From Pelodera strongyloides (Eukaryota; Nematoda; Chromadorea; Rhabditida; Rhabditidae): a stretch of DNA of 64,000 nt. The translations under genes and the position numbers were made by a program. The stretch covers positions 62,001 through 126,000 of the forward strand of contig JAANDG010000030.1 in assembly GCA_036852015.1 (NCBI GenBank), given 5' to 3'. Each line of letters opens with the position of its first letter. Positions within the stretch are counted from its first letter, which is position 1. Under the pieces are notes generated by a model that worked only from the letters and a program-made list of their open reading frames with translations, was not told the origin of the DNA and searched no databases. Below are positions 1 to 64,000 of the stretch, piece by piece.

Positions 1-1228
1 GGATATTAGTAGACTCAGCCTGGAAGCGTGCCTTTATTTAAGATTATCACTCTATTGATTCAGGGTTTGGGTGCAATTTTGGCTATTGATTGACTTGTAA
101 TTGTATTATTATTGATTATTTTTATTATTATTATTGATCGAGATCGAATCGATAATTGATTGTTTTCCCTGGCTAAAGTAGGCAATCAAATATTACCTAA
201 CAACCCGATACAGCGATACATTGGCGTGCATGCCGCGAGATAACTGCGTTCAAAATGCACGCGGATTTCACGCCGCTTGCACCTTTTTTTTCGCTTTGTG
301 CCGCTCGCAACTTTTACGTAGCGCTTTCGCGTTTTTGACACATTTCCTTCTAATTGAAAAAAATTACTTCCTGCTCAAAGACAAGTTGTATGCTCGTTCC
401 TCCTTAATTAGCGCGTGGCTAATTTGTTATTACCCAATTAGGTGTATGTCTAAATTAATGGAATGTTTAATGAACAACTTACAATTAGTCCGTTCTACAT
501 AGCTTTTTCTTTCAACATAGGGATCGGAGTGCGTAAATTACTTAGCGGCAAAGCCACCAAAAAAATTTTCCAGTTTTTTTTCCTGTAGTAAACGGATGAA
601 CCTACAGGAGATATCTATCCGTTTTTAGGTAAGTTTTTAGCAAATCAAGAGCCGAGCGAATGTACCGCAGCTTATGCTTTACTTATACATTGCACACACA
701 GCATGAGATTATGAACTATTCTCCGTTATATACTAAAAGGCGGGACCATTTGGTGACGGTTCCCTGGTTGTTTCCTGTCTTTTTTAACCATATCGTGACC
801 TAGTTTTCTTGACAACCGTCGTAAACTGGTCACCACCTGGTCACCAAATGGTCAGTACCAAATGTTTTTTTTCGGTGAAAACCATTTGATTTTTCTGTGG
901 TCTGGGCTGGGAAATTATTTAGCTTTCCTATGTATGAGTCATAGAGTAATTAATATTTATTAAAACAAGATCACTTGACAAAGGTAAAGAAAATTATGAA
1001 TGCAAAATATAATTACTACGTACTTGTTTTGTATTCCAGGGTAAAAACAGTGCGCGTCACATGGACATGTTTATGCTTTTTTTCAGGTACAACCTCTGAA
1101 GCATATTAGCTGTTTTTGTTCATTCTATTTTCTATTTTCGCTACAGTAAATAGTAATTGAATTCTGTGAACTGTGAATCCTTTTTTGTAAGAACTCACCA
1201 CTTTAATCAAATTACACATATAATAGTA

Positions 1229-1414
1229 TTAAAGCGATGCAATGTCCGGTTTTAGAACCGTTTGTTGGAGGAGTTGGTCCACTGCATTCCCATATGTTAT
1301 ATGCAAATTTTAGACTAAACAATCGTGAAGTAGCGCGCATTTATTTGCACGGCATAGGGCATAGGCTGCAGCGTCCAAAATACGGTTCAAAAACCGCATG
1401 ATATACCGCTTTAA
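1229..1414. repeat. MITE-like element, family E
   Basis: The ends are TTAAAGCGATGC and ATATACCGCTTTAA, imperfect terminal inverted repeats. The interior carries 'gttttagaaccg' and 'cggttcaaaaaccg', which pair. Relatives lie at 36166, 38184 and 47411, with degraded ones near 17791 and 22530. Confidence 0.6.
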
Positions 1415-1618
1415 TGTATCTTTATAGTTCGCGTGAAACTATGTTATGGTGTTGTCCCTATGCGTACCATGTACATATTTATATGCACATATTTTTACAC
1501 TCTTATTTATTTTTCACAGATCGCAGCGATCACAGGTTCAGACCCATCAAACAGGATGTTGTGTAAAATCTGAACAAGGTACCCTTCCCATTAAACTAAA
1601 CCTCTCAAATCTCGTTTA

Positions 1619-1768
1619 TGGGGTTTCCAAGTATCCCAAAAAATCGGTGTGATTCTGTCATTACCACCGTATTTCTGCACGAAACTTGCATATACAATAT
1701 GAACAATTTAAAAAATTCTCGTGTAGTTCCAAGATACGGTAAATTTTCACCATACTTGGAAACCCCAT
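1619..1768. repeat. MITE-like element, family C
   Basis: A palindrome bounded by 'tggggtttccaag' and 'cttggaaacccca'. It shares the internal block 'gtatttctgcacgaaact' with copies at 4143, 18162 and 46058 and a degraded copy at about 2210-2350. There is no coding capacity, so it must be non-autonomous if mobile. Confidence 0.7.
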
Positions 1769-2209
1769 TATAATCAGTCACCTAATTGTAGTGTACGGAA
1801 TAATACGTTCGCTACATTCACTATATGCTAATTATAGTCAATTGCGTCGTGAAAAAGATCCAATTACGTCTGATGAATATTTCATCGTTGTGCATGTGCA
1901 TAGTAGTGTAGAGTTCTTTGTCCGCGTGATGAGAATGAGAATATAATATTTATTACTTACACCTTACCTTACACACCGAAAACCGTGTGTGTATGTATGA
2001 TATACAAGACAACTGTGAATTGATAAAAGCTTCTAGGCGTCTAGGACTATGTAACATTCGTAAATAAACTAAATAAAAAAAAACTAAACTAAAAATCTCT
2101 TGTTCCGATGCTAAAGTTTTTCGGAATTAAAGTAACTAAGAAAACTAAAGTTCTAAGTAAACTGAGGTTTTCGGTTTGGTGTAGGTTGTTGGGTTTTATT
2201 TTTTGTGTT

Positions 2210-2350
2210 ATGAGGTTTTCAATTCAAATATCCCAAAAAATCGGTGTGATTCTGTAAATACGTATTTCTGTACGAAACATATTATATGGAAAAAAAAATA
2301 TTCTCGTGTAGTTCTAAAATAAGGTGAATTTTCAGCATGAAACCCCCATC
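2210..2350. repeat. Degraded family C MITE copy
   Basis: It shares 'tatcccaaaaaatcggtgtg' and 'ctcgtgtagttc' with the family C element at 1619, but both ends are eroded. Confidence 0.5.
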
Positions 2351-2785
2351 AGACATCTTGTTTTTGCAATATAACATGACTATAGTCCTAAAATATCCTT
2401 ATCCTACATACAACGGTTTCGATGTTAGCTTCCCTTTATTCTTCTTACAATTTTTTTTCGCTTAAAACACTTAGATGTTCTTTTTCGCAATTAACTTATA
2501 TTTTCAAAAACGTTTTCTACAAACTCTTCTTTCAATTTCAATTTGGAAAACGGCGAAATTTCTCCCACACATATCATTCAATATTTACGCTTGAATGCAT
2601 TTTTGAATAATTGAAGTTCGTTTTTCCATTTCATACGTTTTTTGTTACTCAACGTCTTGTGAGCAGTTTGCCGTATTTTTTTAATTATTCTTTCTTTATT
2701 TAACTCTGCACAATGTTGTAAGTGACTTTTTCAAAGACATGCTTGATCACTGATTTTAACGCTTGTGGTTATCAGTTTTCACATC

Positions 2786-2808
2786 AAGCCTAAGCCTAAG
2801 CCTAAGCG
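2786..2808. repeat. Interstitial telomere-type repeat
   Basis: Just under four units of CCTAAG/GCCTAA, the complement of TTAGGC, the nematode telomere repeat. A three-unit tract lies at 21695 and a degenerate one near 31687. Confidence 0.75.
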
Positions 2809-3869
2809 AACTGACATCTTTGGCACACAACTGGCACATACGCTAGGCGCTGCACCGCTGTGGCGGTCAACCTTTTTAGGGCGGTGGTGCGCAAGATGTA
2901 AACATTGGTAGCTGGGTAACGCAAATAGGCTTCCCGACAAGGTTGGGCACCGGGAGGCCTAAAGTTGGCCCAGCTGTCCTGCCCTGCATGGCACCGTACC
3001 GTTTCCGCGTATTCAGATGATATTACGAGGTGCACATTCTTATCTATGACTATATATTGTTTTTTGGTAGTATTTGGTAGTATTAACAGTCTTAACGTAC
3101 ATATAAGCTGCACAGATTCTCAGCAGAGTAGTACGACTAAATCCAGATGACAAACGCTCAAAGCCCTCGGGCTAAAGGGAAATTATTTTCTTTTGTAAGC
3201 AGGGTTTTCGTAAAAATCCTACTTTGTAAGTTATTTATGCAACTTTTCTTGGTATTCTTCTTATATTACTTTTGTGCGGGATTATTACGTTTCGCATGGG
3301 TAGCAAGACATTATTTAAAACATTATTGAAAACCCCATAAAGATAAAGATAAACATTGCAAAATTTTATTTAAAGGTATGGATACTCAGTATAGGCATAG
3401 GGATTCACTTCCACATTTAGCTTTATGAAATCCTGCAAAAGGTTTGACATTTAAACGGAAGCAGTCACCAAAGTTCAACTTTTTGCCTCGAGTATACTTA
3501 TATGTAGGAAAGAATAGAAAAAAAGAAAAAATATTTGGTTTTGAGTATTTCTCTCATTCTTTCCTAGATATAAGTAGTATACTCGAGGCAAAAAGTCGAA
3601 TTAGTAGTGACTGGGACCCTTTAAAGTATTTAGAAAGGTTTATCTCGTTATATGAAAAAGCCTTTGCGCACGGGTTTTTTAAGTAATAAGTTAATATTTA
3701 GTAATAATATTACATTAGAAAACGCTCGCGAACCATCCGAATAATTTGCGGCAACCGATAAAAAAGTTTAAAGGGACAGACATGCGGGACGTCGCCTAGA
3801 CCTAGAGTACAGAAAACGTGACGTGTTGTCTGGTTGTATGTAGACCAATAAAGTGTTTCAAAAGTACAA

Positions 3870-4061
3870 TCAGCCTAAACAGTATTGTACCTACTTTGGG
3901 AAATTGCATATGATAAGCGTATCCTATGTATCCTATGCAATCCGGAAGCTTCGGACGGGCATCAAAAATTTGCATATTATCCATAGGAACATAGGATATG
4001 CGTATCGTAGGCAAATAGAAATTTCCCAAAGTAGGTACAATACTGCTTTAAAGTAGGCTGA
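3870..4061. repeat. MITE-like palindrome, family A2
   Basis: The arms are 'attgtacctactttgggaaa' and its complement, around an interior with 'ttgcatatgataagcgtatc'. A close relative lies at 46928. The interior resembles family A (12608, 35629, 63234), so the two are probably sub-families. Confidence 0.65.
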
Positions 4062-4142
4062 ATTTTTGGATTCAAAACTATTTTCCGGGAAGTAAAAATA
4101 GATCGTTTCGTGTGTCTGTTGTGCATTAGTGCAGTTATGGTT

Positions 4143-4295
4143 ATGGGGTTTCCAAGAATGGTGAAAATCTACCGTATTTTGGAGCTACACGATAATGTTT
4201 TTTAATTGTTCATATTATATATGCAAGTTTCATGCAGAAACACGGTAGTATTGACAGAACCACTCCGAATTTTTGGGATACTTGGAAACCCCATA
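4143..4295. repeat. MITE-like element, family C
   Basis: The ends are 'atggggtttccaag' and 'cttggaaaccccat', with the same interior as the copy at 1619 read in the opposite direction. Confidence 0.7.
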
Positions 4296-5431
4296 ATACT
4301 CTGATTTGCGCAATTCATTTAAGTTTCTTTTAAAACTCGCTCGATTACGAAACTCTACTCTAAATTGTACTGATTCTAAATTATTAAAAAATGTTTTACA
4401 GAAATTATTACAAAATTGCATTTGTTCTTATTATCTGGCCCAATTAGCACCTGCATTTTCTGTCGCACTATACTTTACAAATTGTACTTTTGAACAATTT
4501 TGTAGTTTTTTTCCAATTACATTTCTTGGTAGGAATTACGTAGTGTAGTTCCTGTTATGCGGTGAATTTTGAGTTCATTTTCACCACAAAAATTTTTGAA
4601 CTTTTCTGGTCTATTACACAGCAATTGAGCTAATTAGTAAGGAAAAGTTGTTATGATAATAATTATTATAGTGTTATAAGTGGGTCATTATATATTCAGT
4701 TAGTTGAGCTTGCTCTACCCGGCATTTATCCCATTTTGTTTCTCTAATTAGTAGCAGAATTATTCACTTCAGCAAGTAAAACGTCTTGATTTTTTATTTG
4801 AAACAATTCAAGCATGAAGTTTCTACTGACGTAATGTGGGTCTTTAATTAGTTATTTTTTCTGTATTTGATACTAATTTGATTAATTATTTTTGCGTCAC
4901 ATATTCCCTTCTGCGCGAACTCACTATTACGCGTATATACTTATGCCATACCATATTGGTATTCAAACGGAGGAATCCAATTGGTCCCAGTTGTGATTTT
5001 TTCGTGGGCCAACCCATTTGGTGACCACTTGGAGACTTTCTGGTGACCAAGTTTTTCTTGAGAACCATCGTCAGCTGGCGGTCATAACTACGGTACTTTC
5101 ACACTTTTCCTTGAATAGTACTGTACCTAACTATAATGAGTTGTATGTAATTTCGACCTTTTCAAGTCTAAGCATATTATCAGTGCTTTATTTGCTCAAA
5201 GTGTAAAAAGTGCCGGAATATAACGTAAGGGGGGGCCTCACGGAAAAATGCCCCGCCAAGTTTAAAACAGTTGTTGTCTACGGCAGCTCTTTTGTGTATC
5301 TCTTTTATGTGTTGATGTGATACAATATCGGATGTAGCATCTCTCGGAAAAATAGCTCTCAAGCTCAATTTCGTTTAGTAGTATTTTTATTTTTACTACT
5401 ATTTTCTTTGAAAATAGTTTATTAGATTTTT

Positions 5432-5570
5432 TTAAAGCGAAATACCGGCCGGTTTTTAAAACACCGAGTTCACTATCATTAATATAATATTTATTACGCA
5501 CACATTTTATTATATTATATATTATATAGTGAACTCGGTGTTTTAAAAATCGGCCGGTATTCATTAAATG
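5432..5570. repeat. MITE-like element, family B (short)
   Basis: Starts TTTAAAGCGAAATACCGGCC and ends with the inverted 'cggccggtattcattaaa'. It is shorter than other family B copies because the centre is an AT-rich block. The arms 'aaaacaccgagttcacta' pair. Confidence 0.6.
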
Positions 5571-6224
5571 GTGATCTGAACTATTTTTAGAACTATTTTG
5601 ACAACAAACATCATACAGTAAACAAACTTATTTTTTTTCTCATGAATTATATCGTGTAATTAGGAGATAATCTATTGTGCTCTACTTAATGTACTGTACT
5701 GTCAATTTGAAAACATGCAATTTGTTTTGATTTGCTTTTTACTGTATAGTTGTTGACTATAATCCATTTTTTTATATTTATAATTATAACTGCCTTGAGC
5801 TTAGCCTTTATATAAGAAGGGATCTGTTTATTAAAAAAAGTCTGATTATGAGCTCTTATGCTCAAATAATCATCTTATAAAATTTTTCCATACGCACATA
5901 ATCACAGGACATGTAGCAGAATTATACCAGAATTATAAAGGGATACTGAATTTTTTGTTAGTGTTTCTCTACTTCAATCTCTATGTGTACACTACCTTCT
6001 CTGTCATTTTTCATTTACCGATTTACTTTGCATAAAAATCTCGCAGTATTTGCGCAGTGATTTGCATACACTAAATCGGAATATAGCGTCCAGCATACGT
6101 GCATACGTTCGAGAGCCGGCTATCATGCGGCTTTAAAACACGACTTTATATTTTATATGAACCTAATCGATTACAATTTCAGAAAACCAGAATAAGCTAG
6201 TAATCAATAAATTACTCAATAAAA

Positions 6225-6298
6225 ATGGGAAATGCCAAATCAGCAGAGGTAAAGGATAAAGAGGAGAGGCCAGAGAAGACACAGTCGACCAGAGAGAG
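6225..6298 (+). CDS. Globin exon 1 (N-terminal anchor)
   Basis: Encodes MGNAKSAEVKDKEERPEK and a few more charged residues. Gly2 followed by Ser6 fits the N-myristoyltransferase consensus. Ends in phase 2 at AG|GTATCG. Confidence 0.85.
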
Positions 6299-9200
6299 GT
6301 ATCGATTGACTTTAATTTGAATATGCGGATTTATCGATTTATTGATTGTTTTATTGATTAGGCCTTTTGAAGGGTATGGCCCGCGGTTTGTGAAATGCAT
6401 ACTGTCAGAATTAAACACAAGTTCAGTACAGTACATGTGAATGCATTTGCCGGGGATACTTTATAAACCACGTGCCATACAGCTTTGAACGTTGAGCTGT
6501 CACAGTACTATTCCCTTTGCAGGAAACCAAAAATATCGGCCCCAGATGGCCGGTCACAGACGGTAAACGGGAAGACGCGCTCGATCCACAGTGCCAGGTA
6601 CGGTAGATAGTTTATTTTTATTTTTTATATATACCTCTTTATTCAAATCAATGCAATTTAACACACAAACAATGGCAAGAAAAGAGATATACACACAGGC
6701 TAGGCACGTTTAAGAGGCCCAGCTACTCACGCGGTGCGATCGTTTTTCTTATAGAATTAATCGTAAAATGTTTGTTATGGTTCGATAAGTTACTTGAATT
6801 TTTAAGATATAAGGGTCTATTTACTTTTTTTGGGATATTTCTGCAAGATGTTTTTGTTTCCATTATTGCCCAATTGACTTCTTTGCTTGTTGCAAAGGTT
6901 GCCATAACGCTAGCACCTTGTCCAGAGCTTTTAGCTAAAACTTTCATGAGTGTCAAGTGTCAATTGTCCATGCCAACCAATAGTGCAAACCGATAAATCT
7001 TGTGGGAGATGATTAACTGGAGCCTGTTAGGTGCAGCCTACCACTGACTGTTTCTTGGTATGTTAGTCATACGGTATGCTCCAATACCCGTCTGTTTGAA
7101 TTTTTAACTTTCAACATTCAAAACCAGGGATTTCCGAGTAATGTGGTCATTAAAGGAGTTATTGTCTTATTGTCTTTGGGACCAGCGACCTAACCAATCT
7201 TTTTTTTTTGCTTACTGTCTCTGTTCTCATCCCTCGTAACTCTCTCTCTCCCTCTCTTTCTCTCTCTCTCTCCGTTTCTGCTCATTTTTCGTTTAATGGT
7301 GTTAATCGTTGAATCTGTACGTATGCGTCTACAAATCGGAAAGAACAGCTGTTCTACTCGAAAATCTATTTTTCTCAGTTTTTCAACATCTTTCAACTGG
7401 TGCTTAAAAGTTGTTAGGAGAACTTCATGAACGTCGTGACCGTGTGGTTAGGACTTAGGTAGCTGGGTAAGGGTTAGAGGTCGAGGGTTTAATCCCAGGA
7501 CTAGGGAGCTGGGTAAGGGTTAGAGGCCGAGGGTTTAATCCCAGGACTAGGGAGCTGGGTAAGAGTTAGAGGTCGAGGGTTTAATCCCAGGACTAGGGAG
7601 CTGGGTAAGGGTTAGAGGTCGAGGGTTTAATCCCAGGACTAGGGAGCTGGGTAAGGGTTAGAGGTCGAGGGTTTAATCCCAGGACTAGGGAGCTGGGTAA
7701 GGGTTAGAGGTCGGGGGTTTGGTTCCCACAGCTTACACTGAAATCAGGGGGTGAAAAAGGAAGAGTATATGGATGCATTCTGCTGCTTTGCTCCTATTGT
7801 TCTTATTGCTGCAACGGTCTAGAAGCTATATTCACCAATACAATTCCCTCGGGGAAATATTCCCTGGGGAGAGAAAATGTCATTCAAATGTGAGCATCGC
7901 AGGGAAAAGACAACATTTCCCCTAGTTGAATTAAGTGGCGAATACGGCACTAAGTAAGATTTTGAGAATGTCATATATGAAGGATTTTTTTTATGAAAAT
8001 CTTATTATATAAAGGAGAAGAGTTTAGGTTTAGAAGTTTGCCACCAAATCCGCAACGAAATCCGTACTACGTTTCAAGGTTTTGGTATAAGTAGTAAACA
8101 TTTCGCAAACCAAAATAAACGAAATGAGTTTCATTACATGAATTACTGACCGTACGTTTCGGGCGTTTTACATAAGTATGCACACTTTTTTTGAAGTATT
8201 GCATGTGCAGCATTGAAATACGCCTCAGGCAGCGATAGCCGTCTGGTAACCAAATAAGTCCTAATCGTAAGTATATTTAAGGGCTTCCATGTCCAGTCAA
8301 GGCAATCGAAAACCCGTACTTGGTTCTAGTCAACGAACAATTGTGAAGTATTGCTTGGATAACGCCAAGGACGATATCGCAGGTGAATTTTTTTTAAAGG
8401 GATGAGTACCCACCCAACTTCAAGGGGATGGTCCTCCACGAAGTCACTTTTATTGCGTAACAAACAGATAGAGACTAATCATATGATCATCAATGATTTG
8501 CCTATTAACGATTTGTTGAAACATACCGAAATTTGTACAACAAATAAGCTTGGGAGTTGATCAATTGCCGCGTACCACATTTGTATTAAGGCGAAATATC
8601 GACCGGTTTTTGAAACACATCGCGTAGTCCAGCATTCGTATGCAGCTTATGCAAATGAACATAAATTAGAACAAAAAATCGAGCTAAATTCGAACTTTTC
8701 AGAACGTATAATCCGACGGGCAACCGAACGCAAGGATGACTTTAAATCTTTTGTAGAAGGATTGCAACGAGTAAGTTGATTGTTTCTATTTTCCGAGGGA
8801 AAAGTTACCAAAACCAAAGGGAAGTTTCGCTCCGTTTACTTGTCGGTACTGGAGATTCCCCCCCCCCCCCCCCCCCACCCCATTAAGGATGTATTCCATT
8901 GAATACCCAGTGGGAGACGTTACCCAGGGATTGCCCTTATTGTTAGTGGTGGGCACTGGGGACTGTTCCCCATATTGCGTTGGTGTGAAGACAGAATGAT
9001 GTATGGGAACAAATGTTATTTTTGGGGACACTTTTCTTTCTTTCACTTGAAGCGATTGAAATAAAAGATAGATACGCACTTGATCGGATAATAAATAGTC
9101 TGAAATAGACGATCGTCGATCAAGGGCGGATTTTAAAATGATCAGTTGACTAGGCCTCGATAGGGCACCGCAAAATATGTGTGGGATGGAGGGATCGAAC

Positions 9201-12200
9201 CCGTGAGATTAAATTACCTATAAAAAGTAATGGGCTGTTCGCTTGAACTGTACTGTGTTCTGAGGTCATATTCACCACTCAATTCCCTATGGGGAATACC
9301 CCGCCTTTTCTCTACGTGTCTCACTTTTGAATGTTATTTCTGTCCCCTGGGAATATTTCCCCGAGTGAATCCGAGTGGTGAATATAGCCTCAGATAGCTT
9401 CCCGGTACTCACAAGCACTAGGCAAAAACGCGTGTAGGTTAGTGGGACGTAGTATTTTGGACCCCGGTGTGCCAATCAGTCCCCATGCGCCCCCAGTTTG
9501 CTGACGTCATAGCACATCTTTATCGTTTATCTTTGGCCCCTTTTTCTCAATAGACCAAGTTGTTAATGAGTGTTTTTGGGAAGCCTCTGCTCCCCGGTTT
9601 ATTAGATACGGGCCCTAAGCTCAGGATTTAGAATTTAGGGGTAAGGTACACTTTGGTAAGAATAAATTGGTTGTTAGGGGGTGCAGCTAACTCAATCGTA
9701 CCGTAATGGTGTCAAAGTACTTATTTATTTATTTATTAAATAACACCGAGGTGTGCAGCAAATAATATGATGAAGAGAAAGCAATGTAGATATAACGAAA
9801 CCAGTTGTACTGTAGTCGATTACTGTTTGGCGGGTTTGTAACATTTAGTACCGTATTACGATCCCGACAGTTATGGTTTAGAATAATGGTTTCACTATAT
9901 TGATTTGCTATCAATATCATCTTTTGTTTGCAGCAACAACGCCAAGAGGTGTTAGACAGTCTCAAAGATTTTCTGATGCGAATAGGGGACAATTTAACCG
10001 ATTCGGAAACGATACAAACGGTAAGCGACATCTTGTTTAGAATGTAAATAAAAGTATTGATAAATTTAAACTATGCTAATTTGTAAATAGCCTTTTCGAG
10101 TTCCATGATAATTACGAACTGATTCGTGAAGGTGCGAAAGCCGAGGATATGTATATATATAGAGAGAGAGAGAGAGACAGAGAGAGAGACAGAGAGTGGG
10201 AGAAAAAAAAAGAGAGTGTCCACTAGAAATATCCATATTCAGATATCTTCGGAATTCGGTTCTGCCCATGTTGCCTACCGTCCGTTGGGTTTCAAACCCG
10301 ACTTCTTCGCCTGTACAGCTGATGCGGTCACTACAGAATGCACATTCCTTGACGCAGCCACACACGGAGCCAGTGATACGGCTGGAGCTTGGTACGTATA
10401 ATGTACTATTCGTAGGGATACTGTAACTAGACATGCGCCAGATCTGTGTAAGCACCGTGTCAGAATCGTGCTACCGTAGCTAACCATCGTATGACGTACC
10501 ATTTGTGTGATTCGCCATGCCATGTGCGAGCTCGTAGTTGTTCTTTTTTAACACACGAGAAGTATAAATGCCGCATTTCCACTATTGTTTTCTTAATTTC
10601 TTGAATTTTGGCGTTACTCAAATTGTTAAATCGTTGAACAAAAAAGGAATATTTACGTGTTCAGGTCCCAACTATCAGCATTCATCTTCTCCTCCGTACG
10701 AGACGGGTACTACGCCGAATTGCGCAAGCAGCGAAAGGTTGGCGCACTTCTGGGTTCTTTTGCGCATTTTTAGTTTCTGAAGTATCCCGTGCGGCTGGTG
10801 CAATTGCACACCAGCCTAATTTCTAATGATTTTTACTCCTAGTCCCAAGATGCGCAAGATGCAATCAAAACTAATACTATTATGTAATAATAAAGTGTAA
10901 TGTACGAAAAAAAACTCAATAAGGTTACGCTCTAGAGGAAACTACTTTAAAAAATGATTCTCTGCAATTTTTGACCTACCTACTTACTACCTACTACCCG
11001 CGTATTGTTACTTGGGCTATTTTGAACTGAAGTAGAAAAGTGTTTAGAAGTAATGCTTTAGCAATCTCTAACAAAATCCGATCTGCGCAATCCGGACATA
11101 AAAACAATCAAAGAAGTAAGGTGTTGGGAATGAAAATGAAAGGAATTATGGGAAAATAACAATTAACTTTATTTATTTATTTGTTTATTTGTTTGTTTAT
11201 TAATTAACTGCAACTAAATAAAGACAATCCCAAGACTTCCCACAATTGACAATTATAACAGTTATTTTTTGTTGTTGATCGTCTCCCTGCAATCTCTCAA
11301 GTATCATAACATGCTTTGCGCTCAAAATTGTGTACCCTATTTACCCCAATGTCAATAAGTAACAAGAAAAAAACCGCCTTGCTAATTTTCCGATTGTCTT
11401 CATATAACGCTACTTGTTTTTCTTTCTATTTTAATATATGTCCACCCCAATGGTGTTACTCATCCCGTCCGTTCAAATATATACACTCTTTCACGGAGTA
11501 TAATAAATGTTTAAAGGGATTGGATAGTCTCCTATTTCGAGATGTTACTGTTTCACCCTGCAGAATCAAAAATAAAAGTTATTTTAGAGTCGACTCAATC
11601 CCTTTAAACACGTAAACATTTATGATTTATAACCCACCGCTTTTACGAGTTTCCTTAATTAATAAAGTATTCATTTGTGTTTGCAGGTGTCTAACGCTTT
11701 CCGGAACCGACAATCTTTTGACGTTTCCACTGACGGATCCGCTACTAATGAAGATAGCAGAAGGTTAGTAGAGAAATGGGATGGGAGAATAAACTGAGCA
11801 TTAAAGCTGTATTGGACGTGGTTTTTAGATGTGCAGAAAACTACATCCCATTTGTTATATGCAATATCTGTGCCCGCAAGCTACGGTTGGGCACATAAAG
11901 GACCACAATTTGCATATAATACATGGTGTCCAGTTAGTCCTTTCACAAACCAACCACGTGTAAGAGGATGTAAGAGGATTTTTATGTTAATTTTATTTTT
12001 CTGCAATATTTTTTTTTATAAAATTATATATTTATTTATCTATCAGATTGAGCAGCTCGTTGCCAAACCCAAAATCTTGGTTACACACATCACTCGTTTT
12101 ACCAACACCTGGGCATTTCCATCTGGAAACGGAAGTAATTACTAAAAATCCGAATGATAATTATATATGTCTAATCATGCTAATTATCATGCAGTGAAGT

Positions 12201-14083
12201 AGTTGGGTCAGAATATTTACTTGGATGTTGGGTCGTTGGTTCGTTGGGGCCAACTAAAATCATGATTTTTTTTCTATAACATATGATTCATTTAAAAATG
12301 TTCTCAAAAATGTAACCTGCCTAAATATAAATATGCCCCCTTTCGGAGATACAGTACTCCGAAAGTAGTTAATTTTTAGAGGTATTAAAGTTTCCAATTA
12401 CCAAAGAAAAGGTTTGCCCCGCTGTCAGGTTACAATAAAAAAAAGATAGCCACCTTCTAAAAATTCAATAGATTTTTTTAAAGAACATCCACATACTGCT
12501 GAATTGAACGGGTAACCTTATTAATTATTCTTTACCAAATAAACCCGCATGTTCATGGGTTTATTTTTTTAATGCATGCAACGGAAAAAAAAAACACCTA
12601 GTCGATGTTTAAAGCGAAATGCTAGCCTCTTTGGAAAATTTGCATATGATAAGCAAATCCTATGTATCCTATGCTAATTTTGTACGATCGTCCACGGCAA
12701 TCGTACAAAATTAGCATAGGATTTGCTTATCATATGCAAATTTTCCAAAGGGGCTAGCATTTCGCTTTAAAGGGAGAGGCCCACGAGAATAAAGTTTTCC
12801 TCAATTTATTTGTAAAGAACGTCCGGAATTTCAGAATTATTACTGTGAAAACCGCATTGCGTGAAGCCTAGAACTCACAGAGTTATTCCCCGGCAAAGAG
12901 TTCGGCTAGGTACCGTAGTCAGCAACGTCAAAATTCGTTTTTACGGTTGATATCCGTTCATTTGCATTCGTTCTCTATATAAGAATGGTCAAACGAATAA
13001 AGATCATTCCTACAATTATAAAGAGGCGTTTGCAATACAAGAATGCCCTAAAAGCGAGAAAATTGATTCTGACTATGGTACCTGGCCGAACTCTTTGCCG
13101 GGGAATAACTCTGTGAGTTCTAGGCTTCCAGCAATGCGGTTTTCACGGTAACAATTATGAAATTCGGGACATTCTTTACAAATAAATTGAGGAAAACTTT
13201 ATTCTCGTGGGCCTCTCCCTTTAAAGGATCGCAGTCACTACAAATTCGTATTTTTTATTCGCTTTTCATTAATTGTTCAAGTATGTGAAGAAAACGACGA
13301 TTCCAGCGCCAAAGTACGGCAAAACGAACTCAGGGAGAGAAATCCCTGTTTATGACTTTTACTTATATACCGTAGTTTATAATTGCCCGTATAGAGTTTC
13401 ATAATAAATACCCTGCAGTGATAAACCACGCGCCAGGTGTAACACTGCAGGCTGTTCACTCTCCAAGTACCCCTGGCAATTGCATATATGCACCGGCGTC
13501 GGTCATTTATCAAAACTCATTCTCATTGATTTCTCTCCCTGAGTTCCATTTTATGTGGATTTTTATGGGCTGCATATTGTTTTATAAATCTGCTTGCATC
13601 TAATAAAAATCGAATAAAAAAGTTGATTTTGAAGTGACTGCCTTCCTTTAAGAGTTTACTATCGTTTCTCATAGATCCGCGCACTCAAATAGAATACATT
13701 ATTTATTTGATAGCACAAAAATTTCGCTTTTTTTCTATTGCTGATAAAATCCTATGCTAAAAAAAAGTAGAACACTAAAAAAGGGAAAAAGAACTAAACT
13801 AATTTATGTAAACAACTGAGAGGTCTCATTTTTCCATTGACCTGAACGTATACTATTCGCACCACTTTGTCATATGTTTTGTGCACATTTTTTTCTTCAT
13901 TTTCTGGGAACATTTTTTTAAACTGTAAGTTTTTTTATCGTATTATAACCTTACTATTTCAGGTCAGCTAGTCCTAACGAGAACAGCACGAGCGGGGGAT
14001 CGAACCCGGATGAGTTTCCCTCAGACGCGCCATCTACCACTGCGCCAGCTAGTAACTTTCTCCTTCCACCTACAGTGTATTGA
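6225..14083 (+). CDS. N-myristoylated globin gene (nematode glb type), spliced
   Basis: Exons: 6225-6298, 6523-6597, 8297-8382, 8703-8770, 9934-10020, 10243-10391, 10665-10737, 11687-11763, then 13963-14083 or 12047-12197. Every junction keeps frame, giving about 269 or 279 residues. The protein starts MGNAKS, which fits N-myristoylation at Gly2 as in globin X and several nematode globins, so it is probably membrane-attached. The A and B helices are in exons 3-4, the CD Phe in 'RKDDFKSF', the proximal F8 His in 'FGSAHVAYRPLGFKPDFF', and the H-helix signature in 'GAWSQLSAFIFSSVRDGYY'. The E-helix shows no obvious distal His; Gln is likely at E7. Such globins usually act in redox or oxygen signalling rather than oxygen storage. 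A TTTCAG at 6177-6182, 42 bases before the ATG, could be a trans-splice site. The globin assignment is firm; the C-terminus is not. Confidence 0.88.
6523..6597 (+). CDS. Globin exon 2 (basic linker)
   Basis: Acceptor CCTTTGCAG; encodes a Lys/Arg/Ser-rich linker beginning RKPKISAPDGRS. The donor CAG|GTACGG leaves phase 2, matching exon 3. A second GT at 6603 would give phase 1 and skip the A helix, so it is less likely. Confidence 0.8.
7461..7722 (+). repeat. 46-bp minisatellite, tRNA-like unit, about 6 copies
   Basis: Units start at 7461, 7507, 7553, 7599, 7645 and 7691, nearly identical. Each contains 'agctgggtaagggttagagg', like a tRNA A box, and 'gagggtttaatccc', like a B box. It lies in globin intron 2. 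Confidence 0.85.
7817..7935. repeat. Palindromic repeat, family G
   Basis: Shares 'attcaccaatacaattccct', 'tattccctggggaga' and 'gtggcgaata' with copies at 9267 and 61225; the ends are inverted copies of each other. Confidence 0.55.
8297..8382 (+). CDS. Globin exon 3 (A helix)
   Basis: Acceptor ATGTCCAG in phase 2. Encodes 'SSQRTIVKYCLDNAKDDIA', which fits the amphipathic A helix and start of B. Ends in phase 1 at CAG|GTGAAT. Without this exon the globin fold would lack its A helix, which supports it. Confidence 0.8.
8589..8692. repeat. Half of a family B MITE
   Basis: Only the left arm is present ('cgaaatatcgaccggttttt' through 'aaaaaatcgagctaaattcg'). It stops about 10 bases before the 3' splice site of globin exon 4. 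The mirror arm seen in all other copies is missing. Confidence 0.65.
8703..8770 (+). CDS. Globin exon 4 (B helix to CD corner)
   Basis: Acceptor AACTTTTCAG, phase 1 in, phase 0 out at CGA|GTAAGT. Encodes 'RIIRRATERKDDFKSFVEGL', with Phe at the expected CD position. Confidence 0.87.
8858..8876 (+). repeat. Poly-C tract
   Basis: A run of about 18 cytosines in globin intron 4. Its length should not be trusted from a short-read assembly. Confidence 0.9.
9267..9393. repeat. Palindromic repeat, family G
   Basis: Ends 'tattcaccactcaattccc' and 'ccgagtggtgaatatagcc' are inverted copies. The copy at 61225 has matching ends, and an eroded relative surrounds 8850-9010. Confidence 0.6.
9934..10020 (+). 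CDS. Globin exon 5 (E helix and EF region)
   Basis: Twenty-nine complete codons, 'QQRQEVLDSLKDFLMRIGDN' onward, forming an amphipathic E helix. By alignment of the following hydrophobic positions E7 is probably Gln rather than His; this alignment is by eye. Confidence 0.88.
10243..10391 (+). CDS. Globin exon 6 (F and G helices, proximal His)
   Basis: Encodes 'SSEFGSAHVAYRPLGFKPDF' then 'ADAVTTECTFLDAATH'. The His in GSAHV is the F8 haem ligand. Phase 0 in, phase 2 out at CTTG|GTACGT. A GA microsatellite lies just upstream at about 10160-10195. Confidence 0.88.
10665..10737 (+). CDS. Globin exon 7 (H helix)
   Basis: Completes the Trp of 'GAW' across the junction and encodes 'SQLSAFIFSSVRDGYYAEL' and a basic tail. 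The spacing from F8 His to AW and then GY is typical of globins. Confidence 0.88.
11511..11607. repeat. Small TTAAAGGG/CCCTTTAA element
   Basis: Short inverted repeat with ends 'tttaaagggattgga' and 'caatccctttaaa', in globin intron 7. Confidence 0.55.
11687..11763 (+). CDS. Globin exon 8 (C-terminal extension)
   Basis: Encodes 'VSNAFRNRQSFDVSTDGSAT', a polar tail after the globin fold. Ends in phase 2 at AGAAG|GTTAGT, compatible with either downstream exon. Confidence 0.8.
12047..12197 (+). CDS. Candidate alternative last exon of globin
   Basis: Good acceptor TTATCTATCAG in phase 2. Open for 49 codons to TGA, starting 'LSSSLPNPKSWLHTSLVLP'. An AATAAA lies at about 12434. It could also end at GAA|GTAATT (12132) and continue. 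It competes with 13963-14083. Confidence 0.45.
12608..12770. repeat. MITE-like palindrome, family A
   Basis: Near-perfect palindrome: TTTAAAGCGAAATGCTAGCC and its complement at the ends, centred on 'cgatcgtccacggcaatcg'. Copies at 35629 and 63234. It abuts the next element through a shared CTTTAAAGGG. Confidence 0.85.
12767..13225. repeat. Long inverted-repeat element, family D2
   Basis: The ends are 'ttaaagggagaggcccacga' and its complement, with paired arms of about 150 bases ('actctgtgagttctaggctt' type). Related in outer sequence to 56291 and, more distantly, to the elements at 31286 and 33085. Confidence 0.8.
13221..13651. repeat. Inverted-repeat element, family F
   Basis: Starts 'tttaaaggatcgcagtcact' and ends 'agtgactgccttcctttaa'. 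Inner arms carry 'aactcagggagagaaatc' and 'gatttctctccctgagtt'. It is the third of three elements joined end to end. Confidence 0.75.
13963..14083 (+). CDS. Candidate last exon of globin, overlapping a tRNA-like element
   Basis: Strong acceptor TTACTATTTCAG, phase 2 in. Encodes 'SASPNENSTSGGSNPDEFPS' and ends 'NFLLPPTVY' before TGA. Most of it is the complement of a tRNA-like sequence, so the C-terminus would be repeat-derived. Confidence 0.5.
13985..14054 (-). repeat. tRNA-like SINE head or tRNA relic
   Basis: On the minus strand it reads 'tagctggcgcagtggtagat' (A box) and 'cgggttcgatcccccgc' (B box). The acceptor arms do not pair and the T stem is imperfect, so it is not called a functional tRNA. 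Confidence 0.65.
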
Positions 14084-15849
14084 TTGTTGACCAATTTCTT
14101 AAAAAATATATTCATTTAGCTGAAGTGTATATAAGTGTAGTTTACTTTAAAAAATCCACAGATATGACTTGAAAATGATTTTTTTAATATTTCTTGTATT
14201 TTTTTTGTCTTGAGGATTGTGCACGATTCCGCATTTTTGAATATATATGGTATTTATTGGCTAATTTTTAGATGCTTTTGATAAGATATTGATATTGATT
14301 GAGATTATGGCCTTCTTACTTTTTACTTCAACCTGAGTCTTCTGTTAGAAAAAAACTAGTCAAGTTGAAATCTTCGGTTAATTAAAACATAATTTCAGTT
14401 CCAAGTCAAGCGATATGTCGGCCGGTTTTTGAAACGTATCCTGCACAACCCATATGACATTTGTATATTATGCAAACTGCCATGATTATGCTAAAAATTC
14501 GCGCAGTATCGTGCAGTTATTTGCATAAGAAACCACCGTCCAACGTTTCAAAAACCGCCTGTTTTGCCACTTTGAATTTTCAAATACAAGCTTTATTGTT
14601 GAATAATCTACTTCCGGGTCGCGAAGTATTACTTATATCGTCTTTTTGTCTATTTTGTTTTCGATGTATAATTATTTTGTTGCAAAATTGTTGTATTTTA
14701 CTCCTGGCACAGCATTTTCTACATTTATCGCGAACTTCTTTGTATTTGTGTATAACATTCTACTATCGGTGATTACTTTTGATTTGCTACTGTGTACACT
14801 GGGTACTGTTTTCTTGGATTGTTATGCAAGTTGCGCTCGTATGCTAATGTAGTATGCTAATTCAGTACAACTTTGCATCGTGTGGCATGGTGGAAAAGCG
14901 GCGCGCACGTTTGAATCCGGACGCTCAGCTGGCGTCCTTTTGGCAAACGCGAAATTTGCCAAAGGTTCGCCAAGCGGGTGCCATATACGGCGGCGCAGAA
15001 TTCGTAAATAAAAGCAGCGCCGTAAAAGTTCAGAGATATAAGATGAAAAAAAAATCCACCTAACTCTCAGTCGCTGGTACCCAGGGCAAGCGGTACTTAT
15101 GTGTGATTTTACTGTATATTGTGGTTAATCAAGCAAATAAATGCATTATTTTCCTTTTTTTTGTTGTTGAAAGTTTTATGTAAAGTTATTTTACAAGGCT
15201 TAAACACAAAGCAAAATGTTTAAGAAAATATTTATTTGATGCAAATAAGTTAAAAGTTAAAAGTACATGGAAAATAAACCGGGAGTGCATTATAGACAAA
15301 GCCATTTAAAACGAACTTCCTCATTTTAAAATATTAATCATCAGAACATTACCCTGTTCCTTCGCTGCATTACTTTTTAAATTAACGCAAGATTTATCTA
15401 ATATATAAAATTAATTAAAGATTAACGTCGATTGCTAATATTGACGCAAATAAGTAATAATAGCACTTATGTTCTTATGTACAACCGTTTTTGGAATCAA
15501 CTGTATGGAATGAATTAAATAATTCAGAATAAATAATAAATAACACAAAGTAATCAAATAAACAAGTTAATAAATTAAAGTGAACAAACGACAAAATGAA
15601 TAAGTATCATGTGTCACCTAGTGTCATGAAGAATTTTTTCTGCTGACTAACAAGCCGAAAAGACAAAGGGTCGTGTTATTGTTATACGCTACATAAGACA
15701 TGCGCACGATGTGCAATTTCAAAGAGTCTGATGAAAAACTACACGCTTGACGATCTAACAAAATTCATGTTTTTACTTAGTTTTTAGAAGTAAAGGGTAT
15801 GTGTTGTATTGATTGACTGGACACTTTTTTCAATAAGAAAATCAATAAT
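14084..15849. other. Intergenic between globin and secreted-protein gene
   Basis: Convergent 3' ends. It contains a degraded family B MITE (about 14406-14575) and AT-rich DNA. Open frames around 14461-15063 show no recognisable domain or splice partners. Confidence 0.55.
14406..14575. repeat. Degraded family B MITE
   Basis: Starts 'gcgatatgtcggccggtttt' and ends 'caaaaaccgcctgttttgcc'; arms pair imperfectly. Confidence 0.6.
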
Positions 15850-15923
15850 CTAAGCGGCTGCCGCTTTCTTTGCTGCGTATCCATCGTACGCTATCGATGC
15901 AGGCTTCGGTCCTATTGCACTAC
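15850..15923 (-). CDS. Secreted repeat protein, last exon
   Basis: Encodes 'GSAIGPKPASIAYDGYAAKK' plus AAAA and TAG. Ala/Lys-rich and free of the YG repeat. Phase 1 in, matching exon 14. Confidence 0.8.
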
Positions 15924-16190
15924 CTGAATAGTTTAATTTCTGTAGGTTGTAGGTTATAGCTTGTAGTTTACACTTTTTGTAGTTTGCACTTCACTGCTAT
16001 TTCTATTATTTATAGTTTATAGTGTTATATTCAGAAATATACAATAGACGTACCCGTGTGCCTGGCGCCTATTTTGTCAGTTGTCGAGCTGTAGCCGTTT
16101 ATTCCTAGGAAAACTTATTTTGTAAAATTTGCAATGATGTCCATCTCTCTCTCTCTCGCTAGCTCTCTCTCACTCTCTCTAGCTATCTGG

Positions 16191-16241
<51 letters not shown>

Positions 16242-19200
16242 GCTATCTGGCTCTCCCTCCTCCCTCTAGCTATCTGGCTCTCCCTCCCTCTCTTACTAAA
16301 GTTTCAAACCTACCGTCACTAACACTCTTCCGACTCTTCTTCTTCGTTCCATATCCACCCTGTTGTCCGCCAAATGTGATGTCGAAATCGATCGATACCT
16401 ATATATTGATCAATCGATAAAATGCATTTTTTGATACTCCTTAACTATAAACTACAAAAAATGGGCCGCAAACAACAAAGCACATGTTGTTCACGTGGAT
16501 TTACGCCATGCTTTCGGAACCAATATATTACGAACTGGCAAAGACAGCATTTCAAGCATTTAAACTCAATCGAATCAAACGAATATAATAGTAATAATCA
16601 GGTCCCACGGGTTGAAGGAAATAACAATAAGATAAGCAAACGTTACCTCTTGTCCATTTGTACCGTAGCCTTGTTGTTCACCGTAACCGGAAGTTGCTCC
16701 ACCATTCGTTGTGCCATATCCTGCGTATTCATTAGTTGTGCCTGATCCTGATGTACCATAGGTTGAATATGCTCCAGTGTCTGAAGTACCGTAACCGGAG
16801 TATGCTCCACTATCTGTACCACTGGAGGTTCCGTATGTCGTCTGACCCTGACCATATGTAGAGGCGGGGTATCCAGATTGATCGGTAGCGCCGCTGAAAT
16901 AGTGCAGCTTAGTTTTTCATTACAGGTAAAACATCTTTAGAAGCTATACACTCTACATTAGCTAAATCCTAATTGTAAGAACTGGTGTGATTTTCCAAGC
17001 TGATTCGTACAATGCATGTGCGCTTATGTAAATACCCTACAATTTAACAAATCAGATCGAAAATGGAAAATGAAGTAATTTACTGGTAACCGTATAACCT
17101 TACCTATATCCCGAACCCGATCCGTAACTACCGTAACTTGTTGCAGCACTTTGTCCGTCGGCTGTTCCGCCTGCTGCAGTACCGTAGCCATATCCTTGAT
17201 CCGTTGCTCCACCATACGTTGTTGTACCGTATGATTGACCTGCTCCGCTACCATACGTTTGTGCATCCGATGTTCCGTAAGCAGACTGATCTGTTCCGGT
17301 ACCATAAGCAGATTGGTCGGTACCATAACTACTGTAAGTTCCCTGATCTGATGTTGCACCGTAATTTGTTCCCACTGCTTGAGCCGTACCGTAACCTGTG
17401 CTAGTTGCAGCCGCGGTATCGGTGCCACTGTAATCAACAGCCGCTCCACCGTTATTATAGCTGCCATACGTTTGCTGTCCGTAGCTTGTAGCCGGCTGAC
17501 CATAGTCTGTGCTTTGTTGTCCGTTGTTTATATTTGGTTGTCCGTAGTCTGTACTTTGTTGCCCATAGTTTGTAGCCTGTTGTCCATAGTTTGTAGCCTG
17601 TTGTCCGTAGTCTGTCCCTCCACTACCCGGACCATAAGCCGTTGTCTGTCCGTACGTGGTGTCTCCAGTGGTGTCTCCTTGTCCACCGTAGTTTGTAGTT
17701 TGCTGTTGTGACGTACCGTAGCCGTTGTAATCTCCTAAAGTACAGTATGTACATTAAAAAAGAAGTAATGTTAAGGGATCCTTAAATTTTTAAAGCTATA
17801 TGACACGTGGTTTGGAAACGCACACTGGAATTCTGCAGTTCCATGTGTTATACTATGTTAATTGGGTTCCATTTGCATACAAGATACATGGAAATGTAGG
17901 GGCGGATCAGAAACCACGCACCATACCACTTTAAATTCTAAAAATGAGTCAAATTTGTTCATTCGCACCCTTCTCTTCTTGGGTGTCATCGGCAGTTGAA
18001 CCAGCATTTGAAGAATCTAGTAAATAATTAATATTATAGAAATGCTATGTTGACGGCTTCTCGGATTGGTGCTTGGATAACGAACAAAAGTTTCAAGTTG
18101 GCCTTACGTTACATACAAACCTATCTATGTAACATATCTATCGATGATCAATACTCATATTCATGGGGTTTCCAAGTATCCCACAAATTCGATGTGAGTC
18201 TGTCAATGCTACCGTATTTCTGCACGAAGTTTGCAAAAAAATATTCTCGTGTAGTTCCAAAATACTGTAAATTTGCACCATACTTGGAAACCCCATTACT
18301 GAAAATCCTCACATTTAATGTTTTTACATAGAAAGATAAAAATTAAGCAGTGTGTGCGTTCAATATTTTTTCTGTTAATTTAAAATGAATTCAAGCACCA
18401 CCTCCTGTGTATTCCGGCTGTTGAGAATTATAGTCTGTAGTTTGTCCGTAGCTCGAATAACTTCCCGATGCTTGCTGTCCTTGCTCTACTCCTGCATTGG
18501 AATAGCCCGCAGTATCAGCGGTTCCGTCGGTAGTTCCGTAATTTCCGTAATTTGTAGTCTGTTGTTCGTAGTTTGTAGCCTGTTGTTGTCCTGTGTCTGT
18601 AGTTTGATAGGACCCATAGCTCTGTCCGGCTCCTTGGCTATAGGTATCGGCTGTTCCTTGATTTCCGTAGGCACCCTGGGTACCGTACCCAGTATTTGAT
18701 ACAGTATTTGAAGCACCGTAAGACTGCCCGCTTCCTGTGCCGTAGGCTTGACCTCGATTACCGTAGTTTTCTGCTTTAGTCATTGACTGAGCACCATAAG
18801 AGTGTCCCTGTGCTCCGCTGCTCATTCCCGACATCTCACCTCCAGAATACGTCCCTTGGTTACCGTAATCTGTTGCAGTAGATTGTGTACCGTAAGATCC
18901 ACCTTGGGTACTGTAATCAGTGCCCGCTGAGTGGCTACCGTAACTAGCGGTTTGGCCACCGTATTCTGTTCCAGGCACTTGGGCACCCTGAGAAGCGCCT
19001 TGGTTACTGTAATCAGTGCCGGCTGATTGGCTACCGTAACTAGCGGTTTGGCCACCGTATTCTGTTCCAGACACTTGGGCACCCTGAGAAGCGCCTTGAT
19101 TACCGTAGTCGGACCCAGTACCCAAAGAACTGTATGATGTTGCTTGACCACCGTAGGCTTGCCCCTGGCCGGTATAATCGGTTCCTGATTGTGCGCCATA

Positions 19201-22200
19201 TTGACTTCCACCCGTAGAGTAGTCTCCGCCAGTAGAAGCACCGTAATTAGCACTTTGGCTACCGTAGTCAGTTCCAGATGACTGGGCACCACCGTAATGA
19301 CTACTTTGGTCAGTTGCTCCCGTTGCTCCTCCTCCATAGTTTGTAGTCTGTCCACCATAGTTTGTAGTTTGTCCTCCGTAGTTTGCAGCCTGAGCAGAAC
19401 CAGCTGAAGTAGATTGATAGGACTGTCCACCTTGAGAACCATAACCACCGCTAACATATTCTTGACCACCGGTATTCGATCCTGCTTGACTACCGTAGTT
19501 TTCAGCCGTTGAGGCTCCCTGGCCGGAATAACTGCTGTAAGTTGCTGGTGCGGAAGAAGAGTAGCCATTTCCGTAGTTGCTTCCGGATGAGGGATAAGAT
19601 GTAGCGCTACCGTACTGTGACGCTGCACCACCGCTACCGTACTGTGACACTGCACCACCGCTACCGTACTGTGACACTGCACCACCGCTACCGGTAGCGC
19701 TACCGTACTGTGATACTGCACCACCGCTACCGTACTGTGACACTGCACCACCGCTACCGTACTGTGACGCTGCACCACCGCTACCGTATCCTTGCTGTGA
19801 CGCGCCACCATAGCTGGAGTAGGTTTGTGAGCCTGAAAATAAGGTCGGGCGTAAATACATATTACATATCGAGCAATTTGTCATCTGGAACGACCTACGC
19901 AGAATAAGTCAGTATTCAACTAGTATAAAGGAGCACGCACTTGAAGCGTGAAATATTTTTTTTGTTTATTATAATGTAAGTACTTAGATGCACATATAGT
20001 AATGCAATCCCACGATACGACCCGCTAATACATCGATATTGACTTTTTTGTTCTTCGAATACTTGCACAATATGCGTCACAAAATAGTCTACGCATAATA
20101 CATAAATAATGTACCATGATTCCTTACTTGATTTTGAAGAACGATAAACATTATATGTGAATAATATGGAAAAACATAGCACCGCTCACCCTGCTGTCCC
20201 TGGTTCGAGTAACCCGAATAATCACCGTAGTTTGAGTTTCCGTAGTTTCCAGCAGTCTGCTTACCGGTCGTTAGGCCAGATGAACCTAAATAGGGACTTC
20301 GATGGGTGGTGTAGTGACTAGCGAAGTAGATTGTGAACAGATATGTCGCAGGTTCAATTCCTGCCCGATTTCAATGTTAAAAAATAACTACCGTAACTTC
20401 CGGAAATTGATTTGTCACTCGTTCCTCCCATAGCGCTAGAGTAAGGATCACCACCATAAAAGTTCGATGAAGAAGCCCCTAGAAACTTTTAACTTTATTC
20501 ATATTTGAGTAAACTTCGCGAGGACGCGGCACGTCGTGTAGAGGTGTGCGAAAAGTTAACACCACTTAAGAAGCTAGACCTCCTAAATGTGTCTAGCCTG
20601 CGTATGTTTTTTCTCTCTTGTTTGTATAAATATGTACTTTTTTTATGGAATGGAATAAAGAGTTAATAATAGTCAAAAGTGTGCGCTAAGTGGAAGTTCA
20701 CACACTTCGCACTACATTGGCGCTCTCTTCGCGCGCACAAGGCGGTGTTCGCCGCGGCGTGATGGTTCTACAATATTTTGTGCTCGACAATCCATGTCTG
20801 GTTAAAGCTTACCGCTGCTAGATCCATATCCAGATGCTGTAGCTCTGTCAATAGATGCTTGACCCTTTGGTGTATCAATGCTACCTAAACAATTATGAAC
20901 TAATTAATCGATAATTTCGAATAGCTGATGACTCACTTGAGCGTTTCATTTTTTTTTCGAGTAATAAACAACCTAGTCCCCCTACATTTACATCTTTCGG
21001 ATTTCATTTACTTTGTCTGCTTCTAAAACAAACTTTACCTCTCCTGAATTAGCACAATATCACATTTATAAAATTAAATAAAAGTTACCGTAGCTTCCGA
21101 ATGTGTTCTTGCCCCTTGTGCTCTTGGTTCCTTTGGTAATTGCCCCGCGGTAATTGCCTGCTTGCGCGTCCGGCACACCCATGTAGCCGCTAAAGTATTA
21201 ATATAATTTAAAAATGAAGATCCATTTTGGCCTCTAGTAAGTACTTTCGCGTTGTGAGCGCTGGGTCTTAGGGTTCCCTTTGGTTGTTCTTTATTTGTAT
21301 TGATTGTTAACCAATAAACCGTTATTATTATTTTGTGTCTTCAATTCAAGGCTAAGGAATCCGCTTATCCACGACTTCAAACTTCAAACAGCGAATTTGA
21401 TCTACACCGTCGTTATCCATGTGTTGTCCAATTAAGTAAACACATAATTACGAACGTACACGCGATCAAGAAATGCATCCTGAGCCATGAAAACAGCCCG
21501 CTCGCGCGCGGGTGGGATATTTGACTATAATATTGTATAAGAGGATGCGCTCATATGTTCGTTTCGCGCCGGCTTTTTTCTTCGCCAAATAACTCGCCTC
21601 GGAGGCCCTCTCCTGCAGGTTACCTCCAATTCTAAATCAATGGTACCTAACTAGAGTATCCCACTTATTAATACAGACTAGGAAGATAGGGGCCCTAAGC
21701 CTAAGCCTAAGTTAGTGCCGCATTCCATTTAACAACAAATTCAGAGTTCTTGGTTTTCTACAGTACTCAAAATAAATGTTTCCAATCCGAAAATAAAAAA
21801 AAATCGATAAATTGGAAATTCGTACCTTTGATATGGACTGCCGGCCCTGCCCATGGAGGATCCCGTTCCAACAGGGGTACGGAGATCCAGCGGACCTGAA
21901 CATTTTACATTTTTTTTTAAAAATAAAGATGAAGAAAACATTATTTGAAGATTTGTAAATGAAAAAAAGGAATACTGTAAAATAAGATAAGATGACCCAA
22001 GCAGAAAGGAAACCATAAGTAGAGGTAAAAGAAACTAAGTAAAAAAAACGAGCTCCAGGAACCAGGCGACTGGATAGCAAAATATTTATGAAGGACAAAT
22101 AATTGTATGTTTATGCATATTATTTTAGAGGTTATAAGGAATTCTGAGAAATGAAATTCAGCTCACCACCAATAGCCTTCGATCTCCCATTATGAAGTGA

Positions 22201-24047
22201 TGAGACCAATCTATTGAACTCGTCGGTCATACCTTTGGAATAGGCGTGCATTTGCTTAAGAAAAAGATATTTGAAGTTAAATTACAGAAGCTAAATATAA
22301 AATACGTAGCAGAAGTATGCTTAGGGCTTAGGCCACATCAAAAATAAAATCCCACTGCAGGACTCCAACCATTTAGCTAATAAACCAGTGTCAATTGCTT
22401 CGGAGTTTGGTGCACAGTGCAGGAAAATCCTAGCCTACTGAAAATTTTCTAAATTAGTCTTCTTTTCGATTCCCAGCTACCTACAGTCTCATGCAGCTAG
22501 AGGGACATTTCTACGGGGGGGGGGAGGGGCGTTTCATATGCAAATGAATATAATCAGACGACGCGCAGTTATTTGCGCACACTTCATGGGAACTCACCCT
22601 GCAACGCATATTTCAAAAACCGTATGTTATACCGCTTTATTTAATGCCAAGTATCAACCACCCACCTCCTCTGTTAGGTGTGCCTTATTGTTGCCCAGAA
22701 TAGTTCCCGGTGAGATTTTGGCGACGGCCGGGAATGCGACGAGCAAAGATCCCTGATTGTAGGACACTGGAATTCGCAGTGGATAATCTAAAAGGGAAGA
22801 CGATCCCATTCTTTGCATTGATCCTATGCTAATTGGACTACTTCATGGCCACCCACGGAGACCACCCACGAAGCGGTCATGGCCCGGCCCGTGGTCAATC
22901 AGTAAAGCGTGGGTGCATGCATGATCATTATTATAGTACGCTAACTAGGTAGATGACAAAGTTGTTAAAGACTAGATCGCGCTCATTGCTTGCAGTGCAA
23001 GAATTTCGCTCCATCGAATCAAATTGCGTGCGGATTTTTTACCGTTGCCGGATGGCGAAATCGGCCCGAACTCTTTATTTGATTTAGGAGCGAAATCGGA
23101 GTTTCCTCTGACAAGGGCAAAAGTCGGGCATTAGGTAACTGATGAAAACTCCGCCGATGCCGCACGAAAAACAATATAGTATGTTCTGTTCTGGCAGCCT
23201 GTGACAATGGCAGAAAAAAAACTGCGAAAGGAGTTCCCGAGATAACCTTTCTTATAAAATGTTGCCTTATATATTGTTTATTGTGTGGCATCGGCGGATT
23301 TTTCATTAGTTACGTAATGTCGCCCTTGTAAGCAATTTCGCTGTCCTGTTTCATATAAGCATAATTTACCTTTTCCCTTCTTAGCCAGCTCCTCTTTGTT
23401 TACAACATCTTCAGATAAATCGTTGTTCAGCTTCACAGCGTCCGTCGACTTTCCAGTTTTTGTCTAAATAAATAAAGCAGTTAAAGCGAAATACCGGCCG
23501 CTTTTTGAAACACATCGAGTACACCAGCATTCTTATGCAGCGTATGCATATGAACATAATTAGAATAAAAAATCGAGCTAAATTCGAGCAACTTTGCATA
23601 AATACAGGAATTCAGCTGTCCCCGATGCGTTTCAAAAACCGGCCGGTCTTTCGCTTTAAGTTTTTCAACACCGGAGTTTTTCTGCAAGTACATACTCTTA
23701 AAAAAAATATTTTTTTCGACATCCAGATTCATTTTACGCAAAAATACGTCACGAGTCGATGTATTGGTCGCAGAAAATCGATAAAATTGAGAGATATGAT
23801 CAACCTATCAACCTAAACAATCGAGACAAACCGTTTTCTTCGGCTTCTTTTTCTTTGTAGGGCTTCGATGTCGCGCTTTCCCGGGCGTTTCTGTCTTTTG
23901 CAACTCGGCTACCGTAGTTGGAGCGGATGATGACGTTGATGATGATGATGACGTCACAACTGAGGATTCTGATTCCTCCCTTTTCTTCTTACTCTCTACC
24001 TCGACCACGCCGAGGATAAAGAGAAAAAGAAGGAAACGCAGGTTCAT
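15850..24047 (-). CDS. Secreted Gly/Ser/Tyr/Gln/Thr-rich repeat protein, 15 exons
   Basis: Exons in transcript order: 24047-23832, 23463-23370, 22787-22666, 22254-22167, 21895-21826, 21189-21089, 20884-20813, 20478-20392, 20285-20190, 19832-18402, 18016-17969, 17734-17104, 16893-16647, 16398-16314, 15923-15850. All fourteen junctions are phase-compatible, and the total of 3462 bases gives 1153 residues and a TAG. The start has a signal peptide (MNLRFLLFLFILGVVEVES), then a Lys/Ser-rich segment, a non-repetitive region (exons 2-7), a very long low-complexity region of 'SQYGSGG', 'NYGGQ' and 'TDYG' repeats, and a basic end 'TKKKSRKSVSD' to 'KKAAAA'. I recognise no family. Secretion, regular Tyr and lack of Cys in the repeats suggest an extracellular matrix, cuticle or eggshell protein that could be Tyr-crosslinked; this is inference. 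CTTCCAG one base before the ATG suggests trans-splicing. Confidence 0.85.
16141..16290 (+). repeat. CT microsatellite
   Basis: About 150 bases of CT repeat interrupted by 'agctatctggctctccct', in the last intron of the secreted repeat protein gene. The internal frame of Ser/Leu codons is not a gene. Confidence 0.85.
16314..16398 (-). CDS. Secreted repeat protein, exon 14
   Basis: Encodes 'VSIDFDITFGGQQGGYGTKK' and a basic run KSRKSVSD. Phase 0 in, phase 1 out at ACG|GTAGGT. Confidence 0.78.
16647..16893 (-). CDS. Secreted repeat protein, exon 13
   Basis: Repeats of the type 'GYGTSDTGAYSTYGTSGSG' ending 'EQQGYGTNGQE'. Acceptor TATTTCAG, phase 2 in, phase 0 out at GAG|GTAACG. Confidence 0.83.
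17104..17734 (-). CDS. Secreted repeat protein, exon 12
   Basis: 210 codons of 'QQATNYGQQATNYG' and 'TDQSAYGTG' type repeats. Phase 1 in, phase 2 out at TATAG|GTAAGG; reading past that donor meets TAA at once. Confidence 0.85.
17791..17937. repeat. Family E MITE-like element (degraded)
   Basis: Starts 'taaagctatatgacacgtgg' and ends 'cacgcaccataccacttta', inverted and related to 36166. It lies in the intron between exons 11 and 12 of the secreted repeat protein gene. Confidence 0.55.
17969..18016 (-). CDS. Secreted repeat protein, small acidic exon 11
   Basis: Encodes 'DSSNAGSTADDTQEEK', an acidic break between repeat blocks. Phase 1 in and out; the donor G|GTGCGA is weak. Confidence 0.68.
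18162..18297. repeat. MITE-like element, family C
   Basis: Ends 'atggggtttccaag' and 'cttggaaaccccat', like 1619 and 4143, within the intron between exons 10 and 11 of the secreted repeat protein gene. Confidence 0.7.
18402..19832 (-). CDS. Secreted repeat protein, giant repeat exon 10
   Basis: Encodes 477 residues of low-complexity repeat. The 5' part has a 27-bp array ('GGAVSQYGS' in protein); further on are 'TNYGGQ' and a duplicated 111-bp block ('TEYGGQTASYGSQSAGTDYS'). The donor GAG|GTGGTG is weak; if unused, the frame stops at TGA (18391-18393) after 'PEYTGGGA', giving a shorter protein. Phase 1 in and out. Confidence 0.85.
19609..19795 (-). repeat. 27-bp tandem array inside coding exon
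   Basis: Copies of 'ccaccgctaccgtactgtga' with 'cactg' or 'cgctg' between, encoding GGAVSQYGS or GGAASQYGS. One unit carries an in-frame 'accggtagcg' insertion. Likely length-polymorphic. Confidence 0.85.
20190..20285 (-). CDS. Secreted repeat protein, exon 9
   Basis: Encodes 'GSSGLTTGKQTAGNYGNSNY' then 'GDYSGYSNQGQQ', the transition into the repeat region. Phase 1 in and out. Confidence 0.83.
20297..20372 (+). repeat. tRNA-like element in intron
   Basis: A box-like 'tggtgtagtgactagcg' and a perfect T arm 'gcaggttcaattcctgc', but the acceptor arms do not pair well. Probably a SINE head or tRNA relic. Confidence 0.55.
20392..20478 (-). CDS. Secreted repeat protein, exon 8
   Basis: Encodes 'GASSSNFYGGDPYSSAMGGT' and SDKSISGSY. 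Phase 1 in and out. Confidence 0.8.
20813..20884 (-). CDS. Secreted repeat protein, exon 7
   Basis: Encodes 'GSIDTPKGQASIDRATASGY' then GSSS. Exons 6 to 11 all end in phase 1, so any of exons 7-11 could be skipped without a frameshift. Confidence 0.8.
21089..21189 (-). CDS. Secreted repeat protein, exon 6
   Basis: Encodes 'SGYMGVPDAQAGNYRGAITK' and a basic run. Phase 2 in, phase 1 out. Confidence 0.8.
21695..21712. repeat. Interstitial telomere-type repeat
   Basis: Three units of CCTAAG (TTAGGC complement), in an intron. Confidence 0.7.
21826..21895 (-). CDS. Secreted repeat protein, exon 5
   Basis: Encodes 'GPLDLRTPVGTGSSMGRAGS' and PYQ. Phase 1 in, phase 2 out at AAAG|GTACGA. Confidence 0.8.
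22167..22254 (-). CDS. Secreted repeat protein, exon 4
   Basis: Encodes 'QMHAYSKGMTDEFNRLVSSL' and HNGRSKAIG, probably helical and non-repetitive. Acceptor TTCTTAAG is atypical (AAG). Phase 0 in, phase 1 out. Confidence 0.77.
22530..22642. repeat. Partial family E MITE-like element
   Basis: The right end 'caaaaaccgtatgttataccgcttta' type is visible (quoted in part); the left end is not clear. Confidence 0.35.
22666..22787 (-). CDS. Secreted repeat protein, exon 3
   Basis: Encodes 'DYPLRIPVSYNQGSLLVAFP' and continues to NNKAHLTEE. The most hydrophobic non-repetitive part, so the best query for homologues. Phase 1 in, phase 0 out. Confidence 0.82.
23370..23463 (-). CDS. Secreted repeat protein, exon 2
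   Basis: Encodes 'TKTGKSTDAVKLNNDLSEDV' and VNKEELAKKGK, charged. Phase 0 in, phase 1 out at AAAAG|GTAAAT. Confidence 0.82.
23481..23659. repeat. MITE-like element, family B (well preserved)
   Basis: Starts TTAAAGCGAAATACCGGCCG and ends with the inverted CGGCCGGTCTTTCGCTTTAA. The interior has 'cattcttatgcagcgtatgc' and an AT-rich centre. It is the clearest reference copy of family B here. Confidence 0.85.
23832..24047 (-). CDS. Secreted repeat protein, exon 1 with signal peptide
   Basis: Starts MNLRFLLFLFILGVVEVES, a clear signal peptide with probable cleavage after VES. Then 'KKKREESESSVVTSSSSSTS' and a run of basic residues. The donor ACG|GTTTGT gives phase 0; reading through stops after seven codons. 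Confidence 0.85.
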
Positions 24048-24050
24048 TCT
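24048..24050 (-). promoter_or_regulatory. Candidate spliced-leader acceptor
   Basis: CTCTTCCAG|A-ATG on the minus strand places a 3' splice site one base before the start codon, typical of nematode trans-spliced mRNAs. Confidence 0.5.
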
Positions 24051-24336
24051 GGAAGAGATATTGATCGATTCTCATTTCCTGATCCATTAATTGAAGTCGA
24101 TTATCGATTTATTTGAAGATACTACTGATGGATTGTTTATTGATTGATAAGGCGCACGAAAGTAAAGTCAGAAAAATTGTAACGCAAGGACACGTCTACA
24201 TTTGTAATTAGCCGGAGGAAATGATGACGCCGTTATAATTATCGATTAGAAATGTTTAGAAATGTTTATTAGACTCTTAGAAAGAGCAATTAGATTAGAT
24301 AATTATCAAACTTGAGCATAAAGAACAGTGACAATG

Positions 24337-24409
24337 AGAGGTGGCGGTAGCGCAGTGGTTAGCGCAGTGGACGCGCAATCAAAAAGCGCGGGTTCGATTC
24401 CCTGTTCGT
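24337..24409 (+). repeat. tRNA-like SINE head
   Basis: 'ggtagcgcagtggttagcgc' (A box) and 'gcgggttcgattccctg' (B box). Arms pair poorly. Upstream of the secreted-protein gene. Confidence 0.6.
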
Positions 24410-25499
24410 TGAAATAATTATGTATTTTAGACAAATATTTGTGTGAGAACTGCTCCAACAATTCCTTGTTTGGCCTCTGATATTCCTTGAAATGAATATG
24501 AGGGGCGTTTGGAAAAATATAAAAAAGAAAAAGAAAGTGGTTTTTTATCAAGTATTCTATAGTTTATCAAGTAATTTTATCGAGTATTTATTAACAAACT
24601 GGAGATCTTTAAGCAGAAGAAACACCATTATAATTGCAAAAGAGTGTTGCCTTGAAACATTGATAAAACATCTTTCCTAAAAAGTTACATACAATTAAAC
24701 CATTTCTTGGGTAATCCAACAGTTACCACCACAACAATAATACAAGGTAAAGGACAAATTCCAGGGTAATATTTAATTTATTATATGTTATGTTCTATTG
24801 ACACTCATTGATCAACAAAAACACCAAAAGTATTAGTTATTCATGGAAACAAAGATACACATACTAGACATAAAATAAATGAAAAGGTAAAACGTTAAAA
24901 GATGTTTGGAAGGAATAATTCCTTGGTTTGGGGATGCTCCAGGCCTCCCGGGCTCAAAATCCCCCTAATATTTGCACTTCACTGAAACAATAGAGGGCGA
25001 AAGATGTCAAAATCTCGCTTAGGCCGTGACACGGAATCTAATTGCGAATAAAATCATAGGCAAATAGCTAAATGGATCATAACCCCGGGTTAGTTTATTA
25101 TTATATTTATTTATTTTTTGAAGTCGCTGCAGCTAGTGGGGCATGAGTATTAGGTATTTGGAATTTGGACTACTGTATGCAGTTCAACAAGCTACTTGAG
25201 TATTGATGCAGTAGATAATATAAAAAGCAACATAAAACTTTAAAAAATAACTAATTATCAGAAAGACAAATAAGTATACAGCCAAGGGTAAGATAAGCAA
25301 GCCTGCGAACACTGTCAGCATAGGAAATTTCTGGATAAAACACATGATAAAGAATTATAATTTAACACAGGATGGAATGCTTGATAAAAACAGCATCTTG
25401 TGACAGCAACCCGCACTGCTTATAATGAAAAGCCGAATCCTAAAAGATTGTAGGTTACGGAAACGGAGGGAGAGAGAGAAATTTTGGTGACACATGGAT

Positions 25500-25812
25500 T
25501 CAGTTATGCCCTGTCCATGTTTGCGAATCGCACTTGCGAAAATGACAAATGCCTGTCCATGTTCAGGCCATTTTACATGAATGTCAAATGCCTACCGTAA
25601 CCCATGCGAATGACGCATTTGACATAGTCCCGCAACGAAAGTGTATCATATCCGTACTAGATGCGTACTATTTGAAATAGATCAGTACTATTTTGAAATA
25701 GATCCATACTAGATGCAAAGTCGCTGCGGGACCTTGTCAATGACATTGACTCGAACATGGACAGGCATTTGTCATTTTCACAAGTGCGATTCGCAAACAT
25801 GGGCAGGGCATA
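25500..25812. repeat. Long inverted repeat
   Basis: Arms 'tatgccctgtccatgtttgc' and 'gcaaacatgggcagggcata' pair, as do 'aaatgcctgtccatgttc' and 'gaacatggacaggcattt'. It lacks the TTAAAG ends of the other elements. Confidence 0.75.
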
Positions 25813-27324
25813 ACAGTTTTGCATAAGTTATTGCTGCCAGACCGTAATCGCTCAACTGATACGCCGCTGCCACTGATAGTGATACATCAGTGAGCGACGT
25901 CGGAACTAGAATCTAGAAACCGCGTCGCTTGCGCGTTCGGGCACGCCGCCCCTGACAACCTATCAGACGCGGCGCAACTGACGTGCGCGCCCACATGGCT
26001 CAAAATAACCGATCCGGGAATGAAAACACGGAACGCGGAGCTTCCGCATACGGAATTGTTTCAGGAATTAAGTGATCAATGACTAGGGTCTATTCATTAA
26101 GCGGAATCGAACGCGCGAAAGACCTATGACTTAATTAGATTTTTCACAAATCCTATTATATAAAAAAGGTGAGGTGAACTAGGAGTCACGTTACGGAAAT
26201 GCAAATTCAAAATTAGAATAAATTGTGCCGATTCAGGTGTACAAAGAGAGACGGAGCTCAAATTCGGATCTTATTTTGTAAACTATTCGATCATGAAAGG
26301 TCGCCTCAGGCGGCGTTAGCCGTCAGGCGAGGGGATCCTGGGCGATCCCTTCTGGCCCTAGCCCGAAGACGTCGAGCAACTTGTCATCTGGAACTCGTCG
26401 CGTGATTCTCAGGACCTCTGCAGAACATGTCATAAGTAAACTTTGAAGCTGTAAACCACCCTTGAATAAAGGCGCACGCTCTTGAAGCGTAAAAGATTTG
26501 TGATTTTAAGTTAGACCAGACGGCTATCGCGCCGTGTTTAAGATGTTTAAGATGCAGGAACAGTGAGCACACTCGTGTGAAACGTTTGCAACGTATCTTG
26601 AAAAATACCTTAGATACCTTAGATACCTTAGAGAACCATCTTTAGCAGCTTGAGCAAGTTAAGCGTGGATCACCTTTCTTCTATCTTGAGCAATTCGGCT
26701 CCAGTGACGGTACGTAGTGCGAGCACGGCGATTTGCCTTCACTGCATATATTCTCGGTTGAACGAGTCACAGAATCTGGTTTTCGGACGTCCAGTAGGTC
26801 GCTTATGGCCCCAGGCTTTCCAGAATGTCAACTTCTTCTCTCTCAAATCAGTGGCTCTACTTTTTTCTTCATTCAGTTTTTTAGCCGCGTCTTTTTCGCA
26901 TGTAGTTGTTCAATAAATGTTATTACTAGATTCCTAAGAACTGCGCTTTGCATCGTTTTATTCGTATAGTTTACGAACCTGTTTCTAAGGGCTATGATAA
27001 GGTTTCTAAGGGCTGATACCCTGGAAACTACAAAACAAAGTAAAATGTTCAAACAATCAATCATTTTCACTACCAATAAATAGAATTTCACCGGGAAGCA
27101 TGGGGGCTTTAGGATGGGATCAGACGCTACCAGCACAAATGTGCAACAGTTGCTATTTTTTTCAATAGAGTGCCCTAGTGCGACCTGTCAACCTACCTGT
27201 ATCCGAAAGCTTTATTTGTATTAAAGCTTTATTAGCAGTAAATACACACAAGCGAACAGTAAGTGGTGTTAGTCCTTTATTTTCTGAACCACAGTGCCCT
27301 GGCCTTGAGGTAACATAGGAAATC

Positions 27325-27520
27325 GGTGACTGTTAACTGGTGTTTTTGTGGGCCTGCCCATTTGGCGACAAATTCGTGGCCAACTCGTGGCAATGTTTAA
27401 TCGAGAACCGTCATCAAATGGTCACCAAATGGTCACGAACGAGTCGCGAACCAGTCACTGGCCAACGACGGTTTTTCTGTGGGTTTGGAAATTATTTAGT
27501 TTTCCTGTGGACCTGTTTCG
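27325..27520. repeat. Repeat with 'ggtcaccaaatggtcac' blocks
   Basis: Shares 'catcaaatggtcaccaaatg' and 'gaaattatttagttttcctg' type blocks with copies near 738-910, 5013-5075 and 37215-37340. Confidence 0.55.
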
Positions 27521-27655
27521 TTTTCAGTGTGAATGTGCTCGTATACATAGCATATTTGCATATATTTGCGGTTTTCTTTCTCAATTGATATGTAATCGTA
27601 GATTTCGTTGTAGTGTGGTTGACGGGCTCAACCGATGATCTCATTCTCTGTCTCT

Positions 27656-27715
27656 TGAGGAGAAAGAGAAAGAGAAAGAGAGGGAAAGCGAGAGACAAAG
27701 TTAGAGAGAGAGAGT

Positions 27716-27746
<31 letters not shown>

Positions 27747-27753
27747 TGCGAGA
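27656..27753 (+). repeat. GA microsatellite
   Basis: About 100 bases of GA-rich repeat with AAAG and GAGT interruptions. Similar GA tracts occur at about 29578-29652 and 32667-32730. Confidence 0.8.
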
Positions 27754-28148
27754 GAGGCGACGAGATTTAAGGTCCAAATGACCAATTCATTCATTACCTA
27801 GGGTCTCTCTTTCTTTCGATCTCCGAGATCGCACACTCTCTCACTCATCCGCCTCTCGGAATCTCCTTTGAGCACACAGACTCTCGTGTGATTCCTCTGA
27901 GCGACAACTGTTTCTATCCTCTGGTCACTTTAATATGTCTTTGGAGACTCCTTTCGAATTTTTGGCTTTATGGCGTCTTTATTTAAATTTTATATTTTCT
28001 TTTAAAGTATTAGGCGCTCGAAAAAACAATACACTGAAACTCGATGCTGGTGTTTTCAATGGAGCTGTTGCAGAAGCAGAAACCGCGCGCATAACCTTTG
28101 AAATTTTAACTACATTTCGTGAGCCTGGGAAAGAGTGCGTGTAAATGT

Positions 28149-28331
28149 TTCAAAGCGACATACTGGCCGGTTTTTGAAACGCATCGTGGACAACTGAGTT
28201 CTTGCGTATTTATGCTAATTTGCTTAAATTTAGCTCCAGCTTTTATTCTAATTTAAGCTCGTTTGCATATGCTGCATAAGAATGCTGGGGTACTCGATGC
28301 GTTTCAAAAACCGGCCGGTATTTCGGTTTAA
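28149..28331. repeat. MITE-like element, family B
   Basis: 'aaagcgacatactggccggt' at the left and 'accggccggtatttcggttt' at the right, 150 bases upstream of the first ten-1 exon. Confidence 0.7.
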
Positions 28332-28474
28332 TTGTAAATTGTCACAATCGCAAAGATCTCTGACTCTCTCTCTCTCTCATTGTTTCCCACCGACACCGAC
28401 AGATTACAAATTTTTTACGCAAAGAAATGTTCATAACTAAACTAATATAGTTTGTCTTATCGCTCTCATTTTAG

Positions 28475-28795
28475 AATCTTATACTGATATTCAATGTACG
28501 TGCATTCCTGCTATTGATCGAACCCCGAAAATGTACCAAAACGAGGCCTTAGCTGCGGTATCTGGCTCTGGAACCCTACCCGGTACTCCTGGGAGTGAAG
28601 CTACTGCTGTGGCACCGGGAGCCTCAACTACCGCAGGAAGCCCCGGGAGCACAGTACAAACTACAGACTACGAGAGAAGTCCCGGTGGGAGCAGTGTAGA
28701 AACTACAGATTACCAGGGATACGAGATCCCCAACAGTCAGACGTCGACGCTATCAAGGAGCACGGCTCATAAGCAAGATAACTCCGATGAGCTAG
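28475..28795 (+). CDS. ten-1: ten-1 exon 1, long-form N-terminus
   Basis: ATG at 28531 begins '[20 protein letters not shown]', Gly/Ser/Thr-rich with '[10 protein letters not shown]' and '[10 protein letters not shown]' repeats. The frame is open back to the acceptor TCATTTTAG at 28474, so this is either a trans-spliced first exon or an internal exon entered in phase 1. Confidence 0.78.
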
Positions 28796-31700
28796 GTATG
28801 ACTTGAAATACAGTACTCTGACCTTTGGCACCTATTGAAACGCTAAATGGCCAGCCACGGGAAAAAATGTTATTCCTGAGCGAGGAACTTTAAAAGCCGA
28901 CTAGTAGTGACATGCGTTATGGGGTGCGGTGTCATGGTGACATATGGTCATGCATGGAATTGTCAAGAGTAAAGACAAAGTGTCATGATATTCATGACAA
29001 GCATTACTGCCAGTTCAAGTAATATTGATCTTGTAAATGCTCATCTTTATGCACTAAGTCAGCTATAATTTTTGAGTAAAGTCTCTAAAAACTAAATTAA
29101 TTTAGACTCGGCGCTACCCCTCTTCGCCAAAGACTGGACCGAAGCAGGACAGCCTTTTCAACAGAAGTACGTGTTAAGAATGAAGACGAAACAGCCGACA
29201 GCACCGTCTATTCCAGGTAGGACAAGAGTAGCACAGGTGTATTTCAGATCTATACACAAAAGCACAGGTCTATTGTATATTCTTATCTTATATCTTATAC
29301 GTATATCCATTTCACTCCTGCACTATATCTATATGCTCATATCTACAGAGGAGATTAAAATTATTATTTTTTCGACTTTTTTATCTTAATTTTTACCGCT
29401 TCACAACTGCTATCGATTGATTTTCTGTGATACCCATAAAAATAGTCCGAGGCAAGAAAGCAGCTGTAATAAACGTGCCCATTCGAAAGTTGCCTTTGGC
29501 TGTTTAATCACAATATAAATTGTGATCTTTTTACCGTTTTAAGTCGCATTGTTTTAAAATTTCTTATAGAACCTTGGAGAGAGTGCGTGCGAGAGCAAGA
29601 GAACAAGAGAGAGCGAGAGCGAGACAGCAAGAGAGCGAGAGAGAGAGAGTTTCTAATAACTAATTACAAGTGTTTTTTCTTGTGTAGGCCAGATTTCCCA
29701 TGTAAACGAAAAACAATAGAGTAGTGGCACTCCACACTACTCCTGGCAGCCGGTTAATTGGCCGCCACCCTTAATTGCTCTAGTAATTGCCGGTCGCGAA
29801 AGTTGATGACGAGTGGGCACCGGAATAGACGGATCCAAACTTTGTTCTTTACTATTTTTGATTTTGCTTGAAATTAATACTTTAAATTACTTTAATTAGT
29901 ATCTTACACACTTTTATTTGCTTCGTAGGATAGGACAGGGATTTGTAGTATCATATGTAGATTACTTCAAAGGGTAGGCACATTGAGAAAGATATTTGAA
30001 AATCTTTCGTTATCTTTATTGGAGGTAAACCTGAGTCTGAATGCTCGACAACGTGCCTACCCTTTGAAGTACTTATTACGCTGGACATCCCAAAATGGAG
30101 AGAAACAAGTTGCTGATATGTAGTTTAGACCATATACATAGACATATTGAATTTGATTAATATTATGCGTTACCGCCGATTTTTCTCCCTTTTCATTTTC
30201 TTTTATGAGTTCGATTTTTTTTTCACTTTTCTGCCGCAAAGCCTTGTAAAACCGAGCATTCGCCATCTGCGGCGACAAAAATCGCGCTGCGTCACGTCCA
30301 TCCTGGCCAGCGACGAAATTCGCGCCGCAGCCCGACAACAGTTGTCGCTGACTCACAGCTATTTGTCTCTTGCACGTTAGCCCAATAATATCGTTTTCGA
30401 GCATTTTACACTAAAAATTGCTTCAACACGATGTCTTTGCCTCTCAATTCTTTGCATACTCTAGCTCATTGAATTTGAATGAGTAATCAAATTTCCCAAT
30501 CTCTCTTTATTTTTTGAAGCAATAAAGAATATCCTTGAAGCGAAATATCAGCCGGTTTTTGAGACATATCGTGAATAACTGAATTCTTACGTATTTATGC
30601 TAATTTGCTCGAATTTAGCTCGAGTTTTCACTCCGATTTATGTTCATTTGCATAAGCTGCATAAGAATGCTGGTATACTCGGTGTTTCAAAAACGGGCCG
30701 GTGTTCACTTAAACAAGCTGACTTTTTCTACACATATGTTTTTTTTTTTGTGATGAATTCCAGTTAACTGAAGTGAGCTACTCCTAGCCGTCTGAATTAA
30801 TCAGTTTTAGACTGTAGTAAGACAAGATATAAATATTAGAATAAGCGGCAACTTTCGCGTCGTCACGAAACTTTATCAAATATTGAGTATTAAATACAGA
30901 AAGTCCGTGTTTTGTATATTCACTTCAATTTTTCACTGCTTATATCATTTATTGACTTACAAAACCTATACTTATTTCGAAATCCGATTTTAAATTATCG
31001 ATTGTTTTCAGAAGAAGAGAACGCACAGAATGAGACTCCGCCCCCTCCAGTTCAATCAATAGTCATTGAATCTCCTTCTACATCATCGGAGGAAATTTCC
31101 CGTACTCCGTCTAGTCCTTCCGCTTCCGCGTCGACTAATTCGAGTAGTTTAAGGTGGGTTATTTATTGATTTTTCAAAAGAAATTGATCGATTTTGGACT
31201 ATTCTTTCTTTGATTTTACGTGCAACATTTCAGTTTTATTTTCTAATTTCTGTCGAACTGAGCATGGGTAGCTTATTAAAATGCCTTAAAGGGACAGGCC
31301 CATCAAAGTAAACCTATATTTACGACGTATTCATAATGTGTATAGAGCATTTTTATTACAATATATACAAACCCAATTTCACCTACTTTCGCCCTCGAGG
31401 ACTTTTTCCGATGTGCTCATCATCATATGTATACCGTAAAACTGCAGAGATCGAAGCTGTCTACGCAAATTTATCAAGAAATTAAAATGCGAGCTAGATT
31501 TGCATATACACCTTGGAAGTCTGCAGCTTTATGGTATACATATGAGGATGAGCACATCGGAAAAAGTCCTCGAGGGCGAAAGTAGGTGAAATTTGGTTTG
31601 TATATATTGTAATAAAAATGCTTTATATATATATTATGAACGTTTCGTAAATATAGGTTTACTTTGATGGGCCTGTCCCTTTAACCTTGCAAGATTAAGC

Positions 31701-34700
31701 CTAAGATTCAGCCTAAACCTAAGTATGTCTTTCCTCAATTTGTAAGTTCAGTTTCTAACTCCGAAGCGCAAGAAATTGATCAAATAATTAATTGCGTAGC
31801 TCTACTAATTGCTCGTATCCCAGTAGCTGCTCTTGAAACGAATGCCGATGGCTGCCCGCATTTTTTTACATGAATCGAACACATGGTGTGATATAAACGT
31901 AAAAGAGTGGAGCTTATTTGAATTGGTACTACTTTTGCCTAATCCACTCTTTTTTGACTAGAAACTAAAAACTTATATAAGACTTTTATATTATGAATCT
32001 GACACTAGTTACATTCAAAATTTTAGGTATAATTACAGAATGTTTACCAATATACCAATCGATATCAATGTTTAGAAAATCCAATAGTTTTTATAATCAG
32101 AAATTTATTTAGAAAAATCAATAAATAAAACCGCGAGATAAATTCTCTAATGGTAAATACGCACTATCACCTACGTTCACATTATTTGTTCATGCGCTGT
32201 GAATTTTTTTGCTCTTGGGCAGCTGGACCGTAATGCGTTTTTGCAATATTTCTTTGGTATTTTCGACAACCGTGATGGGATATTTATTGAATCTAACCGT
32301 ATTGATTTCCACCACTTTACTGTCCTTATTCACTTTCTAATAAGCTACAAATTGAAAGAGAAAATCCAGAAATTCCCAAAAAATGTCGCTAAAAATGTCA
32401 AGAATTCGTCGTATTGAGCGAAAAAGTGCTACCATGACAGTGCGGAAGAGGTTGGTTTTTATTTTTTTTTTTAGATAACTACAATTATTCCGAAAACAGA
32501 ATTGAGGAAAAGTTCATTGATTCGATTATCATGTGCTCGTAGATCCTTATGCAATTAGGTCAAATCTTAGGTTTTTAGACTTCATCTAAAGTCTAAAGGT
32601 CTAAAGTTACACAAGTGTCATGCTTTAAGTTAAATTGGTGGGCAATATTTAGGATTTACTGAGGACGCGAGAGAGGGAGAGGGAGAGGGAGAGCGAGAGA
32701 GAGGGAGAGAAAGAGAGAGAGAAAGAAAGATTTCTCAGCTCGATTTACTTTCTCCCTCCAGATTGGTGTCTCTTGTGTGACTCCTTTGTCATAAACTTGC
32801 GGAGCTTAGAATACTTTGTGCATCCTCAGAAACACGTACTTCCATCAGATTTGCATACTAAGTACTAATTGTAAGCGTGAAATCTGTAATTGCCCGTAAT
32901 TATCTAATTTAAGAAAGATATCAGTGACCGCTACCCGTTTGCTTAACTTTAAAATCATACCTGATACTGATTCTCTTTGTAGAGGATGTGCAAGAAAAAC
33001 TTTCAATAGCGAGAGAGAAAATGGGAGAGCTAGAGAAAGAGAGTGGGTGAGTTTAGGCAAAGGTTGAGTACCAAATTAGTATTCTTAAAGGGACAGGCCC
33101 ATCAAAGTAAACCTATATTTACGACGTATTCATAATGTGTATAGAGCATTTTTATTACAATATATACAAACACAATTTCACCTACTTTCGCCCTCGAGGA
33201 CTTTTTCCGATGTGCTCATCATCATAAGTATACCGTAAAACTGCAGAGATCGAAGCTGTCTACGCAAATTTATCAAGAAATTAAAATGCGAGCTAGATTT
33301 GCATATACACCTTGGAAGTCTGCAGCTTTATGGTATACATATGATGATGAGCACATCGGAAAAAGTCCTCGAGGGCGAAAGTAGGTGAAATTTGGTTTGT
33401 ATATATTGTAATAAAAATGCTTTATATACATTATGAACGTTTCGTAAATATAGGTTTACTTTGATGGGCCTGTCCCTTTAACCATAGCCACATGTCTTAT
33501 CATTATCAAACATTATCATTTCTGTAGTGAGCATTGCGTCACAAATGCCATCACCAGTTTAGGTTTAGAATTAGAATGCAAGAAACTCCTAATTTTGACA
33601 ACGTTTCCACTCACTCAACCAAATGCATAATTAAAAAAGAAACGAAATAAATACATTTACAGTAATAATAGGAAAAGTGTAAAGGAGAGTATTGATTGAT
33701 AGATAAAGTGTATCATGTTCTTTAACATGATAACCCCGTTTCGACCCTGATCGTATACGAGGGTTTTGCTGTAGTTGGGTCTCATCAGTACGATGACCAC
33801 AGCTAACATCATACTTCTGCTTACTACCCAATGTCTTCAGTTAGTTAATTGCTCACTTTGTTCCCTAGAGAGTTAGACAGGGGTTTTATTTTATTGCATT
33901 GTACAAAGTTTTGTACGAAGTTTTCTTGCCCGCACTTTAGAAAATTTATACGAAACGTAAAGTGACTCTAAAACATTCCCCCCGTAATTACCATTCTTTA
34001 CCTTATTTCTACACAGAATTTACGGCTAACTGGCCCACCTGGCTTTTTCTTTTAGTACTTTTACGGTTTTTTCTAAACAGGAGCACAAAAGTTTGCAATT
34101 TTTTTGAGCGATTTTCATTTTGCTAGAGATTTATTGGCCGCTTTACTATAGCTTTGTCTTTATCTGTTATTTTAAATTATCGATGAAAATTTGTTGTGTG
34201 TCCTCTGGCTCTGTTTGTAGTGTATTTTAAATACCCGAACCCGATCCTGTGCCGTAAAACTTGTGCTTCACAAGGCAAATCTCTTCTCGTTTCTTTTGTA
34301 TTGATTATCATTCGAATGACAATCAATAATGTTTATTGTTTCATCGATACTATCGATTACTTATGCTTATGAATTACAGGATTCTGTAGTTTCATAGGCA
34401 ATCAATATTTTATTTCGGAAAAAAATTGGAATAAAATGTCATTTCATCGTCACAGTGAACATTTTCTTCACTATCCTTTCATTGAGGAAATGCATACAAG
34501 GATTGGGAGTCGAGGGTAAATAAAAATAAAAGAAATTAAATTAAAACTAAACTTAAACAGAAAATAAACTGTTCATTTTCAAAACGTAGAACTTTTATAT
34601 TTTTTCCTCATTGACGCGAAGCGTTTTAGCTTGGGTGGGATTCCAATTTTAAAATTTTAGAAAAAATATTATTGATCGAATATATTGAAAAGACCTTTAG

Positions 34701-37700
34701 AATGGAAAACGGCGAGCCGATGCCGCGTCTCGCACCGGGAATCTACCATAGGAAACCTTCCCCAATTTTATCCGGGCCCGCGCCTTTTAAACAAGGTTGG
34801 TGATTATTATGTATTATGCAAGCATACAAATACAACATGTATACTCTCTCTCTCTCTCTCTCTCTTGAATTTGTTTTATTCATTGCAGTTTGTTGTTTGT
34901 ACTCTGTTGTGCAGTATATAGTTCGGTCTATGCAAATTCTGAAACTTTAGTTGACTCTCCGGTAAATTAGAATATCTCTCTCCTACGGCTTGGGCCCTCT
35001 CCCCTTCGCTTATTGGTCTCATTAACGGCTTTATTGTTGCTTTTATGCCCCGATATATTGCTATAGTAATGGCCATAAAGCTAAAGCTACTTTCTCATTT
35101 AGTCGCAATGGAGCTTCCCTTTATAATAATTAAATAATTATGTAATAATCAGAAAATTGTTTCTACATACACGTGTAACGGTGGGGTGGATTAAACTCAT
35201 ATTTTGAGCTGGAAGCTTTGCTTTATATATTGAGAGCTTTATTGCGTTACTTTGATTGATGTACTCCTTCCATTATTGAAGTTTTATAAAATCAGAAAAT
35301 GTTAACACTTTGGATCTTTGGGGCCCAACTTTTATGCAATTTAGGACCGTGGTAATTAACTATCTAATCTCAATCAATAAAAAAGTTCATAAATAGTAGG
35401 AAAAGCTTGAAGACTCACATTGGTCTTCCTCCTTGACTTGCCCGAAACCTTACTTAATTATGCAAATTTCATAATTGGCTTGATTTAATATTTAATAACC
35501 GTTAGTTGATTACCTTATAACTTATGCAAATTTTCCGGCACACTTGAGACTCTTGAGAGGGTCCGCCCCTTTAGCACGTACTGGAAGTATTAGACGAAGA
35601 GATACTTCAAATTTAGAATGCGACGGAGTTAAAGCGAAATGCTAGCCCCTTTGGAAAATTTGCATATGATAAGCAAATCCTATGTATCCTATGCTAATTT
35701 TGTACGATCGTCCACGGCAATCGTACAAAATTAGCATAGGATACATGGGATTTGTTTATAATATGCAAATTTTCCAAAGAGGCTAGCATTTCGCTTTAAA
35801 GTATTTCCGGCACTTTTAGCGCAGTGTAAAAAATAGAGGTATTATGTGTTATTTCGTGATGTGTGTTCATAAGTCTACGTCTAATACGTAAGCTGTTTGT
35901 GTAGAAGTTTAGACTGTTTAGAGTTTAGACACACAGAGGTAGGAGGAAGATATGTTTGTGTATACCTGTCCGGTAGAGCTATCAGCTATTGGTATACAAA
36001 TGAGGTTGTTGAGAGTATGTATAGATTATTGACCAGGTAGCTTAGCTGTTTAGCGACAATGATGTCTCAGCGTCAGCTGAGCCATTATAAACTTTAGCAC
36101 ATACCTTTTTGTTCTTTTTGTTCTATTTTGCTCAACACTCGTCTACATACACAGATTTTCATGCATTAAAGCGGTATGTCACGTGGTTTCGGCAGCGCAT
36201 GCTGGACAATTGCATTTCCAAGTTGCGTTCCATTACGTGCCCTTCCGACATAGAATGCAACAGAAATCACGTAATTGATGTACTGCAATCATTAAGATGA
36301 ACGCGGTAGTAAAGCACATATTTCAAACCACGTGTCATATCGCTTTAATAGGATTTTTTCCTTCTCAACTAAACATTGCAAGCTACCTATGCAAATTTCC
36401 CCGTTCCCTAGTTTGAATACAGTTTTCACGGCGTCGATTACCACAGGGGTCATCAGCCTTGTTACGATACGCGCAATTTACCGTTTGGCTCAATTTTATG
36501 CAAATTTCCTCATGCTTCGGTGACTTGGTGACCGTTATTGCCCTCTGTTATAGAGGTGTGTCTATGATCCAGCCACCCTTATCTCTATTCTAAATCACAC
36601 CTGTTGTTTTCGTATGCTAATTGGAGATTTTTAGGAGTACGGTAGCTTTTGTGGGTGCACTGATTGAGGTGGTATTTGAATTGGCACTGGGTAATTAAAA
36701 AATGTATGCAAGCTATCATCAAGCATTTGAAACTTTTGATTAATCTGTTTCTTTATTGTTAATCAATAAAATCATCTGAGTTCGCTGTTACCTGTTAGCA
36801 GACAGTTTGCCCTACTAGATTTAGTTCTAAAGGCTCATGCATACTAAGAAAGCCGTGGTTTTCGTTTATGCTTAGCTTGCTTAGGTTAGCTTATTGATAT
36901 TTTATTTTCGACATGCTGAAATATCGAATATTGATAGGCGTACCGGATAACTCTATTCTCATTACGTAACACTAATATACTAATTGTAACGCGTCAACCC
37001 CCGCGTAACTGCGTATACCGGCAGATGTTTTGCCTAATAATGTTCACAAACAACAATATTCTATACGGAAAACAATGGGTGTCATCCTGGAAAAGTTGGC
37101 ACCTATTTTTTTGTCGTCACATTCTGTGTATGCAAATTTTCACAAGTTTACTTTTGTTTTATTTTCTTTGCCGTTGGCCATGAGCCCATGATATTTTCCG
37201 TGCGATGATAGCATATTAGTTTCTTTGAAACCGTCATCAATTGGTCACCAAATGGTCACTAACCAGTCGCCAAATGGTATTTTCGGTGAAAACCATTCGG
37301 AAGGGTTTTCTGTGGTTTCGGCAATTATTCCGTTTTCCTGCGAGCCCGCTCGATTTTCACTGCTATGCTATGCGTTATGATTACCATTTCACTGTTATGA
37401 ATATCTGGCATAAACTATTAACCTATAGTTTTCTTTTCATACTAAAAAAAAAGGAAAAATATTTTTGTACGTGGGCCTGAGACACGTAAAACCTATCAAA
37501 ATGGTACCCTCGATAATGGCTATTAGCCTATTGTCAGATTTCAATAGGTAGAACTTTTCAAAGGATGTAATAGTTTACAACGACATTGTAACTTTTTACA
37601 TAAGCCCGTGAATAGAACCTGTAAAAGTAAAAGGGGCGGGTTGTATTTTGCGGCGCGCGCGACGGGTCAAATCTGCTACATAAAACACAAATTATGTATT

Positions 37701-40700
37701 ATTATTGGATTATTATGAACTATTCCAGAAAAAGTGCGAATACTAAGATACAGTAGGAGTAGGAGAGAAAAAACACACACAGGCTAGACACATTCGAGAG
37801 GTCTAGCTTCTTATGTGGTGTTATATCTATCGTATATTTTTTTGTGTTACGGTTACTCTTTGGGCATTGTTACATATTATATGTAATTAAATAAACTTTT
37901 CATAATGCGAGTATTTTTTAAGATAAATACTATGGCTAGATGTAAGTCATAATATAGCCTCATAATATAACAATTGACCCATAGCCCGCCTTGTTTTACA
38001 ACGTGTATTGCGCGTCAGATTATAGACATTTGGCCGTTTGTGAGGGTATACAGTTACCACGCCCCCTAACCCAGGGTTAACGACTTGGTTTTTCGAACGA
38101 TGTGATTCTATTATTATATGCACTATTGATTTACTGATGGATAGTTATTGATTTTTGTTGTTACAGTAATTCGCGTTTTCCTTACAAAGCGTTGTGGTAT
38201 GTGGTTTGTGACGCGTATACTGAAAAGCTGATTTCCATTTATTAAATGCAAATTGTGTGCCCTTTTGTTCATTTCACGGAATGAAGTACAATTTGTGTAT
38301 AAAATATACACATGGTAATTTATTTACGTATACGTGTATAAGCTTCGAAACCACCTGTCATATGGCTTTAAACTCGGAGGCTTGGCCGAGTTTGGCGCCT
38401 TATGTGCTTTCGAATTGTATCATTTGTGATAAATATTGGTAGCCACCACTGATACCATCCATGTCCATTCATACCATTTGATTATGCCAAATTATGGTAT
38501 CAGTGCTTGTTGCTGGTAGGTACCCTTCTTTGGGTTGACCCCGTAGCATGGGCCTACCCGGCAGAGAGTGTATCTAACTTTGACCCAGGACATAGTCAAA
38601 GTTTGTTTTGTTGCATAACATAACGGTTTACGCGTACAGGCGTAACATAACGCCAAGCTTGTAGGCGTATACAGTATTTTTCATAGTACATTATATTTTA
38701 AACATAAAATGCAATCTAGATAAAAGCGTAATGTTTCAGGAAATTTTGAAAGGAGCTGTCAGCTGAGTCAAACACTAGTAACGTAGTAACATTTGTAACA
38801 ACTGGGTTTTGAATGTACAATTGAATTTATTCTTCTATTATTATTTTTATTGAAATGTTATAGTTCTCGCGTTCATCAACAATTTGGGTTTTTTTATCCT
38901 GCTGCTATACTGCCATACAGTGACATAACGTATAGATCCTGGATATAAACTACATCATCTATTTGAGGGCCACGACCACTATTTACAGCAACAATGTCAT
39001 TTATTTTCTACATTTTATTGCTTTATATTACTTTTATAAGCCTGAATATGTTCCCCAGTTATTTGAATAATATATTTGGCATTCCGAGTTTGGAAATTGA
39101 ATTTTTGCGCGGGCAAATCCTCATACAATTGAACACTTTTTCTATAGAACAGGTGTGCACATAATAATAATCATAGAAATGAGTGACCAAAAGGGAATAT
39201 TCAAATTTCAAAATTATTGGGCAGCAGTGAGCTCTCTTGTTTCACCCATTTGCATGTCGCACGGGTTTGTTAGTTAGTTTGTTTGTTTGTTACTGCGTTA
39301 CTGCGTTATGCTAACTGTGAGTTGTGTAGACAGTGTAGATTCTGTTCTCACCTAGACTTTCCTATGATTGCAAGCTTGTAAATAGAAACGTGTTAAAACC
39401 TGAGTTTGACTGTGAATTATTTTTATTTTTATTTTTTGTTAAGTTAATATACAAAATTCCAAGCCCATATTTGGGATTTAGGTATAGTTCATTGTTTGGC
39501 GATGAGGGTGTTTCATTGATTGCAATCCACACGCATAAATGAGTGAAAATTCACACGCTCGTGCCAATAAACTGCAATGAGATTCTTTCTTTTTGGGTCT
39601 ATTTTTGTTATCGCGAAACTGGGTATTTGGCCCTGTTTGGATATCACATTTCTTGTATATATACTAGCTGGAATGGCTACTTTTTGAGTAAATGAGGAAT
39701 TCTTGGGCATTGCCCTTTTTAATTTTTGAAGTGTTTCCAAAATATGTGCGAAATTGAAAAGTAGGAAAATAACAAAATAGATACGAAACTGATGAGGAGG
39801 GAAAATGTTTATCTACCCGCAAAATATTTTGTCCACTCTGCAAAACTTTGCCGCCAGCAGGGGTCGAACCTGCGACCTTGGGCTTATTAGACCCACGCTC
39901 TAACCGACTGAGCTATGGCGGCTGATACGAAAAATAATAGTCGATTTTAAATTTGCAAGTCTCCGTGCCATTTAAATTTTGCGATGACTTGTGTGCATTA
40001 TGTTTTGAAATTGCCCGCCGAAAACGATGTTTACTGTTGTTTTTCGAGGATTCCTAGTCATATTTCATTTTGTCTGTTTGATACTGAATTAGTGCGTTAC
40101 TTCTTAATTTTGTGCTCTCACTACTAAAATACATGTGTCAATGTTACTGTATAATGTACATTCATAATACAATTTATACTGTGGTTATGATGAACGTTTG
40201 CAACTCTATTAGAATATATAGAGTTGCGTCTATAGTTTGACTAATTCACTTTGTAAAACCTTTATTAATTTGTGACCCCCCCCCACCCCCTAGGTAATGA
40301 TTTTTAAAGGGATGTCGCACGCGTCTCCCATGAACTATTATCGATTATTTAGATTCGTAGTACCTTCTTTTCCCACTATTGTCTAAGGAACGGCACGGGT
40401 GAGGCATTGTGCGATTTTTTATTCGGTGCCCGCGCCAGTGCCACATGTGGGCAGAAAAAGGCCCGCCAAATTCCCAGTTCTTATTTTTGTTTATAGTATT
40501 TTCGCGTTGCTGTGTAAGTTTATTGGATTAACTAATGATCGATTTCTTATCTGATGATTGTGAAACAATATTAATTGATTTGTCTTTCTGAAGCGCTTGT
40601 GACGCGTGGTTTTGATTATATACTGGACAACTACATTTATTTTTTACCAGCCGTTCGAATAGCCCTACGGGCTCTTCTCCGACTGGAGGAATCGGCCTTC

Positions 40701-43700
40701 GGCCGATTGTTACCCTATTTAAAAAAAGGAATATCTTCAAACGTAAAAAAGATGTTCATTTACGTTTATGTGGAAACGTATAATATGGTTCTGGAATTAA
40801 TTTGCTATTGCAATTGCTCTTCTATCTCCTATAAGATCCTCTTCCCATAAGCTAGCATGGCTCAACAGGTAGAGCGTTGGACTGTGAATCAAGAGATTGT
40901 GGGCTGCTGTGGGTTCGAATCCCGCCAGCGGCAATGATTTTGTATGCTCTTTCGATCGAAGAATTTTCTTTATGAAGGGATTTCGTTGTGCACATAAAAA
41001 CAAACCCGTGACAAACTCTTCTCCTTTATATAATAAGATTTTACGCAAACGTCTGTTCCGTTTGGGCATTTTCGGCACATAATAGAACATACTTTACATA
41101 TAATACATGCGATTGTATACATCGTTTTAATGTTTTTACCATATGCAATTTGTTTGTCCAAATGACAAACATTACCGACTCTCTCCTCCGGACGACTACT
41201 GTATTTTCAGTTTTTTCATGCAAAGTTGATATTCTAACCTCTAATCTCTTTCTTAATCACAATCGATTTTCTATGAATATTCCTATATACTTAAATACCT
41301 TATGTTCGCGCCCAAATCTGCCCGTCCGGCACCAAACAATAGACACACTCACAGCCCATTTTCACATCGTCATCGCTTATTTTCTATAGAAAATTTCCTT
41401 TTTTCCTTTGCGCGCGCAAGGGGGCGCGCCCTGGGACCAACCATTCGCCAGCACCCTTTTTGTACCTTTTTTGTCGGGCGGGCAAATTTTATGTGACCTT
41501 TTTATGGGTTTTATATTGGGAGGGATTTGTAATAAGTGGTGGGAAGTAGGTGGGAAAATTGTTACTTTGGGAATGTTTTGAGTTTAGGTTTTCTGAGGTC
41601 TGAGGTAGCATTTTTTAACCCTTTTACGCCGAGTGGAATACGTAGTCCCGTTGATTACTGATATATTGATTGATTCATTGTCTCTAAATCGTTGTTGGTA
41701 ACTGTGGCGGAACTTGTATTTGTATACATCTTCTTGATGCCTAATGGTTTATGCATCTTACAGTTAGTCTGAGTTAGTGTCGAACTCTGGTTCTTGGGGT
41801 ACAAGACAAACTCTTTAACCACTTAGCTATAATCTCTCGTGTTAACTCAGCTGCTCAACCCCTATTTCAGATTAGTCTTGACCAATTTATTAGCTTGTAA
41901 CAGTCCATTCCTAGGTTGACCTCTAGCTTGTATTTACCCAAGAAGTGTATGTTCCTTCCTTCGGACTTTATCCCGTTCCGGGCGTAACTTGTCCTAGTTG
42001 GACGCGTACCGGTCCGGTGCCCCACCCCTTCCCGGGTAAAGTGTTTGCTTAGTGCTTGTACGAAGGTGTCAATGAGCCGATGCTTGTGGTTTTATAAGGG
42101 AAACCTTTTTTTTGAAATATCGATTGATTGATTTATCGATCGAATAGTTGTCATTTAGCCAGCGTGTGTGGAAAAGAACTTGTAGTGAAAACGTGCTTAT
42201 CATATCGTGCCGAAACGCAGGTAGGGCAATTGGTAGTATAGGTATATTGTTAATATTAGTTTGATTGCATGAACGAAAAACTGGGGTATTGGACGAGTGG
42301 GGGTCGAACCCACGGGTTCGACCCCCACTCGTCCAATACCCCAATTTTTCGTTCATGCAATCAAACTAAACTTTGGCCTGACCAGCCTTGAGAGGTCTTG
42401 CCTTCATTTAATCATTGTTAATATTGTATATAGGTGGTTTGGATATTAGGTAGTTTTTCGAACGGCTCTATGGGATTCCTTATGCACTTTTCCGTAATGT
42501 CTGTAAAATGTCACGATTTTTCTTTAATTCTTGGGGTGGCTTATGTTTCTGGAATTAATTTTTCTTTACCTAATTCCTTCACTGTGTTTCCTCTTCAGTC
42601 AACCAGGGTAAACAACTTGAGATCCTCGTGATTCTTTATGCTGAAAGTACCTTAGTTTAATGTCTTTTTTTCGTGAATTCTTACTTTGCTCCTACAAATC
42701 TACAAATATGTAGAGTACTTGTATTACTGTAGCGTTTGAAATTACTGATGTTATGCTGTGGCCAGAGGTTAGCAAGCCACTATTTGCATCTGGGTTGCAT
42801 CAATAACGCCGTACGCCGTGCGGTTGAGTGAGGTCTTATCATTACTTCTGGTTTTGGTTTCGACTCCTTCACTTAATTTTATCAGCGTACTTTCTCTAGT
42901 TTCTTTGTTTGGTTTACTCACACGTGATGTTACATGTTATGTCTGAATTTCCTTTATTAATTGTCACCTGCTCAATTTGAGCAAGACAATCAATAGTAAT
43001 TTCTCAAAAAAAAAAATTTCTAACAAAAATTTCATTACCCAATTTTTAGATGATTATTGGCTTACTCTACAAATACTGTCTAACTGCGTAAATGGGTATC
43101 CTGCAGTCATGCGGCTTAACTTTCTTCCCAGTGGCGAACCTTTACTTTTAAGATGAAGAAGGGTAAACAGTTAGTAATGTCCTATTTTTTTTGTCCCTAA
43201 CTTTCCGGGCTCTAGGACGCGTGCGCGCCCTTCAAATTGTCTACCACGCCCCATTGAGTACGGTACCCGCGAGGGTGCCGATTAGCAGGCGGAATGAGCT
43301 TCCTACCACCGGCAAATCACCTTCATAAACGAGCTCCTTGAAACCGTAATCGAATATCGATTGGGGGACCGTTTTTCAGATTATTAGTAAGCCGGGTTTG
43401 CCGAAACTGTCAATGAGACGGGTTTTATATTATTTGGGAAACCGTAGCTCATCATAGGAGTTGGAGGGAGACATAATTGTTTTTGTAATTGTTTGTCTTT
43501 TCCTACCTTCGCTTTATCCTACATAATCTAAAGCTACATTATTATCTTTCATTTGTGGATTTCTAGTTTATTTCACAGTACTACCTTGCACTTATCTTGC
43601 GTATATGGTATATGAATATGGTTAACCGTAAACCATGCCTCGTTTATTTATTATGCCCTTCCTTCATGTTATGAATGCACTATACAGCCACCACATTAAT

Positions 43701-45443
43701 TTTTGAGAAATTACCGTATTTTCTGACCATGCCATAATCATGCATCGTGCACTTCCAGTTCTAGGGAAACTCCAGTGGCAGTTATCACTATAATCAGATG
43801 TTTCCAACTTGAATTCCACCGTTTCAGATTCCGTAAAGGTTACGGTAGTTCCACCGCCCGTGGTTCCCACTCCCGGCACGACGACGTCTCCCATGAGGGG
43901 TCCACCGCCCACGTGGCTGCCCCCACAACCACCCGATGGGGTGTCACAGGTGAGAGTTTTCAAATGGCTGTCACGGAGTGCCATTGAGTGTCACGGGGTC
44001 TGGATCACAAACACCGGTTCCCCATTTATCTATATTATTGAGGGTACTACCAAATAAAAGGATAGACGTAACTTGCGAAATTTCTTGATTTATTGATTTA
44101 TTGATCGAATAAGAAAGAAAGCACATGCAAAACACTCAGCCTCTCACGCGGCCTTCGATTTTAGTTTTCTGTGCTTTAATATTCACTTGAATTTTTTTAG
44201 GAATTATTAGCACCAGAAGAAGACTACGAAGACTTACAGGATCCGGTTAATGCGGCGGGAAAGGGTAAATATTTTTTGTATAGAAATCCATATCACAAAC
44301 ACAAACTGTAAATATTTACATTAAATGCAGGTTAGAATAAAGACTGGCAGTTTCCATCCGCAGTCCTTTATTGAGCAGGGTCATCACAGTGTTGGCATAT
44401 TGTAATTATAAAGTGTTTTATAGTTTATAACTTTCGATTTAAATCAGAAATAAACCAGATTTTTGCAGATTTTTCTTCCCGTGATCACCTTGTGGGCCCA
44501 CGTAACTCATACGAAGTTTCCGTATCTCAACAGCGACGTTCTCAGGTTATTATAATAAATTGATATATTTTTCGTTTTCGTTAGACAAGTAACATATTTG
44601 CACTCATTCAGTCATTCTGCAGCCCGCTTTTTTTCGATTAGCATAAATAAAATGTTTTTTGGTTTGTTTACAATTAGCAATTAAAGCGAAATAGCCGCCG
44701 GTTTTTGTGGCCAACTGAGTTCTTACGTATTTATGCTAATTTACTCTAATTTAGCTCAATTTTTTTTATTCTAGCTTATGTTGATTTGCAAAAGCTGCAT
44801 AAGAATGCTGGTGTGCGGTGTGCTCGTGTGTTCGATGCGTCTCAAAAACCGCCCGGCATTTCGCTTTAACTTAGGATCTTGTTTATATTCAAGGCATGAA
44901 ATATTGTGGTTGGAAAAAAAATTTTTTTAGCATGTACCTCCCTTAGAAGACTGGCCCGCCGAAGGACAAAGAGTTTTACACAAAAATGCCGAGGGTTTAT
45001 ACTACATTCCAACAACAAGTTAGTTAAATTCTTTTAAATTGTAAGTTTTTCAAAATTTTTCTTTTATTCTAATTATTCACCTAAACCAAAATGCCCTTCA
45101 CTTCACGCATAGTGACATTGAGTAGTACTTGCTTTTTTTACTGACTCTCATATCTCATATGCAATGCAGTTTCGATTTTTCAATGTTCATATTCATTATT
45201 CACATTTTAATCATACTCCTCTTTTTTCTTCCATTACTTTTCCTTTCCCAACTGGGAGATCCCCCCCCCCCCGATGGGAATGGGAAAGTTGGAATGGGAA
45301 TGGGAATGGGAATGTACCCCAGTGGCAGCCCTTTGAGGATAGTTGCAGCTTGCAGCATGTCGAACTCCATGGAATATAAGATCTGATATTTGCCTATGCA
45401 TATGTACGTTATGAGACACCGTGTGAATAAACCTTTACCTTTG

Positions 45444-45497
<54 letters not shown>

Positions 45498-48400
45498 CTC
45501 TCTCCGTCTGTCTGTCTCTATCTCTTTCTCTCTGACTCTTTCTCTGTCTGTCTTCTGATTTCTTCCAATTTTGGAACTTCTTACTAAATATACAGTATTT
45601 ATTTTCCCAACTAAACAAATGAACGGTAAGCAATCAAGGCTTCTTGCTAGTACGATCTAAGACGATGTTTGATTTTCTCTTGAAAAACTAACATTATTTT
45701 CAATCTATTTAACCTGATGCCACTATAAAAGTTTGTAATACTTTCAGTAGGTTGCCATTGTTTACAATACTGCGTAACCTCTGTCCTATATTATGTGCAC
45801 ACATACGACTTGTTTTTTTTTTGTCGGCCCGCTCCTAAGAAGCCTTGAAGTGGTCTTATGTATATGAGTGTCCATGGTAGCCTGTTGTCAATTGGTACTA
45901 GAATTGGTACTAGACACTCCCACTTGTACACCATTTTGTGACCTAACGGCCCCCCGCGATTGCTATAACGACTTGGAACTTAGGGCTAGGGCTCCGTTGC
46001 GGCGCAGGGAGTAACCTTTTGAAGCCTGAATTAGTTAATAAGCATTTTAGGAGTGTTAATGGGGTTTCAAAGTATGCCGAAAATTTACCGTATTTTGGAA
46101 CTACGAATTTTTTTTTATTTTTCATATTATATATGCAGGTTTCGTGCAGAAAAAATGGTAGTATTGACAGAATCATACCGATTTTTGGGATACTTTGAAA
46201 CCTCTTAAACAAGTTTTGAAAACTTAATAAATTCTCATACGATTAGCCCCGTTTATCAAAAATTACTTCAACGCCAGGTTTTGAAGTTTGTGACTTCTTT
46301 ACTACGGCTCCTCTCATTGTTAGTACGAGGATAAATAAGAGTTCTGTATCAATGTTCAGGCTCCGGCTGATGCTTCACTATACTTTACACTTTCAGAAAA
46401 GTTTAAGTTTACGTATATCTGTGTAAAATTTTAGTTTCTCCCTTTAATCGCTTAAAATCTCTGAAGACCCAAGCAACTTTCGTACTATACTCTGTGTTTG
46501 TTTCTCATTTTCTCTAAGTGTGCAAGTGACCACTGGGACGGACACTAATCTAGCTAATAATCTAGTTAACTGACCAGAGAGGGTAGGCCGCCTTGTAATC
46601 TGGAAGATTGCCTGGCTCTGGCACCCCCGCCACCACCCTAGCTAAAGAAATGGCCCGCTACCCCGGGCTAAAGAATGACCCGCTAGCCGCACCCCGTGCA
46701 GCAAAAGTGTGAATAAAGAAGCTCTTTTGGACAAGAATCCAATTTCTGAACACGGAATTTTCTAATGAGTTTTGAAGTGTGTTGGTGACAATTTGAAAAA
46801 GATACTATTAAATATTAGGAATACGTATGAAGATCCGAGTTAGTATGAAGGTAGTATGAATCCAGAGATGAGCACACGTGTGTATAATATTCAAAAGTGT
46901 TGTGTTTTAATTTGTCTACACTGTTTTATTAAAACAGTATTGTACCAACTTTGGCAAATTTGCATATGATACGCATATTCTATGTAAATTTTGTGCCGGA
47001 AGCTTCGGACGGGCACCAAAAATTCGCATATGATACATAGAAAATGCGTTTCATATGCATATTTCCCAAAGTAGGTACAATGCTGCTTTAATATAAAAGA
47101 AAACGAGTTTAGTGTGCTTGTCCCTATTTTGAGCCCAAAGAATAGTTAGGCAGTTAAGTTTTCAACTTTTGTGACAAGTGAGGAGAAATTTGCCCGATGT
47201 CATAACATTACTTTTTTTGTACGGTTTTTGTAAGGGGAAGTCTAGTATTTCGTGACACGGTGACCCGATGTAAGCGTGAAACGAATTAAATAGAACATGT
47301 CTTATAGAAATAAAGAAGTTCTTACGCATCCTGTTAGAGTCATACCATACCTAAACACCTATTCTACATTAAGGGTTTCACTGTACACATTACTCTCAAG
47401 CAGTTAGTTATTAAAGCGGTATAACAACTGGTTTTTGTAACGAATTTTGGGCGCATGTAGTATGTATAAATGAGAGCGCTAAACTGCGCGATTTTTAGTC
47501 TAATTATATTCATTTACATACAACATATGGGAGTGTAGTAGATGAGCAGCTATGCGTCAAAAACCAGCTGTTATACTGCTATAAGATAAGTAAATTGTAA
47601 ATGTGCCTATATTTTATTGGTTTTTCGTTTAGTCAAGTTGTCGGTATCCACATTCGGAAACCTGCTGAAACCAAAAAGTAAGCTCATCCAAAAACCTGAA
47701 TATGTTACATACACTTTATGCATGGCTAATTCTAAATCACGCGATCGTGAACACATATTTATGTACTTTTTAGCTATGTATCAGTAATCCTTTTAACACA
47801 TAGATAGATAGATAGCTAAACACTCCCACTGGTCACTGGTGAAACACCGCGGTTGCGCCGCGCACCTATGGCCTGAAAATTGTGAGCGGTTGAACTGTGG
47901 CGCCCTTCTGTCGCGCAAGACCTTATTAATACGTACAGTCTACCTTAAGCACTTCCCAGGCTTCTCTTCCCGCTCCCGGGATCCCAGGCTCCCACGGTAC
48001 ATAAAGACCTTGGTAGTTTGAGACTGCAAAGGCTTTTGTTTTCAATGTCGCAGAATTGACTGATGCACGCGCGTGCCGAGCCGCCCGGTTAATCGGTTAA
48101 TGTGAGAACCTAATAAAAAAGTGATTGCATTTTTATTAAGAGTTAGGTACTGGAAAGAAGCATCATATACTGAAGCAAAGAACTTGCGAGTATGAAATGT
48201 TGTAACTCAAATAGTTTGAACAGAACATATAGTAAATGAATCAATAGGTTTTTTTTCTTGCGCCGAGAAAAACGAGGAGCAAACTTGTTTTCATCCTTGC
48301 CAAGATTGATTTACTCATTATCAACATTGGTAATTAGCAAACTTCAATGATAATAACAACTTTTTTTCATCTTTTTTTTGCGGTTGACGAAATTTTCCCA

Positions 48401-51400
48401 TGGATAGTAGGCGGGGCTTAGTAGCACCCCTGCGGGCGCGCATATACTCCTTTACCGAAAGACGCAGGCAGGCAAGGGTGAAATCCTTGACTGAAGAGCC
48501 CGCCTGGGATTCTGATACATTCAAAGGACAGCTGCCCGATATATTTACTTTTTTTACATCAAAGTTCACTCAAACTACAAACTACATTATAACATCTATT
48601 CATAATTACCTGCCCTGCTACTACTGTATAAAATGCTATGTTCCATGTTGATATTTGGAGTGAATACCACTGACAGCTGAAAATTTAGTATTACTAGACC
48701 TTATTCAACGATGTACGCTAATATTGCTACGGTAGATCGTAAGGGTACTAAGGGTACTAGGTCCCTTAGTAGACCACCACCCTTAGCGAGGCCACTTACG
48801 TATTACGATGCACCTCCGATGTACCCTAACCACACTAATCATAACTACCCTAATTTGCCATTTGGCGCAACTTTACGCTACCAGAATTTGCCGAAAAGAC
48901 CCTCGGATGCAAGTGACATACCGTTGATGTATGAGTATACAGGTAACGTGTTGGTGTCATATATAGGAACTAGGTTTACATGTTTCTCAGTTTTGTCTGT
49001 ACTAGTAACCCGTGGGAAAGGTGGCAAACTCACTAAGTTTCTTGATATAGAACTTTCCCTAGCTCTTTCACTTGCATAGAATAGAATAAATTGTCTTCTA
49101 GTATTGGCGGTTTTTCTACAGTATCTGATTTGTTTTACCTGATTTGTGACTATGCTATACCTATACGTAAACCACAGTATCATGCGTATTCTGTATACTG
49201 TATACTATTCTATATCATAATATTTTATACTATACTTTATAACTTTATACTTTTAACCTTACATATTCTACTTTATTCCCCACCCGTTTTTGCCTTTTCC
49301 TTACTGCCACTCAGAATGCATAAGAAATTTGATTTCCGATTTTTTTTTGTTCGGGGAAAAAGTGCCTTTTTTGTTGAATGTTCAGGATATCTATACGTAG
49401 AATATTATTGGAGGGATTAAAAATTATAGACATAGATATGGTAAACTAATGGCAAACGCTATAGTTTAACCAAAGTATTTATTACTAATATTAATATGGC
49501 TCTTAACTTATACTTGGAATATATACCTATATACCAAGGATGTTTATTGATTTTAGTGGAGTTGAAAAATTAAGAATTTTAATAGTTTGTTATTCCAAAA
49601 TTTAGTCAATTCACATTACAGTGCGACAAGGAACCCTGTCGCCAGCATTGGGCCAGCGATACGATAAAGAGTTAGTTTATTTTATTTGTTATTTTCATTT
49701 TTTTTATTATTCTGTATTGTTCAGTTTCAATTTAATTGTCTATTTTCTATTACATTTTTCGTGCAATTTTTCTATGGGTTTGAAGCCTTATTTATCTTTG
49801 CGACTTTTATTTACATCCAAGTGACCTTATACACTAATTTCAAATTTAAATTCCCGCCCTATTGACCTTACCATTAGCCGTACTGTAGCAATATCTCCAC
49901 AGGTCCCGAACTCGTAAAACGCTACCTGATGTCCTTAACGAGCGGAAAATTGTTGAATTGTTTTGGTAACAAAGGTTACCGCCCCGGTACCGGGGTCCAT
50001 TCAATTCTTCCCCGGTGTTTGTATGCAAATAATTGTGGCAACCGGCAATTACCGCCCCTCAATTAGAGCGCGACGCCGAGGGAGAGCCGGCGCGCGTAGC
50101 GCGCTTGTTTAGATAACGCTCTATTGTATTGTTTTTGTGGGTGGCGCCAGCCTCGCGGTCTACAGCGAGCGCGGTAGTTCTGAGATTGAGATTTTATGGA
50201 TATTTGTATAGAGGTGACCGACAACAGGTGGTTTCTTTTGCGGAAAATCCTTTTAGTTGGTTTTGTAAATTTTTGTATAAAAAATGCTAAATTGAGACTG
50301 GGCGAGACGTACAATGTTCAATTTAGTAACGTATTATTTAAAAAAAGGACGTGCGAAATTGTGGAAGTACTCGTTTTATTATTTATGTACATCTTCTTAT
50401 TTACTTTCTTCAAGTATATTTAGAAATGTGCCTTATCTTCTAAATAAATTAGAGAACGCTGGAATTTTTCATTTTCCTTATAATCTCGAGCTTTAGTTAT
50501 TCAAGAGAATGTCCTTTGTTACCATTTCTCGGTGTTCTCCCTAACTTTTCCCCTCCTGTGTTCATGTTCACTTAACCATGGCTAATTCTATTTATTTTCC
50601 GTTCTTCCAAGAATAAGTCTTTTCTCGTCAAGAATAAGAAATCTCTTTCTTATTCTTATTGTTAGAAAGCCAGTCGGGGATGACTGCGGGAATATTTAGT
50701 TAGTTGTAGGTTGTAGCTGAAGTATATACCAATGGCATGACTTGGATGTAAGAGTTAATTAACCCAACACTAATTATTCGACAATTATCCACGGAAATTT
50801 GAACCAGGTATCTAAGGGTCCGGGCATCAGGAGTGAACGTGAAGTGCGCCTTGATTGCGCATAATCCGAACACTGTTTGCGCATTTTGCGTACGTGCCTG
50901 CCATTTAGCGGCTAAAGGACGATAGTTGCCCCTTGCCACCTTGAGGGAAAAGTAATGAGATGAAAGAAAGTAAACTAAGTGAATAAAGTAGACACATAGA
51001 ACTTAAAAAGGTGTTCTTTAGAAGTGTAGGCCAAAACCACTTTCTGCTAGAGAGTTAGTTTCTTCACACGAGTGGTTTTCACTGTGGGTGCTTGGTTATG
51101 ATAGAAGGAGGCTTAGGGACAGTTTTATTTAAATAAAGTTACAATGTTTTTAATTCACGATATGGATTTTTTCGCTAGCATACATGTGGGTACTGAATTT
51201 TCTCCGTAATAAAAAAGTTTTTGTTTACAATTCGCAGTGTATTATAGTATTATTACAAAGTTTTCATTCTACGTTTCACGGAGCACATATTCTCGTCAAG
51301 TTTTTGTTTTAATGCTGCCTTACTGCTCATGATTATCATGATCTATATTTATATTAGCTTGTAAGTAAAAACTTGTCTGTATTTATATTTTTTACACTTT

Positions 51401-54400
51401 CCAGTCTATCATATTCGAATAATCAAATTATCGTTTTAAAAGTCCATATTGTGAGTAGAAAGGTTAAGTGATAGTGTTTCTTAACATTCCTAAACCAATA
51501 GACATATATTATGTGGTAGTTTCGTATAGCAGCTTGCGGTTAGTAAACGTTGCCAAAGTTTAGGTTTAAATTTACATAGTCCGATAATACGATAACAAAA
51601 TGGTAACCAGCTCTTGTAGGATGTTGAATCTTTCGCGCAATTTCCATACTGAACGACTGAAGTTCCTTATTTTGGGCCTTACAGCTTTTTATAAACTACG
51701 CCACCTAACAGCTTACATCCACCCCGTCCAGTTTGTCAATACGTCGTCTTGTGTAGTACACATTAACGAATTTCCCGCACAATTTACATAATCCGCATCT
51801 TGGCAGCTGCTCCTTGTAGTTAACAAGGCGTTGGTTAGAGTTAGACTCAAGAGAGTGTTTAGCCCAGTGGTAAGGGGTCAAAGCGCACCCATGCGCGCCA
51901 AAGCTGGTAGGGGCGGAAATTGGTGTGGTACCAATGCGCGCCCGGGTGCGCACCCTGGTCATGGTAGAGGGGAAATTGTACACCAAAATCCAGTAATTGT
52001 TTACGGGTAAACGAGCTTTTGGGTGGTGATATGGGGTATGCATTATTGGGATTTGGTAATTATTTTTAAAGGGTAGTTGCGAGTTATTTGCGCAGACAAC
52101 TATATAAATGACAACGCCTAGTGTCATCGTACATACAACACACGTGACACTCCACAGTGTTCCGTTTCGTATGTTCTATTAGAGTTAGAAGTTTTATTAA
52201 GGTTCAAAAAAAATAGAATCTTTCATTTTTTGTTGCGTGACGTTTGAGTTTGAGTGGCGGGGATTTCGTGAAGCATTTCTTCGTGCAAAATTGTCTCCTT
52301 GAATAGTAATCAACGTGTTGGCGAAGGAAAGGAATAAGCCGTAGGAACAAACAATAATTTTTTTGGTACAGTGGGGTCCAGCTTTCTTATTTCTTGCTGT
52401 AAATTCTAACCGATTCTCAACTGAATATGTAAATTGTCCGTAGCCATGTATTACATGCAAATTATGTGTTTCAAGTGCCCTTCTGACGCATAATGTTACA
52501 CGTTATGTATTGCATAGAATACGTGGAAATGTCACTGTACGTTTCACAAACCGTATAATCCACATTCATTTTTAATTGTGCAATAAGATGTGCACATAAG
52601 CTAACCTTACTCTAAATACTCAAACTACTTTAGCTATGTAGCGCATGCAGACTCCTGCGGGCGGAGGGCGGTTCTGATGCTAGGTCCCAATTTTCTTTGT
52701 GTTATGGCCATGAGCTATCTTGACATTGTTCAGCTATAGTATACTGTTGTATTTTGGAGTGTGGCACGTTTAGGATTGCTGATATCGTGTGCACGTAGTT
52801 TTGTGTTGAGGTAACGTTGCTAAACTAGTCAAAACTACAAAATTGTTAGCTGCTTGTGTGAATACAGTTTCTTTGCTGATATCTTTCTTATCTTTGGTGA
52901 TATATATATACATATATAATGCTATGCATTTTTTTCGTCTTATCGTTGATTTACTACTTTGAATTTTAAAATCATTGAATTCTTTCATCGTCTCTTATGG
53001 CGTTGCGCTCTTTCTAAGAGTCTAACAAACATTTAAACATAACCTTACAATCAGCATTTATTCTCGCCTAGTAATCATTGTAACTATTTATTCTATGCAC
53101 AATACCTTGTTGTAGTCGAACAAAAAAAAAAGAACGCAGGAAGTTGTCTATTGTTTCTATACTGGGTCATTTGGGTTGCCTTGGGGCCCAGCCTTTTAAT
53201 GGGAGTCTTTATACTTTATGACCTGGACCCAATAAAGTTTTTAAAAAAAAGTTATGGGCCTCAAGTAATAGTATGATTTTAGGGAATATAAGTCCCAACA
53301 AAGGAGCGGGGTTTTAAAAGTTAATAGGTAAATTACATCAGATTGACGTTTTGTTGTGTTTCTTTAAAGGGGTAAGCGTAGTAGTTCCCTTTTTAGAAGT
53401 GACATGTGCTGCTGATAATTTAAAAAATTGTTTTACTTTTAACGCAACAGCCAATTTATTCCCTTTAAATATTCCCTTTAAAATATGGTGAATCTATTTC
53501 CCTTTAAAAAATATATGGTGGAAATAAGTTACGCCTGGGCCTGGGTAGCCTGACGGTTTACTATTTGGACGGAGTTTTACTTACAAACTAATCAGCACCA
53601 AATGAAACGCTCATGTATGCCCCAAAACGGTTCCCAGCTATAGCTTTTGTCCATTCTAAATTAGTTGAACGGACTTTATGGCGTACTTGATGAGCGTTTA
53701 CAACGATGACCAGCTCCAATTCTAAGTGTTCTCTTAAATTAGTTCCAACTTATACAACTAGGCAGCCTATGCATTTGGCTTTAGAAAAAAACTATGCTTT
53801 TACTACATCGTTTCGACATTCGCAGGATAGCTAACCCTAGCCTAAATAAAGCACCTATCGATTAACTCGTATGTAACTTTTAACTGATAAAGCGAAATCC
53901 CGGGTTTTTGAAACACATCGAGTACACCAGCATTCCTATGCAGCTTATACAAATGAACATAACTTAGAATAAAAAATCGAGCTGATTTCGAGCAAATTAG
54001 CATAAATACGTAAGAATTCAGTTGTCCACGATGCGTTTCAAAAACCGGCTTGTATTTCGCTTTAAATAGAACTCTCCATCTACTTGCGTAAGTTAACTTA
54101 TAAGCTTATCTGCATTTGTATCTACTGGCCGGAGAGAGATGCCTATTTTGGAGCCTACCTTTATATGCCCATATAAACGAATATGCACCCGGTAGATCCC
54201 CTGAGGGAACCCCGAGCAGATACGTACACCAGTTACAATTCTGAATGGAGTTACGCAAAACTCTCACTTGTGTTCATTCCTGTTCATATTGGTATTTTGT
54301 AAATTGTAATATAAGAATAATAATCAAATGCAATAGACCTCTAGGTTAGAAGTGCGTTAATTTTACTCCTTGTTATCTCTTTTCGAGTTTTATCCTGAGG

Positions 54401-54896
54401 ATGTATGTATATATTTCTTTACTTTTTTTTACGAAATAATTCATTCTCGCGCCTACTAAATGTTTCGGTTTCAAACTTCCGGTTGGATTTATTTTTTCAA
54501 TTCTTTCAATAATAAAGCTTTCTTTCATTGATTTTTCTAGGCTTTAATATACTTTAATAGGATCTAATACATCTTTAATTAAGCCATCTTTAATTTGACC
54601 TTGCTTTTTGTTTACGGATGCCCATTCTCGCTGTCATTTTGCATGGCAGCAAACACAGTGAAATCTCTTAATTGAAACCATATGGTTCAAGCATTTGCCG
54701 CCGATTTTTGGGCACAGCTTGGTTCATAATAGGACTTTTACTTGGATTGTTTGAATGTATGCTCTTGAGAAGAATGAGAGAGAGAGAGAGAGAGAGAGAA
54801 TGAGAGAGAGAGAATTCCACAGTTATACTATAGTTCAAAACTTTCTCTCTTTCTCTGGCCTTCTCTCTCTCTTTCTAGCTTTCTCCCTCTCTCTCT

Positions 54897-54933
<37 letters not shown>

Positions 54934-57900
54934 TCGCTAACTCCCGTCCCTGCTGATGGCAATCTCCTCTTAAAAATCCCCAACACATCCCCGGGAAAGG
55001 AGGGAGTTAAGCCGAGACCTCAGCTATTGGGCGATAATTAAGGGTCTTACCAATTGCCTTCGGGCTGATTGATAGGTGTGTAAAGGTTTGTAGGCGGAGA
55101 CGGTGGGTCCGTTGTTAGGCAAGTTCAGTTCTACAAACATTAGATGTTGTGCTAATTTATGCTAATTTCTCGTCATCTCCTCTAAATGCATGGTATCTCG
55201 TTCTTCCTCTGCCAATATTTCTTTGCTATCACAATGAATATATTCTCTTTATTTTTTTGTTGTTGTTTTGCTTTTCTTAATTAAGTGCCCAAATATGTCG
55301 ATGAGAAACTTGAATTACATTGTAAACTATCTGCTATAATGATTGCCGATATGTTCTGATTTAAAAAAAAAAAAATGTTTGGTTAGTACCGGGCCACAAT
55401 AGTTTGGCCCCATTTTGGCCCGCCCGGTAACAACGTGGTTTTGGGCCTTACCCCCCGATCCCCTACCACCCGGGGATATCCCGCTAATTGGCACAATTTG
55501 CGCATTTCCTGCATTCTATGCAAATCTAGCCCCAAACATCAGCGTTTAGTTCATTCTTACAATAAGTTTAACGAGAGTAATCAAGATTGTTCCTATTTCG
55601 ATAGCGTGGATATATTTTGCTTGGATTATTATTAAGATTTGAGTAACTCAGATTATATTATAGTTCTTCAATGATTATGGAACTTTTTTCTTTGTCATAA
55701 TCTTTTGTACCCCACACATTTTTTTTATTCATTTGAGTTGATCCAAATTATAATTATACTCAATACTTAACAGACTAAACTGATTATACTCAACAGACGA
55801 GTTCTCAAAAATGCAAATGGTGGCACGCACCAATTTGCAATTTGTCAACGGGGGTAATTTGATTAGCGCACACCATTTTGCAACTATTGGTTCTTGTTCT
55901 TGAGTTTGTAGTACACTTCGAGACCTACCTAAGTATGGCTCATATCTTTCTGTTATTTAAAAAAAACAGTTGATTGGTTAACTCCGCAATAAGTACTTTC
56001 TATTTTATTCCAATGTAAGTCTTTGTAGTATAAGTATAGTAATCAAAGTTAAGTTACATAACCCTTTATTCTGGGTAGAATTCTGTTGTGAATACCAAAA
56101 AACGACCTAGGTATAATATGGTTAATGAGCGTAATTACATAAAGTCTGCTTAATTATCTGGCCGTCATCAATCATATGTGATAACTTATTTATGGAATAG
56201 TAAAGGAGAAATGACCACTGCTAATTACCACTGCATCATTATGTACTAGGTTTTTTGCTCAAATTAGTTCGCAAAAGTTTTATACCACAGTTAAAGGAGG
56301 AGGCTCACGAGAATGAAGTGCTCAAATAGTTTCCTTTTATCGAAAGATGATGGTATTAAATTTCGAAAGACATGCTTTATAAAGTAAAAGCTTTTAATTG
56401 GAAGGAGCAAATCAATATAAAACTATGAATTCTATCAAAATTTTGGGTCGTAAATAGTTGATTTCCATAGTGGGCATGCAAATTTTGTGCTGGCTTGCAA
56501 AATGACTTGTAAATTTGCATGTTTAGCTTTGAAGTCTACCTTGCATACGATAGGTTATTTTATTTGACTTCGAGTTCCTTAGCTTAATTAATTCCTCCAA
56601 ACTAAAGCGCTGAACCTTATAACGCTTGTTTTTTGGAAGATAAACACATCATCCTTCGATAAAAGGAAACTATTTGAGAACTTCATTCTCGTGAGGCTCC
56701 TCCTTTAATTAAATATTCCCGTATTCGGGATATTTTGTTAATGTTTTATTCAATCGTATTATTTTGATGCATATATTTATTATTTTGTATTATTTTGCTG
56801 CATATATTTTTTTTCCTGCAACTTTGATACAGTACGAAGTAAAGTACGAGAAGACGTAAGCAGACGTAGGTAACCTTGATTGGTTTTCTTCGTAAAATAA
56901 TATTTTCACGTTTTTTTTTAAGAATCTATTACTAATTGCAAGTAAACAACTGGTCACTTTACTTTCTAAATTAACATTTTACTGCACACTTTAGTGTTTT
57001 TCCGGGGAAGTTAATTAAGGTTAGTTTAGGATTTCCATCCTCCAACTATATACATGTTTTCGTAAGGCAGAATTCTTTTAAGTGAAATTAAAGGCATTTT
57101 GCGCCCTGAGACCTATTTTGTAATTAAGGACCTAGGACGAAACTTTATTTTGCTTCCATGGTATTTTTCGTTTCACTAATTGTAAGGTCTAGTGGTAGAA
57201 GCGTTTCTGTATTTATTACAGTACATAAATTATTGTATATGTAATTGTATTTTGTACTTCACATATAGAAGTAGAGAGAAAGCGCTCAACATTAGGATTG
57301 GAAAACTTGACTAGGGCTAGGGGGCTTAACTTTTGCGTTTTAAAGCCTTTAGAGCGGTATAACAACCAGTTTTTTGAAATGTCTTTTGTTAACTTTGTAC
57401 CCTCAGAGATGCAGACCTCCTATCTATAGAGTTGGCATTCTAAACCGCGCCACCAAGGTGTCGTATTCCACCTCTGATTTTGTATTCCCGCCATTTTCCA
57501 TTGTGCATTGTGCATGCGCGTTCGCCCCGCGGATGCACCTATTCATTAGCGAGGAATACAGCGGGCATTTTTAATGAATGAATGCAGGCATTGGTACACT
57601 AGGGGAAATTATTTGATTATCTTGGGGGTTGCTTGTTTTGGAAGAATGAAAATAATGAAATACTGTGTATATTTAATACTTTTATGTTAAACAATATCAA
57701 CGGTACAGCAAAACCTATGTAATAAAAAAGAAAATACATCAAAGGGTAGTTCCTAATAAGAGGATCAGCTCCTTATGCGAGCAACTACTTTTGTGCGCAC
57801 TATGGAACTTTGCCATTATTTGTGCTTTTGAGATGTGTGAATTGCATATCCTCAATAAACTGTTTACTAAAGAATTACCACCAACTTGGTTTCATTTGTA

Positions 57901-59329
57901 TCCGTATTTATGCATCGAAAAAAAAGTGCCTGTAATGACCTCACCTTTTGTCACCCTGGTAAAAAAATTTTTTTCTTTTCGCCTTTTTGTAATGCTCATG
58001 CCCACGTAACGCCCATAGTTCCCCAAAGTCCAAAGTTAAACAAAAACTATAATAAAATGTCGGCGTTGAAACCAGGGAGTGGTTTTATTTTGTTCAATTA
58101 GTTTCCACTTCATTCACTTACTATACAAATACGACCTCGCGGATGAGAAATCAGTCATATCGTATATATAGAGCGGTTGAAACACACCGTTATGTAGGGA
58201 GTATTCTGGTTGTTGTTATTATTATTATTATTATTTATTGTTTTTATTATTATTTATTATTATTATTTATTATTAATTGTTTTCTTATTATTTATTATTA
58301 TTATTTATTGTTAGTTGTTTTATTATTATTAATTTCAGATGTTCATTGCCGCTACAGGCTGGCTCACGTCTTTCTCGTGCTGATTCTGCCCAGCCTACAA
58401 ATTTACACCAACATTCGGCGGGCACAGCGAGTTTGAAACAAAAAAGGTTGGTTATTATTCTTCTACTTTTAAAATATTGACGTAATATTACTTTGCATGA
58501 CGTTATTATTCGGATATAATTGAACACTTGTTACATATATGCTATGGGACCACGTACCACCTCCTTGGACTCCTAGGCAGTTTCGATTAATCGACAAGTT
58601 CCATTAATAATTCAAGCTGGTTTGGTTTAGTGTGTAGTGCATTTTGTGACAGTCCGATGTTAGCTTATTATAGATATTTTATACAGTGCAATTTGAAATG
58701 AACGCCCTGACGTCTAACACTAAAAACCGGCTCTTTGAACTTTGAAGCACATCAAAATGATCTACAATTATTTTTTCAGAAACTCCAAAATGATCTACAA
58801 ATCGGAAAAGGATCGGCCCTGTCGTCCAAATTTGCTCACAATGTGTCTTTTGTTTTCTTTGCTCACGGCCATCCTTGTCATCGTATTGTTATTATTTTGT
58901 GAGTTTCATTTGGAATTATACACTAGATCATTAGATCATTAGGTCATTAGATCATTAGATCATTAGATCATTAGATCAACGTGACGCAATAAAATATAGT
59001 GCATACTTGTAAGTATGGTATGTAGAATGCAGATAAGCTAGTGAATAGTTTATTATACATTTCGATTAATTTTAATGAGGTAAGACCAATTATACACAAT
59101 TACAGTTCGATCGCCGTCTTACGTCTATTCGGAGAACCTTCCCGGCGATTCCCGCTCCCAGTCTCGGGGAGGTCTCCCAGTAGATCAGTTGGCGGATCTT
59201 CGACCACTTCCCGCCGTTATACATTTGGGACACCGTGTGGATGCCGATTTGACGCCGCAGAGCTTTACACACACGTGGGTTTTCTAGATTGTTTGTCTCT
59301 GTTTCCTTTCTCCCTCTCCGTCTCTCTCT

Positions 59330-59361
<32 letters not shown>

Positions 59362-62300
59362 GCGTTTTTCTCGCACACACACACACTCTCTCTCTCTTTT
59401 TTTCTCATCCTGTCCTCTCGTTTTCTCGCTCACTCACGCTCTCTGTATGGATTTGCAACTTCGTGAAATAACATCTATTTAGTGAACTCTACATACCGCG
59501 TCCCTCTCGAATTGGCCTCAACGTAACACTGGGAAGTGGAGGACAGTTGGTCGTGCTGGGAAGGCACTCGGTTAGTTGGTAGTTACTGATAAATAGTGTG
59601 CCGCGCAACTAATTGTTAGGCCTAGGAGTGCGCGGCGACATTGTGGCGCACTAAATAGTGTGCCGCGCAATTGATTGTGTGCGGCGACAACATGGCGCAC
59701 CTGTGAGGAATTTTCGATACAAATGTCGACAGAATGCCGTGAAAAGAGACACGGAAGATGCGCCACGAAAGTGGCAGAGCATAGATTGACGCTTATATGG
59801 TGGCTAGTAAATCCCTTAGTAACGTTTTTTTTTATTAATTCGATTATGACAATTATGCAAATTGTTGTTCCAGGTCCCACCCTCGCTCTCCCTGCACGAT
59901 ATGTTCCAGCCAATAAGAGCTGATTTGATCCCTGCCTACCCTCCGTCTCACACGATCGAGCTAGTGCGCAGACGACGAGAGGCTATCGAGATGGTGGTAC
60001 GGTATTTGGAGTGTTATCTTTGGAATCTATAGACTTTGTTTCTAGTCGACATCTAGTCTACTTTGGAATATGTAGGCCATAGTGAAGTGAAAAAGAAAAC
60101 GTTGGATAATTAGAGACTTTGGAGAAGTAAAAGGAAGAAAAGAAAACAATAGGTAACTAGCGCCGCTTAGTATACGTTCAGTTTCTGATGGCCATCAACG
60201 AGCTTTAGCCAAGTCTTGTTTGGAATATCTCTAATTTTATATTTATTTGTTAAAAGACTGATTTGTTTGAGAAATTAATGATCAAGGAAATTCAACTCTT
60301 CAATTTCAAACATTCACTGGGGCTGAACTTTTTCATTTCACTTCTTTTCGTTGCAGAACCCTCGAAGTACTGTAGTGGAGCACTTTATGCTGGAGGGTCG
60401 CTGGCACCTTGCCATCGTCAATGAGCGAAACCGTATCGAGCCAATCAGCATCCTAGCAGAAGTTGTAGAGACCACGTCGGATGGGGAGAGCACAGACAAC
60501 AAAAATGTGGATTTGATACGGTATGCGTGTTTTGTTGTAATTACGGTTAGCGAATGCTGTTTAACTATCAATAATGTTTGTTGTTTAATTTATCGGTGAA
60601 AGATTTGGAAACCTTTTTCTGTTTGGGTAGCCCTAGTGATTGTAATCATTTATTTATTATGATTTTAATCATAATTCTAATTATTTTATGTCTTTGAAGG
60701 TGTGACAACGACTGTTCTGGACATGGAGAGTGCGTGCGCGGTGTATGCAAATGTTCCACTGGCTACATGGGACCGGCTTGTGAAGAAGGTTTGTAGCTTG
60801 TATTTTATAGTCTACTTGGTTGTAGTTTGTATTTTGTACTCTGTGATTGTCTTTCTTAGGTGCGAATAATTGAAAAAAAAACATTCTACAGTGATTCAGA
60901 AGTGGACGCACGTACTCTAAATACAAACAAGCGAACAAACAAATATAAACAACACAACACACATACGTACGCATATGTACGCATACTGTAGAGGTAGAGT
61001 GTGTGGAGACCCATATTTCTAGAAATGTATTTAACATGATTCTTGAACTTTAATTTTTAATTTTCAGCAGTTTGTCCTCTCGTCTGTAGTGGAAATGGTG
61101 TCTTCTCCACCGGTCGATGCGTGTGTTTCGAAGGCTTTAAAGGGAAAGAGTGCGACGTGAAGCAACACTGGTGCGAAGTAAGTTTTCGATAAACCCATGG
61201 TGCACTAGAGATGCCTAGAACAGGATGCACCCCTCGGGGAAATGTTCCCTGGGGACAGAAAATATCACTCTAATGTGAGACACTCAGATTAAAGAGGAAT
61301 TCCCAGTGGGGAATTGAGTGGTGAATATGGCCTCAGATTTCGTGAAATGCCATCCTTATGTATACGGCACTCAAAACACCGAAGTTCTGTGTAGTTGTGC
61401 CGCTGTACTTCGATTGGGAAGTATACAGTAGGAAGGAGTCAATTATCGATCGCTTAACGTCATGTCAATTATTTAAAATTAACTATCTCTATATTGCTTT
61501 CAGGTAGCTGATTGTAATGGACGTGGCCGGTGTACTGCCCGTGGAGTATGCGAATGCCAGCACGGATGGCAAGGAGACGCTTGCGAAATAGTGCGTTTTA
61601 CTTTTTACCTTAGGTTCTCATCAGTCTTATATTGTCTACCTGTTTCTCTGTACATTCCTCTCTATCTTTGACGTTCTCTCGCTATCTGTATCTTCTCGAC
61701 GTGTCTCTTTTTGTGTTTGTTACTGATGGCTCCCTCTCTCCCTCCCTCTCTCTCTCCCTCTCTATTTCTCTCTGATTCATGATAAGTTTAAACCCACTTG
61801 AATTTAATTTTCAGAAGTCATGCCCTCATCCTACTTGTTCTGGTCGAGGTGCCTGTGTGGAAGGAAAGTGTTACTGTACGGACGGATTCCGAGGGGTCGA
61901 CTGCTCGACGAGAGTACCCGACGAGAAAGCCGAGGAAATAGTGTACACACCACAGAGAGGACAGGTAGGGTCGAAGAGATTTTCTGATTACTGTAGACTG
62001 TATCTTTTAATTCGGGCATTAGTATCGTTGTCCTAAAAATATGTATCTGTTCTGTATTATGGTTTATATAGAAACTTTTCCCATAGGATTACGTTACCTT
62101 CTAATGGAATTGTGATTTTTATTAACTCGTAATTCTTACAGATTACCGGTCACCACGTGGAGAATCGTCCTGTGGATTCAGCCGATCAAGGTACCAGACG
62201 ACAGACACAGTCAGACAGGCAGGCACATCCAGTACGCACCAGGACGACTCCAGACACTACTACGGATAGCAAGGTGTGTTCTCCTGGGCGGTAAAAAAAT

Positions 62301-63986
62301 CTCGATTTTTTATAAAGGCATTCTGCGTAAGTGTGCGGTGAGTTCGACAAAACATTGTGAACATATATTTACGAGCAATATAAGACATATATGCAAAGGA
62401 GAAGAGTTTACTTTTTTTTGTTTGAAGCCGTGTGTGAACGCAACAAGGCCCATTCATAAAGATTTGCGCGCACAAAAACTTTTGCCTCTGGCGGGATTCG
62501 AACCCACCTTGAACATATCTAACTCTTGCTCCACAGTGGACCTGCGTTACCGTCGTCCAGTACTTCCACATAGGTCTTGGGTTTCGCTTACTGTTAGATT
62601 TATCCGGCATAGTACACGGATTACGTATCTACAGTAATCCATCTATTCACCTAATGAGTTTCTCCGTTTAGATTGACGATCCACAGGCATTACACGGCAT
62701 AATCGTACCATCGTCTGGGGCTCTGCCGTCTGGCGCACGACCCTCCGTGACGTCACAAATTCCGGTTAGAGTATGCAGTGGAAATGGTATTTTGGACAAA
62801 CGGACTGGGAAATGCTTGTGCACGAGTGGATTTACAGGAGAACAGTGCGAACAAGGTTTGTCTTTTTATCGATTTCTGATAAATCAAATAAGTCGCATGG
62901 GAGCACATAATCCTATTATATAAAGGAGAAGAGTTTGTCACGGGTTTGTTTTTATGTGCACAACGAAATCCCTTCATAAAGAAAAATCTTCCATCGAAAG
63001 AGCATACAAAATCTTTGTCTCTGGCGAGATTCGAACCCACAGCAGCGCACAACCTCTCGATCCACAGTCTAACGCTCTACCGGTTGAGCTATGCTAGCTT
63101 ATCATAAGGGTAACAATCTGCCCTTCAGAGAGCACCTTCAATGTCAAATTTGCATGGTACTTAGTCTAATGGACATCCAGGCTTATATCATACGTTTCGC
63201 CAATTATTTATGACTTTGTAGATGTGTGAATGTTTTAAAGCGAAATGCCAGCTCCTTTGGAAAATTTGCATATGATAAGCAAATCCTATGTATCCTATGC
63301 TAATTTTGCGCGATCGTCCACGGCTATCGCGCAAAATTAGCATAGGATACATAGGATTTGCTTATCATATGCAAATTTTCCAAAGGAGCTGGCATTTCGC
63401 TTTAAATAGGGTAACAATCGGCCGAAGGCCGATTCCTCCAGTTGGAGAAGAGCCCGTAGGGCTCTTCGAACGGCTAGTAGAACATAATTTGGATATTATA
63501 TCATGGAGGCACAGAATGGAATACACATAATATTACATGAAAAGATGAAAGTGCAGTTGTCTAGTACACGTTTCACCAACCAGGTATCATATAGTTTTAA
63601 GGCTCCCTCCTCACCCTTTTCTAAAATATGTTCAACTTCCCAGCGAGATACTCCTGTTTTCATAAGTTTTAACTTGGCCAATATTACAGTATCCTGCGTC
63701 CCTACATGTCTGAACGGTGTCTGCTCGTCTGGCGCCTGCGTCTGCGGCGACGGATGGAAAGGATCGGCATGCGATGAGGTAATTATTGTTTGGAGATTGA
63801 TTTCACAGTTCGGGCGGGATCCGAACCCTTGACCTTTCGCGTAGGAGGCTGGAGCTGTAACCACTCGGACACGTTCTCATTATTTTCAGAAAGAGTGCGC
63901 ATTCGGCTGTGAGACGCATGGACGTTGTGAGAAAAATGGAACTTGTCTGTGCGATCAAGGTTGGAACGGAGAGAATTGTCATATTG
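28475..63986 (+). CDS. ten-1: Teneurin (ten-1), 5' and EGF part, continues beyond window
   Basis: Teneurins are type II single-pass adhesion receptors that guide axons and organise basement membrane and synapses. Exons: 28475-28795 (ATG 28531), 29106-29216, 31012-31153, 34701-34795, 43798-43949, 44201-44264, 44469-44545, 44931-45018, 47633-47677, 49622-49670, 49903-49965, two uncertain microexons (51405-51450, 56833-56855), 58339-58446, 58780-58898, 59106-59278, 59874-59996, 60357-60520, 60700-60788, 61068-61177, 61504-61590, 61815-61964, 62142-62273, 62672-62855, 63690-63778, 63890-63986. All junctions are in phase. About 948 residues are encoded here: Pro/Ser-rich cytoplasmic part (1 to about 460), transmembrane segment (about 461-483), the teneurin '[17 protein letters not shown]' block, then seven EGF repeats. 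NHL, YD-repeat and C-terminal parts must lie beyond 64000. An alternative start exon at 48711 would give a short form, as known for C. elegans ten-1. Confidence 0.92.
29106..29216 (+). CDS. ten-1: ten-1 exon 2
   Basis: Encodes '[20 protein letters not shown]' and [17 protein letters not shown]. The 'P-L-x-DW-x-E-GQ' pattern recurs in exon 8. Phase 1 in and out. Confidence 0.8.
30534..30714. repeat. MITE-like element, family B
   Basis: 'gaagcgaaatatcagccggt' and 'acgggccggtgttcacttaa' are inverted ends, with the family interior 'taagaatgctggtatactcg'. In ten-1 intron 2. Confidence 0.75.
31012..31153 (+). CDS. ten-1: ten-1 exon 3, Pro/Ser-rich
   Basis: Encodes '[20 protein letters not shown]' and a Ser/Thr-rich run ending STNSSSL. 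Phase 1 in, phase 2 out at TTAAG|GTGGGT. Confidence 0.83.
31286..31683. repeat. Inverted-repeat element, family D1
   Basis: 397 bases with arms TTAAAGGGACAGGCCCATCA and complement. Almost identical to 33085-33481. Inner arms carry 'tcgccctcgaggactttttc' and its complement. Confidence 0.88.
33085..33481. repeat. Inverted-repeat element, family D1 (second copy)
   Basis: Same structure and nearly the same sequence as the copy at 31286, in the same orientation, 1.4 kb downstream within the same intron. Confidence 0.88.
34701..34795 (+). CDS. ten-1: ten-1 exon 4
   Basis: Encodes '[20 protein letters not shown]' and [11 protein letters not shown]. Acceptor GACCTTTAG, phase 2 in (matching exon 3), phase 1 out at CAAG|GTTGGT (matching exon 5). 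Confidence 0.8.
35629..35799. repeat. MITE-like palindrome, family A
   Basis: Near-identical to 12608-12770, with one arm longer by the block 'ggatacatg'. TTAAAGCG and CGCTTTAA ends. Confidence 0.85.
36166..36348. repeat. MITE-like element, family E
   Basis: TTAAAGCGGTATGTCACGTG at the left and CACGTGTCATATCGCTTTAA at the right. Confidence 0.75.
38184..38373. repeat. MITE-like element, family E (diverged)
   Basis: 'aaagcgttgtggtatgtggt' and 'accacctgtcatatggcttt' form inverted ends; the 'atacacatggtaattta' interior is AT-rich. Confidence 0.55.
39850..39922 (-). tRNA. tRNA-Ile (anticodon AAU)
   Basis: A complete cloverleaf: acceptor GCCGCCA pairs with TGGCGGC; D arm 'agctcagtcggttagagc'; anticodon loop CTAATAA with AAT at 34-36; T arm 'gcaggttcgacccctgc' perfectly paired. 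It lies antisense in a ten-1 intron, as is common for nematode tRNA genes. A functional gene is likely. Confidence 0.93.
40650..40720. repeat. Multi-hairpin cassette
   Basis: 'agccctacgggct' and 'atcggccttcggccgat' are compact stem-loops. About 70 bases recur almost unchanged in inverse orientation at 63409-63477. Confidence 0.75.
40848..41041 (+). repeat. tRNA-derived SINE (His-like head)
   Basis: Head: 'gctagcatggctcaacaggt', anticodon loop with GTG, and 'gtgggttcgaatcccgcc'. Body: 'tgtatgctctttcgatcgaa' to 'cctttatataataagat'. The same head and body recur on the minus strand at 62910-63102. Confidence 0.8.
41771..41839 (-). repeat. tRNA-like relic (Thr-like)
   Basis: Minus strand 'ttatagctaagtggttaaag' with a TGT anticodon position and an eroded B box 'agagttcgacact'. 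Not a functional tRNA. Confidence 0.45.
42256..42365. repeat. Perfect fold-back containing a tRNA B box
   Basis: About 50-base arms ('tttgattgcatgaacgaaaa' ... 'ggacgagtgggggtcgaacc') separated by only a few bases (acg). Each arm includes the T-arm motif GGTTCGACCCC. Confidence 0.85.
43798..43949 (+). CDS. ten-1: ten-1 exon 5, Pro-rich
   Basis: Encodes '[18 protein letters not shown]' and '[15 protein letters not shown]'. Such Pro-rich stretches in teneurin tails can bind SH3 proteins. Two acceptors (AATCAG at 43797, GTTTCAG at 43827) keep the same frame, so ten residues may be optional. Phase 0 out. Confidence 0.8.
44201..44264 (+). CDS. ten-1: ten-1 exon 6, acidic
   Basis: Encodes '[20 protein letters not shown]' and K. 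Phase 0 in, phase 1 out. Confidence 0.83.
44469..44545 (+). CDS. ten-1: ten-1 exon 7
   Basis: Encodes '[20 protein letters not shown]' and QQRRSQ. Phase 1 in, phase 0 out. Confidence 0.83.
44681..44870. repeat. MITE-like element, family B
   Basis: TTAAAGCGAAATAGCCGCCG at the left, CCCGGCATTTCGCTTTAA at the right, squeezed into the 385-base intron between ten-1 exons 7 and 8. Confidence 0.8.
44931..45018 (+). CDS. ten-1: ten-1 exon 8
   Basis: Encodes '[20 protein letters not shown]' and EGLYYIPTT. Resembles exon 2. Phase 0 in, phase 1 out. Confidence 0.85.
45447..45545 (+). repeat. CT microsatellite
   Basis: About 100 bases of CT with 'cgtctgtctgtctc' interruption. A GGGAAT repeat lies just upstream (45275-45313). 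Confidence 0.85.
46058..46206. repeat. MITE-like element, family C
   Basis: 'aatggggtttcaaagtatgc' and 'gatactttgaaacctctt' ends; shares 'accgtattttggaactac' with the family. Confidence 0.65.
46928..47091. repeat. MITE-like palindrome, family A2
   Basis: Shares 'ggaagcttcggacgggca' and 'cccaaagtaggtacaat' with 3870-4061. Confidence 0.7.
47411..47582. repeat. MITE-like element, family E
   Basis: TTAAAGCGGTATAACAACTG at left; CCAGCTGTTATACTGCTATA at right. 50 bases upstream of ten-1 exon 9. Confidence 0.7.
47633..47677 (+). CDS. ten-1: ten-1 exon 9 (small)
   Basis: Encodes '[15 protein letters not shown]'. Acceptor TTCGTTTAG, donor AAAAA|GTAAGC; phase 1 in and out. Confidence 0.75.
48711..48942 (+). 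CDS. ten-1: Alternative first exon of ten-1 (short form)
   Basis: ATG then 77 codons: '[20 protein letters not shown]', a Pro/Tyr/Asn-rich middle ('[14 protein letters not shown]') and '[15 protein letters not shown]'. It ends in phase 1 at CAG|GTAACG, which fits exon 10. Upstream it is open only in phase 2, which does not fit exon 9 (phase 1 out), so it is best read as a separate start rather than an internal exon. Confidence 0.72.
49622..49670 (+). CDS. ten-1: ten-1 exon 10 (shared)
   Basis: Encodes '[15 protein letters not shown]'. Phase 1 in accepts exon 9 (long form) or 48711 (short form); phase 2 out at AAAGA|GTTAGT. Confidence 0.75.
49903..49965 (+). CDS. ten-1: ten-1 exon 11
   Basis: Encodes '[20 protein letters not shown]' and F. 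Phase 2 in and out. It cannot join directly to 58339 because the junction codon would be TGA, so at least one exon lies between. Confidence 0.73.
51405..51450 (+). CDS. ten-1: Possible ten-1 microexon
   Basis: Good acceptor TTTACACTTTCCAG; open for '[15 protein letters not shown]'; donor ATT|GTGAGT. Phase 2 in, phase 0 out, which fits exon 11 and the candidate at 56833. Supported only by splice signals and frame. Confidence 0.35.
53887..54064. repeat. MITE-like element, family B
   Basis: 'taaagcgaaatcccgggttt' and 'accggcttgtatttcgcttt' ends with the family interior. Confidence 0.78.
54774..54930 (+). repeat. GA/CT microsatellite pair
   Basis: A GA tract followed by a CT tract, separated by about 25 bases of 'attccacagttatactatag' type DNA; the two tracts could fold back on each other. 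Confidence 0.8.
56291..56708. repeat. Inverted-repeat element, family D2-like
   Basis: 'ttaaaggaggaggctcacga' and its complement at the ends; the arms include 'atagtttccttttatcgaa' and 'ttcgataaaaggaaactat'. Confidence 0.8.
56833..56855 (+). CDS. ten-1: Possible ten-1 microexon
   Basis: TTTGATACAG acceptor; 'YEVKYEK' in phase 0, ending AC|GTAAGC in phase 2, which fits exon 58339 without creating a stop. A longer version to 56869 in another frame (phase 1 in) is also possible. Confidence 0.33.
58339..58446 (+). CDS. ten-1: ten-1 juxtamembrane cytoplasmic exon
   Basis: Encodes '[20 protein letters not shown]' and [15 protein letters not shown]. Phase 2 in and out. Preceded by a TTATTATT-rich stretch. 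Confidence 0.82.
58780..58898 (+). CDS. ten-1: ten-1 transmembrane exon
   Basis: Basic flank '[16 protein letters not shown]' then the membrane span '[20 protein letters not shown]'. Positive residues on the N side fit the type II topology of teneurins. Phase 2 in, phase 1 out. Confidence 0.9.
58920..58978 (+). repeat. 8-bp tandem repeat
   Basis: About seven copies of ATCATTAG with one variant (GTCATTAG), in the intron after the transmembrane exon. Confidence 0.85.
59106..59278 (+). CDS. ten-1: ten-1 ectodomain exon (post-membrane)
   Basis: Encodes '[20 protein letters not shown]' through '[10 protein letters not shown]'. Phase 1 in. The donor TGG|GTTTTC gives phase 0 and fits the next exon, though an alternative GT seven bases upstream has a better consensus but the wrong phase. 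Confidence 0.72.
59325..59395 (+). repeat. CT and CA microsatellite
   Basis: CT repeat then CACACACACA then CT again, in a ten-1 intron. Confidence 0.8.
59589..59700 (+). repeat. Direct repeat of about 55-60 bases, two copies
   Basis: Each copy runs 'taaatagtgtgccgcgcaa' to 'tggcgcac'. They have diverged by a short indel. Confidence 0.7.
59874..59996 (+). CDS. ten-1: ten-1 ectodomain exon
   Basis: Encodes '[20 protein letters not shown]' and '[18 protein letters not shown]'. The 'PPSHT' motif resembles the conserved block before the first EGF of other teneurins. The RRRR stretch resembles a furin-type site, but that is inference. Phase 0 in and out at GTG|GTACGG. Confidence 0.83.
60357..60520 (+). 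CDS. ten-1: ten-1 pre-EGF domain exon
   Basis: Encodes '[20 protein letters not shown]', matching the strand 'L-x-x-G-x-W-x-L-x-x-x-N' found in all teneurins just before EGF1. Phase 2 out. Confidence 0.92.
60700..60788 (+). CDS. ten-1: ten-1 EGF repeat 1
   Basis: Six cysteines: '[20 protein letters not shown]' and GYMGPACEE. One exon, one repeat. The acceptor TTTGAAG is unusual. Confidence 0.92.
61068..61177 (+). CDS. ten-1: ten-1 EGF repeat 2 (odd cysteine)
   Basis: '[20 protein letters not shown]' and GFKGKECDV: five cysteines, with Phe where the third would be. In vertebrate teneurins the unpaired cysteine of EGF2 forms an inter-chain disulfide. Begins EGF3 with HWCE. Confidence 0.92.
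61225..61338. repeat. Palindromic repeat, family G
   Basis: 'cggggaaatgttccctgggg' and 'cccagtggggaattgagtgg'; relatives at 7817 and 9267. Confidence 0.55.
61504..61590 (+). CDS. ten-1: ten-1 EGF repeat 3
   Basis: '[20 protein letters not shown]' and GDACEI; with the Cys from the previous exon it has six. Confidence 0.92.
61815..61964 (+). CDS. ten-1: ten-1 EGF repeat 4 and start of linker
   Basis: '[20 protein letters not shown]' and DGFRGVDCS, six cysteines. Then '[17 protein letters not shown]', the start of a long non-EGF insert. Confidence 0.92.
62142..62273 (+). CDS. ten-1: ten-1 linker exon between EGF4 and EGF5
   Basis: Forty-four residues, no Cys, rich in Thr, Arg, Gln and Asp ('[14 protein letters not shown]' at the end). 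Phase 0 both sides, so it can be skipped without a frameshift. Thr-rich, possibly O-glycosylated. Confidence 0.85.
62395..62590 (-). repeat. Diverged copy of tRNA-derived SINE
   Basis: 'aaaggagaagagttt' and 'ggcgggattcgaaccca' match the SINE at 40848 in reverse, with many changes. Confidence 0.6.
62672..62855 (+). CDS. ten-1: ten-1 linker end and EGF repeat 5 (four cysteines)
   Basis: '[20 protein letters not shown]' then '[20 protein letters not shown]' and TGEQCEQ. EGF5 has only four cysteines; the usual first and third are absent. Phase 1 out. Confidence 0.88.
62910..63102 (-). repeat. tRNA-derived SINE (His-like head)
   Basis: Reverse complement of 40848-41041 at about 90% by eye, including the body 'tttgtcacgggtttgttttt' and the head 'gtgggttcgaatctcgcc'. 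Confidence 0.8.
63234..63405. repeat. MITE-like palindrome, family A
   Basis: TTTTAAAGCGAAATGCCAGC and complement at the ends, centre 'cgatcgtccacggctatcg'. Directly followed by the multi-hairpin cassette. Confidence 0.85.
63409..63477. repeat. Multi-hairpin cassette (inverse of 40650)
   Basis: 'aatcggccgaaggccgatt' and 'agagcccgtagggctct' stem-loops. Differs from 40650-40720 by only a few bases. Confidence 0.75.
63690..63778 (+). CDS. ten-1: ten-1 EGF repeat 6
   Basis: '[20 protein letters not shown]' and WKGSACDE, six cysteines. Phase 1 in, phase 0 out. Confidence 0.92.
63797..63878 (-). repeat. tRNA-like relic in the intron between EGF6 and EGF7
   Basis: Minus strand 'gtgtccgagtggttacagct' (class II-type A box) and 'agggttcggatcccgcc' (B box). 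It fills most of the short intron. Confidence 0.6.
63890..63986 (+). CDS. ten-1: ten-1 EGF repeat 7 (last complete exon in window)
   Basis: '[20 protein letters not shown]' and [10 protein letters not shown], six cysteines. Ends in phase 1; EGF8 and the rest are beyond the window. Confidence 0.92.
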
Positions 63987-64000
63987 GTTAGTAGTTTTGT

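What the first reader, a model, noticed from the sequence alone, without database searches (positions are those of the whole stretch)
15850..24047. Large secreted Gly/Ser/Tyr/Gln/Thr repeat protein with no recognised family
Fifteen phase-compatible exons give a signal peptide, a unique 250-residue head, about 800 residues of YG-centred repeats with one acidic spacer, and a basic tail. Regular Tyr without Cys suggests a dityrosine-crosslinked or silk-like extracellular material. The composition also resembles phase-separating low-complexity domains, yet the protein is predicted to be secreted.
Basis: partly seen in the sequence, partly recalled or inferred. Interest (0 to 1): 0.75.

Follow-up and report, generated by a model that had tools for sequence, protein, structure and literature searches.

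The report
Secreted evenly-spaced-tyrosine nematode matrix protein
A nematode gene appears to make a large, floppy, secreted protein whose tyrosines are placed at near-regular intervals, a pattern kept in a relative from another nematode even though the sequence between the tyrosines no longer aligns, so it probably condenses and is then cross-linked into an extracellular material such as cuticle.

Summary
The feature is real. Pfam finds nothing significant in the parts scanned. Three protein searches found one relative: an unnamed, apparently mis-fused Mesorhabditis spiculigera model (P0001) with the same 44-aa head block (70% identity) and EVxxDxDxxFxGQ tail around its own Tyr/Gly region: a small, unnamed nematode family. 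BLASTP aligns nothing between the two low-complexity regions, yet both have 12.1% Tyr, mean Tyr gap 8.25/8.12, no Cys and net negative charge, and Tyr is evenly spaced in both (0 of 5000 shuffles as even). In the window protein Gly is also evenly spaced, less strongly; in P0001 only Tyr clearly is. That is the 'uniform aromatic sticker' pattern of prion-like domains, here behind a signal peptide. Best reading: a disordered apical-matrix protein that condenses through tyrosines and is fixed by tyrosine oxidation; secretion, condensation and cross-linking are inferred. It fails tested features of epicuticlins, resilins and FET proteins.

The parts
23832..24047 (-). Exon 1: start codon, signal peptide (MNLRFLLFLFILGVVEVES, cut site by eye), Ser/Lys-rich N-terminus; ATG lies 1 base after a TTCCAG that could be a trans-splice acceptor
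   Evidence: frame and donor; 12-residue Kyte-Doolittle mean peaks at 2.83 (residues 6-17) and is negative in the windows starting at residues 12-25; no homology support; trans-splicing inferred by eye
23370..23463 (-). Exon 2 (head)
   Evidence: frame, ATTTAG acceptor and GTAAAT donor; in-frame stop just upstream, so it needs an upstream exon
22666..22787 (-). Exon 3 (head)
22167..22254 (-). Exon 4 (head)
21826..21895 (-). Exon 5 (head)
21089..21189 (-). Exon 6: conserved block GYMGVPDA..GNY.GAITKG
   Evidence: 70% identity over 44 aa (with exon 7) to P0001, E 6e-15; the only match of P0001's part from residue 519 on in the own genome at E <= 0.001
20813..20884 (-). Exon 7: end of the conserved block (GSYGSID.PK), junction with exon 6 mirrored in P0001; start of low complexity
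20392..20478 (-). Exon 8 (phase 1-1), low complexity
20190..20285 (-). Exon 9 (phase 1-1), low complexity
18402..19832 (-). Exon 10: main YG-rich region (477 aa), includes near-identical 27-bp and 96-bp tandem units
   Evidence: 505-aa open frame; tandem repeats
17969..18016 (-). Exon 11: acidic spacer DSSNAGSTADDTQEEKG with its split codons (phase 1-1, could be skipped in frame)
17104..17734 (-). Exon 12: YG-rich region continued
   Evidence: 217-aa open frame
16647..16893 (-). Exon 13: YG-rich region continued
   Evidence: 113-aa open frame
16314..16398 (-). Exon 14: conserved EV.ID.DI.FGGQ motif, then basic KKKSRKS
   Evidence: alignment of the last 75 residues to P0001, 0 of 2000 shuffles as high; BLASTP E 0.001 in a two-sequence comparison
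16054..16104 (-). Exon 15 (phase 1-1), tail
   Evidence: alignment to P0001 beyond the EV motif not significant (120 of 2000 shuffles as high globally, 154 of 2000 locally)
15850..15923 (-). Exon 16: C-terminus YDGYAAKKAAAA and stop
   Evidence: weak match to P0001's C-terminus (FDGYRKKATA; 3 of 2000 shuffles as high, but this stretch was picked after seeing the longer alignment)

Best explanation
It is the window's member of a small, unnamed nematode family of secreted, intrinsically disordered matrix proteins. The signal peptide sends it to the secretory path. The ~840-residue Gly/Ser/Thr/Gln/Ala spacer chain holds about one tyrosine every eight residues, evenly placed, and almost no hydrophobic or basic residue. 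After secretion the tyrosines act as weak stickers, so the protein concentrates into a fluid or gel at the cell surface; peroxidase/dual-oxidase chemistry, the system proposed to cross-link nematode cuticle tyrosines, then fixes it by di- or trityrosine bonds into an elastic layer. The conserved head block, the EVxxDxDxxFxGQ motif and the basic tail, the parts held at sequence level, would dock it to a partner, and the basic tail could pair with the acidic chain. Shown: frame, composition, Tyr spacing, two conserved blocks, relative in a second species, peroxidase genes in the genome. Inferred: secretion, disorder, condensation, cross-linking, site (cuticle or another apical matrix), docking.
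For: Complete phase-compatible frame with a hydrophobic N-terminus. P0001 of M. spiculigera has the same order: head block (31 of 44 identical), Tyr/Gly region, EVxxDxDxxFxGQ, basic tail. In both, Tyr is 12.1%, mean gap 8.25 and 8.12, gap CV 0.46 and 0.50, as even in 0 of 5000 shuffles each that keep YG as a unit; removing two near-perfect repeat stretches from the window protein leaves CV 0.48, 0 of 5000. In P0001 Tyr is the only one of ten residues tested that is clearly even (Gly CV 0.98, 1855 of 2000 shuffles as even or evener; Glu, 15 residues, 152 of 2000). No Cys in either; low-complexity charges 5+/49- and 10+/43-, tails 10+/6- and 14+/7-. Literature: across prion-like homologues aromatic stickers are uniformly distributed (PMC10491635, passages); protein families with phase-separating properties are secreted into the C. 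elegans pharyngeal cuticle (PMC9629831, abstract and section 11); C. [quoted passage not shown] a secreted tick Gly-rich protein with periodic Arg and aromatics condenses and gels (PMC11794139, abstract). 90 heme-peroxidase exon matches on 11 contigs exist in this genome.
Against: No transcript, proteome or localisation data. Exon 1, and so the signal peptide, has no homology support: P0001 is fused to an SLC12 gene model and lacks its own 5' end. In the window protein Tyr is not alone: Gly is evenly spaced too (CV 0.64, 0 of 2000 shuffles) and Ala mildly (CV 0.77, 46 of 2000), as repeat growth or the YG pairing would give. The N-terminus (SPTKKKKPKK) and both tails are Lys-rich and could be read as nuclear signals. 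Two species are a small sample. Tyr-driven condensation of FUS-type proteins leans on Arg partners (recalled), and this chain has one Arg; tick GRP also uses Arg. Disorder was judged from composition only.
Confidence: 0.55

Rival explanations
1. A nuclear or cytoplasmic prion-like scaffold (FUS/EWS/TAF15-like in physics), mis-assigned as secreted because exon 1 belongs to something else; the Lys-rich stretches act as nuclear signals.
For: Uniform Tyr spacing and a Gly/Ser/Tyr/Gln composition; Lys-rich KKKKPKK and KKKSRKS, and in P0001 a KRKTKGRPRMR tail; exon 1 lacks homology support.
Against: Exon 2 opens just after an in-frame stop and needs an upstream exon; exon 1 is in frame and begins with a strongly hydrophobic N-terminus one base behind an acceptor-like AG. 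No RGG (0) and no Pfam RNA-binding domain in the parts scanned.
Confidence: 0.15
2. A resilin-like elastomer: a rubbery dityrosine network without prior condensation, with Gly/Ser/Gln spacers giving recoil.
For: No Cys or Trp, Gly 23.6%, one Tyr per about eight residues, ILVFMWC residues 2.4%; resilin is disordered and di-/trityrosine cross-linked (PMC7794388, passages).
Against: Pro plus Gly is 24.6% here against about 45% given for resilin; no resilin repeat seen and no chitin-binding domain in the parts scanned. M. spiculigera has more Pro (6.6%).
Confidence: 0.2
3. A fast-evolving low-complexity secreted protein of no structural role (for example a mucus or gland product), with Tyr spacing a by-product of repeat growth.
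For: Recent 27-bp and 96-bp tandem units; in the window protein Gly, and mildly Ala, are evenly spaced as well; low-complexity regions of the two species do not align by BLASTP; one relative only.
Against: In P0001 Tyr is even while Gly, Ser, Asn, Gln, Ala, Asp, Thr and Pro are not; the Tyr result survives removal of the window protein's near-perfect arrays; the head block and the tail motif are conserved.
Confidence: 0.1

Closest known systems
P0001, unnamed protein of Mesorhabditis spiculigera (NCBI, partial)
   Same: Head block 31 of 44 identical, Tyr/Gly low-complexity middle without Cys, EVxxDxDxxFxGQ motif, basic tail
   Different: Low-complexity part not aligned by BLASTP, richer in Asn and Pro, poorer in Thr and Gln; its model is fused to an SLC12 transporter end (PF03522), whose pieces match other contigs here
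Secreted disordered families of the C. elegans pharyngeal cuticle (IDPA, IDPB, IDPC, APPG; PMC9629831, abstract, sections 11 and 17, passages)
   Same: Signal peptide, low complexity, predicted phase separation, no homologues reported beyond nematodes
   Different: APPG and IDPB are Cys-rich, this has none; sequences of IDPA and IDPC were not at hand for comparison
Epicuticlins (PMC9612446, PMC11529277)
   Same: Secreted, disordered, repeated Tyr
   Different: No 49-51-aa repeats; YGD once and GYR never in residues 261-1100; Ala 9.8% there against about 34.5% in EPIC-1/2
CUT-2 cuticlin (seen only as described in PMC9612446, PMC11304992 and PMC11529277)
   Same: Secreted low-complexity repeat protein without ZP domain; dityrosine formation studied (title of a cited paper)
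   Different: 215 aa and 27% Ala; sequences not compared here
Resilin (PMC7794388, passages)
   Same: Disordered, Gly-rich, Tyr cross-link sites
   Different: No GGRPSDSYGAPGGGN repeats seen, no chitin-binding domain found, little Pro
FUS/EWS/TAF15 low-complexity domains
   Same: Gly/Ser/Tyr/Gln-rich (their composition recalled), uniform aromatic stickers
   Different: Those are intracellular RNA-binding proteins (recalled); here a signal peptide, RGG 0, no RRM or zinc finger found; no FUS chain among the matches of exon 10 at E <= 1 in the PDB search

Membership tests
Family defined here with M. spiculigera P0001 | GYMGVPDA..GNY.GAITKG..FGSYGSID head block | tested here: met
   31/44 identical, E 6e-15; 0 of 2000 shuffles as high
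Family defined here with M. spiculigera P0001 | EVxxDxDxxFxGQ motif and basic tail after the Tyr/Gly region | tested here: met
   0 of 2000 shuffles as high for the whole tail; the part beyond the motif alone is not significant, 120 of 2000
Family defined here with M. spiculigera P0001 | Signal peptide | not testable with these tools
   P0001 lacks its own 5' end
Epicuticlin | Tandem repeats of about 49-51 aa carrying YGD and GYR motifs | tested here: not met
   YGD 1, GYR 0 in residues 261-1100; tandem arrays found in the coding part have periods of 9 to 96 bp, not about 150
Epicuticlin | Ala-rich (about 34.5% in EPIC-1/2, PMC11529277) | tested here: not met
   Ala 9.8% of the low-complexity part
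Resilin | Chitin-binding (Rebers-Riddiford) domain | tested here: not met
   no Pfam match of that kind in residues 1-312, 1100-1170, exon 10 and exon 12; exons 11 and 13 not scanned
Resilin | GGRPSDSYGAPGGGN-type repeats, Pro/Gly-rich | tested here: not met
   Pro 1.1% and one Arg in 840 residues; repeat not seen in the translation
FET proteins (FUS/EWS/TAF15) | RRM, RanBP2-type zinc finger, RGG boxes (recalled) | tested here: not met
   no such Pfam match in the parts scanned; RGG 0
Prion-like domain physics (not a family) | Aromatic stickers uniformly distributed along the chain | tested here: met
   CV 0.46 and 0.50, 0 of 5000 shuffles each; Gly also even in the window protein
APPG / IDPB | Cys-rich | tested here: not met
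   no Cys in 1170 aa
IDPA / IDPC / CUT-2 | Family consensus sequence | not tested
   their sequences were not fetched
Dityrosine-cross-linked matrix protein | Tyr-Tyr bonds in the material | not testable with these tools
   needs protein chemistry

The most novel reading that the evidence does not exclude
A nematode family in which selection holds not the sequence but the spacing of tyrosines in a secreted chain: the uniform sticker grammar known from intracellular prion-like domains is used outside the cell to make a condensate that is then locked by tyrosine oxidation, with two short conserved ends as the only sequence-bound parts.
Probability: 0.4. Interest if true: 0.65.

Novelty: new variant of a known kind. 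Interest (0 to 1): 0.45.

Why it matters
Secreted proteins with phase-separating properties are a recent theme in nematode cuticle work, and two of the described families are Cys-rich (PMC9629831). A Cys-free, Tyr-rich family with two conserved anchors and a measurable spacing rule would give a clean test of whether aromatic sticker spacing is under selection outside the cell, and whether condensation comes before oxidative cross-linking of a matrix. It could also serve as a template for Tyr-cross-linked materials.

Tried and rejected
Rejected: epicuticlin, resilin, FET and APPG/IDPB membership (features tested, not met). The PDB sequence search of residues 1-251 gave only two matches at E 0.09 and 0.12 and of exon 10 only two SPT5 entries at E 0.018: taken as chance or composition. 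Pfam matches of residues 1-312 at E 0.18 and 0.43 are far below the curated cut-offs. The SLC12 match of P0001 belongs, I think, to a fused neighbour model: SLC12 pieces match C131, C8 and C109 here, and P0001's first 518 residues match nothing in the window at E <= 1. GC content did not separate exons 2, 4, 7 and 8 from introns. Alignment of the tail beyond the EV motif is not significant. A structure prediction was not tried: by its description the tool takes proteins read letter for letter from the DNA or found by search; the spliced head is neither, and P0001 exceeds the length limit. Whether other YG-rich genes exist in this genome stays open because that search did not complete.
Full report
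Observation. The 15 introns are 106-636 bases long. Ten of 15 junctions are phase 1 and eight of those ten split a Gly codon; exons 7, 8, 9, 10, 11 and 15 are symmetric 1-1 exons, so any of them could be skipped or duplicated in frame. Exon 1 begins one base after TTCCAG, as would suit a trans-spliced nematode gene (by eye), and codes a hydrophobic N-terminus (12-residue mean hydropathy up to 2.83). Exon 2 follows an in-frame stop, so it needs an upstream exon; exon 1 is the one at hand.

Residues 261-1100 are Gly 23.6, Ser 15.5, Thr 13.0, Tyr 12.1, Gln 11.2, Ala 9.8%, with 102 Tyr and 70 YG (2000 shuffles: mean 24, maximum 36). There is no Cys and no Trp in the protein. The open frame over exon 10 is 505 aa against 181 aa at most in 500 shuffles of that stretch. 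YG is written with seven different codon pairs (34, 14, 13, 4, 2, 2, 1), so the pattern is not merely recent DNA slippage, although recent arrays of 27 and 96 bp exist.

Relatives. Pfam has nothing significant for residues 1-312 and 1100-1170 or for exons 10 and 12 (exons 11 and 13 were not scanned). A search of 5.8 billion proteins with residues 70-300 returned one protein at E <= 0.01 among 2989 candidates: P0001, unnamed, Mesorhabditis spiculigera. A search for shorter relatives (residues 104-260) gave none of 250 candidates at E <= 10, and one from P0001's side gave only P0001 itself among 99. These searches need shared 5-residue words and limit length, so distant relatives may be missed. 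P0001 carries an SLC12 transporter end (PF03522, E 4e-79) fused to a Tyr/Gly protein from about residue 519. SLC12 pieces match contigs C131, C8 and C109 in this genome and not the window, so the fusion is probably a gene-model error. The Tyr/Gly part shares with the window gene a 44-residue head block (31 identical, E 6e-15) and an EVxxDxDxxFxGQ motif. The head alignment exceeds all 2000 shuffles (206 against a mean of 60.6), and so does the tail (72 against 23.8); the tail beyond the motif alone does not stand out (120 of 2000 shuffles as high; 154 of 2000 locally). At E <= 1 all 7 matches of the 215-aa head query in this genome lie in the window gene, so the head looks single-copy.

The main new result is about spacing. 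BLASTP at E <= 1 aligns nothing between the two proteins outside the two end blocks. Yet both low-complexity regions have 12.1% Tyr, mean Tyr gaps of 8.25 and 8.12, maximum gaps of 21 and 18 (token shuffles: mean maxima 37 and 36), and gap CVs of 0.46 and 0.50. In 5000 shuffles each that keep YG as a unit, none was as even. After removal of the 9-residue array and a 32-residue duplicate the window protein still has CV 0.48, 0 of 5000. A wider control (2000 plain shuffles per residue) tempers and sharpens this. In the window protein Gly is evenly spaced too (CV 0.64, 0 of 2000), Ala mildly (0.77, 46 of 2000), while Ser, Thr, Gln, Asn and Asp are not (0.90-1.37); with the arrays removed Gly (0.63, 0 of 2000), Ala (0.77, 90) and Thr (0.78, 66) remain on the even side. 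In P0001 Tyr (0.50, 0 of 2000) is the only clear case: Gly 0.98 (1855 of 2000), Ser, Thr, Gln, Ala, Asn, Asp and Pro 1.02-1.36, Glu 0.67 on 15 residues (152 of 2000). So even Tyr is what the two share; even Gly is not. Charge layout is shared too: 5+/49- and 10+/43- in the low-complexity parts, 10+/6- and 14+/7- in the tails.

Interpretation. [quoted passage not shown] The same grammar behind a signal peptide fits a secreted material. There is precedent: 48% of gene products secreted during the moult in the C. [quoted passage not shown] a tick saliva Gly-rich protein with periodic aromatic and Arg residues condenses and gels (PMC11794139, abstract). For fixation, C. [quoted passage not shown] 81 of 126 candidates scored). 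I therefore favour a condense-then-cross-link matrix protein, with the short conserved ends as docking parts. Secretion, disorder, condensation, cross-linking and site are inferred.

Against this: no expression data; exon 1 lacks homology support; Lys-rich stretches in both proteins allow a nuclear reading; the chain has one Arg in 840 residues, and Arg helps Tyr-driven condensation elsewhere; Gly evenness in the window protein fits repeat growth; two species only.

Membership. It fails tested defining features of epicuticlins (repeat length, GYR/YGD, Ala; PMC9612446 abstract, part 1 of its Results, section 11 and passages; PMC11529277 passages), resilin (repeat, Pro, chitin-binding domain; PMC7794388 passages), FET proteins (RRM, zinc finger, RGG; recalled) and the Cys-rich APPG/IDPB. 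IDPA, IDPC and CUT-2 were not compared by sequence. Eight text searches listed no paper that I recognised as describing this protein; the listings and the passages named above are all I saw, and capped lists were not read to the end.

Noticed in passing
window 63515-63829 (+): Teneurin-type EGF (PF23106, E 6e-6); a teneurin-like gene may run on the + strand, away from this gene.
   Followed up: partly
window 28441-28806 (+): 121-aa open frame with TTDYERSPGG / TTDYQGYEIP; no Pfam match to its 92-aa part. Perhaps an exon of a + strand neighbour.
   Followed up: partly
window 22531-22649 (intron 3): A stretch of roughly 75-120 bases with 40 further listed matches of 72-82% identity elsewhere in the genome (40 of 97 candidates scored): a dispersed repeat.
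   Followed up: no
window 23129-23319, 23481-23659, 18163-18296: Three inverted repeats (arms 50, 52, 27 nt; 85-88% complementary) in introns 2, 1 and 10 (a fourth, weaker pair lies upstream at 24235-24306), like small non-autonomous DNA transposons.
   Followed up: partly
window about 24340-24400 and 20300-20370: Stretches that look tRNA-derived by eye (GAATCGAACC.., GAATTGAACC..), not called by ARAGORN or at Rfam's gathering score; the second lies in intron 8.
   Followed up: no
window 18391-18402: A TGA follows three codons past the exon-10 donor, and two tandem GTG donors are possible: a short isoform without the tail or a one-Gly splice variant could be made.
   Followed up: no
P0001 residues 1235-1243: M. 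spiculigera tail has KTKGRPRMR, which resembles an AT-hook (recalled motif); the window protein lacks it.
   Followed up: no
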